Part shown: piece after piece, positions 1 to 49,870 of the stretch
Layout of the letters: each line of letters opens with the position of its first letter
How positions within the stretch are numbered: the stretch's first letter is position 1
Assembly: GCA_025358725.1 (NCBI GenBank)
Contig: JANYIT010000178.1
Span: 1-49,870 of the forward strand
Direction of reading: 5' to 3'
DNA: 49,870 nucleotides
Origin: Chamaesiphon sp. GL140_3_metabinner_129_sub
GTDB taxonomy: Bacteria > Cyanobacteriota > Cyanobacteriia > Cyanobacteriales > Chamaesiphonaceae
Notes under the pieces: generated by a model
What the model was told of the DNA's origin: nothing
The model's database searches: none
Seen by the model: the letters and a program-made list of their open reading frames with translations, nothing else
Program-made: the position numbers and the translations under genes

Positions 1-188
1 CGGCTGGCCATTTGGGCGTGAGCGTAGTCGGTCGCTGGCATTTCTTCGCTACCGTTATTGGTTTCGAGATGAAAGTTGCCATTGCCGAGCATACTCAAGC
101 TAGAAGTTGGAGCGTGGAAATCCCGCTTAGTCTCTTGCTGGGCGGTGAGTTCTTGGGCGAGTTCGATGAGAGTTAGACCAGTTTTCAC
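1..188 (-). CDS. DUF932-like plasmid/phage protein, C-terminus cut by window edge
   Basis: An open minus-strand frame starts at a GTG (186-188) preceded 8 nt upstream by GAGG, and it runs off the left edge. The 62 visible residues begin VKTGLTLIELAQELTAQQ and go on into KRDFHAPTSSLSM. A short N-terminal helix followed by a K-RDF segment resembles the start of DUF932/TIGR03299-type plasmid and phage proteins. I recognise this from the N-terminal pattern only, because the diagnostic core is outside the window. The gene lies just downstream of the methyltransferase gene and its terminator. Function unknown; the family is usual on plasmids and phages. Confidence 0.6.
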   Translation of the reverse strand, partial: MKTGLTLIELAQELTAQQETKRDFHAPTSSLSMLGNGNFHLETNNGSEEMPATDYAHAQMAS

Positions 189-224
189 GATATTGTCCTC
201 AATAATAGTTATGGATACGAGAAA

Positions 225-252
225 GCCGCCAAACCTAGATAGATTTGGCGGC
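225..252 (-). terminator. Intrinsic terminator after the methyltransferase gene
   Basis: A 9-bp perfect stem (225-233 pairs with 244-252, GCCGCCAAA/TTTGGCGGC) is followed on the minus strand by TTTCTC. It lies 42 nt beyond the methyltransferase stop codon and before the next start at 188. Confidence 0.65.
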
Positions 253-293
253 ACGATAGGAGATCGTTCAAATAGCTGCGGCTTGCCGCGTCC

Positions 294-1409
294 TCAACGT
301 TTGATGAGAATCAGATGGGTCGATACTCCGCAGCTACGGTCGCTCTTGGTAAAAGCATCAGCGGGATTGGCATAGTTATTAGCACCGAGACTATCCAGGC
401 AGTCAGCAAATTCTCTCCGTTTGGTAATTCGACTATCGCGATAACCGTTGGGCAATACCGCCACAAGTTCGCCGCTAGGAGCCAACCAGTCATAGGCTGC
501 GCGAACGTGTTCGATGTAAGCATCTTTGGAAAATGGAGGATTCATGAGTATGCGATCGTAAATCGGTTGCGGAGTGACGGTAAGGAAGTCTCGACCAGAT
601 GGTTCAAAGCCCAATAAGGTCAGAGCTTCCCTCAGATCGTTATTCACCTCGAAGCAATCGATTCGCAAAGGCCCCAACTTCCGTAGCGCGAGACAGATAT
701 CGCCCGCTCCAGCACTGGGTTCGAGTACGCGGTGAGCGGGTTCGATTCGGGCAAGCTGTAGCATCCGATCGATTATTTCTGGCGGAGTGGGGAAGAAGTC
801 GGGCACTTTGGTGTAAATCGCCCGACGACGCAGCTCGTTCGCCTTTTCCACAGAACTGTCGATTTCAGGTGCGGGATTGCCATAACATAATTTTCCCAAC
901 AGCTCCACAGCCACGATCGCTTCATCCTTCGATCTAATGCCAAACTGTACGAGTCGCTCGACGATCGAATAACCGTAGGTAAAGGAGTCTTGGAGATACT
1001 TAGAATCTTCTTCGTGCCAGCGGCAAAGGGTAGCGAGATCGGCTAATTGCTTGCGGTTATCAATTTTCGCAAACTGAGGAGGACATGTGCCAGTACGATG
1101 TGACTGGGCGAGTCCTTCGAGCAAGCGTTGGATGAGTGCTAAATGCTCGCCTTCTTGACGCATTCCAGCGGCAATTCGCGATCGACGGGCGGTGATGTTT
1201 TGTTGCCCGATCGCTGGGTGCAGTTTTGAGTCGATGGTTTTCTGCATTGTGGCAGCTAGTTTCTCTAACTTATCAGCTAGTTTGAGATTGCGGCTCGATA
1301 CTGGTTGAGGATGTAGATATCGGACTTCTGGGATGTTATCGCTCTGTGCTACGAGCTGCGGTGTAAATAGGTCTAGCTTGAGCTGGGCTGGGTTATCGAT
1401 GGTTCTCAT
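294..1409 (-). CDS. N6-adenine-type DNA methyltransferase
   Basis: A SAM-dependent methyltransferase of the phage/plasmid adenine-N6 type. The SAM-binding motif I (VLEPSAGAGD) is at about residues 228-237. It is preceded by the FFPTPPEIIDRM segment typical of N6 enzymes. The catalytic motif IV NPPF is at about 290-293. The first 200 residues are helical and have no recognised domain. I chose the ATG at 1409; a TTG 39 nt upstream keeps the frame open but overlaps the U-tract of the preceding terminator. No specificity domain or restriction partner is adjacent, so this looks like an orphan methylase of a mobile replicon. Target sequence cannot be inferred. Confidence 0.85.
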   Translation of the reverse strand: MRTIDNPAQLKLDLFTPQLVAQSDNIPEVRYLHPQPVSSRNLKLADKLEKLAATMQKTIDSKLHPAIGQQNITARRSRIAAGMRQEGEHLALIQRLLEGLAQSHRTGTCPPQFAKIDNRKQLADLATLCRWHEEDSKYLQDSFTYGYSIVERLVQFGIRSKDEAIVAVELLGKLCYGNPAPEIDSSVEKANELRRRAIYTKVPDFFPTPPEIIDRMLQLARIEPAHRVLEPSAGAGDICLALRKLGPLRIDCFEVNNDLREALTLLGFEPSGRDFLTVTPQPIYDRILMNPPFSKDAYIEHVRAAYDWLAPSGELVAVLPNGYRDSRITKRREFADCLDSLGANNYANPADAFTKSDRSCGVSTHLILIKR

Positions 1410-1429
1410 GAGGTTTGAGGATGATAGGT

Positions 1430-1468
1430 AAATAAAAAACAGCCCCAACCATCACTAGATGATTGGGG
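1430..1468 (-). terminator. Intrinsic terminator after the 1488-1904 gene
   Basis: Stem CCCCAACCATC/GATGATTGGGG (1443-1453 with 1458-1468, one G-T pair, 4-nt loop). On the minus strand it is followed by CTGTTTTTTATTT. It lies between the stop of the 1488-1904 gene and the start of the methyltransferase gene. Confidence 0.8.
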
Positions 1469-1487
1469 TTGTTCGAGCTGTGAGATA

Positions 1488-1904
1488 TCATGCAACGACG
1501 GCGATCTTCGGAGATTTCTTACTCCGAGTGGTTGAGGTCTTGCGCTTGGACTTAGCCGGAGCTTCAGTAGAGGCGATTTGCGTCTCCGAGGGAGAGGCCG
1601 TGCCTAACGGCAGGCTATCGCCAACGCCAACGACGGGAGTTGCAACCTCAATCGGAGCATCGACAGCCAAGGAAACGACGGCAATGACACTCGCGATCGA
1701 GATCCCGACACTGCAAGCATCGCGACCGAGCCGAAACTTGCCACTAACGACAAGATTGGCGGAGGGTAAGAATATCTGCCGATTGACTTCGATCGCGTCA
1801 ACCGCAAACAGTACTTTGATATCGCCATCAATAGCAGTACCAACGATCTTGTCTTCGTTAACTTCAGCGGTCAGGATGATGAGGTTGGCAGTAGCAGAGT
1901 TCAT
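1488..1904 (-). CDS. Unrecognised protein with basic C-terminal tail
   Basis: A 138-residue protein I do not recognise. The ATG at 1904 is chosen because GGAGG sits 7 nt upstream; the frame is open further upstream without such a site. Residues 1-65 look like a compact beta-rich domain (MNSATANLIILTAEVNED onward). The middle is hydrophobic and alanine/valine-rich, and the last 25 residues are strongly basic (KSKRKTSTTRSKKSPK). The basic tail and the position beside an SSB-like gene suggest nucleic-acid binding, but that is inference. A terminator follows directly. Confidence 0.7.
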   Translation of the reverse strand: MNSATANLIILTAEVNEDKIVGTAIDGDIKVLFAVDAIEVNRQIFLPSANLVVSGKFRLGRDACSVGISIASVIAVVSLAVDAPIEVATPVVGVGDSLPLGTASPSETQIASTEAPAKSKRKTSTTRSKKSPKIAVVA

Positions 1905-2009
1905 AAGAATCCTCCAGAGATAGGGTAAGTAATGAGAGCGGAAATCGAACCTCGATCGCATACACAGCCCCAGATATTTGAGACTGTGTAAACGTTCTGG
2001 CATCTGCGC

Positions 2010-2300
2010 TTAGTAAGCTATGGGTGAGTCGCACGATTGCAAATCCGAGACAGCAACCACAGGCTTAAAGGGAGCGGCAGCCCCATCGGGTAATGGTTCA
2101 AAGGTCAGATCCCCAGTGACGGCAAGCGTGTCACCTTTACGAATGCCTTGGGCAGCCTCGACCAAAGCGTTGCTGAATCTGACAGCAAACCAGTCTTTTC
2201 CGTCACTAGTTGGCACTGATAGGGCAGCTTCGAGAATCGAACGATCGTCAGATAAGCACTGGGGAGCGCGACCGACTAGACCAGAAATCGTAACTTGCAT
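2010..2300 (-). CDS. Short SSB-like OB-fold protein
   Basis: A 96-residue protein starting MQVTISGLVGRAPQ and containing KGDTLAVTGDLTFEP. This matches the beta-1 strand and the 'GD.l.v.G.l' strand of single-strand DNA-binding (SSB) proteins. It lacks the usual glutamine/glycine-rich linker and acidic tip, so it is a minimal SSB domain. The start at 2300 has GGAGG 9 nt upstream; a TTG two codons earlier is less likely. It probably binds ssDNA during replication of the replicon that carries this block. Confidence 0.75.
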   Translation of the reverse strand: MQVTISGLVGRAPQCLSDDRSILEAALSVPTSDGKDWFAVRFSNALVEAAQGIRKGDTLAVTGDLTFEPLPDGAAAPFKPVVAVSDLQSCDSPIAY

Positions 2301-2327
2301 GAGCAAAATCCTCCGCAGGATGAGTGG

Positions 2328-2370
2328 GTTGAAGCAATATTTGCTTCAACTAAATTCGGCTTTGCCGATG
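2328..2370 (-). promoter_or_regulatory. Two-hairpin 5' leader of the SSB-like gene
   Basis: Upstream of the 2300 start lies a perfect 10-bp stem (2328-2337 with 2341-2350, loop TAT). Next to it is a 19-nt element (2352-2370) that folds as TCGGC-TTT-GCCGA. The same 19 nt recur exactly at 4685-4703, at almost the same distance from another start codon. Role unknown; a shared 5' UTR or operator element is likely. Confidence 0.5.
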
Positions 2371-2407
2371 GTTCTCCACTTCAATCCAGCAAGACTAGGA
2401 TCGAGCA

Positions 2408-2440
2408 TAAAAAAGCTCCCAAGCCATTTTGAGGATTGGG
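2408..2440 (-). terminator. Intrinsic terminator after the 2461-2961 gene
   Basis: Minus-strand stem CCCAATCC/GGCTTGGG (one mismatch) is followed by AGCTTTTTTAT. It lies about 20 nt after the stop codon at 2461. Confidence 0.7.
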
Positions 2441-2460
2441 GGAAGTGTTGAGGTAAAACA

Positions 2461-2961
2461 TCAAAATCTGGCAATTAGTTCGATAACTTCCTCTCGCTCG
2501 ATCGGAAAGCCCGTGCTAGTTCTCCCCCAGAGTGGCAGTCCTTTCCAGATAGCAACCGATTCGTCTTGGCAACCGAGTTTGTTGTAGAACCAGTCAGAAA
2601 CCAGCCAGACTTCTAGCACTTCAAACCGATTGCTGTCGCAGACGGCAAGCCGTTCGGGAGCGATCTTATTTGCCTGGGCACAATCGAACCAAGCCTGTCG
2701 AGCGGTGGAGACTAGTTGGTGCGATTCGTTGTTGAGATCTGCGGCTTTGACATCGGTTTTTAGCAATACTTCAATCGAGATTGCTTCCCACCAGAAATAG
2801 TTGCCACTTGCCTCGTCGAGATCGGCGTGAAATTCTCTGCCTTCTATACTCATACAAGCATTCTCGTAATCGAATCGCGGTGGAAAGATTTCGGCAATTT
2901 CGGCGTTACTTAAATAGACTTGGCGGATTACATGATTCTGGATTAGTTCTTTAGGATTCAT
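2461..2961 (-). CDS. Unrecognised acidic protein
   Basis: A 166-residue protein that I cannot assign to a family. The start (2961) has GAGGAAG close upstream, and the gene ends in its own terminator. It is acidic with several tryptophans (NYFWWEAISIEVLL; VWLVSDWFYNKLG), no signal peptide and no membrane segment, so it is probably cytoplasmic and globular. It belongs to the plasmid/phage-like block with the SSB-like and DUF5895 genes, and a role in that replicon is inferred from position only. Confidence 0.75.
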   Translation of the reverse strand: MNPKELIQNHVIRQVYLSNAEIAEIFPPRFDYENACMSIEGREFHADLDEASGNYFWWEAISIEVLLKTDVKAADLNNESHQLVSTARQAWFDCAQANKIAPERLAVCDSNRFEVLEVWLVSDWFYNKLGCQDESVAIWKGLPLWGRTSTGFPIEREEVIELIARF

Positions 2962-3040
2962 ACTTCCTCTATAATACTGAAATTTATTGGATTGTTTTAG
3001 CTCGTGGTAATGAGACAGTTTTCACAAAGGTGACTATCTT

Positions 3041-3445
3041 TTACAGATCTATCTTTAATTGTTTAGACATACAATCGACACCAAAATGCTCTTTAAGCCA
3101 GCGATCGGCACTTATTAAAGACATGATAATTTGGCTCCAAGCTTCTCGATCTAGATCGTCGATTCCATGCTGGTCATAATATTGGTTGAGCAGTTTGCCA
3201 GAATTAACTATCGATGTACCAGCGTCGAAGGCAATGCCTTCCATCTTTTTGTTGACAGCAAATTTAGTGGCACTATTGCTCCGTTTCCAGAAAATAGACG
3301 ACCAAATTCTTCGCCGAGCCTCTAGAAGCTCGTAAGCAATTGTCATCTCTAGACCCGCCATAATTAACAACTGATTATGTTGATAATCTGGGAATCTTTT
3401 TAAATGCTGTAAACTTGACCCAACTCCGGCTGTAGATGAATACAT
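3041..3445 (-). CDS. Unrecognised helical protein
   Basis: A 134-residue, mainly helical protein I do not recognise. The ATG at 3445 is chosen because TGGAGG ends 5 nt upstream; an in-frame start four codons earlier lies inside that Shine-Dalgarno. The sequence carries a long amphipathic helix (EMTIAYELLEARRRIWSS) and a DREAWSQIIMSLISADRWL helix. No membrane segment or catalytic motif is visible. It is encoded downstream of the DUF5895 gene but behind that gene's terminator. Confidence 0.7.
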   Translation of the reverse strand: MYSSTAGVGSSLQHLKRFPDYQHNQLLIMAGLEMTIAYELLEARRRIWSSIFWKRSNSATKFAVNKKMEGIAFDAGTSIVNSGKLLNQYYDQHGIDDLDREAWSQIIMSLISADRWLKEHFGVDCMSKQLKIDL

Positions 3446-3460
3446 GATTACCTCCATTAA

Positions 3461-3494
3461 TAAAAAACCTGCGAACTAAGGGAAAGTCCGCAGG
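3461..3494 (-). terminator. Intrinsic terminator after the DUF5895-type gene
   Basis: Minus-strand stem CCTGCGGAC/GTTCGCAGG (3468-3476 with 3486-3494, one mismatch) is followed by TTTTTTATT. It lies 22 nt after the stop at 3516. Confidence 0.8.
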
Positions 3495-3515
3495 TAAGGG
3501 CGATGAGACCAATGG

Positions 3516-4355
3516 TTAGAATGGGATGTTGTCATCCTCACTGTCATTCACAGTAAGGGTTTGAATGACTGGCTCGATCGCTGGCTCGATCTGGGCGACT
3601 GGCTTGGCAGCGGCGAGTACGGCATCGCTGACGGGGATATTCAGCAATTGCAATACTCGATTTGCTAGATCGTCGTGACGACCCAGAAAGAAGCTCTCCC
3701 AGTTATCCATCGTGGGCTTGGTATGACTGCCAACCTTACATGCAGGGGCTTTCTGACCGTTACCCGCCAGTTCGCGCACGACTTCAAACTCGTATACGCA
3801 AAGGGCGTTGAATTCGAGCGTCTTCGGACGTGGGGAAATGCCATTAGCTTGCGCGTGGCACATAGTTATCTCTGAGAGAAACAACTGGTAGTGCGTGGCA
3901 AAAGTAGCTTGTGTGGCACCTTTAGCGATGTACTGGCAAGGGATCTCGTGTAAGGGGCAATTATCGCCATCGAGTAGCATTACTTCAAAGAGCTGGACGT
4001 TAGAAACCCCAGCCTGACCTTTGAAGTCACCGTACTTTCCAAGCAATTCCATCTCCGAGCTGCCGTTTTCGCCTTTGACACTCCGAGCCGCTAGCAGTCC
4101 CGACTTAGGTACTACCAGCATTCGAGGCTGGCGTAGCAATAAACCGCTCTCGATCGCCCCGCTGGAGAAGGTATAGGTGTCCAATGTTTCTGGTACATTT
4201 AACCAACTCGCTTTTGCCATCTGGTCGAGGCTGACAAAGAAGCCACATTCTGTAGGAGTTTCACCTCGGAGGCTTTGAATGAATGGCAGCTTGGCGTTGG
4301 GATTGCAATATTCGGCTGAGGCAAAGCGATCGCGGACGGGTTGATGATTAGTCAT
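3516..4355 (-). CDS. DUF5895-type protein with SSB-like acidic tip
   Basis: A 279-residue protein that I match to the cyanobacterial DUF5895 family from its overall pattern (an early VSLDQMAKASW segment, then a beta-rich core). The start at 4355 has AGGAG 9 nt upstream. The last residues, NDSEDDNIPF, closely resemble the C-terminal tip of bacterial SSB (DDDIPF). That tip recruits replication and repair proteins. A proline/valine-rich linker (KPVAQIEPAIEPVIQ) precedes it, as in SSB. I infer a DNA-metabolism role on the same replicon as the SSB-like gene at 2010-2300; the core fold is not identified. Confidence 0.7.
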   Translation of the reverse strand: MTNHQPVRDRFASAEYCNPNAKLPFIQSLRGETPTECGFFVSLDQMAKASWLNVPETLDTYTFSSGAIESGLLLRQPRMLVVPKSGLLAARSVKGENGSSEMELLGKYGDFKGQAGVSNVQLFEVMLLDGDNCPLHEIPCQYIAKGATQATFATHYQLFLSEITMCHAQANGISPRPKTLEFNALCVYEFEVVRELAGNGQKAPACKVGSHTKPTMDNWESFFLGRHDDLANRVLQLLNIPVSDAVLAAAKPVAQIEPAIEPVIQTLTVNDSEDDNIPF

Positions 4356-4417
4356 GATAAAAACTCCTAGATATAATGAATCGGTCGAATGGATAAAGCT
4401 CTGCTTGGTGGAACGCA

Positions 4418-4436
4418 CGCTGAGGTTTCCTCAGCG
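4418..4436 (-). promoter_or_regulatory. Perfect hairpin in the leader of the DUF5895-type gene
   Basis: An 8-bp perfect stem CGCTGAGG/CCTCAGCG with a 3-nt loop lies about 65 nt upstream of the start at 4355. No U-tract follows, so it is more likely a leader structure or operator than a terminator. Confidence 0.4.
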
Positions 4437-4459
4437 CGATTCCATCCGCTGCCGAGGAC

Positions 4460-4498
4460 CCACAAAAATAGCTTGCAGATCGAGGGATCTGCAAGCTA
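4460..4498 (-). terminator. Intrinsic terminator after the 40-aa gene
   Basis: A 13-bp perfect stem (4469-4481 with 4486-4498) has a 4-nt loop, and on the minus strand it is followed by TTTTTGTG. It lies 16 nt after the stop of the small gene at 4514. Confidence 0.8.
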
Positions 4499-4513
4499 GT
4501 GAGGTCGATAAGT

Positions 4514-4636
4514 TTACGCAAATAACTCGTAGTAGATTTCGAGAATTGCTTCACCAAATGAAAATTGGCGAGATTCAAACTCACCCGAACGCAAGCAAAT
4601 GAAGTGGCGGTATGCAGAAATTAGACGATCTAACAT
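4514..4636 (-). CDS. Small protein of 40 residues
   Basis: The frame encodes MLDRLISAYRHFICLRSGEF followed by 20 more residues ending YYELFA. It has AGGAG 8 nt before its ATG, a leader sharing a 19-nt element with the SSB-like gene, and a strong terminator 16 nt after the stop. These bracketing signals make it a real monocistronic gene despite its size. It looks like a single amphipathic helical unit and I do not recognise a family. Confidence 0.65.
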   Translation of the reverse strand: MLDRLISAYRHFICLRSGEFESRQFSFGEAILEIYYELFA

Positions 4637-4684
4637 ATTGGTTTCTCCTGGATTTCTAAAGAGCGAACGACTTAACGTTCATCA

Positions 4685-4703
4685 AAATTCGGCTTTGCCG
4701 ATG
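4685..4703 (-). promoter_or_regulatory. Second copy of the 19-nt leader element
   Basis: Identical over 19 nt to 2352-2370 (folds as TCGGC-TTT-GCCGA) and placed 49 nt upstream of the start at 4636, as against 52 nt for the SSB-like gene. A second small stem (GAACG/CGTTC) lies between it and the Shine-Dalgarno, again as in the SSB-like leader. Confidence 0.5.
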
Positions 4704-4894
4704 ACTTTCTCAGGATCGACAAGAAAAAGCTGGCAATTACTCGAACCTGCCAAAAACTAGAAGTATTCGGGGACGAGAGATCGATCGGCTACGATTTCAT
4801 CGGGTACTCCGAATAAATAGTCGGGATGAATTAGATGCAATGCCAACCAGTAAGGATCGGGCGATCGCATACCAATTAGTCGATCGGAATAATA

Positions 4895-5980
4895 AGTACC
4901 TAGACAAAATTAATTGCATAGTTTTCTCCAAATTCTCTAAGAATTTTTTCGACCGATAATACAAGAGATTGCCAGCTTGAATAAGCATTTATTTCAATCC
5001 ATTCATATTTAATGAATCGCCATAAAATTTCAATTAAATTCAATTCAGGTGAATAAGCAGGCAATTCAAAGATAGTTATCCCACGTTCTTTCCATTCTTC
5101 ATAGCGATCTAGAATAGCACCACTTGTATGGATAGATGCTTTATCTACCACAATAACTGTTGGGATAAATACGATGGGGAAGAAAGCATCGATACAAGCA
5201 GCAATCACATCAGAATTGATACTTTCAGTTGAAACATAGGCTTCAAGATGATTCTTGCGACTCATTATTCCCAAGACATTTAGACGTTTACTTCGACTGC
5301 TATCAATTGGCAAATATTCGCCGATATTTTGCCATCCGTAAGGAACATTAGGAATCAAACAAAAACCTGTCTCATCCAAATAGTATAAATTAATTTCTCC
5401 AGCATCTTCTAGTCTTTTGAACTCCTCTAACTTTGCCCGTTTCTCGGCGTATTCTATCGGGTCTGGCTTTCCGCGAACCGATCGACGCATCCGATGCCAA
5501 CTCATAGATAATGAGTTCAGAATTCTCTTAATTGTTTTGGTGCTAGTCTCGACTTTCCATTTTTCTTTAACTTTTTGCAATACTTTTTTTAATTGCCTGG
5601 GTTCTTCTCTTGTCCAATCTCTGATTTCCGCTTCTTGTTCAGGATTGAATGTTTTTTTTTCGTCCTCTACCAGGTCGATCGTATAGTCAAATCATCCCAT
5701 CAGATTCCCACCGATTAAACCAATTAAAAATTGTTCTATGGCTAATATTAAATATTTCCATTAATTTATTAATTTTCACATGCTGTGAAGCTAATATTAA
5801 GAAATGTGCTCTTTGTCTTACTTTGTGATGAGCACTTTGCTGATAAATTCTTTGTAATAAACTGAAAGATAGTGGGTTTATTTCTCTAAAGAAAAACATT
5901 TAAAATCTCCGCTAATAAATATCTTAATAATTACAATATATTATACTATTTATTTGTGCAATTATTTTTGTCTATGTACT
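4895..5980 (-). mobile_element. IS630-family insertion sequence (inactive)
   Basis: A 1086-bp element flanked by the dinucleotide TA (4893-4894 and 5981-5982), the target duplication of the IS630/Tc1 superfamily. The ends are inverted repeats: AGTACCTAGACAAAATTAAT on the left against AGTACATAGACAAAAATAAT on the right. It carries one transposase gene on the minus strand that is broken in two places, so it can no longer move by itself. Confidence 0.85.
4900..5899 (-). pseudogene. IS630-family transposase, broken by a stop and a frameshift
   Basis: The N-terminal helix-turn-helix part (residues 1-70, from 5899) ends at an in-frame TGA after WESDGMI. The frame then continues as LYDRPGRGRK, so the TGA probably replaces a sense codon such as GGA. 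Fifteen nucleotides later a run of nine A (where eight would keep frame) shifts the reading frame. The rest, from NPEQEAEIRDW to the stop at 4900, holds the DDE catalytic core: D in YYLDETGF, D in VVDKASIH and E in NLIEILWRF. All catalytic residues survive, but no full-length product can be made without two recoding events. Confidence 0.85.
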
Positions 5981-6146
5981 TATGCAGCACCATCGTGCCG
6001 CAAATAGCCGATGCGTAAGTCTTCACCAAAAAAGAAACCATCCAAAAAACGCCCGCACAGATGAAAGCTCGCTTATATGATTGTGAGTTGACCATATCTA
6101 CCTATTTATCAAACGTTGGGACTTGAGAATTAATCGATAACAGGAT

Positions 6147-7064
6147 TTAGGCTGGTAGATTCATAACCACCTCTCTAAATTGACTCAATACGATCGATGG
6201 ATCGTCTTTGCGCCAAATCATAGAAATTTGTCTGTTAAAATTAGCATCTTCAATCGGTTTATAAACAACGCCTTCGCGTTGCAGAACTCGAACGTTACTA
6301 GGTAAGATAGCTATCCCAATTTCCGCAGCTACCATGCTGAGAATGGTAACAAGCCATGCAGCCTTAATATTTTCCACAATCGTCAGATTATATCCTGCGA
6401 TTTTAAAATAGTCAATGAACTTTTGGTAGAAAGGGAACTCAACAATCGATGGTAAAATCACCTTTTCATTTTTCAGATCGCTCAGATAAATCTGCGATTT
6501 TTTAGTAAATAGATGGGATGTTGGTAGCGCGACAATTAGAGGTTCTTCAAGGATCGGCACGCTCTCAATTTCAGAATGATCGGATTCATCGATAACTTCA
6601 AATCCCACATCTAATTGCCGATCGATTAATGCTTGAATTTGCCGATCGGCAGTAAGTTCGCGCAACTCTAATTCTACATCTGGAAAGCGATCGGAAAATG
6701 TTCGTAAAATATCTGGCAGTAATGTATTTGAGATCGAGCTAGCAATACCGATCGATAAAAACCCAATGTCTCCTCTGTGCGCTCGTTGGGCTGTGGTAAT
6801 TGCTCGATCGAGACTTGCAAGAGTTAGCTCTATCTCTGCTAGGAATACTTTACCTGCTGGAGTCAATTGTAGATGTGTCCCGTTGCGAACAAAAAGTTTT
6901 ATGTTTAGCTCTTGTTCGAGCGATCTAATTCTTTGTCTCACTGGTGCAGGATCTTGGATGTGTAAATATTCGGCTGCTCTGGTAAAATTGTTTCCTGCTC
7001 TAGTAACTGCGATAAAGTGACAGATTTGGTTAAGTTCGATATTACTGAGTTCGAGAAGATTCAT
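6147..7064 (-). CDS. LysR-family transcriptional regulator
   Basis: A 305-residue LysR-type regulator. The N-terminal winged helix-turn-helix spans about residues 10-70 (FIAVTRAGNNFTRAAEYLHI; QQRIRSLEQELNIKLF-like). A linker helix and a periplasmic-binding-type effector domain follow (about 95-295). The ATG at 7064 has GGAG 6 nt upstream, and an upstream TTG is less likely. It is divergent from the 5-oxoprolinase gene, and the 171-bp gap holds a long inverted repeat. It therefore probably controls that gene and itself, as LysR proteins usually do. The effector is unknown; a pyroglutamate- or hydantoin-related ligand would fit. Confidence 0.9.
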   Translation of the reverse strand: MNLLELSNIELNQICHFIAVTRAGNNFTRAAEYLHIQDPAPVRQRIRSLEQELNIKLFVRNGTHLQLTPAGKVFLAEIELTLASLDRAITTAQRAHRGDIGFLSIGIASSISNTLLPDILRTFSDRFPDVELELRELTADRQIQALIDRQLDVGFEVIDESDHSEIESVPILEEPLIVALPTSHLFTKKSQIYLSDLKNEKVILPSIVEFPFYQKFIDYFKIAGYNLTIVENIKAAWLVTILSMVAAEIGIAILPSNVRVLQREGVVYKPIEDANFNRQISMIWRKDDPSIVLSQFREVVMNLPA

Positions 7065-7085
7065 CAGAGGCTCCAGCAAATAGTT

Positions 7086-7143
7086 CGTTAACGATTCACT
7101 AGCATACCCAAGTCAGCATTAAAAAGATAGTGGATCGTTAGCG
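7086..7143. promoter_or_regulatory. Inverted-repeat operator between LysR gene and 5-oxoprolinase gene
   Basis: A 16-bp arm (7086-7101, CGTTAACGATTCACTA) pairs with 7128-7143 at 14 of 16 positions across a 26-nt spacer. It lies in the divergent intergenic region and is the obvious candidate for LysR binding. Confidence 0.6.
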
Positions 7144-7234
7144 ATCTGTTGTGCGACGATATTCGCCACTTCCGAGATCGTAAATTGCCTTATATTCATA
7201 CTCGATCGCAATCTAAACCGGAGGAATATTGGAT

Positions 7235-10200
7235 ATGAATACTGCAACTAAAAAGTGGCAATTTTGGATAGACAGAGGTGGCACATTTACCGATATCGTT
7301 GCCCAGCGTCCCGATGGTAAATTGTTAGTGCATAAATTGTTATCCGTCAATCCCGATCGATATGCAGATGCGCCGATTCAAGGAATTCGGGAGATCTTGG
7401 GATTGACTGCGGCGGAGCCGATTCCGGTCGAGGCGATCGAAGTAGTCAAAATGGGAACTACAGTGGCAACCAATGCGCTATTAGAACGCCAAGGCGATCG
7501 CACCCTGTTACTAATCACCAAAGGATTTGGTGACGCATTGCGAATTGGCTATCAAAACCGTCCCCAGATCTTTGCGCGGGAGATTATTCTACCAGAGATG
7601 CTCTACGAGCGGGTAATCGAAGTCAAAGAACGCTACAGCGCACAGGGTGAGGAATTATTGCGGATCGTTCTAGCAGAAGAAATGCGCTTAACCCAAGCGT
7701 TGCAAACTGCTTATGATGACGGCATCCGTGCCTGTGCGATCGTCTTTCTCCACGGTTATCGCTATCCTGCTCACGAACGGCAAGTAGCCGAGATCGCCCA
7801 TCGAATTGGATTTACCCAAGTCTCGGTATCCCATGAAATTAGCCCCTTGATGAAGTTGGTTAGTCGGGGCGATACCACTGTTGTCGATGCTTATTTATCG
7901 CCGATTCTGCGCCGTTATGTCGAGCGAGTGGCTACTCAACTTACGAATACCAAGTTAGAATTCATGAAATCCGATGGCGGACTGACCGACGCGCGGCTAT
8001 TTCAAGGTAAGGATAGCATTCTCTCTGGCCCTGCTGGGGGCATTGTCGGCGCAGTCAAGACCAGTATCGCTGCTGGCTATGACAAAATTATCGGCTTCGA
8101 TATGGGCGGCACCTCCACCGATGTATCGCACTTTAATGGTGACTACGAGCGGACATTGGAAACTGAAGTTGCGGGTGTCCGGCTGCGAGCACCGATGATG
8201 GCAATTCACACTATTGCCGCTGGTGGTGGATCGATCTTGCAATTTGATGGCTCGCGGTACCGCGTCGGGCCGCAATCGGCGGGGGCGCATCCAGGGCCAG
8301 CCTGTTATCGCAATGGTGGTGCGTTGACTGTGACTGATTGTAATGTATTAATTGGCAAAATTCAACCGGATTACTTTCCGCAGGTGTTTGGCTCTGAGGG
8401 GAATTTACCGCTGGACGGATCGATCGTCCGATCGAAATTTGCTGAGTTAACCACTGAGATTAACGCCCAAACAGGGGCTAATCGTACCCCAGAACAAGTA
8501 GCAGCCGGATTTCTGGAGATCGGGATCGATAAAATGGCTAAAGCGATCGCTAAGATCTCGGTACAGCGGGGCTATGATGTCAGTGAGTATACGCTCTGTT
8601 GCTTTGGTGGAGCTGGCGGACAACACGCTTGCCTGATTGCCGAAGCTTTGGGGATGAGCCAAATTTTTATCCATCCGCTGGCGGGGGTGTTATCGGCTTA
8701 TGGCATCGGTGCCGCCGATTTACGCATTTTGAAAGATCGTGCTGTCGAACTGCCGCTCACTGACGATCTACACCCCGATCTGAGCCAAATTTTCGAGGCT
8801 TTGGCGATCGATTGTCGGGCACAAATCGTAGCCCAAGGAACGAGCGCAGATCGAATTCAGATTCTATCCAAAGTTCATCTCCGTTACGAGGGGACTGATT
8901 CGACCTTGACGATCGAATTTGGCACTGTGGCAGAGATGCGATCTCGATTTGAGATCGCTTATCAGCAGCGATACAGTTTCACGATGGCAGATAAAACTCT
9001 GATTGTCGAAGCGGTTTCTGTCGAAGCGATCGGGATGACAGAGCCAATCGTTGAGCCATTATTACCTCAAACCAGGACTACTCCCTGTTTGCCGATCGAC
9101 ACTACCCAGATCTACACCAAAGGTAACTGGCATCGCACCCCGATCTATCGTCGCGAAGATCTTCAACCTGGAGACAAAATTAGCGGTGTGGCTCTAATTA
9201 TCGAACCGACTGGGACTAATGCGATCGAACCTGGTTGGAGTGCGGAACTAACCGATCGCAATGCCCTGATGTTACGCAAAGACGAGCGACAGGAAATTCT
9301 TGCTTCAGTCAGCGGGACAGAATCGCAACCCATTGCTAAACCCGATCCCGTGTTACTGGAAATCTTTAATAATTTGCTAAGAGCGATTGCTGAAGAGATG
9401 GGGATCGTTCTCCAAAACACCAGCTATTCGGTGAATATTAAAGAACGGTTAGATTTCTCTTGTGCGATTTTCGATCGAACCGGACAACTGATTACGAATG
9501 CGCCGCATATTCCCGTCCATCTGGGGTCGATGAGTGAGAGTGTGACTAGTTTGATTCGCGCCAAGGGCGAGGCGATCGTGCCTGGTAATGTTTATATCTC
9601 CAATAATCCTTATAACGGCGGTACCCATTTACCAGATATTACGGCAATCTCGCCAATTTTTATCGATGGGTCGATCGCACCTGAATTCTATGTCGCTTCG
9701 CGGGGGCATCATGCCGATATTGGTGGCATTACCCCAGGCTCGATGCCACCCCATAGTACGCGGATCGATGAAGAAGGGATTTTGATCGATAATTTTCTCT
9801 TGGTAGAGCGCGGGCGGTTCCGCGAGTCAGAACTGCTGGAAATGCTTGAGGCTGGCGATTATTCCGTTCGCAATTTCAATCAGAATTTAGCCGATCTCCA
9901 GGCTCAAATTGCCGCTAACGAGCGCGGCGTACAAGAACTAGTTCGGACGGTCGAAGATTATGGATTAGCACGAGTTCGGGCATATATGCAGCACGTTCGC
10001 GACAATGCCGAGGAGTCAGTGCGCCGAGCGATCGATGTCCTACAAGATGGCAGCTTTACCTATCCGATGGATGACGGCACGGAGATTCGTGTCAAAGTGA
10101 CGATCGATCGCGATACTCGTTCTGCTTGCATCGATTTTACGGGCACATCCCCCCAACAAGCGACTAACTTAAATGCCCCCCTAGCGATCTGTAAATCTGT

Positions 10201-10876
10201 GGTGATGTATGTCTTTCGGACGCTAGTGGATGATGATATTCCCCTGAATGCTGGTTGTCTGGCACCACTCCAAATTATCGTGCCAGAGGGATGTTTGCTC
10301 GATCCGCGCTATCCAGCCGCCGTCGTCGCGGGGAATGTCGAAACCTCGCAAGCGATCGCTAATGCTCTCTATGGTGCGCTGGGTGTGATGGCAGCCGCTC
10401 AGGGGACGATGAATAATTTCACCTTTGGCAACGATCGCTATCAATACTATGAGACGATTTGCGGTGGTTCGGGCGCGGGTCAAAACTTTCATGGTACCGA
10501 TGCCGTGCAAACTCACATGACCAATTCCCGATTGACCGATCCTGAAGTCTTGGAGTGGCGGTTCCCAGTGTTGGTAGAAGAGTTTGCTATTCGCCACGGT
10601 AGCGGGGGAGTTGGTAAATACAGCGGAGGGAATGGCGTAATTCGGCGGATTAAGTTCCGCGAATCAATGACAGCCGCGATTCTATCCGGTCATCGGCTGA
10701 TCGCTCCATTTGGCTTGAATGGCGGCGCAGCAGGTGCGATCGGTCGTAACTCGGTCGAGTACCACGATGGAACGATCGAACTCCTGGGCAGTAAAGCTGA
10801 AGTCGAAATGCAAGCAGATGATGTGTTTGCGATCGAAACCCCTGGCGGTGGTGGATTCAATTTACCAACTATTTAA
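7235..10876 (+). CDS. 5-oxoprolinase / hydantoinase (HyuA-HyuB fusion)
   Basis: A 1213-residue ATP-dependent 5-oxoprolinase, converting 5-oxo-L-proline to glutamate in the gamma-glutamyl cycle. The N-terminal HyuA half (about 1-690) has the ATPase fold with GGTFTDIVA, KMGTTVATNALLER and DMGGTSTDVS. The HyuB half (about 715-1205) has IKERLDFSCAIFD, SNNPYNGGTHLPDI and a glycine-rich end. Its length equals the usual fused eukaryote/bacterial form. The ATG at 7235 has GGAGG 10 nt upstream; an in-frame TTG two codons earlier is possible. A bidirectional terminator follows. Substrate could also be a hydantoin, since the family is shared. Confidence 0.92.
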   Translation: MNTATKKWQFWIDRGGTFTDIVAQRPDGKLLVHKLLSVNPDRYADAPIQGIREILGLTAAEPIPVEAIEVVKMGTTVATNALLERQGDRTLLLITKGFGDALRIGYQNRPQIFAREIILPEMLYERVIEVKERYSAQGEELLRIVLAEEMRLTQALQTAYDDGIRACAIVFLHGYRYPAHERQVAEIAHRIGFTQVSVSHEISPLMKLVSRGDTTVVDAYLSPILRRYVERVATQLTNTKLEFMKSDGGLTDARLFQGKDSILSGPAGGIVGAVKTSIAAGYDKIIGFDMGGTSTDVSHFNGDYERTLETEVAGVRLRAPMMAIHTIAAGGGSILQFDGSRYRVGPQSAGAHPGPACYRNGGALTVTDCNVLIGKIQPDYFPQVFGSEGNLPLDGSIVRSKFAELTTEINAQTGANRTPEQVAAGFLEIGIDKMAKAIAKISVQRGYDVSEYTLCCFGGAGGQHACLIAEALGMSQIFIHPLAGVLSAYGIGAADLRILKDRAVELPLTDDLHPDLSQIFEALAIDCRAQIVAQGTSADRIQILSKVHLRYEGTDSTLTIEFGTVAEMRSRFEIAYQQRYSFTMADKTLIVEAVSVEAIGMTEPIVEPLLPQTRTTPCLPIDTTQIYTKGNWHRTPIYRREDLQPGDKISGVALIIEPTGTNAIEPGWSAELTDRNALMLRKDERQEILASVSGTESQPIAKPDPVLLEIFNNLLRAIAEEMGIVLQNTSYSVNIKERLDFSCAIFDRTGQLITNAPHIPVHLGSMSESVTSLIRAKGEAIVPGNVYISNNPYNGGTHLPDITAISPIFIDGSIAPEFYVASRGHHADIGGITPGSMPPHSTRIDEEGILIDNFLLVERGRFRESELLEMLEAGDYSVRNFNQNLADLQAQIAANERGVQELVRTVEDYGLARVRAYMQHVRDNAEESVRRAIDVLQDGSFTYPMDDGTEIRVKVTIDRDTRSACIDFTGTSPQQATNLNAPLAICKSVVMYVFRTLVDDDIPLNAGCLAPLQIIVPEGCLLDPRYPAAVVAGNVETSQAIANALYGALGVMAAAQGTMNNFTFGNDRYQYYETICGGSGAGQNFHGTDAVQTHMTNSRLTDPEVLEWRFPVLVEEFAIRHGSGGVGKYSGGNGVIRRIKFRESMTAAILSGHRLIAPFGLNGGAAGAIGRNSVEYHDGTIELLGSKAEVEMQADDVFAIETPGGGGFNLPTI

Positions 10877-10881
10877 GTAAA

Positions 10882-10918
10882 ATCTTATCAACATCGAGCG
10901 AGTAGATGTTGATAAGAT
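10882..10918. terminator. Bidirectional terminator between convergent genes
   Basis: A 14-bp perfect stem (10882-10895 with 10905-10918, 9-nt loop) lies just after the 5-oxoprolinase stop and just after the stop of the convergent gene at 10951. U-rich flanks are modest on both strands. Confidence 0.7.
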
Positions 10919-10950
10919 CTCTGGGTTTCACACCCTAATTTAATTATCAG

Positions 10951-11508
10951 TCACTGAGTGTTACAACTTTTGGGATCGAACTCTACTTGATATTGATAGA
11001 GAACAGGTTTATCTCTATCTGCTGCTGGACGTTCTCTATCTGACTTAGTTGCATTCTGCATTCCAATAGTTGCCACAATGTCTAACAAATTTTTATTTAC
11101 TGGATTATTATCAGTCGTGGATATCCAACTGTCTGGGATGGCAGGTAAGTTAATATCCTCGCCGACAGGCACTTTATCGGTTACGACTAATAGAAGAATA
11201 AATGGAGGCTGTCTAATTTGTGAACAAGTTATGCCTAATGGATAGCTTGCTAACAATTTCTTTGGTGGATACATCTTTAGATTTGGATATTTTCTTAAAT
11301 AATCAAGGACTTTATTTTTTACTACTTGTATATATCTATTTTGAACACCATCTGTATCAGTGCTTTTTGAATTACCTAGCTGTTGTACTGTCTGTTCAGC
11401 AATAGATGGTTGTGCCACTAGCTGATGCAGATGTAGACAAACAGAAAAAATACTTAGCCAGCTAAAGAAAATTGACTTGTGGATTGTACATATTAATTTG
11501 CTTCTCAT
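10951..11508 (-). CDS. Exported protein of unknown function
   Basis: A 185-residue protein with an N-terminal signal-like segment (basic MRSKLICTIHK, then a hydrophobic stretch to about residue 32, followed by VAQPS as a possible signal peptidase site). The mature part is polar and contains a helix KNKVLDYLRKYPNLKM and a beta-rich core with two cysteines (ITCSQI and PKSCNTQ). I do not recognise a family. The protein is probably periplasmic or cell-surface. It converges on the 5-oxoprolinase gene and shares its terminator. Confidence 0.7.
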   Translation of the reverse strand: MRSKLICTIHKSIFFSWLSIFSVCLHLHQLVAQPSIAEQTVQQLGNSKSTDTDGVQNRYIQVVKNKVLDYLRKYPNLKMYPPKKLLASYPLGITCSQIRQPPFILLLVVTDKVPVGEDINLPAIPDSWISTTDNNPVNKNLLDIVATIGMQNATKSDRERPAADRDKPVLYQYQVEFDPKSCNTQ

Positions 11509-11578
11509 TCTCTTAATTTATCTTTAATTTTGATGGTTATGTTAGAGGATGTTTGGAAATACGGAGAGTATAAAATAT

Positions 11579-11701
11579 TTAGGCAAGTCTCCGTAGTATA
11601 AGTCGAATCATAGCAATGTGGATGAGAGCTTGGCTAAAAGTGCCCAACGCGCCAAAAATGTACTTTTTCATTTCAAACCTTTGCCACGTCAAGCTTTCCA
11701 C
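11579..11701 (-). pseudogene. IS5-like transposase C-terminal remnant
   Basis: The minus-strand frame ending at 11579 reads FGALGTFSQALIHIAMIRLI, then LRRLA and a stop. This matches the usual end of IS5/IS4-type transposases (...EAMIYIAMIRLMLRRLA). The catalytic part is absent and no complete element ends were found, so it is a decayed fragment in the 330-bp space between two genes. The rest of that gap (11509-11578 and 11702-11838) shows nothing I can identify. Confidence 0.55.
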
Positions 11702-11838
11702 AATTTAACTGGCTGACGATCGAGCGTGCAACATCCGATCGCGTATCTGGATTTTCTACATTCTGAATCTGGCAAAGGTTCTCGCACTAAAAACCAGCAC
11801 AAACTCAATAATTAACTTTGAGAGGCTCAAAACCCAAT

Positions 11839-14800
11839 TTACATTTTACAAATCGTTTTGACTTTATCATTACTGCTATTAGATCGATCGGATTGAAAAT
11901 ATCCTTGTTTCAACCAATCGCAACCCTGCTCGATTAGTTTCGGTATTTCGCGATCGATCTGCCAGACTCTCGGCATCATATCATCACCACCAGCTAATAA
12001 ATATTTACCATCTTTGCTAAAGTTGATGCTTCTGATCGTACCCCAATATCCCTTAAAGTCAGCAATTTGATGACCTTCGAGATCCCAAATTTTTAGGGCA
12101 GCACCAGCCCCACCCGTAGCTATATTGGCATCTCCACTAATTGCAATATTTTCTGTCCCAGCTTGATAAGTTTCGATCGGTCCCTCGATTATTTTACCGT
12201 CTAGATTCGATCGCCAGATTTTACCTTCTTTGCTAACGATCGTCAAAGATCGATCGTCTTCACCAAATCCAATTACTACTTTACTGCTATCATCTCGTTC
12301 GCTATTAACAGTAAATTTATATACAACTGGTTTTTCAGCAGGTAGATTATTAACATTTTTGATTAAAGCAACTCGACCTTTTTCGGCACCTACAGCCAGA
12401 TTATTACCATCTTTGCTAAAACGCAAAGATAGAGCGAAATATTTCTTATTTAAATATTCCAAATCCTGTTTGTGAATTAATTTTCGATTTACCAGTTTAT
12501 TATCTCTAATCTCAAGTTGCCAAATCCTGACACTATCCCCCTTGACTCCAGTTGTTGCTAATAGATATCGATCTGACTTATTATCATAACGCCAATCGAT
12601 ACTCTGGATTTCAGCTTGATTTGTATTAAACGAATCAATTTCTTTGATTTTATTGTCCTTTATTCTTAAAAAACTAATCATGCCATTAGTATCGCCAGCA
12701 GCAATCAGTCTCGATGTCTTGTCAGAAGTAGGTGCAATCCGAATTGACTTAAATTCAACTGCTTTTCCATCCTTATTTTTTTTATCAATACTATCTTGTT
12801 GCTGAGGTATTTTCCCTAGTTGATGAGACCACCAGATAATTTTTCCGTCATCTCCTGCTGTAGTAAAATATCTATGATTATCGGGATCGAAGCGGACACT
12901 AGTAATGTTATCTCGATGCTTATTTGAAGTCATAATTTCTGGGATCTTCCAAATGCGAATCATGCTATCTTGTTGACCGCTGGTTGCTAATTGGCGAATG
13001 TTGTCATCTTTTCGATCAAAGTTAGGATTAAATCTCATACTGTCGATCGCACCTTGATGACCTTTAAACTCCGTAACTAATTTGCCATTTTCAAGATTCC
13101 AAATTCTGACAGAGCTACCATTGCTTGTGGTTGGATCTTTGGCAGATGCTGTTGCCAATATCTTGCCATCTGGACTAAATCTAACTGTTTTAACTTCGCC
13201 AATGTGAGTATTAATCGATTTGAGATATTTTCCGTCACTAGTCCAGAGCCTCACAGTACCATCATCGCCACCAGTAGCTATTTCATAAAGTGGAGAAGCT
13301 TGAAATGTCATGGGCTTAAAGTTAATGCTATTAACAGAGCCAATGTGACCTGCAAGAGTATTAATGAGATTACCTTCTAAATCCCAAATTTTAGCAGTGC
13401 CATCTTTTCCCGCAGTACCAATTAGATTTTTTTGACTATTTATGTTTAGAGACATAACTCCATTTACATGAGCGAGGTGACTCCATACCTGTGTTAATTG
13501 ATGGTTCTGAAGATCGATCGACCATTTGGTGAGGATGCCATCAGTTTTGCCAGTACTGAATATATATCTCTTATCTTCAGTTAAGAGTACATTGTTTACT
13601 CCACCTTCACGATCTAGATCGTTTGGTGTATGTGCGTTGGTTTTTTCAGCAATTGGACGATCTAACTTAGTGGGTTGGTTGATATTCCATTGCCAGAGGG
13701 CAATCGTCCCATCACTACTACCAGTAGCAAAAAGATCTTCACAATTAGAGCTGGATTGGCGCACACTATTAATTTTAATTTCTGATTTTAAAGTGACGAT
13801 TTCTATCTGTTCTTCTTGCTGTTTTTGTCGATCCCAAAGATTAATCGTGCCATCACTTCCAGCGGCAATTATTCGATCGTTCGAGCAAAAATTAACAGCA
13901 TTAATTCCCTCCTGATGTGTATTGATTTCATCGATCTCTTGAATGCTATCAACTATTTTTTGTAGAGCTAGCTTGGCTGTATATGTTGAGCTAGATGATG
14001 ATTGAATATTTTGAGATTTATTGGCATTAACAATTGCTGCTTTAAGCGTATCGATCGGTGCAAATTCATATTGTCTAACTATCTGATTACTAGTCTGGTC
14101 TAATTGATTAATTTGGTCTGAGATTTTGAGGCTACGATCGAACCAAAATAATGTAAATAATAAGATCGATCCGATGACAATTAGTATGGATAGAATTTTA
14201 ATGAGTTTACTAATTCTGCTTTTGATTTTAGCTAGCTTTCGATCTGTCCTAGTAGCTTGGCTAACGTCGATGAATTTCGCACCATCAATTCCGATTGATT
14301 GATTGTGTTGCCATTGAAAATCTTTCCATACAATTGCTTCATCTAGGGCATCACCTCTGAGCAGTAATGTATCTGGTCGTCCGTTATCTAGCCAATTTGT
14401 TAGAGCTGTACTATAAGGACAAATATTCGCCAACTCTCGATCGATCCAACCACGATCGAACACCCGTGTATAGATTTGATTACAAACTTGTAACTTGCCA
14501 TCTCGCTCGACGATCAATCCTGATAGTTTTAGTGCTTGTTGTTCTCGACTATGATTAGCACCCAGGCTAGATTCGGATGTGATAATATTTCGATATTGTT
14601 GCAGCAAATAGCTAGATATCTCCCGATTGGCTAGCAAGCGAGCTTCGATCGTTCTCAGATGAACTGGATTATCTCGATCTTTCCAATTCTCAACGATCTT
14701 GGTACTAACGATCTCGCTGATGGCAATCGCTGGAAATTCTACTACTAATTGACATAACTTCTGGGTCAGAAAAGGTTGTCCTCCCGTCCAGTTTAGTACT

Positions 14801-15495
14801 TCTTCAATTTCCTGGTTTGGATGGTCAGATACATCGGTAAGACCCTGGATCAATGGCGATAGATCGTCAGTTAATTTATTAAAGCCATTTAGCTCGATCG
14901 ACCTCCCGATATTAAACGGAGTACGCTGCTTATCTTTAATTAAATCGGTAGGTGCTGCGACTCCTAGTAAAACAAAGGATAACCGCTGATATTTAGCACT
15001 ATTAGCTTGCAGTTCGGCATACTTTCTGATTAGTCCAAAGAAATCATCAGTAAATGTTCCTAAGCTCAGAACTTTATCAATCTCATCAACAAAAATAATA
15101 ATTCTGCCGGAAATGCGATCGAGCACGATTTCATCGATGAATTTGCCTAATCTTTTGACATCAGAGAGGTGGGGATGAGTATGCCAAAAAGTTGCTAATT
15201 CTGGCTCCAACTCAAATTCAGTGGCTAGTTCATCCGCGATCGAATAGTACCATTGCGCCGCACCAATCCCCGCAGATCCAACTCCAGTGAGATCTATATC
15301 GACACAAGCTACACCCTCAGCCACCAATCTTTGAATCGTTCGCAGTTTAAGACTAGATTTCCCCATTTGGCGAGAGGTTAAAATATAACAAAATTCCCCA
15401 GCCTGAAGATATGCCTGCAAGTCTCGATCCGCTTGTCTCACAACGTATGTAGGCGCATTTGCGGGGAGACTACCACCAATTTTATAGGTTGTCAT
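11839..15495 (-). CDS. AAA-like NTPase with WD40 beta-propellers, membrane-anchored
   Basis: A 1218-residue cyanobacterial-type protein. Residues 1-350 form a STAND/AAA_35-like NTPase with Walker A SRQMGKSS (41-48) and Walker B RIIIFVDEID (131-140). A linker is followed by one membrane helix at about 430-450 (ILSILIVIGSILLFTLFW). From about 520 to the end there are many WD40 repeats (IIAAGSDGTINLWD, IATGGDDGTVRLWT, LLAGGDDMMPRVWQ), enough for about two propellers. The first Walker glycine pattern is a known variant in this family. Such proteins are thought to sense ligands or proteins and signal, but the specific role is unknown. No clear Shine-Dalgarno precedes the ATG. Confidence 0.85.
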   Translation of the reverse strand: MTTYKIGGSLPANAPTYVVRQADRDLQAYLQAGEFCYILTSRQMGKSSLKLRTIQRLVAEGVACVDIDLTGVGSAGIGAAQWYYSIADELATEFELEPELATFWHTHPHLSDVKRLGKFIDEIVLDRISGRIIIFVDEIDKVLSLGTFTDDFFGLIRKYAELQANSAKYQRLSFVLLGVAAPTDLIKDKQRTPFNIGRSIELNGFNKLTDDLSPLIQGLTDVSDHPNQEIEEVLNWTGGQPFLTQKLCQLVVEFPAIAISEIVSTKIVENWKDRDNPVHLRTIEARLLANREISSYLLQQYRNIITSESSLGANHSREQQALKLSGLIVERDGKLQVCNQIYTRVFDRGWIDRELANICPYSTALTNWLDNGRPDTLLLRGDALDEAIVWKDFQWQHNQSIGIDGAKFIDVSQATRTDRKLAKIKSRISKLIKILSILIVIGSILLFTLFWFDRSLKISDQINQLDQTSNQIVRQYEFAPIDTLKAAIVNANKSQNIQSSSSSTYTAKLALQKIVDSIQEIDEINTHQEGINAVNFCSNDRIIAAGSDGTINLWDRQKQQEEQIEIVTLKSEIKINSVRQSSSNCEDLFATGSSDGTIALWQWNINQPTKLDRPIAEKTNAHTPNDLDREGGVNNVLLTEDKRYIFSTGKTDGILTKWSIDLQNHQLTQVWSHLAHVNGVMSLNINSQKNLIGTAGKDGTAKIWDLEGNLINTLAGHIGSVNSINFKPMTFQASPLYEIATGGDDGTVRLWTSDGKYLKSINTHIGEVKTVRFSPDGKILATASAKDPTTSNGSSVRIWNLENGKLVTEFKGHQGAIDSMRFNPNFDRKDDNIRQLATSGQQDSMIRIWKIPEIMTSNKHRDNITSVRFDPDNHRYFTTAGDDGKIIWWSHQLGKIPQQQDSIDKKNKDGKAVEFKSIRIAPTSDKTSRLIAAGDTNGMISFLRIKDNKIKEIDSFNTNQAEIQSIDWRYDNKSDRYLLATTGVKGDSVRIWQLEIRDNKLVNRKLIHKQDLEYLNKKYFALSLRFSKDGNNLAVGAEKGRVALIKNVNNLPAEKPVVYKFTVNSERDDSSKVVIGFGEDDRSLTIVSKEGKIWRSNLDGKIIEGPIETYQAGTENIAISGDANIATGGAGAALKIWDLEGHQIADFKGYWGTIRSINFSKDGKYLLAGGDDMMPRVWQIDREIPKLIEQGCDWLKQGYFQSDRSNSSNDKVKTICKM

Positions 15496-15564
15496 GGATC
15501 TGTTATTGATGAGCGAACGATCGGCTTAACTTTGGAGCTGTCTTGATGCGCTAAATGTGACTAT

Positions 15565-15697
15565 CCACTAATAATGTAAGTAGATCTGAATAGTTAGCGG
15601 GATGAGGGGGGACTACTCAAAACTAGTCGGGACATAGGATCTAGCCTTTTAAGTTACAATCCTTACAATTTTCACCAGCCACTAATAACGTGAGTAG
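15565..15697 (+). repeat. Two direct 19-bp repeats in the 15.5-15.9 kb gap
   Basis: CCACTAATAATGTAAGTAG (15565-15583) recurs with two changes at 15679-15697. The copies lie 114 bp apart in the 454-bp non-coding stretch between the AAA/WD40 gene and the first phage gene. A weaker, partly inverted version (CTACTCTAATGTA) follows at 15711-15723. They may be transposase-binding sites of the prophage end or regulator sites; the sequence alone does not decide. Confidence 0.5.
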
Positions 15698-15886
15698 CTG
15701 AAAGTGTTACCTACTCTAATGTATAGCTTGTAGCCTATTTTCATTTCGCAACACTAACCAAGTAGTGTAAAACTATGAAAATTCTACAATCATAATACGA
15801 CGATCTTTTTCTGAAGAGAGAAGAACTGGATAGTTTTTTAATCAACAACAATTAAGCCAAAACAATCAGGTTGAAAAGAGTGATTG

Positions 15887-15895
15887 TGATATAAT
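15887..15895 (+). promoter_or_regulatory. Extended -10 promoter of the antirepressor gene
   Basis: TG-A-TATAAT is a perfect extended -10 box. No good -35 is correctly spaced (TTGAAA at 15871 is only 13 nt away). Transcription would start near 15902, just ahead of a large hairpin. Confidence 0.55.
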
Positions 15896-15910
15896 AATTG
15901 TATGTTCACG

Positions 15911-15951
15911 ACAGAGCCGAATTCAATCTAGAAGTCTGAATCCGGCTCTGT
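15911..15951 (+). promoter_or_regulatory. 15-bp hairpin at the start of the antirepressor transcript
   Basis: Arms 15911-15925 and 15937-15951 pair at 14 of 15 positions (ACAGAGCCGAATTCA). It lies between the extended -10 box and the ATG at 15974. No U-tract follows, so it is a leader structure, operator or attenuator rather than a simple terminator. Confidence 0.5.
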
Positions 15952-15973
15952 GACTAACCCAGTAAAAGTTAAT

Positions 15974-16849
15974 ATGTCTATCGTACCAGGAATATCAACC
16001 AATTTGGTTTTCGGTTTGTATAAGTCTCAAGAAGAGTTTCCTGTGAATTTCGATATTGCTTGGCAGTGGCTAGGATTTACTCGAAAGGATAACGCTAAAA
16101 GGTCATTGTTGGAATGTGGATTTGAAGAAGACGTAGACCTCCTCATTAAAGAGGAGAGTACGGAGAGCCAGTTTGGAACGCCTGAAGAGCAAATTCAATT
16201 AACAGTTGATTGCTTTAAAATGTGGTCGATGATGGTTGGCACAGAACGAGGTAAGGAAGTTCGTCTATATTTCCTGCAATGCGAGAAACAGTTGAAGAAG
16301 CTGCAATCTAAGCCATTAGCGGATTCGCAAGTGATATCGGAGCTATCGGGTAATATCGATCTAGACAATCTAAGCTTCCGCACACTGTCAAAGCTAGCCG
16401 ATCTCAGCGATTTCCGTCGGAATCCAGAGTTGATGCGTTGGAATAATTTGAAGCTATGCAAAACTTTGGATGGTATCAACCCAGTTTTGATAGAAATGCC
16501 TGAAGATGTCATCAGTTATCTCTATGCCAAATTTTGCATCGAGACTGACTGTTATCAAAAATCGCTTGAATCTAAAAACCCCTTTACTGTCAATTTAGCC
16601 AAGAATGCAATTAAAGAACATCAGAAAATTGTAAACAAGTCCAAGTATATCAATGCGGCGAAGGAGTTTCAGAAGAAAATCGATCTACACCCTTTTATCT
16701 CATTGTCTGAACGAAGGTCTGATCTTTTCATGCGATCGATTCAGACTCGACAACGGATCGATCCTCGCCTGCTAGCTGAAGCAAACAAGCTTTTGTCAGA
16801 TTGCTTTGCAAGTTTATCGACTCAACAGCAACTTGGATGTGGCATGTAA
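15974..16849 (+). CDS. AntA/AntB-type phage antirepressor
   Basis: A 291-residue protein (ATG at 15974; an in-frame GTG at 15950 would lie in the leader hairpin). The N-terminal 110 residues match the AntA/AntB or MSV199-like antirepressor domain: FPVNFDIAWQWLGFTRKDNA, GFEEDVDLL and a helix ending RLYFLQCEKQLKK. The C-terminal half is helical and I do not recognise it. Antirepressors of this kind bind and inactivate the prophage repressor to trigger induction. It is the first gene of a rightward module, with its own promoter and a terminator 12 nt after the stop. Confidence 0.75.
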   Translation: MSIVPGISTNLVFGLYKSQEEFPVNFDIAWQWLGFTRKDNAKRSLLECGFEEDVDLLIKEESTESQFGTPEEQIQLTVDCFKMWSMMVGTERGKEVRLYFLQCEKQLKKLQSKPLADSQVISELSGNIDLDNLSFRTLSKLADLSDFRRNPELMRWNNLKLCKTLDGINPVLIEMPEDVISYLYAKFCIETDCYQKSLESKNPFTVNLAKNAIKEHQKIVNKSKYINAAKEFQKKIDLHPFISLSERRSDLFMRSIQTRQRIDPRLLAEANKLLSDCFASLSTQQQLGCGM

Positions 16850-16860
16850 CTAAATAACCT

Positions 16861-16893
16861 AAAGCGGCTCAGACATCATACTTGAGCCGCTTT
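16861..16893 (+). terminator. Hairpin after the antirepressor gene
   Basis: An 11-bp perfect stem AAAGCGGCTCA/TGAGCCGCTTT (16861-16871 with 16883-16893) begins 12 nt after the stop. The U-run is only three residues, so termination may be partial. Confidence 0.65.
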
Positions 16894-16924
16894 ACATACT
16901 AATGAAATCCAAGATCTTGAAAAT

Positions 16925-17086
16925 ATGTGCAAGGAATTAAATGATGAGATCGAGCGAGGGGAAAAAGCAATCAAGGATATTGCTCTACACTTAATTGCAA
17001 TGGGTGCGGTTAATTTAGATCGCACTATTGCGATCGAGAACTGCATTATTAATATCAAGGTTAATATCAAAGCGAAAATTACTTGA
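16925..17086 (+). CDS. Small helical protein before RusA
   Basis: A 53-residue open frame (MCKELNDEIERGEKAIKDIA, ending IKVNIKAKIT). Its TGA overlaps the TTG start of the RusA-like gene, which suggests translational coupling. No Shine-Dalgarno is visible and the frame has no earlier ATG. Amphipathic helix composition. No family recognised. Confidence 0.45.
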   Translation: MCKELNDEIERGEKAIKDIALHLIAMGAVNLDRTIAIENCIINIKVNIKAKIT

Positions 17087-17418
17087 AATACCACTTAACC
17101 GGAAAAATCACACCCAAAGCGCGTCCACGACTGAGCAAGGGACACGCCTATCTTCCCTTTAAATACTGCAACTGGAAAGAATCAGCTATCCGCGAACTCC
17201 GCACCCAATCCCCACCCCTGGAACCGATCGAACGCTGCGAAATTTCCATTATCATCGGGGGCAAACAGCGCGGGGATTTGGATAATATCAGCGGTGCTAT
17301 ACTCGATAGCCTGACTCAATCTGGGATAATTAAGGACGATCGATTGTCGGTGGTCTGGCGACTGTCGATCGAGCATCAACCATCTCAGCCACCAGGAGCT
17401 TTAATATCGATCGATTGA
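17083..17418 (+). CDS. rusA: RusA-family Holliday junction resolvase
   Basis: A 111-residue protein matching RusA in length and pattern: KARPRLSKGHAYLPF near the N-terminus, the acidic metal-binding signature GDLDNISGAILDSL and the following GIIKDDRLSV. RusA dimers cut four-way DNA junctions and are common in lambdoid and transposable phages, where they act in recombination or resolve branched DNA before packaging. The start is a TTG overlapping the stop of the upstream small gene (TTGA). It is part of the rightward module at the prophage's left side. Confidence 0.88.
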   Translation: MKYHLTGKITPKARPRLSKGHAYLPFKYCNWKESAIRELRTQSPPLEPIERCEISIIIGGKQRGDLDNISGAILDSLTQSGIIKDDRLSVVWRLSIEHQPSQPPGALISID

Positions 17419-17484
17419 GCAGCTTGCGTAGATCGATCGGCTGAGGCGATACCACAAAAATTTGGTAGAATAGAAATATTAAAA

Positions 17485-17546
17485 CCCAGTCGCGAGTTAG
17501 GTGTAACAAGCACCGAAAGCTCCACTGGGACTAACCTCTAGGAAGG
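17485..17546 (+). ncRNA. Structured leader upstream of an antirepressor-like gene (C4-like candidate)
   Basis: An outer stem CCCAGT/ACTGGG (17485-17490 with 17524-17529) encloses GAG/CTC and GGTG/CACC stems. In the loop, GAGTTAGGT (17494-17502) is complementary, with one bulge, to ACTAACCTC just downstream (17530-17538), beside the Shine-Dalgarno AGGAAGGT. A TAGAAT box precedes it at 17466. The layout recalls the C4 antisense RNAs that lie upstream of phage antirepressor genes. I cannot verify a match to that family. Confidence 0.4.
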
Positions 17547-17551
17547 TCAGC

Positions 17552-18265
17552 ATGAATAACTTAACACGATTTGACAACGATGGTATCGAGATTTTTATCG
17601 ACAATAAAGGCAATAGCTTTGCATCATTAAGCGGTGTTGCTAGAATGACTGAGAAAGCACCAACGACAATTAAGCGTTTAGCTGCGTTGCGTAATTTCGA
17701 GTTACACGAAGCTCAAATCGATACAGCGACTGGCAAAAAAACCGTTACACTTTTTGACGAAGATCAAATACTTGTAGTACTCAAAAAATATAATCCTGAT
17801 CGTCTAATGCAGTTTGCCAAGCTTGGCATTCGGACTGCACTGCATCAAATTGCAGGTTTTGAGCAAAAGCCGATTTCAGTACAGCTAAGTCTAGAACCGC
17901 TAGATATCTATAATCTTGATGCTTGGACAATCTGGCTGCTGATATCTGAAATATATTGGCGAGTAACTCCCGACAAGGTTGATTTTGATCGCTTTAACGG
18001 TAACGACGGACTAGCAACAAAAGAAGAAGTTGATACTCTGGATCAAAGGTTGAAAAATCTTCCCCCGATGCTGAATCACTACATTTGTGCGCTGTATTCG
18101 ATCAAGGTCAACAGGTGGCCAGACAAAGCACCCAAAGAATTCTATATCAAAAGTGCAATGCAAATGTTAACCAATCCGGTGCTAGTTGAACAAGCCCAAA
18201 AATTCCAGTCCCAACTCGATCGAACCCAACTACCAGCAGCACCAACCCAGAAGCAACTAGCCTAG
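17552..18265 (+). CDS. Phage regulatory/antirepressor-like protein
   Basis: A 237-residue protein with a Shine-Dalgarno AGGAAGGT 4 nt before the ATG. The N-terminus (NSFASLSGVARMTEKAPTTI) contains an S-x-SG-V-A-RM motif seen in cyanobacterial phage regulators, where it reads like a DNA-binding helix-turn-helix. The GIY-YIG protein at 36888-37544 shares a similar segment (SRRGLARMCGI). The middle and C-terminus are helical and end in a glutamine/alanine-rich tail. I infer a regulatory role from the motif, the structured leader and the neighbouring antirepressor. The exact family is not certain. Confidence 0.55.
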   Translation: MNNLTRFDNDGIEIFIDNKGNSFASLSGVARMTEKAPTTIKRLAALRNFELHEAQIDTATGKKTVTLFDEDQILVVLKKYNPDRLMQFAKLGIRTALHQIAGFEQKPISVQLSLEPLDIYNLDAWTIWLLISEIYWRVTPDKVDFDRFNGNDGLATKEEVDTLDQRLKNLPPMLNHYICALYSIKVNRWPDKAPKEFYIKSAMQMLTNPVLVEQAQKFQSQLDRTQLPAAPTQKQLA

Positions 18266-18269
18266 ATCG

Positions 18270-18578
18270 ATGAAGAACGCACCACAACTAGTACTATATC
18301 TAGCCGCTGTCTTCGGCGGAGAAGTGAAAGACGATCGAATGTTGCTTCCCTTCTCCCTCGCTGATGGTAAGTTTGTGGTGCATTCGATCGCGCCCAAGCA
18401 AGGAATAACCCACAACCGCTATTTTGTATCAGTGAGCGGTAAGAATTGGAATTGTTCTTGCCCGAACCATCAATTTCGTGGTGTTGAGTGCAAACATATC
18501 GATGTTGTACGCAGCAATGTACTAGAGTTGAAGCACGAACCAGCGTTTCTAAAAGATTGGCAAGCGAGTTTTGTCTAG
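18270..18578 (+). CDS. SWIM zinc-finger protein
   Basis: A 102-residue protein whose C-terminal half carries the SWIM signature CxC-x(n)-CxH: CSCPNHQFRGVECKHI at about residues 64-79. SWIM fingers bind zinc and mediate DNA or protein contacts, and they occur in transposase and recombination partners. It starts 4 nt after the stop of the previous gene and so is probably co-transcribed. Its last codon overlaps the end of the convergent terminase gene by 4 nt. Specific role unknown. Confidence 0.75.
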   Translation: MKNAPQLVLYLAAVFGGEVKDDRMLLPFSLADGKFVVHSIAPKQGITHNRYFVSVSGKNWNCSCPNHQFRGVECKHIDVVRSNVLELKHEPAFLKDWQASFV

Positions 18579-19855
18579 TGCCTGTCGATCGAGAATTGAG
18601 GAAGTATCAGTCGCTTCTGATTCCCCGCTGCATAAATTCCGAGGAAACAAGCCCAAGTTCGATCGGCGTGACCGGAACTATCTCGATCGGCATCGAACCG
18701 AACATTTCCCATTGGCGTTACCATCTTTCGTAACTTGTGAAGATCCGATCGCAAAATCGGATCTCCCAGTGGAATTCGCACGGTGCGATCTTCAAAAGCT
18801 TGTTTACCGAGGATTGCCATCTCCTGCTTGCTAGAGGATGTGAAAGTCACCCCTTCGACTTTGTACTTACCATAGCGGCGTTGGGCATCTTCCACAGGCT
18901 TCATGCCCAATCCTGTCTCATCCATCGCTACTCGTTTGACTTGATAATTTACCATCAGATCATTTAGCCGCTCATCCTGTTCGGCAAAGCTAGCATTCTT
19001 GAGTGTGGAAATTTCTCGACACCAGAGGACATCACCGACTTTCTCCCACACCCAAGCTGCCCATAAATCCTGTTTGCGTCCAATATCCACGCCAATATAG
19101 ACATCACCACCAAGATACTTGTCTGGTTGTCCTGCGGTGTCATTCTCAACTCCGTTAATTAGATCGAAGGTTAGCCAAGCGGTTGCTTCGTCTAGAAACT
19201 CACAGCAAAACTCCTGTTGCCAAGTGTCCTCGTCGTCGCATCCAGCGCGAAGGGCTTCGATATCTCGATCGAGTCCTTGGGCGACAGCTTCATGGATATT
19301 GCAAAAATGCTTTGACCATTGGGGGTCTTTGTTGGTAATTAGATCGTAGAACTTATTGTTTTTGCCATTGGGTGTAGAGCTAACTTGGAGTTTCCAACCT
19401 TTGGAGATGACGGGGAATAGTGCTTGCCAGATTTTGCGGGAGTCTTTATGAAAGGCGAACTCATCTAGGTAAACGTTGGCAGAAAATCCCCGTGCGGTGT
19501 CTGGATTGGCTGGTAAGGCAGTGATTTTACTCCCGTTAGGCAGAAAGACATCCATCGCTCTGTAGGATGTCTCGCCGCCATCGTAGTCGTACTCTAGGGA
19601 GTCTAGGGTTATGCCGTAAGCTTTGGCATGGACTTTGACATGTTCTTCGATCGATTCTTTGGCTTGCCGCTCTCCACGGGACAGAATCACCCATCGCTCT
19701 TTTCTACCTTGACTGGCTGCTTCCATGCAGTTGTCAACAATGCCTAAATCTGTAGCGAAAGTTTTGCCGATTTGCCGTGACCACATGGCAATCTTAAAAC
19801 GTGACTTATCAAGCAGCCATTTTTGTTGATATGGGTAAAGGCTGACGGCGGGCAT
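18575..19855 (-). CDS. Terminase large subunit (Mu gp28-like)
   Basis: A 426-residue packaging motor. The N-terminal ATPase has Walker A SRQIGKT (26-32) and Walker B VYLDEF (128-133), followed by a SSTPNGK coupling motif (159-165). The C-terminal RNase H-like nuclease shows acidic motifs GVDIGRKQD (255-263), DETGLG and DADRDSSGHAD. The length and the SRQIGKT variant fit the terminases of Mu-like prophages (gp28). It cuts and pumps DNA into proheads. It is the last gene of the leftward head operon, an unusual position; no small subunit was identified. Confidence 0.9.
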   Translation of the reverse strand: MPAVSLYPYQQKWLLDKSRFKIAMWSRQIGKTFATDLGIVDNCMEAASQGRKERWVILSRGERQAKESIEEHVKVHAKAYGITLDSLEYDYDGGETSYRAMDVFLPNGSKITALPANPDTARGFSANVYLDEFAFHKDSRKIWQALFPVISKGWKLQVSSTPNGKNNKFYDLITNKDPQWSKHFCNIHEAVAQGLDRDIEALRAGCDDEDTWQQEFCCEFLDEATAWLTFDLINGVENDTAGQPDKYLGGDVYIGVDIGRKQDLWAAWVWEKVGDVLWCREISTLKNASFAEQDERLNDLMVNYQVKRVAMDETGLGMKPVEDAQRRYGKYKVEGVTFTSSSKQEMAILGKQAFEDRTVRIPLGDPILRSDLHKLRKMVTPMGNVRFDADRDSSGHADRTWACFLGIYAAGNQKRLILPQFSIDRH

Positions 19856-19919
19856 TAGTAAGGGTTATAATTTTTTTGGGAATATTAAGTTAGTCTCGAT
19901 CCTTTAAACGCACTTTCTG

Positions 19920-20312
19920 ATGATTCCAAAAAATGAGATAGGGTCTGGTTTATCAGGTTTGGCTCAAGTAGTGGGGGATGAGTATGCTAGGGCTATTTGT
20001 GAACAGTTCCCTTCTGAAAATATTTATATTTACAAGCTTTGGAACAAAAATCGAAGGCTATTGGCAATTTTGCCAGAGTCGGAAGTTGTAAAAATCACAC
20101 AGATCTATGGTGGTCAATCAATTTCACTTCCGAAAGGTGCAAAATGGCAGCAAGAGCAGCGGAATCGGGAAATGATTCTCGATCGGCAAGGTAGCCTAGA
20201 AAATCCTCCATTGTCTATACCTGCCATCATCACTAAATATAGAATGTCAAGAACGGCTGTTTATACAATCTTGCGATTGGAAAAGGCTAGGCAGAAAAGC
20301 CAGAACAATTAG
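19920..20312 (+). CDS. Mor/C-family transcriptional activator
   Basis: A 130-residue protein related to the Mor and C activators of phage Mu. It has an N-terminal dimerisation part, a YGGQSISLPKGAKW segment (the beta-strand region of Mor), the conserved RNREMILDRQG, and a C-terminal helix-turn-helix IITKYRMSRTAVYTIL. In Mu, Mor turns on middle and C turns on late genes. Here it stands on the plus strand inside the leftward head operon, divergent from the terminase and convergent on a zinc-ribbon gene that it overlaps by 26 nt. It is the likely late activator. No Shine-Dalgarno is seen. Confidence 0.85.
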   Translation: MIPKNEIGSGLSGLAQVVGDEYARAICEQFPSENIYIYKLWNKNRRLLAILPESEVVKITQIYGGQSISLPKGAKWQQEQRNREMILDRQGSLENPPLSIPAIITKYRMSRTAVYTILRLEKARQKSQNN

Positions 20313-20481
20313 GTTTAGCGATCGGACAAAATGGAGTCGTCCCATTGATCGTCCGCTTGCGTTCGCCACACTTTGAGCAATACAAAATTCCTAATCGATT
20401 GTAGAAATTATTATTGATACTTGGTTCTTCAGCCTTAGCTGGAACTATTTCTGGTACTGGAGCGGCTTTAGTTTCTGCCAT
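20287..20481 (-). CDS. Small zinc-ribbon protein
   Basis: A 64-residue protein with an alanine/proline-rich N-terminus and a C-terminal four-cysteine ribbon: YCSKCGERK, then TPFCPIAKPNCSGF. It sits directly downstream of the capsid gene in the head operon. Its 3' end overlaps the 3' end of the Mor-like gene on the other strand. Short zinc-ribbon proteins are frequent in phage head clusters. Function unknown. Confidence 0.65.
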   Translation of the reverse strand: MAETKAAPVPEIVPAKAEEPSINNNFYNRLGILYCSKCGERKRTINGTTPFCPIAKPNCSGFSA

Positions 20482-20548
20482 TGGGTGAAAAAAAATGTGT
20501 ATGGTTGAACAATGTGCCCAAAAAACCTGATTCTTTGGGCAAGAAAGA

Positions 20549-22300
20549 TTACAAAGCTACGTCAACATGACGAACTTCGATCACTCTCAATTGTTGCGAA
20601 GCATTCAAAACGGGATCGACATCAAGAGTCCCAAATCCTTCGTGACTGACCCAGACATAGCGATTGCGACGACCAAAATCATCGTTCATGTCACGACGAA
20701 TCGACATTGGCATTCCAGCTACGCGAGCGATCGTGCTAGCACCAAAAGCAAAGTTAGTCCGAGTTGTTCTGATACCTACCCCTAACGTCTCATTCCGCAC
20801 ACCAACAGTACCAGCAATTCCCAGGGAAATCGCGTTGGTTGTGAAGATCATGAAGTTGGCAATGTCACCACAGTACCCGTCGATCTTAGGCAAGTCAGAT
20901 TTGGTAGCAGCATTAAGGATATTGGTGATATCCATCATGCTATCTTTGGTCAGATACTGGTTGCGCGTTGCCAAATCATTAGAGAGTTGAGCTAATGCAG
21001 TTGAGTTGAGGACGATACCGTACTTGCCATTTTCGTATGCTGGAATTTGCAATCCAGACATATAGGCGTAGAGGTTATTGAGGAACGCGAAGGTGATCGT
21101 ACCGCCGGAACCAGCCACAAGGTTCGCAGGTACGGTTTCGATCGTGTTGAGACGGTTGTAGACGACTCTAGAAGTACCAAACCAGAGGTTACGCAGACCG
21201 ATATCCTCAAATTCGTAGTAGTTTTGACCCAAGTTTTGAGATAGTGCGGCTTCGAGATCTAAGAGCGATCGAGCCAGAATGAATTCAGGGATGCTAATTG
21301 GCTGAATCGTGGCATTCTTTCCCATCCCATATTCTTTGAGGGTAATGCTGACAGAACTAGCGGTGATTGGTTGGTCGGTAACAACTAAGGTACCAAGACC
21401 TGTGATGTCCCAGTCAGCAAGAGTAGTTCCAGTTTGCCCAAAAGGTAGGCGGGGAATTTGAATCACGTCACCTTCACCTTTTCCAATTTCGATTTTACTA
21501 TTTGCAAATTGGTGGAAGATGAATTTGGGGCTATGGTTTTGACGAACTACGCCACTGAGATAGTCGATAAATGCTGGAGGGATATCTGCTCTAACAGTTG
21601 CAGCATCCGCGCCTTGACCGCGTAATAAACCGTTCTTACGAGCGAAAGCTTCCATGCCATCACGAAGTTTTTCGCGATGTCTAGATAAGAATCGATCGGC
21701 TTGGTAGGTGTCTTTTTGGTCGTACTCTTCACCTGTTTTGGGATTGACCCAGGTTTTATTGGGGGTGTCGCTGCGAGAATCGAGAATGCGCTGATACTCT
21801 TTGAGTGCATCTTTTGCATCCATTTCAGAGGAACGGGTGGTTTTGACATTGCTAGAGCGATTGTCAGTGGTGCTGGGAGCATTTAAACTAAATTGTCCAA
21901 ACACAGCATTGAGGGTATCTTGCTTGGCTTTCTGTTCTTCTAGTTCAACCTTGAGGCGATCTGCTTCTTTCTTGGCTTCGGTGGTAGCTTTGTCAGATTC
22001 ACTTTTGAGACGGGCAATCTCTAGTTGATTAGTGGAGTTAGCCCTGTCGAGTGCTGTCTTGACGTAGGACTCTAATTCGGACTGAGTGAGAGAAACTGTC
22101 TTTGGTGGTTCTGGCTTGTTTTCTGGTTCTTCTCCATCATCGCCAGACTCACCATCGCAATTTTTGACAATGGTTTCTTCGTCGGTAGTGACTTCTTCAG
22201 TTTCGACTTTATCGGTATTGATGGCTCCTCGACCAAAACCTTTGGCTCTGTTGAGGTTGTCGATGCGTTGACGTTCTTTGGTTTTGGTGCGAGTTGTCAT
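20549..22300 (-). CDS. Major capsid protein with scaffold-like N-terminal extension
   Basis: A 583-residue protein. From about residue 225 to the end it has the features of an N4 gp56-like HK97-fold capsid protein (FIFHQFANSKIEIGKGEGD, YVWVSHEGFGTLDVDP). The first 220 residues are different: an acidic segment (GESGDDGEEPENKPEPP, about 49-65) and a coiled coil at about 85-145. This looks like a fused scaffolding domain that the prohead protease could remove. It follows two coiled-coil genes in the head operon. The family name is from pattern recognition only. Confidence 0.75.
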   Translation of the reverse strand: MTTRTKTKERQRIDNLNRAKGFGRGAINTDKVETEEVTTDEETIVKNCDGESGDDGEEPENKPEPPKTVSLTQSELESYVKTALDRANSTNQLEIARLKSESDKATTEAKKEADRLKVELEEQKAKQDTLNAVFGQFSLNAPSTTDNRSSNVKTTRSSEMDAKDALKEYQRILDSRSDTPNKTWVNPKTGEEYDQKDTYQADRFLSRHREKLRDGMEAFARKNGLLRGQGADAATVRADIPPAFIDYLSGVVRQNHSPKFIFHQFANSKIEIGKGEGDVIQIPRLPFGQTGTTLADWDITGLGTLVVTDQPITASSVSITLKEYGMGKNATIQPISIPEFILARSLLDLEAALSQNLGQNYYEFEDIGLRNLWFGTSRVVYNRLNTIETVPANLVAGSGGTITFAFLNNLYAYMSGLQIPAYENGKYGIVLNSTALAQLSNDLATRNQYLTKDSMMDITNILNAATKSDLPKIDGYCGDIANFMIFTTNAISLGIAGTVGVRNETLGVGIRTTRTNFAFGASTIARVAGMPMSIRRDMNDDFGRRNRYVWVSHEGFGTLDVDPVLNASQQLRVIEVRHVDVAL

Positions 22301-22335
22301 TTTAAAGGAGTGGTAGTTGTGATTTTGGGTGAAGA

Positions 22336-23118
22336 CTAAACCATTGCTGCTTCAGCTCGATCGACTAATCCTGCAATCGCAGCATCATCAGTAGGGGATA
22401 GGGCACCACCGACGATGGTGGGTTCACCAATTGGACGCAGCGATGTGTAAGAGAGATGGAGCTTTGCCTTGGGTGGGATTACAATCTCGTGAGCATCTTC
22501 GACAAGGGCGCGATTACCAATCGATTTAGACTCACGCATGTACTGGTGTCCAGATGTGTAATGCTTGCCATTGACCGTATAGTCGTAACAAGTGTAGGGA
22601 ATTGCGGCAATTTCGATCGCGCAGGCTGGGATAGTGATAGTTGCGCTTACGTCGGTCGCTTCAGCCAGTAGAATATATTGGTAATATTTGACTTCAGTGA
22701 CTTTATTGCTCTCGGCGATCGAGGTATTGAGTTGGTTAAGGATAGCTTGAGTTTCGTCAGACTCTACTTTGAAAGCATTACCCAAAGAAGTGAATGCTAG
22801 TAAGGTAGAACTCTCAAAGCCTTCAATGGAACTCGCTAAAGTTGCAAATTTTTGTTGGAGAGATTCAGCACTGACGCGAATTTGCTCGGTGGTTAAATCT
22901 TGGCGTTGAGCAACATAATCCATTGCGCCCAATAGTTGAGTCATTTTACTAACTATGGGATCGAGATCGACATCGGCTTCAACTTCGTGGTTACGAACTT
23001 CTTTGAGGATGTCGCGACTAGATTCGAGGATGCTTTGAAGTTGCAAGGTATAGTCGATTGGGTCTTTGCCGCCACCAGCACAGGGATCGTTACAGTTGAG
23101 AGTGAAGAATCCTAGCAT
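22336..23118 (-). CDS. Unrecognised virion-region protein
   Basis: A 260-residue protein between a coiled-coil gene and the capsid gene. The first 20 residues hold two cysteines and a glycine run (NCNDPCAGGGKDP). Residues 20-145 are helical, with a likely coiled coil. The C-terminal 110 residues look beta-rich (VSATITIPACAIEIAAIPYT) and could be a small jelly-roll or Ig-like domain. By position it may be a head decoration, fibre or neck protein. No family recognised. Confidence 0.65.
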   Translation of the reverse strand: MLGFFTLNCNDPCAGGGKDPIDYTLQLQSILESSRDILKEVRNHEVEADVDLDPIVSKMTQLLGAMDYVAQRQDLTTEQIRVSAESLQQKFATLASSIEGFESSTLLAFTSLGNAFKVESDETQAILNQLNTSIAESNKVTEVKYYQYILLAEATDVSATITIPACAIEIAAIPYTCYDYTVNGKHYTSGHQYMRESKSIGNRALVEDAHEIVIPPKAKLHLSYTSLRPIGEPTIVGGALSPTDDAAIAGLVDRAEAAMV

Positions 23119-23150
23119 TTTGTTTTAGAGTTGGGTTGATACTATTGAAG

Positions 23151-23172
23151 AATGGCGGTAATTACCGCCATT
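23151..23172. terminator. Perfect 22-nt palindrome before the 22336-23118 gene
   Basis: AATGGCGGTAATTACCGCCATT is a complete palindrome in the gap between the 153-aa coiled-coil gene and the 260-aa gene. There is no U-tract. It could be a weak terminator, an RNA-processing hairpin or an operator. Confidence 0.4.
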
Positions 23173-23180
23173 TGTTGGGT

Positions 23181-23642
23181 CTAAACGATGTCGATCGCTG
23201 TTTGAGCTGTATCAATCAATTCCTTGATTTTGGAGTCGTCAGCTTCGATTTGAGCGGTGAGGGAGTTTAGTTTGATCTGTGCTTCTTCGGCTGTTTGTTT
23301 GGCGGCTGTGCTAGCAATTTCGTTCTGACTGTTCACAGCATCTAGCTCAGTTAATTTAACTTGGAGTTCAGCTACTTGCGCTTTCTGTGCTTCAATCTCA
23401 GTTTGATCGGCGCGATCGTTTGCAAGGGCTGCTGCTGTATCTGCTTGAGCGGTAACTAGTGCTGTGGACAAGCTTTCTGATTTGGTTTCGAGTCCAATGA
23501 TCCGATCGTTCAAGCTGGCGACTAAAGCTGCTTGAGTGGCTGTGGACGCTTGGAGTTCAACCGATTGATTCCGAAATTTATTCAGAAGGACGATTAAGGC
23601 TGGGATAGCTGTGAATAATCGATCGCGTAATTCTGGTGACAT
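23181..23642 (-). CDS. Coiled-coil phage protein
   Basis: A 153-residue protein that is almost entirely one heptad-patterned coiled coil (residues about 25-150, rich in A, E, Q, L; for example AEEAQIKLNSLTAQIEADDS). It starts MSPELRDRLFTAIPALIVLL, which is a hydrophobic helix that might touch a membrane or a hydrophobic patch. It lies in the head operon before the capsid gene. A scaffold or neck role is possible but not shown. Confidence 0.65.
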   Translation of the reverse strand: MSPELRDRLFTAIPALIVLLNKFRNQSVELQASTATQAALVASLNDRIIGLETKSESLSTALVTAQADTAAALANDRADQTEIEAQKAQVAELQVKLTELDAVNSQNEIASTAAKQTAEEAQIKLNSLTAQIEADDSKIKELIDTAQTAIDIV

Positions 23643-23814
23643 TAGATAAAAATGCTAGGCTGTTGGAATCTTAGGCTTTGCAGAATAAAGACTCTAGAGT
23701 GCGGGATTGTCTAGGAAGGATCGCACGGTGCGAGTTAGAATTTACGTCAAAATGTCGTTGTTGTTGATAATAACAATGCAGTAAAATGAAGAAGTAAATC
23801 AACTTTTTGAGTTC

Positions 23815-24381
23815 ATGGAATATCAATTAAAAATATTAGGAAAATCACCGACAATTAGCACTCGTGTTCGAGTTGTTGCTGAATGTATTTGTGGTAGCAT
23901 TAAGACTTACCAAAAAGGAAATATTACGTCGGGCAACACTACCTCTTGTGGTTGTAAGCCAGGAGATAATAATCTTAGACATGGAATGTCTAAGACTGCG
24001 ACATATAAATCGTGGCAATCAATGATTGTTAGATGCACAAGGCCAGAAAATCACAACTGGCACAGATATGGAGGCAGAGGAATTACGGTTTGTGAAAGAT
24101 GGAAAATTTTTGAAAATTTTTATGCGGACATGGGGGAAAGGCCAGAAGGAAAACAGCTAGATAGAAGCGACAATAACAAAGGCTACTCTGCCGATAATTG
24201 TCGGTGGGTCACTCAAAAAGAAAATTGTAATAATCGAGGAAATTCAATAAAACTAGAGATTGGTTTTTTCCCTGTATCTACCCCACAATTAGCCGAGTTA
24301 TCTTTGACCGATCGCCGTGTAATGTATCGCCGTTGGCATAAATATAAAAACGTGTGGGATTGCCTGTTTCCACCTAACTAG
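23815..24381 (+). CDS. HNH-like/AP2-type homing endonuclease-related protein
   Basis: A 188-residue protein on the opposite strand to the head operon. Its core (HGMSKTATYKSWQSMIVRCT, then HRYGGRGITVCERW, MGERPEGKQLDRSDNNKGYS and NCRWVTQKEN) matches a phage family related to HNH nucleases that often carries an AP2/NUMOD-like DNA-binding segment. N-terminal cysteine pairs (CICGS, SCGCK) suggest a zinc site. Such genes usually spread as free-standing homing genes. The antisense orientation and position between two head genes fit an insertion. Confidence 0.7.
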   Translation: MEYQLKILGKSPTISTRVRVVAECICGSIKTYQKGNITSGNTTSCGCKPGDNNLRHGMSKTATYKSWQSMIVRCTRPENHNWHRYGGRGITVCERWKIFENFYADMGERPEGKQLDRSDNNKGYSADNCRWVTQKENCNNRGNSIKLEIGFFPVSTPQLAELSLTDRRVMYRRWHKYKNVWDCLFPPN

Positions 24382-25019
24382 GTCTTGCGCTTGATACCAG
24401 CACCAGGAATATTCCCGATCAGTACCGCAGATATTTCACCCAGGTCGATAACGTCCTTACGTTCGTAATAAGGAGCCATGTCTTCATCCTCGCAATACCA
24501 GGAGTCCGGCACTCCGTGAGGGCACTGTTTATCAAAAAACGACGTGTTGCAAAGTGGACAATGAACGTCCGTATAATCAAAGCCGCCTATAGACACCGCA
24601 CTTATAATTCCGTACCTAATCGCCCTCGCTGCCGAAGAGTTGAGATCGAGGAAAACATCGAATTCAAGCGTGAAATAGCCGCCATCATCCTTAATAGCCT
24701 GGAGGTTGTTAGTTTTCTCGCCACAGCGATCGAGTAAGTCAGCGGGTGCGGAATCGCACCTTACGACTTTTGCTGCAAAAACCCTGCCCATTGTTTTGTC
24801 AACATTCGACCAGTCGTGGTCTGCTGTAAACGAAATGCCAATAGCTAGTTCCGCTAGTTGAGCAAGTGCGTCTTTATGCCATTTGGACTTGGAACGAGAG
24901 ATAAGATTATCGGTGGCCACGATCGTTTCGACGATGATGTCTCGATCGGTTAGTGGTTCTCCACCTGCTGGTAGTAATGAATTAATGATCTCCAATTCGG
25001 CTGGAGTTGGTTGGCGCAT
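24378..25019 (-). CDS. Putative prohead protease with zinc-finger insert
   Basis: A 213-residue protein. A histidine in FTADHDWSNVDKTMGRVF and a serine in ISAVSIGGFD are placed like the His/Ser pair of phage prohead proteases (U35/S78-type). The C-terminus DLGEISAVLIGNIPGAGI corresponds to the usual 'DL.EiS.V..pAn' strand. Between the serine and that strand is an insert with CPLCNTSFFDKQCPHG, which looks like a zinc site. It would mature the head by cutting the capsid extension. Its stop overlaps the stop of the convergent HNH-like gene by 4 nt. Confidence 0.6.
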   Translation of the reverse strand: MRQPTPAELEIINSLLPAGGEPLTDRDIIVETIVATDNLISRSKSKWHKDALAQLAELAIGISFTADHDWSNVDKTMGRVFAAKVVRCDSAPADLLDRCGEKTNNLQAIKDDGGYFTLEFDVFLDLNSSAARAIRYGIISAVSIGGFDYTDVHCPLCNTSFFDKQCPHGVPDSWYCEDEDMAPYYERKDVIDLGEISAVLIGNIPGAGIKRKT

Positions 25020-25088
25020 TTTGAGTGATTAACTAGTGATCCTCTGATGCTAAGGGTGTGGGTTGGATCTTGATAGGGTGCAAAAAGG

Positions 25089-25126
25089 AAAAGACCGCTC
25101 TCTTAGATTTAAGAGAGCGGTCTTTT
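25089..25126. terminator. Strong bidirectional terminator after the sigma-factor gene
   Basis: A 17-bp perfect stem (25089-25105 with 25110-25126, loop GATT) is followed by U-rich sequence on both strands (TTTTCCTTTTTG on the minus strand). It separates the sigma gene from the protease and capsid genes. Confidence 0.85.
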
Positions 25127-25142
25127 AAGTTAAAAGAGGAAA

Positions 25143-25226
25143 TTAGGTTAGTTGCAGTCGGTTGATGCGATCGTCAATTTCGACCCTGATCGGATTGAAC
25201 GATCGACAGATTTGATTCACATACAA
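25143..25226 (-). CDS. Possible 27-aa peptide after the sigma-factor gene
   Basis: A TTG-initiated frame (a GTG two codons later is also possible) begins 3 nt after the sigma-factor stop and ends 17 nt before the terminator. The peptide includes VNQICRSFNPIRVEIDDRIN. Its close fit between stop and terminator is the only support. Confidence 0.3.
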   Translation of the reverse strand: MYVNQICRSFNPIRVEIDDRINRLQLT

Positions 25227-25229
25227 TGC

Positions 25230-25991
25230 TCATAGCCGTACCGCTAAAAGGTCTCTAAGCTTACGACAACCTTTTTCTAGTCTTCTAGTAATTGTCATAG
25301 GAGTAACGCCAACTTTTGTAGCAGTATCTTTGCGACTCATATTGTCAAGATAGTAACATTCGATCGCGATCCTCTCTTCATACGGTAATTGCTCGATCGT
25401 GATAAATATATCAGTCAATGTTTCATACAAATCAGCTCGATCGACTTCAGCTCGATCGGGTACAAAATCAATCACTTCTCTAGGTCGTTCGCCATCAACG
25501 GCAATAACTTTATTCAAGCTTTCAAGATTGGATTCAAATAGAGCTTTCTTAATCTTAATCCAACGCTGAAGATCTATTTCTAACTCAGTGGCAATTTCTA
25601 GGTCTGTAGGATTACGATCGAGCTGAATAATTAACTTGTGAATAGCCCTTTTGCTAGCTCCAATCCAGTCAGATACCTTTCTACCTACTTTAAGTGAATC
25701 GTGCTTATCCCTGAGATAATGCAACATCTCACCCCGAATATATGGAACTGCATAGCTAGAAAAACAATTATCAAGCTCAATATCAAATCGCTCGATCGAT
25801 CTAACCAGTCCAATAAAACCAACCTGGAACAGATCGTCAAAGTCAACACCGACTAGTTGTTTAACTAGTCGGTGAGCAATATGTCTCACTAGTCCCTGAT
25901 TAGCAACAGCAATCTTATTCCTTAGCCGAATCGATCGATCTAACTGATATTGAGCGAATAAATCTAACTGTGTCTGTTTGTCGAATGCCAT
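25230..25991 (-). CDS. Group 3 (SigF-like) sigma-70 family factor
   Basis: A 253-residue sigma factor with region 2 (DDLFQVGFIGLVRSIERFD; SSYAVPYIRGEMLHYLRDK), region 3 (about 100-150) and region 4 with a helix-turn-helix (MSRKDTATKVGVTPMTITRR). The VPYIRGE--HYLRD segment is typical of cyanobacterial SigF/SigB-type factors. The first 77 nt overlap the end of the upstream head gene in another frame. It is followed by a strong terminator. It could redirect host RNA polymerase to phage promoters or be a captured host gene. Confidence 0.88.
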   Translation of the reverse strand: MAFDKQTQLDLFAQYQLDRSIRLRNKIAVANQGLVRHIAHRLVKQLVGVDFDDLFQVGFIGLVRSIERFDIELDNCFSSYAVPYIRGEMLHYLRDKHDSLKVGRKVSDWIGASKRAIHKLIIQLDRNPTDLEIATELEIDLQRWIKIKKALFESNLESLNKVIAVDGERPREVIDFVPDRAEVDRADLYETLTDIFITIEQLPYEERIAIECYYLDNMSRKDTATKVGVTPMTITRRLEKGCRKLRDLLAVRL

Positions 25992-26664
25992 ATTTTCTAG
26001 TGTGTAATTTTCCTAACCACCCAAATCCTTGCTCTAGAATCGAATCTCCAGGTTTAGTTAAATTCCGAGAGAAGACTTTATAGCAGCCACAATTAGATCG
26101 GCATTCACATTTTTGTCCAGCTTCAGGGAGGCTAGCGATCGGTTGCCAGAGCATTTCAGCGTAGCGATAACAAGACTCGCAGGAATTGAGTTTAGTCCTG
26201 ATTCTTTTTTCCCAAAAGTAACCAGCCTTTTGGTGAGATTTGGCGCGTCCTAGTTCATGCGTTGTCCCTCCACTGGCGGCATATTGAGCCATCCGCGCTC
26301 GTAATTGAGCTTCGGTAACTTTGCCCTCGACTAACTCTTGGGCTAGTCCTCTGAGGTATTTATATTCCTGCTTGATCTTCTGGCCTAAGGATCCATAATC
26401 AGATTGGGACATCTGCTTTTCACCACCAGCACCGAGCAAATAGTTCCAAGTGTGAAGGTTTTTGAGAGCCGATCGGGTACCATCTTCCCAAGTCTCAACG
26501 GTGATTTTACCTTCAATTAATAGATTGGTGATTGTGGTAATATCACCCTCAACTTGGACGATCGCTTTGATGGTTAAATTCTCGATCGCTTTTGCCCCTA
26601 CGAATTTACCGCTATCTGCATAGCGGTAACGTTGTATAGCTCGATCGAAGATAAATTCAATCAC
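25915..26664 (-). CDS. Phage head-morphogenesis-like protein
   Basis: A 249-residue protein that I place with minor head/head-morphogenesis proteins (Mu gp30 or SPP1 gp7-like). Support is a helical N-terminus, the RMAQYAASGGTTHELGRAKS segment, and the cysteine cluster NSCESCYRYAEMLW...KCECRSNCGCYK near the C-terminus, resembling the zinc-like motif of that family. Its GTG start follows the stop of the upstream gene with no gap (TAG-GTG). By position (portal, then small genes, then this) the assignment is sensible, but it is not certain. Confidence 0.55.
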   Translation of the reverse strand: MIEFIFDRAIQRYRYADSGKFVGAKAIENLTIKAIVQVEGDITTITNLLIEGKITVETWEDGTRSALKNLHTWNYLLGAGGEKQMSQSDYGSLGQKIKQEYKYLRGLAQELVEGKVTEAQLRARMAQYAASGGTTHELGRAKSHQKAGYFWEKRIRTKLNSCESCYRYAEMLWQPIASLPEAGQKCECRSNCGCYKVFSRNLTKPGDSILEQGFGWLGKLHTRKYGIRQTDTVRFIRSISVRSIDSAKE

Positions 26665-27129
26665 CTAGTTTTGCTCCCAAGGATCTGAGCTTAATCGATT
26701 TGGTTCGTTAATTATCTTAATTGTGATCGTATCAATTTTAAATTTAAACGAGGGTCGATTATTGGTATCAGTTTTTGGTGATGCTAATTCCTCAATCTGC
26801 CAATATCGATCGATCTTTTCCAATCCCAATCTAGTGGGATGAGGATCGAAATATTGCACGCCGTTTAGAGCAATAACAGCATGTTGAATATTGGGATTTC
26901 TAGGCGATTGCCCAACAGCGATGCTATAGCCCTTTGGTGGAAATGAACTGTGATAATTGCACAGAGTTAAGCCTCGGTGTAATAACCATTGTTTAGCTGG
27001 TATCCAAACGTTATCAGATTGCTCCTCAAACGGTGGCATGAAATCAATATTGATGTTGAGCAATGTAGCCAGACAAGCTCTAAAACAGTTGCCGCGTTGT
27101 GGGAATTTAGTTTGAGTTACGAATTGCAT
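26665..27129 (-). CDS. Papain-like/C39-type cysteine peptidase-like protein
   Basis: A 154-residue protein. RGNCFRACLATLLNI supplies an NC-F-R-A-C helix like the catalytic cysteine helix of papain-like C39-type folds. HAVIALNGVQYFDPHP supplies a histidine and an aspartate in the usual order (Cys-His-Asp). Its ATG overlaps the stop of the previous gene as TAATG, so translation is coupled. In-frame coding upstream of 27129 exists but would run through the neighbour. A role in host-wall lysis or in processing of a virion protein is possible; substrate unknown. Confidence 0.6.
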   Translation of the reverse strand: MQFVTQTKFPQRGNCFRACLATLLNINIDFMPPFEEQSDNVWIPAKQWLLHRGLTLCNYHSSFPPKGYSIAVGQSPRNPNIQHAVIALNGVQYFDPHPTRLGLEKIDRYWQIEELASPKTDTNNRPSFKFKIDTITIKIINEPNRLSSDPWEQN

Positions 27130-27326
27130 TAGATGTCGCGAATTTTCTGTAAAGTGTCGATGAATTGAATCGGATCGACTTCTGAGAACGATCGACGTAA
27201 TCCCAGCCGATCTTCTAGCGCAATGATGCCGTTGCGTATACAAAGCGAGTCGGGGTGTTGGTTAAATTTATCGCGAAGTTCTTTAAGATAAAACGTCATA
27301 CGCGATCGATCTTTTGGGTCTAACAT
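27129..27326 (-). CDS. Small head-operon protein
   Basis: A 65-residue protein (MLDPKDRSRMTFYLKELRDK...) whose stop overlaps the start of the C39-like gene. An in-frame GTG at 27374 would add 16 residues and overlap the upstream gene by 25 nt; I prefer the ATG at 27326, 24 nt after the upstream stop. Helical and charged, no family recognised. Small genes at this position are often head-tail connectors, but there is no direct evidence for that here. Confidence 0.55.
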   Translation of the reverse strand: MLDPKDRSRMTFYLKELRDKFNQHPDSLCIRNGIIALEDRLGLRRSFSEVDPIQFIDTLQKIRDI

Positions 27327-27349
27327 TAATCCAATTTGGGATGAAGTTT

Positions 27350-27601
27350 TTACGGACGAGTCCAGCCACTCCACTTTTGCTCATCAGGAAAAGTCTTTAT
27401 TTCTGGATCTTGATAAGCAATGTAAATAAGCTGTCTTGTTGCAGCCTCCCAAGCTGTCTGAATACCTAGGGGCAATTCGTCCCACTTAGGCATAGGATCG
27501 CCTTTAAAGTTTTTGTTTCCAGTATTCGCGGCATACGATTTGTATGCACTAATTGCCATCGATCTGTAGGAATGTTCAGCGGTTGCTTGTTCGTTACTCA
27601 T
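27350..27601 (-). CDS. Small head-operon protein
   Basis: An 83-residue protein (MSNEQATAEHSYRSMAISAY...). Its ATG overlaps the TGA of the preceding 50-aa gene. It contains a tryptophan-rich middle (PKWDELPLGIQTAWEAATRQ), similar in style to short phage proteins with a 'W-.L....Q..W...A' pattern. No function assigned. Confidence 0.6.
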   Translation of the reverse strand: MSNEQATAEHSYRSMAISAYKSYAANTGNKNFKGDPMPKWDELPLGIQTAWEAATRQLIYIAYQDPEIKTFPDEQKWSGWTRP

Positions 27602-27750
27602 TGAATTTCGGGATTAAGGATATTTACAAAATCAGGATCGGGACAATTAGCTTTCCAATCATCGATCGACTCCCTGACAGTTTCAGCATTGACGATGACT
27701 TCAGTTTCTGGTGGTAATGGTGGTTCATTGGGAAACGTTAAGTTAGACAT
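27598..27750 (-). CDS. 50-residue protein between portal and head genes
   Basis: The frame MSNLTFPNEPPLPPETEVIV continues to FVNILNPEIQ and stops with ATGA overlap on the next gene. Its own ATG overlaps the last 8 nt of the portal gene. The coupling on both sides supports it as real. Proline-rich N-terminus; no family recognised. Confidence 0.6.
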   Translation of the reverse strand: MSNLTFPNEPPLPPETEVIVNAETVRESIDDWKANCPDPDFVNILNPEIQ

Positions 27751-28954
27751 CTTCAGTTCCAATTAAAGTATTGTTGTCATCAGTTGAAGCAGTCGCCTTA
27801 CCATAGGGATTTACACCAATCCGAGGGTATTTGATCGCATACAGCCATCGCTCTTTGGGGATGCCACGCAATGCCAATTCCAGATCGCAAATTTGGCGAA
27901 TACCCTCGGTGAGATTCCGGCGGATGGAGTTGATAAAACGGGCATAACCAAGGGCGGGTTGTCCTGCTATGTCTTTTGCCCCTGCGTTGTGAATCCCTAG
28001 TAGGTAATTCGGTACCCGCGAGGACATGGCGATCCGTTGTCGCCACAGTAGGACGGTATTTGCTAGGGCAGTGAGGTCGGGGTTGAGGTTCCCCACCTTT
28101 GCGACATCAGCAGTAGGCATCAGATAAAAATCTGTCACCGTACCGCGTCGCTTTGCTTCTTCGTACTGTTGGCGATAAGCGGTGGCATATTCGTCATCGC
28201 AGCCATCGGGAAGGCGGTGGACGTTGGGATTGATTCCGATCGATCTGGCGGCTGCGGCTAAATCCTCTGTTGCCTGTTTAAGGTGTTCCCAATCATTAGC
28301 CTTCACCGACTCCGCAAACAAAGATCGACCGTAGAGCATTTTGCGTCTAAACCGCCAATGGCAAATTGTCAGGGGGTGGAATAACTCGCGGTGGTCGGTG
28401 AGAAATCTGCGCTGTTCGTATCCCAGCAGCCGCGATTGATTGTCTTCGATTCGGAACATCTCCCAGGTAGGCAGGTAGACGATTCGATCGATCTGCATCA
28501 ATCTGGTATTCACACCAATCCCCGCAAATGCGTCTCCCCATTCGAGCATTCGTTCGATCGCTAGTTCGGAGTTCGTACCACCTAGTACTTCATCTACCAC
28601 TCGATCGAGGATCTTCTTGATTTCTGGTTCAACATTTACCCCCGTCGCTACTTCATCGGCGATGGTAAATCCCATGTCATCCCCATCATCACTACTGAGT
28701 ACCGAGCCACGAATTTCGATAATTGCTGCGCTGGCCTCTGGACAAAATTCGATCATTTCTGCCAGTGGTCGGGCAATGTCGGGGGAGCGGACGATCGGCT
28801 CGCGAATTTCTAAATCGAAGTTACGCCCAATGTCTGACTGGTCGGTACCAACTGTGTAGTAGGAGACGGGACGAATTTGCCCTGGTGTCTCGGTCTGAAA
28901 GACACTGCTGATGGCATTCCAGATCCGTTTGAGGATGGGTGGTGTGGTAAACAA
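27743..28954 (-). CDS. Phage portal protein
   Basis: A 403-residue portal-type protein that forms the dodecameric DNA gate at one head vertex. Supporting segments are the N-terminal clip/wing pattern (SPDIARPLAEMIEFCPEASA), IVYLPTWEMFRIEDNQSRLL, WRFRRKMLYGRSLFAESVKA and an internal LLWRQRIAMSSRVPNYLLGI, in the order of T4 gp20/N4-like portals. No ATG exists in frame: the frame opens at an upstream TAA and the first usual start is a TTG at 28954. It begins the head operon after the terminator of the antirepressor gene. Confidence 0.8.
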   Translation of the reverse strand: MFTTPPILKRIWNAISSVFQTETPGQIRPVSYYTVGTDQSDIGRNFDLEIREPIVRSPDIARPLAEMIEFCPEASAAIIEIRGSVLSSDDGDDMGFTIADEVATGVNVEPEIKKILDRVVDEVLGGTNSELAIERMLEWGDAFAGIGVNTRLMQIDRIVYLPTWEMFRIEDNQSRLLGYEQRRFLTDHRELFHPLTICHWRFRRKMLYGRSLFAESVKANDWEHLKQATEDLAAAARSIGINPNVHRLPDGCDDEYATAYRQQYEEAKRRGTVTDFYLMPTADVAKVGNLNPDLTALANTVLLWRQRIAMSSRVPNYLLGIHNAGAKDIAGQPALGYARFINSIRRNLTEGIRQICDLELALRGIPKERWLYAIKYPRIGVNPYGKATASTDDNNTLIGTEDV

Positions 28955-29028
28955 GCGATTGGGATAAATCGGGATGGTTGATTATTGCTTGTTGGGGTGG
29001 GTTGGTTCTAGTGTGTGAAAATGCACCA

Positions 29029-29062
29029 AAAAGCGATCGATCCTGGTTAGATCGATCGCCTT
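29029..29062 (-). terminator. Intrinsic terminator after the interrupted antirepressor gene
   Basis: Minus-strand stem of 10 bp GCGATCGATC/GATCGATCGC (29033-29042 with 29050-29059) is followed by TTTTTGG. It lies 22 nt after the antirepressor stop and before the portal gene. Confidence 0.75.
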
Positions 29063-29375
29063 TTAATTGGTGGGAAGCTAGCTAGGGAATAATCTGAATC
29101 AGGATTGATTCGTGATAGACCTTAACTGATCCATACCGAGGATCTGGTACCTTGTCGGTAGAAATTCCAGCTTCTTTTGATAGGCGGCTAGCAACTCGCC
29201 CGTAGTTCGAGGCTTCTTTGATGTTGATTTTAACTTTGCGATGGTTTGCCCAACCTCTAATTGAGAAGAACTGACCATCTGGTTTGAAGATGCGACCGAT
29301 CTCGCATTCATGCTGATCTAGTCGCTGTTCGAGTGCTGATGGTTGGGGCTGAAGTTTGCCGAGTTCTCTTTGCAG

Positions 29376-29425
29376 TGAACTACCCGCCCTCAACTGGAGT
29401 ACCAGTATGAGGGGGGCTTCCAAGT
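29376..29425 (-). ncRNA. Predicted omega-RNA end of the first TnpB element
   Basis: By analogy with IS200/IS605 elements, the TnpB guide RNA scaffold overlaps the 3' end of tnpB and the right end. The sequence ends GGGTAGTTCA, as in the second copy. The guide would be the flank CTGCAAAGAGAACTCG. The stem (CCCTCA/TGAGGG) is weaker than in copy two. Confidence 0.4.
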
Positions 29426-30606
29426 TCAAGGGCAACAGCCTCCACAGCAGTAGACTTACGCCCATACTGTTTTGGTCTTACATTGCCTCCCTTGGCAGTA
29501 ACGCTGGTTCCCAACGTCAATAACCGTAAGCCTTCATCTCTGATGTTGATAGCTGCATTGATGTCTCGGTCGTGTCGCTTCCCGCAGTGGGGGCAATCAA
29601 ATTCACGCACCGATAGATCCATCTTTGGCAACGACAGTAATGTATTAGAACACAAATGAGATGACGGAAAGAATCGACCTACTTCTAGATAGACTTTGCC
29701 TTCTGTTTCTGCTTTGTATTTGAGCATAGTGCAGAACATTCCCCAGCCAGCATCACTGATGGACTTAGCCAAACAATGATTTTTCACCATGTTCTTTACT
29801 GCCAGATTCTCGACCACAATAACTTGGTTTTCGTTAACTATCTTACGGGATAGTTTGTGTCGAAAATCTTCACGTACCCTAGCTATTCTTGCATGGACTC
29901 TGGCTACAGCTAGTTTAGCCTTACGTCGTCTGTTAGTAGTTTTATCCTTTTTTCTAGATAACTTACGCTGCTTACGTTTGAGATTGCGCTCATGCTTCTT
30001 GAGGTGTCGAGGGTTCTGGTATTTAGATCCATCCGATGTAACTACAAAATCAAGTAAGCCAAGGTCAATGCCAATGGCTTTTCCATCTTCGTTACTGGCT
30101 GGATTTTCGCTCCCATCATCCATCAATAGCGAGGCATAATAACGACCATCAGGCATTCTAGATACCGTCACAGTCCTTAATATACCCGCGCAATCACGAT
30201 GAATTTTAGCCTTAACAATTCCAAGATTACCAGGGAATTTAATTTCAGCATTGCTCAGAATTTTAACGTTCTGAGGATACTGCATCGATTGTCTGCCCTG
30301 ACGTTTTTTAAAGGTTGGATACCCTGTTCTGCCATCAAAGAAGTTGATAAACGCTTGAGACAGATTCAGCACGGACGATTGGAGACATTGCGAGTAACAC
30401 TGTTTGAGCCATTCATACTCAGTTTTCCATACTGGAATCTGTTTCTTCATCGTGAAGGCAGAGATACCTTTCCCAGTCTCTTTGTAGGTCTGGGACATCG
30501 TAGCCAGAGATTGATTCCAAACAAAGCGAACACAGCCAAAGGCTTGCGCCAAATGACTTTGTTGCTCAGTGCTTGGATAGATTCTGACTTTGACCGCCTT
30601 CAACAC
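29380..30606 (-). CDS. tnpB: TnpB RNA-guided nuclease, zinc ribbon degenerate
   Basis: About 408 residues from a GTG at 30606 (an ATG at 30636 is possible). It has the TnpB order: KVRIYPSTEQQ, GRQSMQYPQN, RuvC-I aspartate in GIDLGLLDFVV, the basic bridge KKHERNLKRKQRKLSRKK, RuvC-II glutamate in VIVVENLAVKNM and RuvC-III aspartate in HDRDINAAINI. The zinc ribbon should be CxxC...CxxC but reads CSNT...CPHC, so one cysteine is lost. TnpB cuts DNA guided by omega-RNA and promotes element retention. The stop lies in the right-end hairpin. Confidence 0.85.
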   Translation of the reverse strand: MLKAVKVRIYPSTEQQSHLAQAFGCVRFVWNQSLATMSQTYKETGKGISAFTMKKQIPVWKTEYEWLKQCYSQCLQSSVLNLSQAFINFFDGRTGYPTFKKRQGRQSMQYPQNVKILSNAEIKFPGNLGIVKAKIHRDCAGILRTVTVSRMPDGRYYASLLMDDGSENPASNEDGKAIGIDLGLLDFVVTSDGSKYQNPRHLKKHERNLKRKQRKLSRKKDKTTNRRRKAKLAVARVHARIARVREDFRHKLSRKIVNENQVIVVENLAVKNMVKNHCLAKSISDAGWGMFCTMLKYKAETEGKVYLEVGRFFPSSHLCSNTLLSLPKMDLSVREFDCPHCGKRHDRDINAAINIRDEGLRLLTLGTSVTAKGGNVRPKQYGRKSTAVEAVALELGSPPHTGTPVEGG

Positions 30607-31227
30607 AATGTTATTTATCGCAGTTACTAGAACCATGATAATACAAAATAAGCCAATGGACAATCATGGGATTTGTTCGGCTCGTCATCCACCCGCTCAT
30701 CGCCCACTTGCTAATGCTACGTGCCTTGTGAGCGGGTGGAATCCTCATCTCACGCGCCTTTCATCCCACACCAAGCGGGTACGCTATGGTGTGGGGATTC
30801 CCGTCTGTCTAGCTAAATAGCAAGCATGTCGAGATAGGCGATAGTCTTCTGAATTACGCCCGTCTGTATTTCGCAGTATCACGCAAAAGTTCTCTGTGAC
30901 TGAGTTTCCTACATTTTCGCAAGAACGAATTGCCTTTCGGATCGTTCTGGCGAAATTTTCCCAACGTTGATAGCCTAGCATTGGCATCAGTTCTCGTGCG
31001 AACCAAAATTCCCAACCATTTTCGACTCGACCTATGGAATCGAACGGAGAACTACCGCTTTGAGCGGCTAAAGTGATATTATTCAAAATGTGAATCCTAG
31101 TGTTTTTAGGTTTTACTGCCCCTGGAGATCGAGTGTTGTTCGCACTCACTCGCGAGGGGCTTATTACATTATGAGTCGATTTAATTTTTCTGAATGTTAA
31201 ATTATATTGCTAACAATGCCGTCTGAG

Positions 31228-31260
31228 AAAGAGGGGGTCGCACTATGCGACCCCCTCTTT
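31228..31260. terminator. Strong bidirectional terminator after dnaB
   Basis: A 15-bp perfect stem AAAGAGGGGGTCGCA/TGCGACCCCCTCTTT (31228-31242 with 31246-31260) with U-rich flanks on both strands. It separates the helicase gene from the antirepressor gene. Confidence 0.9.
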
Positions 31261-31264
31261 TTCT

Positions 31265-32596
31265 CTAAAACCTAGCGATGTTTTTGAATTTGGTCAGTCC
31301 AGGTTCAAACATCATTTTGACTGTTCCAACTGCACCATTCCGATTCTTATTAATAATCAACTCCGTCTCCTTGTTAATCGAATTGGGATTATAGTAACTT
31401 TCTCGGTAGAGCATAATCACGATATCGGCTGTTTGCTCGATCGCACCACTCGATCGCAAGTCCGACATCATCGGGCGTTTATCGTTACGGGATTCAACAC
31501 CTCTACTGAGCTGCGACAAGGCGATTAGAGGTACCGTAAATTCCTTCGCCAACCCTTTTAGCCCACGCGCAATTTTATCTAGCTCCTCAACCCGATTATC
31601 GCTATTACCGTTGCCCATCAACTGGATGTAGTCGAGTAGAATTAGCCCCAAGGGTTTACCCGTTTCGGCGCAAGCTCGTCTGGCTTGCGCCCTCATCCCC
31701 GCCACGCTGATATCGCTAGTGTCATCGATATAGATTGGGAGCTGATTCATTCGATCGATCGAACCCAGCACGCTACTCCACTCAATATCACTAATTCGTC
31801 CCGCTCGAAGTCGATTGCTATCAACCCCCGCTTCACAAGCAATAAACCGCTGGACGATCTGTTCTTTGGACATCTCCATACTGAATATCAGCACGGGTAA
31901 TTGATGCTTTCGAGCAATGTTGTGAGCGACCTGGAAAGCCATAGCCGACTTCCCCATTGACGGCCTGCCAGCAAGAATGATGAGATCCGATCGACTAAAA
32001 CCACCTGTCATCCCATCCAAATCCAGGAAATCGCAGGTTAGCCCTGGCGGGGAAAGAGTAGTCCGCCGCTCGTCGATTTCCTTAGCTGTGATGGCTAGAG
32101 CTGAGGACAGGGTCGTAAGCTTGGTACCCGATCGATTGGCGGAGATGTTGTAGATGGCTTGTTCGGATCGATCGAGCGATTCCTCAATCTTACTGACGGT
32201 ATCGTAGCCTTGGGCGGTGATTTTATTCCCCGCTGCGATTAATTGCCGCCTGGTGTATTTCTCTGCGATCACTGCTGCGAGAGAGTCAATGTTAACCGCA
32301 CTGACTGTTCTCTCCAGTAGTTGGATTAGTTTGGCTTGCCCACCGATTTTCTCCAACTGCTTTTGGTCGGTAAGGTAATCGGTGATGGTCATGAGATCGA
32401 TCGGTTTGCCTTGACTGTTGAGAGCTAGGGCAGCGCGGTAGATTTCGGCGTGAGCGGGAATGTAGAATGCTTCGGGGGTAAGTAGTTCTAATACCCGCCC
32501 GATCGCTTCTGGGTCTAATAAAATCCCACCCAGAATACCTTCTTCAATCTCGATGTTTTGCGGTAGGATGAAATTTTCAGTTCGGAAATTTACCAC
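31265..32596 (-). CDS. dnaB: Replicative DNA helicase DnaB
   Basis: A 443-residue DnaB-family helicase. The N-terminal helical domain is intact (PQNIEIEEGILGGILLDPEA). The RecA-like domain has Walker A GRPSMGKSA (about 218-226), Walker B LGLILLDYIQLM, and the SQLSRGVESR and RSSGAIEQTADIV motifs. The GTG start overlaps the stop of the previous gene (TAGTG). Length is that of the bacterial form. A phage-encoded helicase loaded on the element's own replication fork would fit a transposable phage that replicates by transposition and needs fork assembly. No loader was identified, although the MuB-like ATPase is nearby. Confidence 0.95.
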   Translation of the reverse strand: MVNFRTENFILPQNIEIEEGILGGILLDPEAIGRVLELLTPEAFYIPAHAEIYRAALALNSQGKPIDLMTITDYLTDQKQLEKIGGQAKLIQLLERTVSAVNIDSLAAVIAEKYTRRQLIAAGNKITAQGYDTVSKIEESLDRSEQAIYNISANRSGTKLTTLSSALAITAKEIDERRTTLSPPGLTCDFLDLDGMTGGFSRSDLIILAGRPSMGKSAMAFQVAHNIARKHQLPVLIFSMEMSKEQIVQRFIACEAGVDSNRLRAGRISDIEWSSVLGSIDRMNQLPIYIDDTSDISVAGMRAQARRACAETGKPLGLILLDYIQLMGNGNSDNRVEELDKIARGLKGLAKEFTVPLIALSQLSRGVESRNDKRPMMSDLRSSGAIEQTADIVIMLYRESYYNPNSINKETELIINKNRNGAVGTVKMMFEPGLTKFKNIARF

Positions 32597-33048
32597 TATG
32601 CTGGTACCTCAAATCGCCACTCGAACCCACCACATTTTCGACCTTGCTTGAGAGCAAGGCTCAAGGCTCCACCGCTAATAAAATTAGATTTAGCAGCATC
32701 TTCTATCCCTGCATATCTCTTGCCAGTGGTGATATTAATTACTGGACAACGATAGGGACGTAGTGCAGCAGCTCGATCGGCTAATTCTTTATCTCCAGTT
32801 GCATAGGCTAGCAAGTCTCGATCGATCGAATGGAGTCGTCTTACATTTGATTTAGCCCAAGTTGCAAAGTCACTAAGCTTGACGACAGTACTCGAACTTG
32901 GTGTTGCACCTGGAGTAAATATCAATCCTTTCGTGAACCAGTATTGAACTCGCGCTACTTTAACTCCTAGCAGCTTTGCTAATTGGCTTTTATTGAGTCG
33001 ATCTAATTGAAGATCGTTTTGCTGCCATTGCGGTTGATGTTGTCTCAT
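32596..33048 (-). CDS. MerR-like helix-turn-helix protein with NUMOD1-like tail
   Basis: A 150-residue protein. Residues 17-65 form a MerR-like helix-turn-helix (LNKSQLAKLLGVKVARVQYW, then FTKGLIFTPG). The C-terminal 50 residues (PVINITTGKRYAGIEDAAKS to FEWRFEVPA) resemble NUMOD1 modules, which are DNA-binding helices of homing endonucleases. There is no nuclease motif. It overlaps the starts and stops of its neighbours and belongs to the dnaB operon. I infer DNA binding; the target is unknown. Confidence 0.65.
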   Translation of the reverse strand: MRQHQPQWQQNDLQLDRLNKSQLAKLLGVKVARVQYWFTKGLIFTPGATPSSSTVVKLSDFATWAKSNVRRLHSIDRDLLAYATGDKELADRAAALRPYRCPVINITTGKRYAGIEDAAKSNFISGGALSLALKQGRKCGGFEWRFEVPA

Positions 33049-33491
33049 AAATCAGCACCCCAAACGAATTTAGGACAATCTGCCAATACCCAAAGATGGC
33101 GCATGTTAGCAACATTGACAACTAATTCATCAGGTGGAAATACCTCTACAGCGCAATGATCTGTAAACCCGACAGTGTTTTTAATATCTTGCAATTCTTC
33201 CCAACTAATTTCTGCCCATGCCATATTCCCATCTTTCCTAAACCCAACACCTTGGAGGGAAGTTTTGTTAACTGATATGCGGATAATCCCAGGTTGGGCA
33301 GCATAGATCTGCACGAGATATTTCTTACTAATCCAGACTTCGATTAGGTTCTCTCTGATTGGGATGTTTGGATAGTCGATCGGATCGATAAGAGTTAACT
33401 TGTCTGAATATTGCTCGGTGGCTTTGGCGATCGATCTCTTGGCAACACGCTTGCTAGAGATTAGTTGTTTGGACACGGTGTACTTAACCAT
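33045..33491 (-). CDS. DUF7694-like phage protein
   Basis: A 148-residue protein. The C-terminal 95 residues (LIEVWISKKYLVQIYAAQPG, then ISVNKTSLQGVGFRKDGNMA, ISWEELQDIKNTVGFTDHCA) match a small phage family I associate with DUF7694. It is a compact alpha/beta domain with 'FP..D.VVN..N.RHLWVL' at the end. Overlaps the next gene by 4 nt. Function unknown; such genes occur in early phage operons. Confidence 0.6.
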   Translation of the reverse strand: MVKYTVSKQLISSKRVAKRSIAKATEQYSDKLTLIDPIDYPNIPIRENLIEVWISKKYLVQIYAAQPGIIRISVNKTSLQGVGFRKDGNMAWAEISWEELQDIKNTVGFTDHCAVEVFPPDELVVNVANMRHLWVLADCPKFVWGADL

Positions 33492-33558
33492 TTACAAAAA
33501 TCCTAAAGTATCAAAAAATATTTCCCAATAGAAGTCAAACATTGTCAATTGCCTCCAC

Positions 33559-34560
33559 CTAGCAATCCTCCATACTAATGATCATTTTTTTGACAACACC
33601 ACCCTCTCGATCGGCGATCGATTGAACTGCTGATTTCATTTTGCTCATCACCAAATCACGACCGATTGCATTCTCTAGTTGCGTATATTGATAGCCACTT
33701 TTCTTGGTGTAAGTGGCAACTGAATTATTGAGTTCTGGCTTGACTAGGATATAAAATGATGCCCATTTGTCTTCAAGTTTTGGTTCGAGTCGATACAGTT
33801 CAGTCGCGCCCTTTTGGTCGTAGCCAGAGTCGAGCTTGATGTTGAGATACCAGCCTGCACCTTGCCGGAAAAAATTTGTTACTGTACCCGATCGATCCTC
33901 CGCATCTAGTACCCTGTCACCTACCTTGAATTCACAGTCTGGGATAAGCTCCACAGGCTCTATAATCTTTGACTGCTTATCAGCCAACACATCGCCAATC
34001 TCTGCATCTTCAGGGTCGATTTTGATGGGTTGGAGTGGTGGTTTAGATGGTGCAACTGGTTGAAGAATTGGGCGGGGTTCACTAGTTGGTTGTTCCTCAT
34101 TCGCACTATGCGAGGGTTCCTCTCTTTCACCTTTGACCTTGCGAACCATCGACTCAGAACAGCCGCATAATTTGGCAATTTTGATATTGCTCAATTGCGA
34201 CCATTCGGCATCGTCTAAACATCTGAAAATTGCTCTCCGAATATCTTCACCACTGCGAGGCAAGCCATGATCGGCATTAGCTGACAAAGCATATTCGATC
34301 GCGTTTCGTTGAGTGCCACTGCGGATATCACAATCGATCGTCCGCTCTCCAGTGGTTACCCACGTTTCCATCTTGGCTTGTAAACGGTGGAAACCATCAG
34401 CAAGCCAATAGTCTGTCCCGTCATAAAATACGATAATTGGTGGCAGCTTGGAGTCGGATTCATGAAGATCTTTGTATCGATCGATTGTGGCCCTGTCGTA
34501 TGCTGCACGGATTTGAGTTCCACCCGATCGATTAATCTGTTTAAGTTCTAATTCTGCCAT
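33559..34560 (-). CDS. ParB N-terminal-domain protein
   Basis: A 333-residue protein. Residues 1-110 form a ParB/Srx-like nucleotide-binding fold: IIVFYDGTDYWLADGFHRLQ carries the 'DG.HRl' motif. A helix-turn-helix follows (IKIAKLCGCSESMVRKVKGE, about 125-145), then a proline-rich linker and a C-terminal domain of about 130 residues with a KVGDRVLDAEDRSGTV start. No ParA is next to it. ParB-like phage proteins may bind DNA or regulate; partitioning is not implied. Confidence 0.75.
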   Translation of the reverse strand: MAELELKQINRSGGTQIRAAYDRATIDRYKDLHESDSKLPPIIVFYDGTDYWLADGFHRLQAKMETWVTTGERTIDCDIRSGTQRNAIEYALSANADHGLPRSGEDIRRAIFRCLDDAEWSQLSNIKIAKLCGCSESMVRKVKGEREEPSHSANEEQPTSEPRPILQPVAPSKPPLQPIKIDPEDAEIGDVLADKQSKIIEPVELIPDCEFKVGDRVLDAEDRSGTVTNFFRQGAGWYLNIKLDSGYDQKGATELYRLEPKLEDKWASFYILVKPELNNSVATYTKKSGYQYTQLENAIGRDLVMSKMKSAVQSIADREGGVVKKMIISMEDC

Positions 34561-34599
34561 TGTTATTAATTTGATTGATTGAAAGTAGATGCATTGATT

Positions 34600-35385
34600 C
34601 TAAAAATGTGGCGGGAAACTATCAGCCCAGGAAGTTAGATGAGTGATGAATTTTTCCAGATCTTCATCGCTCATATTTGCTGTAGTTGTAAAGCTAGGGA
34701 ATAAACTTTTAGCCGATCCTTGCATGTCTTCTTTGGTGACTCCATGCCGTTGGAGAACTGTGAAGACTTGAAAGAAATCATTCTCTAATTGCTTGCGAGT
34801 AGATTGTCGAGGAAGTTGAGCAATTGGAGCTGCTTGTGTTTCTGTCGAAAAGCCGAACTTCTGGCAGATCTGTTGGAAGAGAGCTAGGCAATCGATCGAT
34901 TTATCCCAAGTAGTTTTAATCGGTTGCTGATTCAGGTATACGCTCCCAAATACAACTTTCTCCTCTTCCTTACTAGGTCTGACTGCGATGGTGATTGGCG
35001 ACTGATTATGATCGATCTCTTTCAATCCCAGTAATACACCACGACTAAATACGCTACTCATGCCTGATTGAATACAATAGGTTTGGGAACCACAGCGCAT
35101 CAAGATTCGGAGCTTAATTTTATCTTCATCCTTGTAGGTGGTAGTGTGCGATTCTAGCCCGATCAACTGCCCTGCTAGACCATCAGCATGAACGAGAATA
35201 TTTTGCTCATCCTTACGGCGATACCAACAGGAATTATCTTCTTTTCCACCCTCACGACCGACGTAAATATATTGGACGCGGGGTAGGTCGATTAGTCCCG
35301 TTGCTGGGGGTAGGTTTCCATTCTGGCTTTCTAAGGAGCGGGCAATCCTGGTCAAGAGTTCGAGGGCTTCTGGTTGGAGGGGCAT
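34600..35385 (-). CDS. Unrecognised DNA-metabolism-region protein
   Basis: A 261-residue protein. The core (VQYIYVGREGGKEDNSCWYR, then GLESHTTTYKDEDKIKLRIL, SVFSRGVLLGLKEIDHNQSP) is beta-rich and of the kind often seen beside SSB or recombination genes in cyanobacterial phages; it may be an OB-fold-like protein. The C-terminal 80 residues are helical. No Shine-Dalgarno is seen and the element AGTAGATGCA lies just after its stop. Function unknown; position suggests DNA replication or recombination. Confidence 0.6.
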   Translation of the reverse strand: MPLQPEALELLTRIARSLESQNGNLPPATGLIDLPRVQYIYVGREGGKEDNSCWYRRKDEQNILVHADGLAGQLIGLESHTTTYKDEDKIKLRILMRCGSQTYCIQSGMSSVFSRGVLLGLKEIDHNQSPITIAVRPSKEEEKVVFGSVYLNQQPIKTTWDKSIDCLALFQQICQKFGFSTETQAAPIAQLPRQSTRKQLENDFFQVFTVLQRHGVTKEDMQGSAKSLFPSFTTTANMSDEDLEKFITHLTSWADSFPPHF

Positions 35386-35462
35386 AATTAATATTTGGTC
35401 TAGGGGGTGTGAATTTATTTGTTTGCCAATCGATCGAATAACGGAGGCGGAAATAGGACATA

Positions 35463-35618
35463 TTAGCTAGCAACAGGGGTGAGTTTTTTGGCTTTGCCAA
35501 TGCCTAGTTCCACTGTGTCCGTTTTTGTGACGCACTCAAGATATGCTTCTGATATGCGTTTCCAAGCTTGGCGCGGATTTTTCTGACAAGAAAAGGTAAA
35601 TTTCCTGGTAGATGCAAT
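35463..35618 (-). other. Possible small coding frame without a standard start
   Basis: The minus frame reads QKNPRQAWKRISEAYLECVT, continues to GIGKAKKLTPVAS and stops at 35463. The composition is protein-like. It opens after a stop in the same frame with no ATG, GTG or TTG, so it may be a relic whose start was replaced by the TGCATCTACC junction element. Confidence 0.3.
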
Positions 35619-35623
35619 TCTGA

Positions 35624-35911
35624 TTATTTAAACCTTTCAACCAATGCACATCCTGAATAATCTTGGCGAGAACAGGCATCCTCTAATATTTCAATCGGAG
35701 TGTTGAGACATAGTTTTTCAAGAATAGCTATGTCTTTATTAGCTAAATCTGAATACAATACCCAAATGTTTGATCCTCTGATCGTGGTAGCCTTTTTTAA
35801 AACATCCAAAATAGTTTGCGATCTTGGATTATCAGCTAATGCAACTAAGAAGGACAATGCGCCAAAATTTCCTTGAGCGTATTCTTTCAATTCATCGATT
35901 GTTAATGACAT
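35624..35911 (-). CDS. Unrecognised 95-residue protein
   Basis: A small protein (MSLTIDELKEYAQGNFGALS...) directly downstream of the MuB-like gene. It looks alpha-helical with ankyrin-like or Sel1-like character (LSFLVALADNPRSQTILDVL). There is no Shine-Dalgarno in its leader. The junction element TGCATCTACC follows its stop TAA at 35607-35616. Function unknown. Confidence 0.6.
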   Translation of the reverse strand: MSLTIDELKEYAQGNFGALSFLVALADNPRSQTILDVLKKATTIRGSNIWVLYSDLANKDIAILEKLCLNTPIEILEDACSRQDYSGCALVERFK

Positions 35912-35954
35912 GATTGATTAAGTTGGTAAATTTGGTAGTAGATGCAAATTCTGA

Positions 35955-36683
35955 TTACTTCGTTTTGATGCGAACCCGTTCGTCTGGCATCGAGTACAAA
36001 TCGGGCAACAAGGGACGATCGCCCCACGTAGCAGCATCGACAACGCTCCACTGATTAGACATGGCTTCGGCTTCGATGTAGGCTAGGCTGCGTTTAATTT
36101 GGCGGAGCATAGTTGAGTTGCGATGGATCAGTTCGAGCAGGTCATCAGCGATCGAGATGGGGAATTTCTCAGTTCCGACTCGTTTAGAAATTGCCTTGGC
36201 ATCTTGGACGGTGGGTAAGCTGAGGCGGTGAAAGTGAGTTCGATCGCACAACTGGGGATGTTCGTGCAAGTTGTCATGGATTTTGGTACCAAAGATGAAG
36301 ACCGGAACACCCGCGCCATCATGGATGTCTCGGAGGGTTTCCAGGTGGGTATAAGTCAATTTTTCGCCCTCGTCAATAAATAGCGCGAGTTGTTTATCCC
36401 GACACATCCCAATCAGCTTTACCATCCCCTCAGCCCCAGAGCGGCAAGTGTTGTTATCGATCGACTTGAGCAGCCCTTTAACTAATCCGAACTGACCTTG
36501 ATTAGTTAGCATCCGATAGTAGACACCCTGATACTGGAGAGCCAAATATTCGGCGGTGGTAGTTTTGCCACTCCCAGGCGCACCGACCACCCATGCCATT
36601 TGTTCGCCGTCTTGGGTGCGGAGGAAGTTGAGAATTTGGAGCGTTTCAGCGATGGCGCTAGTCTTGATGGTGATTTGTCTCAT
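35955..36683 (-). CDS. MuB/TnsC-like AAA+ ATPase
   Basis: A 242-residue ATPase with Walker A GAPGSGKTT (about 34-42), Walker B LALFIDEGEKL (about 99-109) and a sensor segment VPVFIFGTKIHDN. It belongs to the MuB/TnsC/IstB group that partners a DDE transposase, choosing the target and stimulating the transposase. The N-terminal helix-turn-helix of Mu MuB is missing; the ATPase begins at residue 1. It is the third gene downstream of the MuA-type transposase in the same operon. The start overlaps a small membrane protein gene. Confidence 0.85.
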   Translation of the reverse strand: MRQITIKTSAIAETLQILNFLRTQDGEQMAWVVGAPGSGKTTTAEYLALQYQGVYYRMLTNQGQFGLVKGLLKSIDNNTCRSGAEGMVKLIGMCRDKQLALFIDEGEKLTYTHLETLRDIHDGAGVPVFIFGTKIHDNLHEHPQLCDRTHFHRLSLPTVQDAKAISKRVGTEKFPISIADDLLELIHRNSTMLRQIKRSLAYIEAEAMSNQWSVVDAATWGDRPLLPDLYSMPDERVRIKTK

Positions 36684-36786
36684 TTTTATTAATTTCGGTA
36701 TCGATCGAGTAGATGGTAGATGCAGCCCATAGTGAGGTCACGAGGATTAGAGCTACAGCAAGCAGTAGGCACTTTGGAGCAGACAT
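36658..36786 (-). CDS. Small single-pass membrane protein overlapping the MuB-like gene
   Basis: A 42-residue frame MSAPKCLLLAVALILVTSLW, then AASTIYSIDTEINKNETN. It has one clear transmembrane segment (6-24) and a polar tail. The start lies 3 nt after the previous small stop (TAACTCATG). Its last 26 nt overlap the MuB-like start in another frame. One copy of the TGCATCTACC element is inside its coding sequence. Unknown function. Confidence 0.5.
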   Translation of the reverse strand: MSAPKCLLLAVALILVTSLWAASTIYSIDTEINKNETNHHQD

Positions 36787-36789
36787 GAG

Positions 36790-36873
36790 TTAAAGCAATA
36801 CAAGTTGGTATTGTCCGGTACAGGCTTGAGTGAGAGCGACGCGAAGCTGGTCGAGAGTTGCGGCTCCCTGCAT
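36790..36873 (-). CDS. Possible 27-residue protein
   Basis: The frame MQGAATLDQLRVALTQACTG followed by QYQLVLL lies in the 100-nt gap between the GIY-YIG gene and the small membrane protein. Composition is protein-like and spacing is tight on both sides. The ATG has no Shine-Dalgarno and the frame is open further upstream without another ATG. Confidence 0.4.
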   Translation of the reverse strand: MQGAATLDQLRVALTQACTGQYQLVLL

Positions 36874-36887
36874 GTGGTGCAGTACTC

Positions 36888-37544
36888 TTAAAGTAAAATT
36901 GGGTCGTGGCAGCCGAACGTTTGACGCAGCAGCTTGAATAATTCACTGATTGCTTCTAGGTCGTACTTTTCTTGATTACTATTGTATTTTTTGTGAAATT
37001 GACGTTCTTCGTTTTGCGTCGCAATTGCTGTATATATTAATTCGACAGAGAAAGACCCTGTCCTGTAAGCTTTTAGCCGCTGCTCAACATCTTTTGAAAA
37101 TCCAACCTTGATACATCCATCAAGCTTCACTGCATACACAAATCCTTTTGGCGATAAATCTGCTTTTTGCTTTTTCTTTTGAATAATAGGCGATGATACT
37201 AGGGTTTTGTCTTCCGACCTCATCCCTTGTAGTACTAATACCTTGGTAACTTCTTGAGCTGCTAAAATTTGTTCTTCTACCGCATAAAAGCTGATCACGT
37301 CACATGCCAACAGGCAGTCAATCGACATGTCTTGATCAATTTGTGATATGTCGTAGCCAAGCAAGACAAGGTACTTATCGACTTTTGGCGTGAATTTGCT
37401 ACCACCCTTTCTTCCCCAAATTTGGTGGTTAATGCCACACATCCGAGCCAATCCGCGCCGAGAAACAGACCCCTTGCCTTCGGAATCGACCCGTAGCTCT
37501 TTGATAATCGATTGTGGTAGTTCATGAGTTGCTAGTTGAGTCAT
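36888..37544 (-). CDS. Regulator-like protein with C-terminal GIY-YIG nuclease domain
   Basis: A 218-residue fusion. The N-terminal 120 residues (SVSRRGLARMCGINHQIW; CDVISFYAVEEQILAAQEVT) resemble the regulator-like proteins at 17552-18265 and 41708-42346. Residues 140-205 form a GIY-YIG domain of the T5orf172/MUG113 type (KGFVYAVKLDGCIKVGFSKD; VEQRLKAYRTGSF; EERQFHKKYN). GIY-YIG domains cut or nick DNA. The protein lies between the transposase and the MuB-like ATPase. An antirepressor-like module fused to a nuclease is unusual. Confidence 0.7.
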   Translation of the reverse strand: MTQLATHELPQSIIKELRVDSEGKGSVSRRGLARMCGINHQIWGRKGGSKFTPKVDKYLVLLGYDISQIDQDMSIDCLLACDVISFYAVEEQILAAQEVTKVLVLQGMRSEDKTLVSSPIIQKKKQKADLSPKGFVYAVKLDGCIKVGFSKDVEQRLKAYRTGSFSVELIYTAIATQNEERQFHKKYNSNQEKYDLEAISELFKLLRQTFGCHDPILL

Positions 37545-37680
37545 GTTCTGAGTTAATCTGTTGAGGTGTTTTTTGATTGGACTCGGACGTGAGTTCGAGT
37601 CTATTTATTTGGTAGTAAAGGTAGATGCAATCCTGAACACTAATGACTTTATCAAAGGGTTCCGAGCCTTTTAACGTCAT
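37522..37680 (-). CDS. Small protein downstream of the transposase
   Basis: A 52-residue frame (MTLKGSEPFDKVISVQDCIY...) between the transposase stop and the GIY-YIG start, which it overlaps by 23 nt. An in-frame TTG at 37713 would overlap the transposase end. One TGCATCTACC element lies inside the frame. Hydrophilic, no family recognised. Confidence 0.4.
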   Translation of the reverse strand: MTLKGSEPFDKVISVQDCIYLYYQINRLELTSESNQKTPQQINSEHDSTSNS

Positions 37681-37696
37681 GCTCAGGACGGGATAA

Positions 37697-39865
37697 TTAA
37701 GCAGATCGCTCAACTTCTAGACTGTCAAGCACATTTGCAAGTGTGCTTTTACCAAGCGGATGGTTTTCGATTTGGTGATTAAACCAGTTAAGCTGCGCCT
37801 GGTCTGCCTGATTCGCCTCTACCAATAGGTAGATTCGCTTCATCTTGTCAAAATACTCCTCACCCACAGCCGCTTGCTGTTTAGCTCGTCGCTCCTGTTG
37901 CTGCTGGTCTGCTAATTTGTCAGCCTCGATCTTCTCGATCGCGCTGCGTGATTCTGCGAGTACTTCAGGTTCGACTTTTTTATTTTTGCTGATGGGCGTA
38001 ACCTTATCCTTTGGCGTGACATCAATATAAGTAAGGATCTCGACTTCTTTGTTGGCTTGTGTCATGTCTTTGATGCTTTGATTTTTAGCTTCGTTGACTT
38101 TTCGCTTGGCATTGACTTTCGCGGTGTGTCGATCCTCAGTGCTGTAGGATTTATCCGGTCTGGCGATCGCAATAAATTTATCTTCATCCCATACCCGCAT
38201 TTCAGTTTGTTCGGGATTAATTGAGATCCGCAGTCTCCGACCGACAAGTGGGGCAATGTCCCCAGCCATGTCATACCACCATTGATTCCGCGCTTCAATC
38301 CCTTTCATTTGGACAGTACGTTCTTCGGTTTTGCGCGTCATCCGCTCCATCAGCGCGTCAGAATCAGCTTGACTGAATTTAGTAATCGGCTGAGTCGATG
38401 TCGCCCATTTTTCCATTGGAGACATGCCGATGGTGCTGTGGCGGTGAGAATTATAGTAAGCTTCCCAAGCGGCTAGATGCTGTTCTAATTCTTCTTTTGA
38501 CAACCATTCCTCATCGTTTTTGAGACTAGTTTCTTCAAGGCGTTTACGTTCGGCGACACTGTGCCCGATCGATCCTGGTAGTAGCTCGAATAACTGGGTA
38601 GCGATGGTTCCATGCACCCGTTCGACTAATGGTTTCTCTTGGGGTTGACCAGGATTGCAGAAGTGGAGAACTACGCCGATCGATAGTAAGGCTTCTTCAA
38701 TTTGAGTATTCTTAAACTCAGAGCCGTTATCGGTGCTAATCATCTCAGGACAGCCCATTTTCATCATTGCCTTGTGCAGTCCGATTGCAGCGGCATGTGC
38801 GCTAGAGCTATCGACAATTTGGGTAACTACACGACGTGAAAAGCAGTCAATGAAAACCATGATTGTGTGACGCTTACCACCTTTGACCAAGGCGTTAACT
38901 TTGGTACCATCCATCTCCCATTTCTGGTTGGCATAATCCATGTCCCTGTCGTGGGTACCCCAAGCTGGACGAACCTTGCTGCCATAGGCTGTCTTACCTT
39001 CCTTGGCGTAGACGTATCCAGGACGATTATGCAAGATCCATCGATCGCGCCACCGAACGATCGATTGGTAGGAGGGGATTCTAATCTCTGGATTGTTGGC
39101 AAATTGTTGCTGTAGCTGCCATTGGATCTGAGATGGACGCTTGAGTACCCATGCCAAGCAAACTTTGTAAACTGCTGGCTGTGAGTCGATTAAAGTACGA
39201 CCTTTAAGGTGCTGACCTTGCTTGCCAGCTAACTCATCGGGTGATTGCTTCTGAATCGCAATCTGCCACCAGCGCGAGACGGTACGAACACATAGCTGGT
39301 TTGAGTTTTGACTGTTGTAAGCTTTGCAAAACTGTTCAATTCCATACCAGTAGCCATCGCCTTGACGATGACCGATTTTAATTCCGTTTTCGTCGCACCA
39401 TTGAGAACACTGTTTGACGATCGCTAGTCGATAAGCTTTACGATCTGCGCCAACGGTAATATCAATTGGAGGCGGTAGGTGAATGTCTGGAACTAGAGAT
39501 AGTTTGGGCTTTTCGATGAACAAATCTTTCGGTGCTAGATATTCTAGCCCACCACCTTTGCCCTCACGCTTGCGGCTCTCCCACTCCTCGGCTTTGATCC
39601 TCCTTCGCAGTCCTGATATTGTCTGGGGAATACCTGGCTTACCTTGCAGCTTCTCGAACAGGATTTCGACTGAGTAGTAATTTTTGGTTGGGGTAGGACG
39701 ACTATCAATATCTTTGATTAAGTCCAGCCCTACTAGATACTCTACGCCTTTGCCTTTGGGTTTTAATCTCCGAGTACAACCTCTGGATTCCAGGTACTTT
39801 TTAGTAGCGTTGTATGAAGCGGGGAATCCAGGTTTGCCAGCGAGATCGGAGATAGATGCGTACAT
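37697..39865 (-). CDS. MuA-type DDE transposase
   Basis: A 722-residue transposase of the MuA class. Two MuA-like winged-helix modules are in tandem at the N-terminus (LAGKPGFPASYNATKKYLES; LQGKPGIPQTISGLRRRIKA). The RNase H-like catalytic core follows, with D319 (KWEMDGTK), D379 (STDNGSEF) and E415 (KPLVERVHG), which is the D-D-35-E spacing. A mu-transpos_C-type domain is near 555-590 (IAPLVGRRLRISINPEQTEM). The tail is charged and may contact the MuB-like ATPase. It integrates and replicates the phage by transposition. It starts an operon with the ATPase downstream. Confidence 0.92.
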   Translation of the reverse strand: MYASISDLAGKPGFPASYNATKKYLESRGCTRRLKPKGKGVEYLVGLDLIKDIDSRPTPTKNYYSVEILFEKLQGKPGIPQTISGLRRRIKAEEWESRKREGKGGGLEYLAPKDLFIEKPKLSLVPDIHLPPPIDITVGADRKAYRLAIVKQCSQWCDENGIKIGHRQGDGYWYGIEQFCKAYNSQNSNQLCVRTVSRWWQIAIQKQSPDELAGKQGQHLKGRTLIDSQPAVYKVCLAWVLKRPSQIQWQLQQQFANNPEIRIPSYQSIVRWRDRWILHNRPGYVYAKEGKTAYGSKVRPAWGTHDRDMDYANQKWEMDGTKVNALVKGGKRHTIMVFIDCFSRRVVTQIVDSSSAHAAAIGLHKAMMKMGCPEMISTDNGSEFKNTQIEEALLSIGVVLHFCNPGQPQEKPLVERVHGTIATQLFELLPGSIGHSVAERKRLEETSLKNDEEWLSKEELEQHLAAWEAYYNSHRHSTIGMSPMEKWATSTQPITKFSQADSDALMERMTRKTEERTVQMKGIEARNQWWYDMAGDIAPLVGRRLRISINPEQTEMRVWDEDKFIAIARPDKSYSTEDRHTAKVNAKRKVNEAKNQSIKDMTQANKEVEILTYIDVTPKDKVTPISKNKKVEPEVLAESRSAIEKIEADKLADQQQQERRAKQQAAVGEEYFDKMKRIYLLVEANQADQAQLNWFNHQIENHPLGKSTLANVLDSLEVERSA

Positions 39866-39885
39866 AACAATAGATCGAAGGTAGA

Positions 39886-40089
39886 TTATTTAAACGGCTG
39901 GATTAGGACATAGTGGGCACCCATGTAGCAGAGCTGGGCAATTAGATGCACCGCGCACAGATGCGATTGAAATCTATATTTGTTGAGGGCGACTCTTTCT
40001 CTGGATTGCTTGTCTCTGTGGGTGGCGAGAACTTCTGTGCGAGTGATGAATTCGTATGGGGGGGGGTAACTGTAGCTCGGTGTAGACAT
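39886..40089 (-). CDS. Small protein before the transposase gene
   Basis: A 67-residue frame (MSTPSYSYPPPYEFITRTEV...). It ends in LIAQLCYMGAHYVLIQPFK, a cysteine/aromatic-rich segment. A TTG 36 nt upstream is also possible. It is followed by a shortened copy of the junction element (GGTAGATTATTTAAA on the plus strand). No family recognised. Confidence 0.45.
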   Translation of the reverse strand: MSTPSYSYPPPYEFITRTEVLATHRDKQSRERVALNKYRFQSHLCAVHLIAQLCYMGAHYVLIQPFK

Positions 40090-40180
40090 AGACTGGGTAT
40101 CGAATCGTGGTTGGGACAAACCCAATTACTGGCTTCATCATTGGTTTTAAGAGCTAAGGACTGGTAGATGCACCCTGTGA

Positions 40181-40441
40181 TTACTCGGTGATGCTGCGAA
40201 TATATTCGCTCTCAATCAACAGGTGGTGATTGATGATGTTGCGGTAGGTGTTGTGCATGATCAGGTTTTGACGGTAGTTTTTGACTGCGTGACGACGCAA
40301 TGTCTGTGGGTCATCGATTTCGGTTAGCTTAATCGCGTATTGCTCGATCGCTTGTAATTGTTCTGATGTCAGGTTATTCACGGTAGCTCCCGAAGAATTT
40401 AAACGAGGTTTGCTTGGCGGCGGTGGTACTTGGTAAGCCAT
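40181..40441 (-). CDS. Small early protein
   Basis: An 86-residue protein (MAYQVPPPPSKPRLNSSGAT...). It has a proline-rich start and a helical remainder (LQAIEQYAIKLTEIDDPQTL). Its first 68 nt overlap the end of the next gene upstream in another frame. The junction element follows its stop (TAATCA...TGCATCTACC). Function unknown. Confidence 0.55.
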   Translation of the reverse strand: MAYQVPPPPSKPRLNSSGATVNNLTSEQLQAIEQYAIKLTEIDDPQTLRRHAVKNYRQNLIMHNTYRNIINHHLLIESEYIRSITE

Positions 40442-40613
40442 CTAGAATCAGTTGAAGGTAGTATTTAGTTGCCCATTTAGCGTGGTCTTCGGTAGCCGAT
40501 TCTAGCTGCTTGTCTAGAAGAACTAGTTCATAGGGTGTTTGGGTTGTTCTAACAGCAGGTACTGGCTCAGGAGGCTGCTTGGGCTTGAAGAAAAAGTTAA
40601 AAATGCTATTCAT
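40374..40613 (-). CDS. Small early protein
   Basis: A 79-residue protein (MNSIFNFFFKPKQPPEPVPA...). The first residues are hydrophobic/aromatic (IFNFFF), so weak membrane contact is possible. The rest is helical. It overlaps both neighbours (8 nt upstream, 68 nt downstream), as is usual in this compact operon. No family recognised. Confidence 0.55.
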   Translation of the reverse strand: MNSIFNFFFKPKQPPEPVPAVRTTQTPYELVLLDKQLESATEDHAKWATKYYLQLILDGLPSTTAAKQTSFKFFGSYRE

Positions 40614-40836
40614 ATTTGTCGATGTCGATGTATTTAATTCGGTTGTTGATGCAGCAGTTGAGGATCATATTTGAGATACTTTTCTTCTGAGTGGAATTAA
40701 GTTTCTCAACTCCAAAATATCTCTTGCCGATCTCCGTCTTGGTCATGCCTGGATTGGCTTTGACAATCTCGACTAGCTTGTCGCGTTTGGCTTGGAGTGG
40801 CTTGGTGACGTTGTGGGCAAATACTGGGTCTGGCAT
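40606..40836 (-). CDS. Small helix-turn-helix-like early protein
   Basis: A 76-residue protein with a helical basic region and a winged-helix-like segment (LVEIVKANPGMTKTEIGKRY, then SISNMILNCCINNRIKYIDI). It could bind DNA. It starts 3 nt after the stop of the gene upstream and overlaps the next start by 8 nt. Not assigned to a family. Confidence 0.55.
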   Translation of the reverse strand: MPDPVFAHNVTKPLQAKRDKLVEIVKANPGMTKTEIGKRYFGVEKLNSTQKKSISNMILNCCINNRIKYIDIDKYE

Positions 40837-40838
40837 GG

Positions 40839-41084
40839 TTAAAAGGGGTCGTTAACTTTGCAGGCTCTGTCGTACCAGATGGCTGGACATTGATGGACTT
40901 GAAACATGCGGAAGATTCGATCGAGGTCGCTATCGACAGCGGGGATGCCACAACTGGTAAGAAATTCGATTTGTTCGCTGGCATCGAATAGCACTAAGCC
41001 AGCTTGGAGATTCTGGGGGAAGGTGAGGTACCAGCCAGCGGGGGTTTTCTCCAAGCGGCAATTGAGCAGGGTACTATTATTCAT
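40839..41084 (-). CDS. Small early protein
   Basis: An 81-residue protein (MNNSTLLNCRLEKTPAGWYL...). The ATG at 41084 overlaps the previous stop (ATGA); an upstream in-frame alternative is less likely. The pattern LTFPQNLQAGLVLFDASEQI suggests a small alpha/beta domain. Unknown function. Confidence 0.55.
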   Translation of the reverse strand: MNNSTLLNCRLEKTPAGWYLTFPQNLQAGLVLFDASEQIEFLTSCGIPAVDSDLDRIFRMFQVHQCPAIWYDRACKVNDPF

Positions 41085-41413
41085 TTTTTGACTAATAACC
41101 AAGGGTTGGGGGTAGAGGGTTGGGATTCAATTGCCATGTCGAGTAAATCGCTGATGGTTCGATCGAAGTCTTCTTCCTCTAGTGGCGCAGTTAGTTCCTC
41201 TTCTAAGTCGCGGCTGAGATCGACGTAGCTGAGGAAGGGGATGAGTCTGTCAAACTGGGCGGGGGAGAGTTTGATCCGGTGGGGTTCGCAGGTGAGATCC
41301 AAGCCATAGCAGTCGAGTTTGCCGTCCAGGAGGATGGGGGTGATGCGGGTGATGTCTTTGATTCTGAATAGGATTGAGGCTTTGTTTCCGGCGATTTTGA
41401 TTAGGGCTAGCAT
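41081..41413 (-). CDS. Small early protein, paralogous to the next gene upstream
   Basis: A 110-residue protein beginning MLALIKIAGNKASILFRIKD and including KLSPAQFDRLIPFL. It shares its layout with the 73-residue protein at 41477-41698 (M-L-x-x-I-x-I, N-x-A-S-I, D-I-x-x-I, then Q-F-x-x-L). The C-terminus is acidic (LEEELTAPLEEEDFDRTI). The two probably arose by duplication. Function unknown. Confidence 0.55.
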   Translation of the reverse strand: MLALIKIAGNKASILFRIKDITRITPILLDGKLDCYGLDLTCEPHRIKLSPAQFDRLIPFLSYVDLSRDLEEELTAPLEEEDFDRTISDLLDMAIESQPSTPNPWLLVKK

Positions 41414-41476
41414 TGGTTTTGGTTGGGGAGGGGTGGGTGGTGGTGGATGCAGGGCGGGATTATTCGGATCGGATTA

Positions 41477-41698
41477 CTAGATTTCTGGTAGTTGAATGTA
41501 GGGAATTTCGAGTAAATGGGTTAGCTCGATAAATTGCATGGCATCGATCTCGATTGGATGGATTGTCGAAAAAAGGTAGATTCTGAAATCGGGGATATCA
41601 TTCCTTGGTCGATCGAATGAACGTATAGACAAGATGTCGTTGGAGTTGATGACGATCGATGCGTTCTCGTTTTCTCTGCGTTGAATTCTGATCAGCAT
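41477..41698 (-). CDS. Small early protein, paralog of the 41081 gene
   Basis: A 73-residue protein (MLIRIQRRENENASIVINSN..., IEIDAMQFIELTHLLEI). It corresponds to the N-terminal two thirds of the 110-residue neighbour. Its start lies 9 nt after the regulator-like gene's stop. A divergent version of the junction element (TGCATCCACC on the minus strand) follows. No family recognised. Confidence 0.5.
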   Translation of the reverse strand: MLIRIQRRENENASIVINSNDILSIRSFDRPRNDIPDFRIYLFSTIHPIEIDAMQFIELTHLLEIPYIQLPEI

Positions 41699-41707
41699 GG
41701 CTGTAAG

Positions 41708-42346
41708 TTAAATAGTTGGTTGATTAGGTGTCCAGAGCATTTGCATAATCGCGATCAGGTTGTCGAGTTGCCCGTCTTCTTCAATCCGTGCAAGTTTGGT
41801 ACCTTTGCACTTTTTGGTGTTGATGTTGTAACCAAATCGATAATTCAATTCGGCGTAGGCTTCGCGAAACACTAGCTGATGTTGCAAGCCTGTTTTGACT
41901 GCTTGCTGGTTAACCAGTTTGATCGCGAGGACGGGTTTGGTAATTTCCGGCATCAAGAAGGCGGTCGGTTTTCCGGCTGGTGCAACCTGCGACCATCCTT
42001 TGACCTGTTGCAGACATTTCCGCGCTCCGATGGTGGCGAATAATTGAAGGACAGCTTTTGCTTCTTTGGTGCAGCGTCTGCCTGCTTCAACTGCGTAATA
42101 AAACGCGATCACGGGGAGGGCTACATCAGGTACTCCATTCTTTGAGAAACTGGCGGGGTCAAACCCTTGTGATATCAAGTTTTGAGTGAGTAGTGATGGC
42201 AAAGATCCTTGCACCTTGAAATGGATATCTAGCGTTTGAGATTTGACACCGAACATCGTGGCAGTCGCTCGGATGCTGGCGGTACATTTACCAGCGAGAT
42301 CGATAGCGATTTCTTGTTTGATGTCGTCGGATAGTGTTAGTTGCAT
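41708..42346 (-). CDS. Regulator-like early protein
   Basis: A 212-residue protein. The N-terminus (CTASIRATATMFGVKSQTLD) reads like a helix-turn-helix. The following segment PVIAFYYAVEAGRRCTKEAK and VLQLFATIGARKCLQQVKGW matches, position by position, the corresponding part of the GIY-YIG fusion at 36888-37544. I therefore place both in one family of cyanobacterial phage regulators that may act as antirepressors. It is the first long gene of the early operon. Binding partners unknown. Confidence 0.55.
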   Translation of the reverse strand: MQLTLSDDIKQEIAIDLAGKCTASIRATATMFGVKSQTLDIHFKVQGSLPSLLTQNLISQGFDPASFSKNGVPDVALPVIAFYYAVEAGRRCTKEAKAVLQLFATIGARKCLQQVKGWSQVAPAGKPTAFLMPEITKPVLAIKLVNQQAVKTGLQHQLVFREAYAELNYRFGYNINTKKCKGTKLARIEEDGQLDNLIAIMQMLWTPNQPTI

Positions 42347-42349
42347 TGG

Positions 42350-42457
42350 TTAACCTCTGGCTAATAAGAGTTGGAGTTTGATTCGTTGGCGGTAAGCCTC
42401 GAAGGCTTCCCACTCGGCGGCGGTGGGCATGGGAGTTTGTGGTGGTTTGGTGTTCAT
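42350..42457 (-). CDS. 35-residue early protein
   Basis: The frame MNTKPPQTPMPTAAEWEAFE, then AYRQRIKLQLLLARG and a stop 2 nt before the next start. It overlaps nothing and begins 4 nt after the previous stop. The tight spacing supports it. One amphipathic helix; no family recognised. Confidence 0.55.
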   Translation of the reverse strand: MNTKPPQTPMPTAAEWEAFEAYRQRIKLQLLLARG

Positions 42458-42461
42458 TTAT

Positions 42462-42623
42462 TTATTTAGTCAGAAATTGAATGGCGTTCCAGGGGTGTTG
42501 TTCGCGGGCTACGAGGGTACCGTCTTGGTAGAGGTGCCAGTAGCCGTTGGACTCGACTAGGTTGCAGTTGTTTTGACGGGCGATCTTTTGGTATTTGGTA
42601 CCGGAGGAAAATAGGTTAAGCAT
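42462..42623 (-). CDS. 53-residue early protein
   Basis: The frame MLNLFSSGTKYQKIARQNNC ends in ARE, QHPWNAIQFLTK. It looks like a small beta-rich domain (NLVESNGYWHLYQDGTLVAR). It lies between the ribbon-helix-helix gene and the 35-residue gene with short spacers. A palindrome TCGCATGGTGCGA lies just upstream at 42650-42662. Confidence 0.55.
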   Translation of the reverse strand: MLNLFSSGTKYQKIARQNNCNLVESNGYWHLYQDGTLVAREQHPWNAIQFLTK

Positions 42624-42679
42624 GGGGTTTAAGGGGTTGGGGGTTGGGGTCGCATGGTGCGATCAAAAATATTTAACGT

Positions 42680-42877
42680 CTATTTTTTAGATCGCCCTGA
42701 CTTCACATCTTCCAAAATGATATAATCTTTCTGCCACTCAGGACACGAGAGAGCGAAAAAATTGTTTAAAGCCTCCTGAGTAATATCCGACATTGACCTG
42801 TCTTGCTTGCAAGCATATACTCTGAGATGCTTGGCAACTATTGTATCTAGTACCAGAGTGGTTTTTTTGGTTGCCAT
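42680..42877 (-). CDS. Ribbon-helix-helix (CopG/Arc-like) regulator
   Basis: A 65-residue protein. KKTTLVLDTIVAKHLRVYAC gives the N-terminal strand and first helix, and RSMSDITQEALNNFFA gives the second helix of a ribbon-helix-helix dimer. It is the first gene of the early operon, with a 20-nt leader after the leftward promoter. It stands opposite the XRE repressor, so it could play the role of Cro or Ner in the lysis-lysogeny switch. Confidence 0.7.
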   Translation of the reverse strand: MATKKTTLVLDTIVAKHLRVYACKQDRSMSDITQEALNNFFALSCPEWQKDYIILEDVKSGRSKK

Positions 42878-42900
42878 TGATTTAGCGTAGGGGTATGTAA

Positions 42901-42982
42901 GTCATATTAACGTGGCTCCCTAACTATGTCAACTATATCACTTTGCCATATTTCCGTATAATTGACAGTACGGGAATATGGC
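42901..42982. promoter_or_regulatory. Three operator half-sites of the immunity switch
   Basis: GCCATATTTCCGTA (42945-42958) pairs with TACGGGAATATGGC (42969-42982) at 13 of 14 positions across a 10-nt spacer. A third related site, GTCATATTAACGT (42901-42913), overlaps the leftward -10 box. These are likely repressor operators covering both promoters. Confidence 0.65.
42904..42932 (-). promoter_or_regulatory. Leftward early promoter
   Basis: On the minus strand TTGACA (plus-strand 42927-42932) is separated by exactly 17 nt from TAATAT (42904-42909). Transcription would start near 42897 and give a leader of about 20 nt before the ATG at 42877. Confidence 0.75.
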
Positions 42983-42990
42983 GATAATAT
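42962..42990 (+). promoter_or_regulatory. Rightward repressor promoter
   Basis: TTGACA (42962-42967), 17-nt spacer and TAATAT (42985-42990): the same boxes and spacing as the leftward promoter. The second operator arm lies between the two boxes, so repressor binding would autoregulate. The start would be near 42997, 63 nt before the ATG. Confidence 0.7.
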
Positions 42991-43059
42991 GTATTTAGGG
43001 GCTTTTCTTGTAGTAAAGCAGCTAGAGTTTGAAACTCAGGCAAGGAAATAATCAATAAA

Positions 43060-43404
43060 ATGAACACATCGGAAGATAAACAACGTCGCGTTTTAGCTAA
43101 TTTTTTGAAACAAACTCGCCAAGAGCGTGGGTGGAGTCAACGGGAATTTGCCAGAAGGATTGGTGTGACTCATGCTACTCTCAACTCTTGGGAATCAGCG
43201 AAAACAACTGCTGATACCAAAAACATTAAAAAGATTGCCAGTACATTGGCAATTGCTGAATGGGAGTTGATGAAAATGTTAAACGAGAGTTCTGATAATG
43301 ATGCGGACTTTAAGCAAGTGGTTGATATGCTTGATCGATTGAGCAAACTAGAGATGCTCAAGATTAACGTAGAGATCGCTGGTAGATTAGCACAGGCTAG
43401 TTAA
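43060..43404 (+). CDS. XRE-family phage repressor
   Basis: A 114-residue repressor candidate. The N-terminal helix-turn-helix covers about residues 10-70 (TRQERGWSQREFARRIGVTH, ATLNSWESA). The C-terminal 40 residues form an amphipathic helix for oligomerisation (ADFKQVVDMLDRLSKLEMLK). There is no LexA/CI-like self-cleaving protease domain, so induction would need antirepressors rather than RecA-dependent cleavage, and several antirepressor-like genes are encoded here. It is divergent from the early operon across the operators. A strong terminator follows. Confidence 0.85.
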   Translation: MNTSEDKQRRVLANFLKQTRQERGWSQREFARRIGVTHATLNSWESAKTTADTKNIKKIASTLAIAEWELMKMLNESSDNDADFKQVVDMLDRLSKLEMLKINVEIAGRLAQAS

Positions 43405-43426
43405 CATGTATCAAAAATTAAGTGCA

Positions 43427-43466
43427 TCAAAAAAGAAACCGACTAGGTTCTAGTCGGTTTCTTTTT
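43427..43466 (+). terminator. Intrinsic terminator after the repressor
   Basis: Stem AGAAACCGACTA/TAGTCGGTTTCT with loop GGTTC (arms 43434-43445 and 43451-43462) is extended by A-T pairs and followed by TTTTCTCT on the plus strand. Confidence 0.85.
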
Positions 43467-43496
43467 CTCTAAAAATATCCTGATTGTAGTTTGAAT

Positions 43497-43537
43497 CTGT
43501 TGAATAGATAGTCAGCACCATTTATTAAATTCAACAG
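43497..43537 (+). promoter_or_regulatory. Inverted repeat before the exported-protein gene
   Basis: CTGTTGAAT (43497-43505) and ATTCAACAG (43529-43537) are a perfect 9-bp inverted repeat ending 3 nt before the ATG at 43541. It could bind a regulator or hide the translation start. No Shine-Dalgarno is present. Confidence 0.4.
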
Positions 43538-43540
43538 ATA

Positions 43541-44089
43541 ATGATTGTGAAGAGACTAAAACCAGGAATTGTAGCAGGGATATTATTAGGCCTTAATTTA
43601 TTATTCACCAACAAAGTTGTTGCTCAGGAATCACCAATTCTGAATACTGGCTTTGCTATTGGCACCACAGGCTTTAAATTTGACAATACGGATATCACGG
43701 GAGTGGCTGCTGTAAAGTATCAAAATCTTGCAGTATCTTTAGATGTTGTAAACGTCTCTTTTGCAGGCTTACAAAATCGAGGATATTCTCGCCAAACATT
43801 CAGCAATGGGCAATCACGTTGCCGCAACAATTCGACTGGAAGATTTGCTTCAAATGCGAGTTGTTCTGGTTCAACAACAACAGAATTTTCATTCCTAAAT
43901 CAAGTTGATTTAACTTACGCAATTCCTGTGTCCCAAGGTGACAGTTTCATATTGTTAGGGGCTGCTGTCAATTTTAGCGAACCTAGCCAAGCTTATGGAG
44001 TGATTGGCTACGCACAAAAAAATGCTTATCTTAAAGCGTTTCTAGGGAATGATAGTATTAATTTAAGGTTAGGGGCTTTCTTTAATTGA
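43541..44089 (+). CDS. Exported beta-rich protein (possible lysogenic-conversion gene)
   Basis: A 182-residue protein with a typical signal peptide (MIVKRLKPGIVAGILLGLNL, cleavage likely after KVVAQ). The mature part alternates short hydrophobic strands (FAIGTTGFKFDNTDITGVAA; YAIPVSQGDSFILLGAAVNF; AYLKAFLGNDSINLRLGAFF) and ends in phenylalanine-asparagine. This is like a small outer-membrane beta-barrel or surface protein. It is on the repressor strand, away from phage structural genes, as expected for a moron gene expressed in the lysogen. No family recognised. Confidence 0.65.
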   Translation: MIVKRLKPGIVAGILLGLNLLFTNKVVAQESPILNTGFAIGTTGFKFDNTDITGVAAVKYQNLAVSLDVVNVSFAGLQNRGYSRQTFSNGQSRCRNNSTGRFASNASCSGSTTTEFSFLNQVDLTYAIPVSQGDSFILLGAAVNFSEPSQAYGVIGYAQKNAYLKAFLGNDSINLRLGAFFN

Positions 44090-44134
44090 AACCAGAATAT
44101 TGCTTTTAAATAAAACTTTATCTTTTGCAAAACA

Positions 44135-44332
44135 ATGTCTGACAAACTTAGTAGTATTATCGGTGCAATGGCAATCATATTTTGGATTGCAGGTATGTGT
44201 GGAGCTTATGACAGTCCAGCGCAAAAACAGCATAATAAACTGCTGCGCGAAGATACAAGCTATCGTGCTGACTTTTGTAGAACAACAACCAAAGACTTTA
44301 ATGAAATGCGTCTTTGTATGTGGCGTTATTAG
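44135..44332 (+). CDS. Small membrane or secreted protein
   Basis: A 65-residue protein whose first 25 residues are hydrophobic (SSIIGAMAIIFWIAGMCGAY), so it is a membrane anchor or signal peptide. The polar tail has two cysteines (ADFCRTTTK; MRLCMWRY). It is encoded downstream of the exported protein in the same direction. A longer overlapping frame starting at 44100 is less protein-like. Function unknown. Confidence 0.5.
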   Translation: MSDKLSSIIGAMAIIFWIAGMCGAYDSPAQKQHNKLLREDTSYRADFCRTTTKDFNEMRLCMWRY

Positions 44333-44383
44333 AAACTGAATTATCAAAATAAAATATCAAACCAACTAACCCCAAAAACACCA

Positions 44384-44644
44384 ATGATAGAAAAAGAAAT
44401 TGAAGTCACAGCAGCAACAGACCTAAACTACCTGGAGCGCAAGAACATTCAACTGCGGGGAGAAATCCAATGTTTGAATGACAGAATCGCTGGGCTAGTT
44501 AAAGAGAACGACACCTTAAAACGAGAAGCAACAATTCGGAAGGTCATAGTCAAAGCTATTGATGCTATTAGAAATATCTGGAATAGCATCAAAACTAAAA
44601 TAGTGAGTAAGGCTATTCCAGAAAATAGCCAAAAACTGGAATAA
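44384..44644 (+). CDS. Coiled-coil small protein
   Basis: An 86-residue protein with a strong coiled coil at about 15-50 (NYLERKNIQLRGEIQCLNDR, IAGLVKENDTLKRE) and a basic/hydrophobic helix after it (VIVKAIDAIRNIWNSIKTKI). It is the last gene of the rightward group next to the repressor. A stem GATTGC/GCAATC follows at 44665. No family recognised. Confidence 0.55.
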   Translation: MIEKEIEVTAATDLNYLERKNIQLRGEIQCLNDRIAGLVKENDTLKREATIRKVIVKAIDAIRNIWNSIKTKIVSKAIPENSQKLE

Positions 44645-44742
44645 GCTATTAAAAGTTAAAGCCGATTGCAATTAAAGCAATCTGTGATTAATCAAAACTG
44701 CATGAATCTCTGAATCATTGAAAGTAATTGTATTTGATTGCA

Positions 44743-44964
44743 TTATTTTTTCCGATTGCGTCGTTTTTGTCGTTTAGTTTTATGGGTCTGATCGACTAAG
44801 CTTTTGCCCAATCTATCAACAAGTTCTTGAGATTGAATAGAACCTCTGCTTACAAAATTGCCACGCTCATCTATAAAATTATTATTTACATTAGAACGTC
44901 TAATTGTACTGCCAGAAATTGCCAGTGCAATTGTAGCCAATATTATTGAATTATTTGTTTTCAA
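44743..44964 (-). CDS. Small basic protein with N-terminal hydrophobic segment
   Basis: A 73-residue frame starting at a TTG (44964), with a hydrophobic stretch near the N-terminus (SIILATIALAIS) and an extremely basic end (KTKRQKRRNRKK). It lies 11 nt from the right end of the second TnpB element. Either it is a small real gene or it is a fragment left by the insertion; there is no Shine-Dalgarno. Confidence 0.4.
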   Translation of the reverse strand: MKTNNSIILATIALAISGSTIRRSNVNNNFIDERGNFVSRGSIQSQELVDRLGKSLVDQTHKTKRQKRRNRKK

Positions 44965-44975
44965 AACTTATACCG

Positions 44976-45040
44976 TGAACTACTACCCGCCGCTTACGCT
45001 GAGCGGGTAGCTTCCAATTTCAAGGGGAACAGCGTCCGAT
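44976..45040 (-). ncRNA. Predicted omega-RNA end of the second TnpB element
   Basis: The right-end stem CTACCCGC/GCGGGTAG overlaps the last codons of tnpB, as in the omega-RNAs of IS200/IS605 TnpB. The guide part would read into the flank from CGGTATAAGTTTTGAA. Length is a guess based on known systems. Confidence 0.45.
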
Positions 45041-46194
45041 AAGACCGAAATCTTACCACCACGACTTACACTCCCTCCACTGGCAGCAGCACTAGTTCCT
45101 AATGCCAAAAACCGCAAGGCTTCATCTCTGATGTTTTTAGCCGCGTTCACGTCGCGATCGTTTCGAGATTTACAAGACGGGCAATCCCAATGACGAACAT
45201 CCAAAAGCATTTCAGATACTTTATGCAGACAATTGTTACAAGTCTTAGAGCTTGGAAAGAATCGATCGACCTCAATGTAGGTTTTCCCGTCTTTCTCAGC
45301 TTTGTACTTGAGCATTGTGCCGAACATCCCCCACCCAGCATCGCTAATTGCTTTAGCTAGACAGTGATTGCGTACCATACCTTTGACATTTAGATCTTCT
45401 ACTGCAATAACTTGGTTCTCGTCTACTATCTTGCGGGATAATTTGTGCAGAAAATCTTCGCGAACACGTTTGATTTTAGAGTGGACTTTTGCCACTAATC
45501 TTCTAGCTTTGTATCTGGTATTACTCCCTTTTTGTTTACGACTGAGTTTCTGTTGTTTGCGCTTGAGATTCTTGCTATGTTTCTTGAGATGGCGCGGGTT
45601 TTTATACTTACTGCCATTACTAGTTACACAAAAATCAATCAAACCTACATCTAAACCAATCGCTTTGCCGTCTGTAGTAGTATCTACACTGGGAATGCCA
45701 TCATCAACCAAGATAGAAGCAAAATACTTTCCATCTGGGTTTTTACATATGGTAACAGTCTTGACTGTGCCATCAAAGGTGCGATGAACTTTACAATTCA
45801 CTTCACCAATGATAGGTAGTTTTATGAACTTTTCACCCACCTTGGCATTCTGAGGATAGCTAACAGATTGCCGTCCATGCTTTGATTTGAAGCTAGGAAA
45901 ACCAGCTTTTTTCTCGAAGAAGTTTTGGTAGGCAACAGACAGGTTTAGAGCTACAACTTGCAAAGATTGTGAGTAAGCACCTTTTTTTAGCCAAGGATAC
46001 TCGATCTTTAGCTTAGGCAGCAGACCTTGAATCGCACCTCGACTTAGCCCCTTACCAGTAGCCTTATATGTTTCCTGACAAAGATTTAAGCAATAATTCC
46101 AGTACCAACGCGAACAGCCGAAGGCACCAGCAAAATATTGCTGCTGTTCGGCTGTTGGATATAGTCGGAATTTGTAAGCCTGATACATTATCAT
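44983..46194 (-). CDS. tnpB: TnpB RNA-guided nuclease (second copy, motifs intact)
   Basis: A 403-residue TnpB with KFRLYPTAEQQ near the start, RuvC-I GLDVGLIDFCV, the basic bridge KKHSKNLKRKQQKLSRKQ, RuvC-II VIAVEDLNVKGM, a complete zinc ribbon (CNNC...CPSC) and RuvC-III NDRDVNAAKNI. Compared with the first copy the ribbon is intact, so this one is the likelier active nuclease. An alternative start is the ATG at 46188. The stop lies inside the right-end hairpin. It occupies a small gene's 3' end downstream of the tail tip gene. Confidence 0.92.
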   Translation of the reverse strand: MIMYQAYKFRLYPTAEQQQYFAGAFGCSRWYWNYCLNLCQETYKATGKGLSRGAIQGLLPKLKIEYPWLKKGAYSQSLQVVALNLSVAYQNFFEKKAGFPSFKSKHGRQSVSYPQNAKVGEKFIKLPIIGEVNCKVHRTFDGTVKTVTICKNPDGKYFASILVDDGIPSVDTTTDGKAIGLDVGLIDFCVTSNGSKYKNPRHLKKHSKNLKRKQQKLSRKQKGSNTRYKARRLVAKVHSKIKRVREDFLHKLSRKIVDENQVIAVEDLNVKGMVRNHCLAKAISDAGWGMFGTMLKYKAEKDGKTYIEVDRFFPSSKTCNNCLHKVSEMLLDVRHWDCPSCKSRNDRDVNAAKNIRDEALRFLALGTSAAASGGSVSRGGKISVLSDAVPLEIGSYPLSVSGG

Positions 46195-46381
46195 TGACTA
46201 AGGTTGCTGATAATATTATAGGTGGGGTGCAAGGGAAATGCAAGGAATTTGTTCGCTCGTTCATGCGCTGCTCATCTACTGCTGGCTACGCCTCGCATCC
46301 CGTGAGCGGCGCAATCTCTCCCTCACTCGCTATCCATCCCTACGCCGCTTCGCTGAGCGTAGGGACTTCCGCTGATTCCGT

Positions 46382-46607
46382 TAAAAATTGAACCAAAGCC
46401 AGAATAAGTAGAGAACCTGATGTCGTCCCAGCTAGTCAACTTGCGACTAACATCTTTTGTTTTTGGTCGATAGCCTAGCTCGACCAATTCCTTATCGATC
46501 GGCTCTGGTAAAACAGATCTAATTCGGCGGAAACTTCTGGAAAAGTTTCTAAAATTGTTTCGTGCCAATGCTTTCTTGGTAGATCTAGACAACGGTAAAT
46601 CCTCCAC
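46382..46607 (-). pseudogene. Small tail-region gene interrupted near its 3' end
   Basis: A GTG-started frame (46607) overlapping the end of the tail-tip gene by 23 nt reads RSTKKALARNNFRNFSRSFR, RIRSVLPEPIDKEL and TSWDDIRFSTYSGFGSIF. It then runs into the TnpB element. Removing the element joins it to the flank as SIF-TV-stop (stop at 44968-44970), about 77 residues in total. So only the last two residues are displaced, and the chimeric product with the element's sequence could still be made. Family not recognised. Confidence 0.6.
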
Positions 46608-48783
46608 TCATCACATAACTAGAATAATTATCTCGCATATCAATACTTTTGACCCTAACTAAATAATTACCCGCAGGTAAAGCAATATCTAAATCATTGT
46701 AAGAAGTAGTATCAGCCCATACCCATAAACCACCATTCAACTGATATTCTACCCGATATTCCTTTATTCCGAAACTCGTCGCAGGTTCCCAAAACACAGT
46801 TACAAAACTAGTATTAATTTCCACCTGCACCACTCCAGGTGTATCAGGAATGACAGGGAAAGGTCGCACCGGAGCCGCAATATTTAAAGCACCAGTACTA
46901 TCGGCGATCGCATACTTACTTGGATCGTGAGCAGTACAAGTTACCGAAAATATTCCTTCGGCTTCAGAGATAGCTAATACTCTAAATAGTTGAGCGACAA
47001 CATCACCCGCCAGAAGCCAAATTGTACCAGGATTGGGAATTACAGTTAGTGGTGAATTGTAGACAATGATATTTGTACTGCTAGCCGCGCTAGGTGTAAA
47101 TTGATAGATTAATTGTTGGATACCTAAATCAGTGACGATCGATAGATTGTAAGCCTGCCCAGCTAACAGCTCAACTGAATCATCGAAGGTAATAGTATTT
47201 GCAGAAGCAGCTAGTACCCGTCCTCCGATTCGCTTTCGCGCTCTGGTACTATCTGCAATCTTGATAATCTCACCAGGACGGATTAAACAGCCCTCAGCAC
47301 CAACTCTAAAACTAACCGTTTCCTTTTCCAGTTGTTCGGTAGCCAGCACCCATTTAGCAGTTCGTTTCGCCTGCCCAGCACTAGTGCAACCATAAGCTTC
47401 TAGCTCGGTCGGACGATACCCATACTTGAGAATATTTGGATCGTCCAGCACCGATTCTAACTTATTTTTCCCATAGTCATTCGGATCGATCCAACTGACT
47501 ATAGCTGCTGTATGCCTGACAGCTAAATCAGTCGATTTATAGTTAAACGGAGCAGAGGTCATCTTACCCGATTCATCGTACTCACAGACCGTATTTGCTT
47601 CAGTGTAGAAGCGAGGCCCATTAGTATCGGTAGAGTTAGAAACAGCCGTCACATTACCAGGTGCATCTTGAGCTACAAATACTTGTCCAGCCGCCCAATA
47701 ACTCATTCCTCTAAATACAGATGAAAGGTTATTAATTACCTTGAAAGCATCTTCCTGGGAGCGAATATACACATTGCAAGTAAAGCGCGGTTCCGTGCCT
47801 AATTTGCCATCATCTACCAACTCATCACAATATTTAGCAATCTTGTACAGACTCCATTTATCAACGTTAGCAGTCTTGATATATCGCCCCGCTCCATACC
47901 GTTCCGAGGTAATTAGATCGTAGTAAACCCAAGCTGGATTATTGGTATACCCGATCGAGAAAGTCCCATCCCAAATTCCGGTATAAACGCGAGTGACCGG
48001 ATTATAATTACTCGGTATTCTCAGATCGTTTTTACCTTGCCACATTACCGCAACTTTCGGCGATTGCTTAAAGTATTCAGCACTGACAGACAGAGCTACT
48101 AGAGAGCTATTGGGATAGCGAAGACGGCTCGATTTGATTGATGTATAGGACTGCCAGAAAATCTTATTTTTATCACCAGTTAAAGTTATTGGTGGGTTGG
48201 CAGTAATTCGAGTGATTCTAATCTGCCAAGTAGCTGTTCCACCAGGCAATGCGATCGTGTGATTCCAGGCATAAAATCCCGCTGACTTGCCTGTTTCTGT
48301 GCGCTGAATGATAGTAACAAACGCACCAAAATTAGTACTTAATTCGATCTTATATTCGACACTAGTAGGATTCGCACTACCATTTGATTCGATCTTTCTA
48401 AACTCTGGTGCAACCAACCTGATTCGTACCGAGTCTAAACTATTGGTAAATTGACGAGTCACTGGACGACTATTGGGAATTTCTACTTCTACCTGAGTAT
48501 CGGCTTCGATCGATCCAAAACCAGGAATTGGTAATTGGTTTTGGGTACCAGTTGTGTATTGGACATCCCCCGCTGTGAAATTAAATACGCCGTCGGGATT
48601 TTTGATTGGTGTATCATCAATATAAAAATCTTTGAGGATATCTCCGCTGGGTGGCCCGACAACGGAACCCTCGCAAACAAGCATCATTACTCGTAAATAA
48701 TCACGGCTGCGGAGGGTATTAGGGGCTTCCGTCGCACCACCACCCCCGCCAGCTAATAAAATCGGATCGAGTATTTCAGGCAT
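46585..48783 (-). CDS. Tail tip / host-specificity protein J-like
   Basis: A 732-residue lambda GpJ/TipJ-type protein forming the tail tip that contacts the host. Supporting features are MPEILDPILLAGGGGGATEA and a domain with SRDYLRVMMLVCEGSVVGPP at the start, WDGTFSIGYTNNPAWVYYDL and RPTELEAYGCTSAGQAKRTA in the middle, the ISEAEGIFSVTCTAHDPSKY segment, and a C-terminal fibronectin III domain (about 640-732, VEINTSFVTVFWEPATSFGI). The length is shorter than lambda J (about 1130). It starts 2 nt after the stop of the GpI-like gene. Confidence 0.85.
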   Translation of the reverse strand: MPEILDPILLAGGGGGATEAPNTLRSRDYLRVMMLVCEGSVVGPPSGDILKDFYIDDTPIKNPDGVFNFTAGDVQYTTGTQNQLPIPGFGSIEADTQVEVEIPNSRPVTRQFTNSLDSVRIRLVAPEFRKIESNGSANPTSVEYKIELSTNFGAFVTIIQRTETGKSAGFYAWNHTIALPGGTATWQIRITRITANPPITLTGDKNKIFWQSYTSIKSSRLRYPNSSLVALSVSAEYFKQSPKVAVMWQGKNDLRIPSNYNPVTRVYTGIWDGTFSIGYTNNPAWVYYDLITSERYGAGRYIKTANVDKWSLYKIAKYCDELVDDGKLGTEPRFTCNVYIRSQEDAFKVINNLSSVFRGMSYWAAGQVFVAQDAPGNVTAVSNSTDTNGPRFYTEANTVCEYDESGKMTSAPFNYKSTDLAVRHTAAIVSWIDPNDYGKNKLESVLDDPNILKYGYRPTELEAYGCTSAGQAKRTAKWVLATEQLEKETVSFRVGAEGCLIRPGEIIKIADSTRARKRIGGRVLAASANTITFDDSVELLAGQAYNLSIVTDLGIQQLIYQFTPSAASSTNIIVYNSPLTVIPNPGTIWLLAGDVVAQLFRVLAISEAEGIFSVTCTAHDPSKYAIADSTGALNIAAPVRPFPVIPDTPGVVQVEINTSFVTVFWEPATSFGIKEYRVEYQLNGGLWVWADTTSYNDLDIALPAGNYLVRVKSIDMRDNYSSYVMSGGFTVV

Positions 48784-48785
48784 GT

Positions 48786-49870
48786 TTAATTGCTGGCAAA
48801 ATATGAAGTCTGTGGAGTAAAAGTTGAAGCATATCGGGCGATGCCGATCGTCACGCGCAGTTCATCTATATACCCTTTAAGCCAGCGACCATTGTTGTTA
48901 AAGGAAAGGCTAGTAGCTCCGACGATCAGATCGACAGTAGGATTGCCTAATACGCCAGGGTAAGAAGCCGCTCCCAATGGCACACCATCTACAAACATAT
49001 TGACTGTATTTGCCAACTTATCAACGCATAAAGCTAAGTGTTTAAATACAGTAGTAGCAGTGTTTAAGGTATAAGGCCAGTTAACTGTAAAACTATCGCT
49101 GACAAACTTAAATTCTTGAGTATTATGGTCATAAATCCAGTAATAGCCCAAGCTTGTAGCCGAATCGTACCGACCAACTAGACCACTTTGATTCAACAAA
49201 TTATTTGATGGATCGGGAGCCTGAATCAAAAATTGACCCTCAATCGTCGCACTATCACTACCTATATTTAGGGCGGTACCTGGAACCACAACAGCAGAAG
49301 CCCCACTGAACAGTGCCAGACTATGACTACCAAAAGCCTTAGTGTTAGACGAATAATTCACAGCAAACGGAAACCCAGATATTGCAGCTACTGGAGTGTT
49401 GTAGCCCTTGGCATCCACCAGAGTATTGTCAAAACGCAATAGCATCTTTGTCAGTAATGGATAAGGATCGGGAGTAGCGACCGTACCGCCAGCCCAATTA
49501 ACATCACCTTGCCCGTCGATACCAAGCGGAATATCCTCGCTGTAAACAGTCGCACTAATTGGAATTAAATCATTGATATAGCACTTGCCATACAAAACAG
49601 GCACCGCCAAACCCTGATAGCCTCGTGCTGCTGCTTGTCCCAATGTCTCCGAGTCAGCCTTGCGATTATCAGGTGTGGGAGTCAGAAGCTGGGATAATCC
49701 ATCCAAGACTAGCTTCGATCCGATCGCTCCAAATGTTGCGGCTGAAAGCAGAAAGCCACCAGGCACCAGGAATGAAAAAGCGATCAATGCCAACCCACCA
49801 ATAATTCGCCCGACCCCATCCCCCACTTCAATCCGTGGAGCTAGAATCAATCGATTGCTCTTAATTCGCA
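48786..49870 (-). CDS. Tail assembly protein I-like with LamG-type domain, start outside window
   Basis: The frame is open to the right edge (RIKSNRLILAPRIEVGDG), so the N-terminus is cut off; a TTG at 49850 is only an internal candidate. After the conserved glycine-rich hydrophobic segment (IIGGLALIAFSFLVPGGFLL; LVLDGLSQLLTPTPD), typical of lambda GpI, comes a domain of about 200 residues with LLRFDNTLVDAKG, TIEGQFLI, MFVDGVPLG and GYIDELRVTIGIARY. This is a LamG/concanavalin-like sugar-binding fold. The fusion would add a glycan-binding module to the tail tip. Confidence 0.8.
   Translation of the reverse strand, partial: RIKSNRLILAPRIEVGDGVGRIIGGLALIAFSFLVPGGFLLSAATFGAIGSKLVLDGLSQLLTPTPDNRKADSETLGQAAARGYQGLAVPVLYGKCYINDLIPISATVYSEDIPLGIDGQGDVNWAGGTVATPDPYPLLTKMLLRFDNTLVDAKGYNTPVAAISGFPFAVNYSSNTKAFGSHSLALFSGASAVVVPGTALNIGSDSATIEGQFLIQAPDPSNNLLNQSGLVGRYDSATSLGYYWIYDHNTQEFKFVSDSFTVNWPYTLNTATTVFKHLALCVDKLANTVNMFVDGVPLGAASYPGVLGNPTVDLIVGATSLSFNNNGRWLKGYIDELRVTIGIARYASTFTPQTSYFASN

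Follow-up and report, generated by a model that had tools for sequence, protein, structure and literature searches.

A candidate Sar-like antisense RNA gene before antirepressor-type genes in cyanobacterial prophages and plasmids

In a few enterobacterial phages, an antirepressor is known to be under the control of an antisense RNA, Sar or C4. The annotation of phage P22 places sar on the minus strand at 15021-15090, so that its 5' end is the base just before the ant ATG at 15091; the sar promoter (15097-15125) lies inside ant and has TATACT as its -10 hexamer. The RNA is 70 nt long and folds into two hairpins. C4 of phages P1 and P7 (RF01695) also places antirepressor genes under RNA control, but it is cut from the sense transcript, forms a three-way junction and uses separate a and b target sites. 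The aba element of BstA loci, finally, covers 29 bp of upstream sequence plus 34 bp of its gene and is reported to act as DNA (PMC8585504).

Here we describe an element in the leader of a regulator gene on a Chamaesiphon contig (Table 1); by the window we mean the whole stretch of DNA that was analysed, 49,870 nucleotides long. We consider it probable that this element encodes an antisense RNA in cis, ~70 nt long, that belongs to a new Sar-like family repressing antirepressors in prophages and plasmids of cyanobacteria. Homology, covariation, position, hexamer spacing, the asymmetry of folding between the strands and a T-run all support such an antisense gene.

Table 1. Coordinates of the element, its parts and its neighbours in the window
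Feature	Position	Strand	Evidence or detail
Whole element, the 5' leader of the sense mRNA (P1, P2, P3, one A, P4, start codon)	17476-17554	+	Covariance models R1, 99.9 bits, and R2, 92.9 bits
Sense stem P1 (CCCAGT/ACTGGG)	17485-17490/17524-17529	+	
Sense stem P2	G17492 and 17494-17496, paired with 17520-17523	+	
Sense stem P3 (GGTG/CACC)	17500-17503/17511-17514	+	
Sense stem P4 (CTAACCT, conserved partner AGGTCAG)	17531-17537/17544-17550	+	Hairpin over the Shine-Dalgarno region
Predicted antisense sRNA, ~70 nt	17480-17550	-	R3, 88.4 bits on the minus strand; fold; geometry. Predicted to begin at 17550, 1 nt upstream of the start codon, and to end within the T-run 17484-17481
Antisense hairpin I (CUGACCU/AGGUUAG), equivalent to sense P4 or RBS hairpin	17531-17550	-	98.4% of stem I cells paired; two-sided changes in 5/7 pairs
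Antisense hairpin II with conserved bulges, equivalent to sense P1-P2-P3	17485-17529	-	Cells paired: P1-P2 96.1%, P3 87.5%; two-sided changes in 11/14 pairs
T-run past hairpin II (AAAA on the + strand), resembling an intrinsic terminator for the antisense RNA	17481-17484	-	T-run count across elements
Candidate antisense -10, TAAGTT (3/6), with TG 1 nt upstream	17558-17563	-	Hexamer scan; in codons 3-4 of the regulator gene, 7 nt from the RNA 5' end
Candidate sense-promoter -10, TAGAAT	17466-17471	+	Hexamer scan; predicted transcription start no more than a few nt from P1
Regulator gene under the element, 237 aa	17552-18265	+	
Second copy of the element	31087-31169	-	R2, 57.0 bits; R3, 63.8 bits; sense leader on -, predicted antisense RNA 31090-31169 on +
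Bro-N/DinD-type gene behind the second copy, TTG start, interrupted/truncated	30784-31086	-	
Leader of the neighbouring Ant-type gene	15896-15973	+	Promoter DNA in common with element-bearing genes, hairpin different

The element and its conserved fold

Copies of the element were found with three covariance models (R1, R2 and R3). In the window, 17480-17556 folds at -25.1 kcal/mol (z -3.4), a value matched by none of 200 shuffles. Across the family the architecture is one unbranched bulged hairpin followed by a separate hairpin with no three-way junction, and the hallmark of C4, a long P1 closing the junction of two hairpins, is absent. For the fold test, 18 antisense-strand sequences were aligned without structure: 95.2% of the cells pair and 16 of the 21 pairs show two-sided changes, giving a covariation score of 0.439 versus 0.138 when shuffled (0 of 500 shuffles reach it) and no higher than 0.11 when slid. 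Alignment of the sense strand leads to the same conclusion.

The initial annotation had described nested stems enclosing a GAGTTAGGT loop. The stems stand, with a fold that beats its shuffles and covariation far above the controls, but GAGTTAGGT is not a loop, its GAG lying in P2 and its GGT in P3. The pairing that had been proposed between GAGTTAGGT and ACTAACCTC fell away: it comes to only GUUAG:CUAAC (5 bp), and over 19 copies the mean duplex energy is -3.07 kcal/mol for own and -3.18 kcal/mol for swapped partners. A pseudoknot or switch between loop and Shine-Dalgarno sequence was rejected because the pairing is not conserved among copies, as was pairing of the apical loop with the tail (own -2.33 versus swapped -2.22 kcal/mol).

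Pfam gives nothing above cut-off for the 237-aa regulator; the model of its N terminus bears only a weak resemblance to the Mbp1 (APSES/KilA-N-type) DNA-binding domain, and a relative is present in Anabaena phage A-4L. The interrupted gene behind the second copy has an intact orthologue in a sister genome (G003, L038), and a TnpB-like ORF (29380-30663, minus strand) comes directly after the truncated form. Upstream, promoter DNA of the neighbouring Ant-type gene (15860-15974) is 88-92% identical over 37-47 bp to that of element-bearing genes in two sister genomes (G002 and G003). Models R1-R3 find no match in the leader of this Ant-type gene, which is possibly a divergent relative of the element; the true start of the gene is probably ATG 15974 rather than GTG 15950.

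Strand asymmetry and candidate transcription signals

The two strands of the element are not equivalent as RNA. The sense RBS stem carries an invariant A.C mismatch, where the antisense stem has an invariant G.U pair instead (18/18). Mean folding energy is -27.0 kcal/mol for the whole antisense RNA versus -22.4 kcal/mol for the sense RNA, and -6.5 versus -2.4 kcal/mol for hairpin I, in which the antisense strand folds better in all 18 sequences; for the window copy alone, the strands are equal in folding (-24.4 vs -24.5).

In 15 of 18 elements, an antisense -10-like hexamer (at least 5/6 positions) precedes hairpin I by 6-7 nt; the spacing is exactly 7 nt in 12 of them, and nearly all other spacings yield none. 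With later elements included and 5-8 nt allowed, such a hexamer is present in 18 of 22 elements, which represent 11 of the 12 lineages; members of one lineage are not independent of each other, which makes P values rough. In two of the later elements, those of PaV-LD and the Xenococcus KilA-N leader, the hexamer is TAAAAT at exactly 7 nt. The hexamer appears at 7.2% of 223 control gene starts, in 9% of composition-matched shuffles and at 0 of 22 antirepressor-type (KilA-N/AntA) genes that lack the element. Its position shifts relative to the start codon and hardly at all relative to hairpin I. No good antisense -35 was recognised.

On the other side of the element, a script scores a T-run (at least 6/9) after hairpin II in 12 of 18 elements, against a background of 3.6%, and two further elements that it misread as empty have 6 and 7 T there by eye. 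Of 19 elements, 18 have a sense -10 hexamer (at least 5/6) shortly before P1, versus 21% in the background, so the predicted antisense RNA would cover the entire mRNA leader.

The window copy at 17476 and its orthologue (G003a) have the weakest antisense -10 of the family, helped in the window copy only by the extended TGn of TGT-TAAGTT; the second copy in the window has TATTAT (5/6) at a spacing of 7 nt. The 17476 copy may therefore be less expressed, or controlled in trans by siblings such as the 89% identical copy on contig C267. A consensus terminator scan makes no call at 17484 because the stem is bulged and the loop long.

These signals also bear on the strongest alternative, in which the functional RNA would be the sense leader itself, its 5'-terminal bulged hairpin and RBS hairpin serving as a cis-acting translational operator for a protein or ligand. 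The stems do covary, P4 covers the Shine-Dalgarno sequence and, given the sense -10 just upstream in 18 of 19 elements, the hairpins would begin at the 5' end of the mRNA. Against this, sense P4 is weak, at -2.4 kcal/mol, with an invariant mismatch that pairs on the opposite strand, and an operator leaves both the antisense -10 at its fixed spacing and the T-run unexplained. No common candidate regulator gene was found near the elements: a common trans-acting protein encoded nearby was rejected, since beyond the antirepressors the loci share nothing but ordinary genes of phages or plasmids. We consider such an operator unlikely and favor the antisense RNA. A stand-alone small RNA using sense P4 as its terminator was rejected as well, since the two copies in which a U-run comes after P4, G045 and G003:C85:45122, look like remnants whose gene has apparently been lost.

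Relatives and the genes they precede

Searching the genome of the window at the DNA level turned up two further copies on another contig, at 89% and 73% identity, which precede different genes (KilA-N and Bro-N). The element occurs in 11 cyanobacterial genomes, comprising the window's own, sister Chamaesiphon genomes and eight more; the carriers include Xenococcus PCC 7305 and plasmid NC_019727 of Calothrix PCC 6303, where the element occupies 7260-7337. It is also present on one IMG/VR contig and in the isolated Planktothrix phage PaV-LD. An order-level sample contained it in 9 of 389 genomes with R2 and in 11 of 291 with R3. Pattern matches outside cyanobacteria (IMG/VR, GTDB) were set aside as chance, scoring at most 17.1 bits, and the isolated cyanophages A-4L, A-HIS1, CL131, Nodularia kac68v161 and Nostoc A1 have no element near the gene examined. 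Among 30 KilA-N/AntA loci taken blindly, the model finds the element in 3 and a fourth (L132) shows the layout by eye; the element is not obligatory for such loci. No family in Rfam 15 matches it at the gathering threshold, and the copies match no known RNA family. In the literature searched, we found no account of an RNA in antirepressor leaders of cyanobacteria.

Almost every copy ends 0-4 nt upstream of a start codon, directly before an antirepressor-type gene, and the genes are of mutually unrelated families: KilA-N, Bro-N, AntA, Phage_pRha (Rha), DinD-type or unnamed HTH-type phage proteins. Conservation stops at the start codon, and coding starts differ across families. The suggestion in the initial annotation of an RNA layer over an antirepressor network thus gains ground, as the element recurs before many antirepressor-type genes and does so twice in the window.

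The same distribution speaks to a second alternative, that the element acts as DNA in the manner of aba, the short sequence at the start of a KilA-N gene that gives the BstA abortive-infection locus its self-immunity. Several downstream proteins do match the BstA PHROG. However, a single structure here serves unrelated proteins, its conservation ends where the coding region begins, and compensatory changes preserve pairing rather than sequence; we give this reading very little weight beside the antisense RNA.

Several of the loci have features of their own. The downstream proteins at L206 299-1027, L018 and L031 match phrog_6287, the BstA abortive-infection PHROG, in part, so some such 'antirepressors' may be defence proteins. 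The PaV-LD antirepressor (ORF099R/100R, L216 1195-1989) is annotated as two ORFs with a stop codon between them. On two plasmids (Calothrix PCC 6303 NC_019727, L117 5199-8369; and G521, L116 2749-4545), the element comes after parA and either parB or a ribbon-helix-helix-like gene, and the KilA-N protein encoded behind it is fused to a C-terminal domain that the upstream partition gene has as well. At G068:C1:80184 (L228), it stands before a large gene that by eye only resembles a replication protein rather than an antirepressor, and copy-number-type control is possible there.

One copy (G002:C62, L022 450-527) is a chimaera of two element types, in which the 5' arm CCTTAT meets the 3' arm ACTGGG; with these mismatched arms, P1 is broken. 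From its sequence, this chimaera looks like the product of recombination between the two types. Together with the occurrence of promoter and element before unrelated N-terminal domains and with the Ant-type leader that has another hairpin, it indicates recombination within the leader, which would bring regulators under existing control.

Proposed mechanism and comparison with known systems

In the mechanism that we propose, an antisense promoter on the minus strand, within the first codons of the antirepressor-type gene, would start transcription 0-4 nt before the start codon and direct it away from the gene. The transcript would pass hairpin I, over the Shine-Dalgarno sequence, and then the bulged hairpin II, and would end at the T-run, just short of the start of the sense mRNA. 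An RNA with this span would therefore be complementary to nearly the whole 5' leader and the ribosome-binding site of the antirepressor mRNA. On the model of P22 Sar, it would pair with the leader through its hairpin loops and block ribosome binding, keeping the antirepressor off in the lysogen. Where one prophage or genome carries near-identical copies, these could also act on one another, as well as on incoming phages that are related. We infer that the RNA is made and ends at the T-run, that it pairs with the leader and represses translation, and that it acts in trans.

A more tentative extension is that promoter, leader and counter-gene form an interchangeable antisense-RNA cassette, placed before many unrelated regulators of prophages and plasmids. 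Near-identical copies might then silence each other and incoming relatives, making up an RNA-level network of immunity or incompatibility over shuffling antirepressors. This is a possibility to which we give less than even weight. A family with the geometry of Sar that the Sar and C4 models do not match, and that in cyanobacteria precedes five or more kinds of regulator with several copies per genome, suggests a general and modular solution. The RNA is predicted in the culture-collection strains Calothrix PCC 6303 and Xenococcus PCC 7305 and in the isolated cyanophage PaV-LD, where it can be tested, and RNA-based cross-regulation of resident versus incoming cyanophages becomes testable with it.

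A C4-type RNA processed from the sense transcript, as the initial annotation had proposed, shares the setting of antirepressor genes and is otherwise largely refuted, the least probable of the readings: the fold differs and has no three-way junction, loop/Shine-Dalgarno complementarity is not conserved, and RF01695 finds no match in the whole window at the gathering threshold, nor in 17200-17800 or in the relatives at E<=10, where C4 of the control phage P1 scores 68.8 bits. That annotation had staked its proposal on a model match or covariation among homologous leaders; the match to RF01695 is absent, yet the covariation is strong.

The element and aba are both short elements at the translation start of KilA-N-type phage genes. 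They differ in that aba is DNA-based, cognate to one protein, dependent on terminal CCCGCC repeats and overlaps the coding region; on reading the element, we saw no terminal CCCGCC direct repeats. Plasmid countertranscript RNAs such as ctRNA_pGA1 (RF00236) resemble it as two-hairpin antisense RNAs directed against leaders of replication genes, and one element precedes a replication-type gene; models of these RNAs do not match the elements at the gathering threshold.

The closest likeness is to Sar of P22 (RF00262). Both have, in the case of the element as read from its sequence, a ~70-nt antisense RNA over the ribosome-binding site, a 5' end beside the antirepressor start codon and a promoter in the first codons of the gene with its -10 at equal spacing. 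Both also have two hairpins and a terminator, which for the element are predicted from covariation, folding and the T-run. In contrast to Sar, hairpin II of the element is bulged and its hairpins are 1 nt apart (4 in Sar); its sense promoter lies directly at the leader, whereas that of P22 is upstream of arc; and it belongs to prophages and plasmids of cyanobacteria, where there are several copies per genome and the genes behind them are many and unrelated. The RF00262 model finds no match in the window copy or in the loci of seven relatives at E<=10, and P22 itself scores 97.8 bits. Because the geometry of Sar matches but the Rfam models for sar and C4 do not, we propose that the element works like Sar while being filed as neither.
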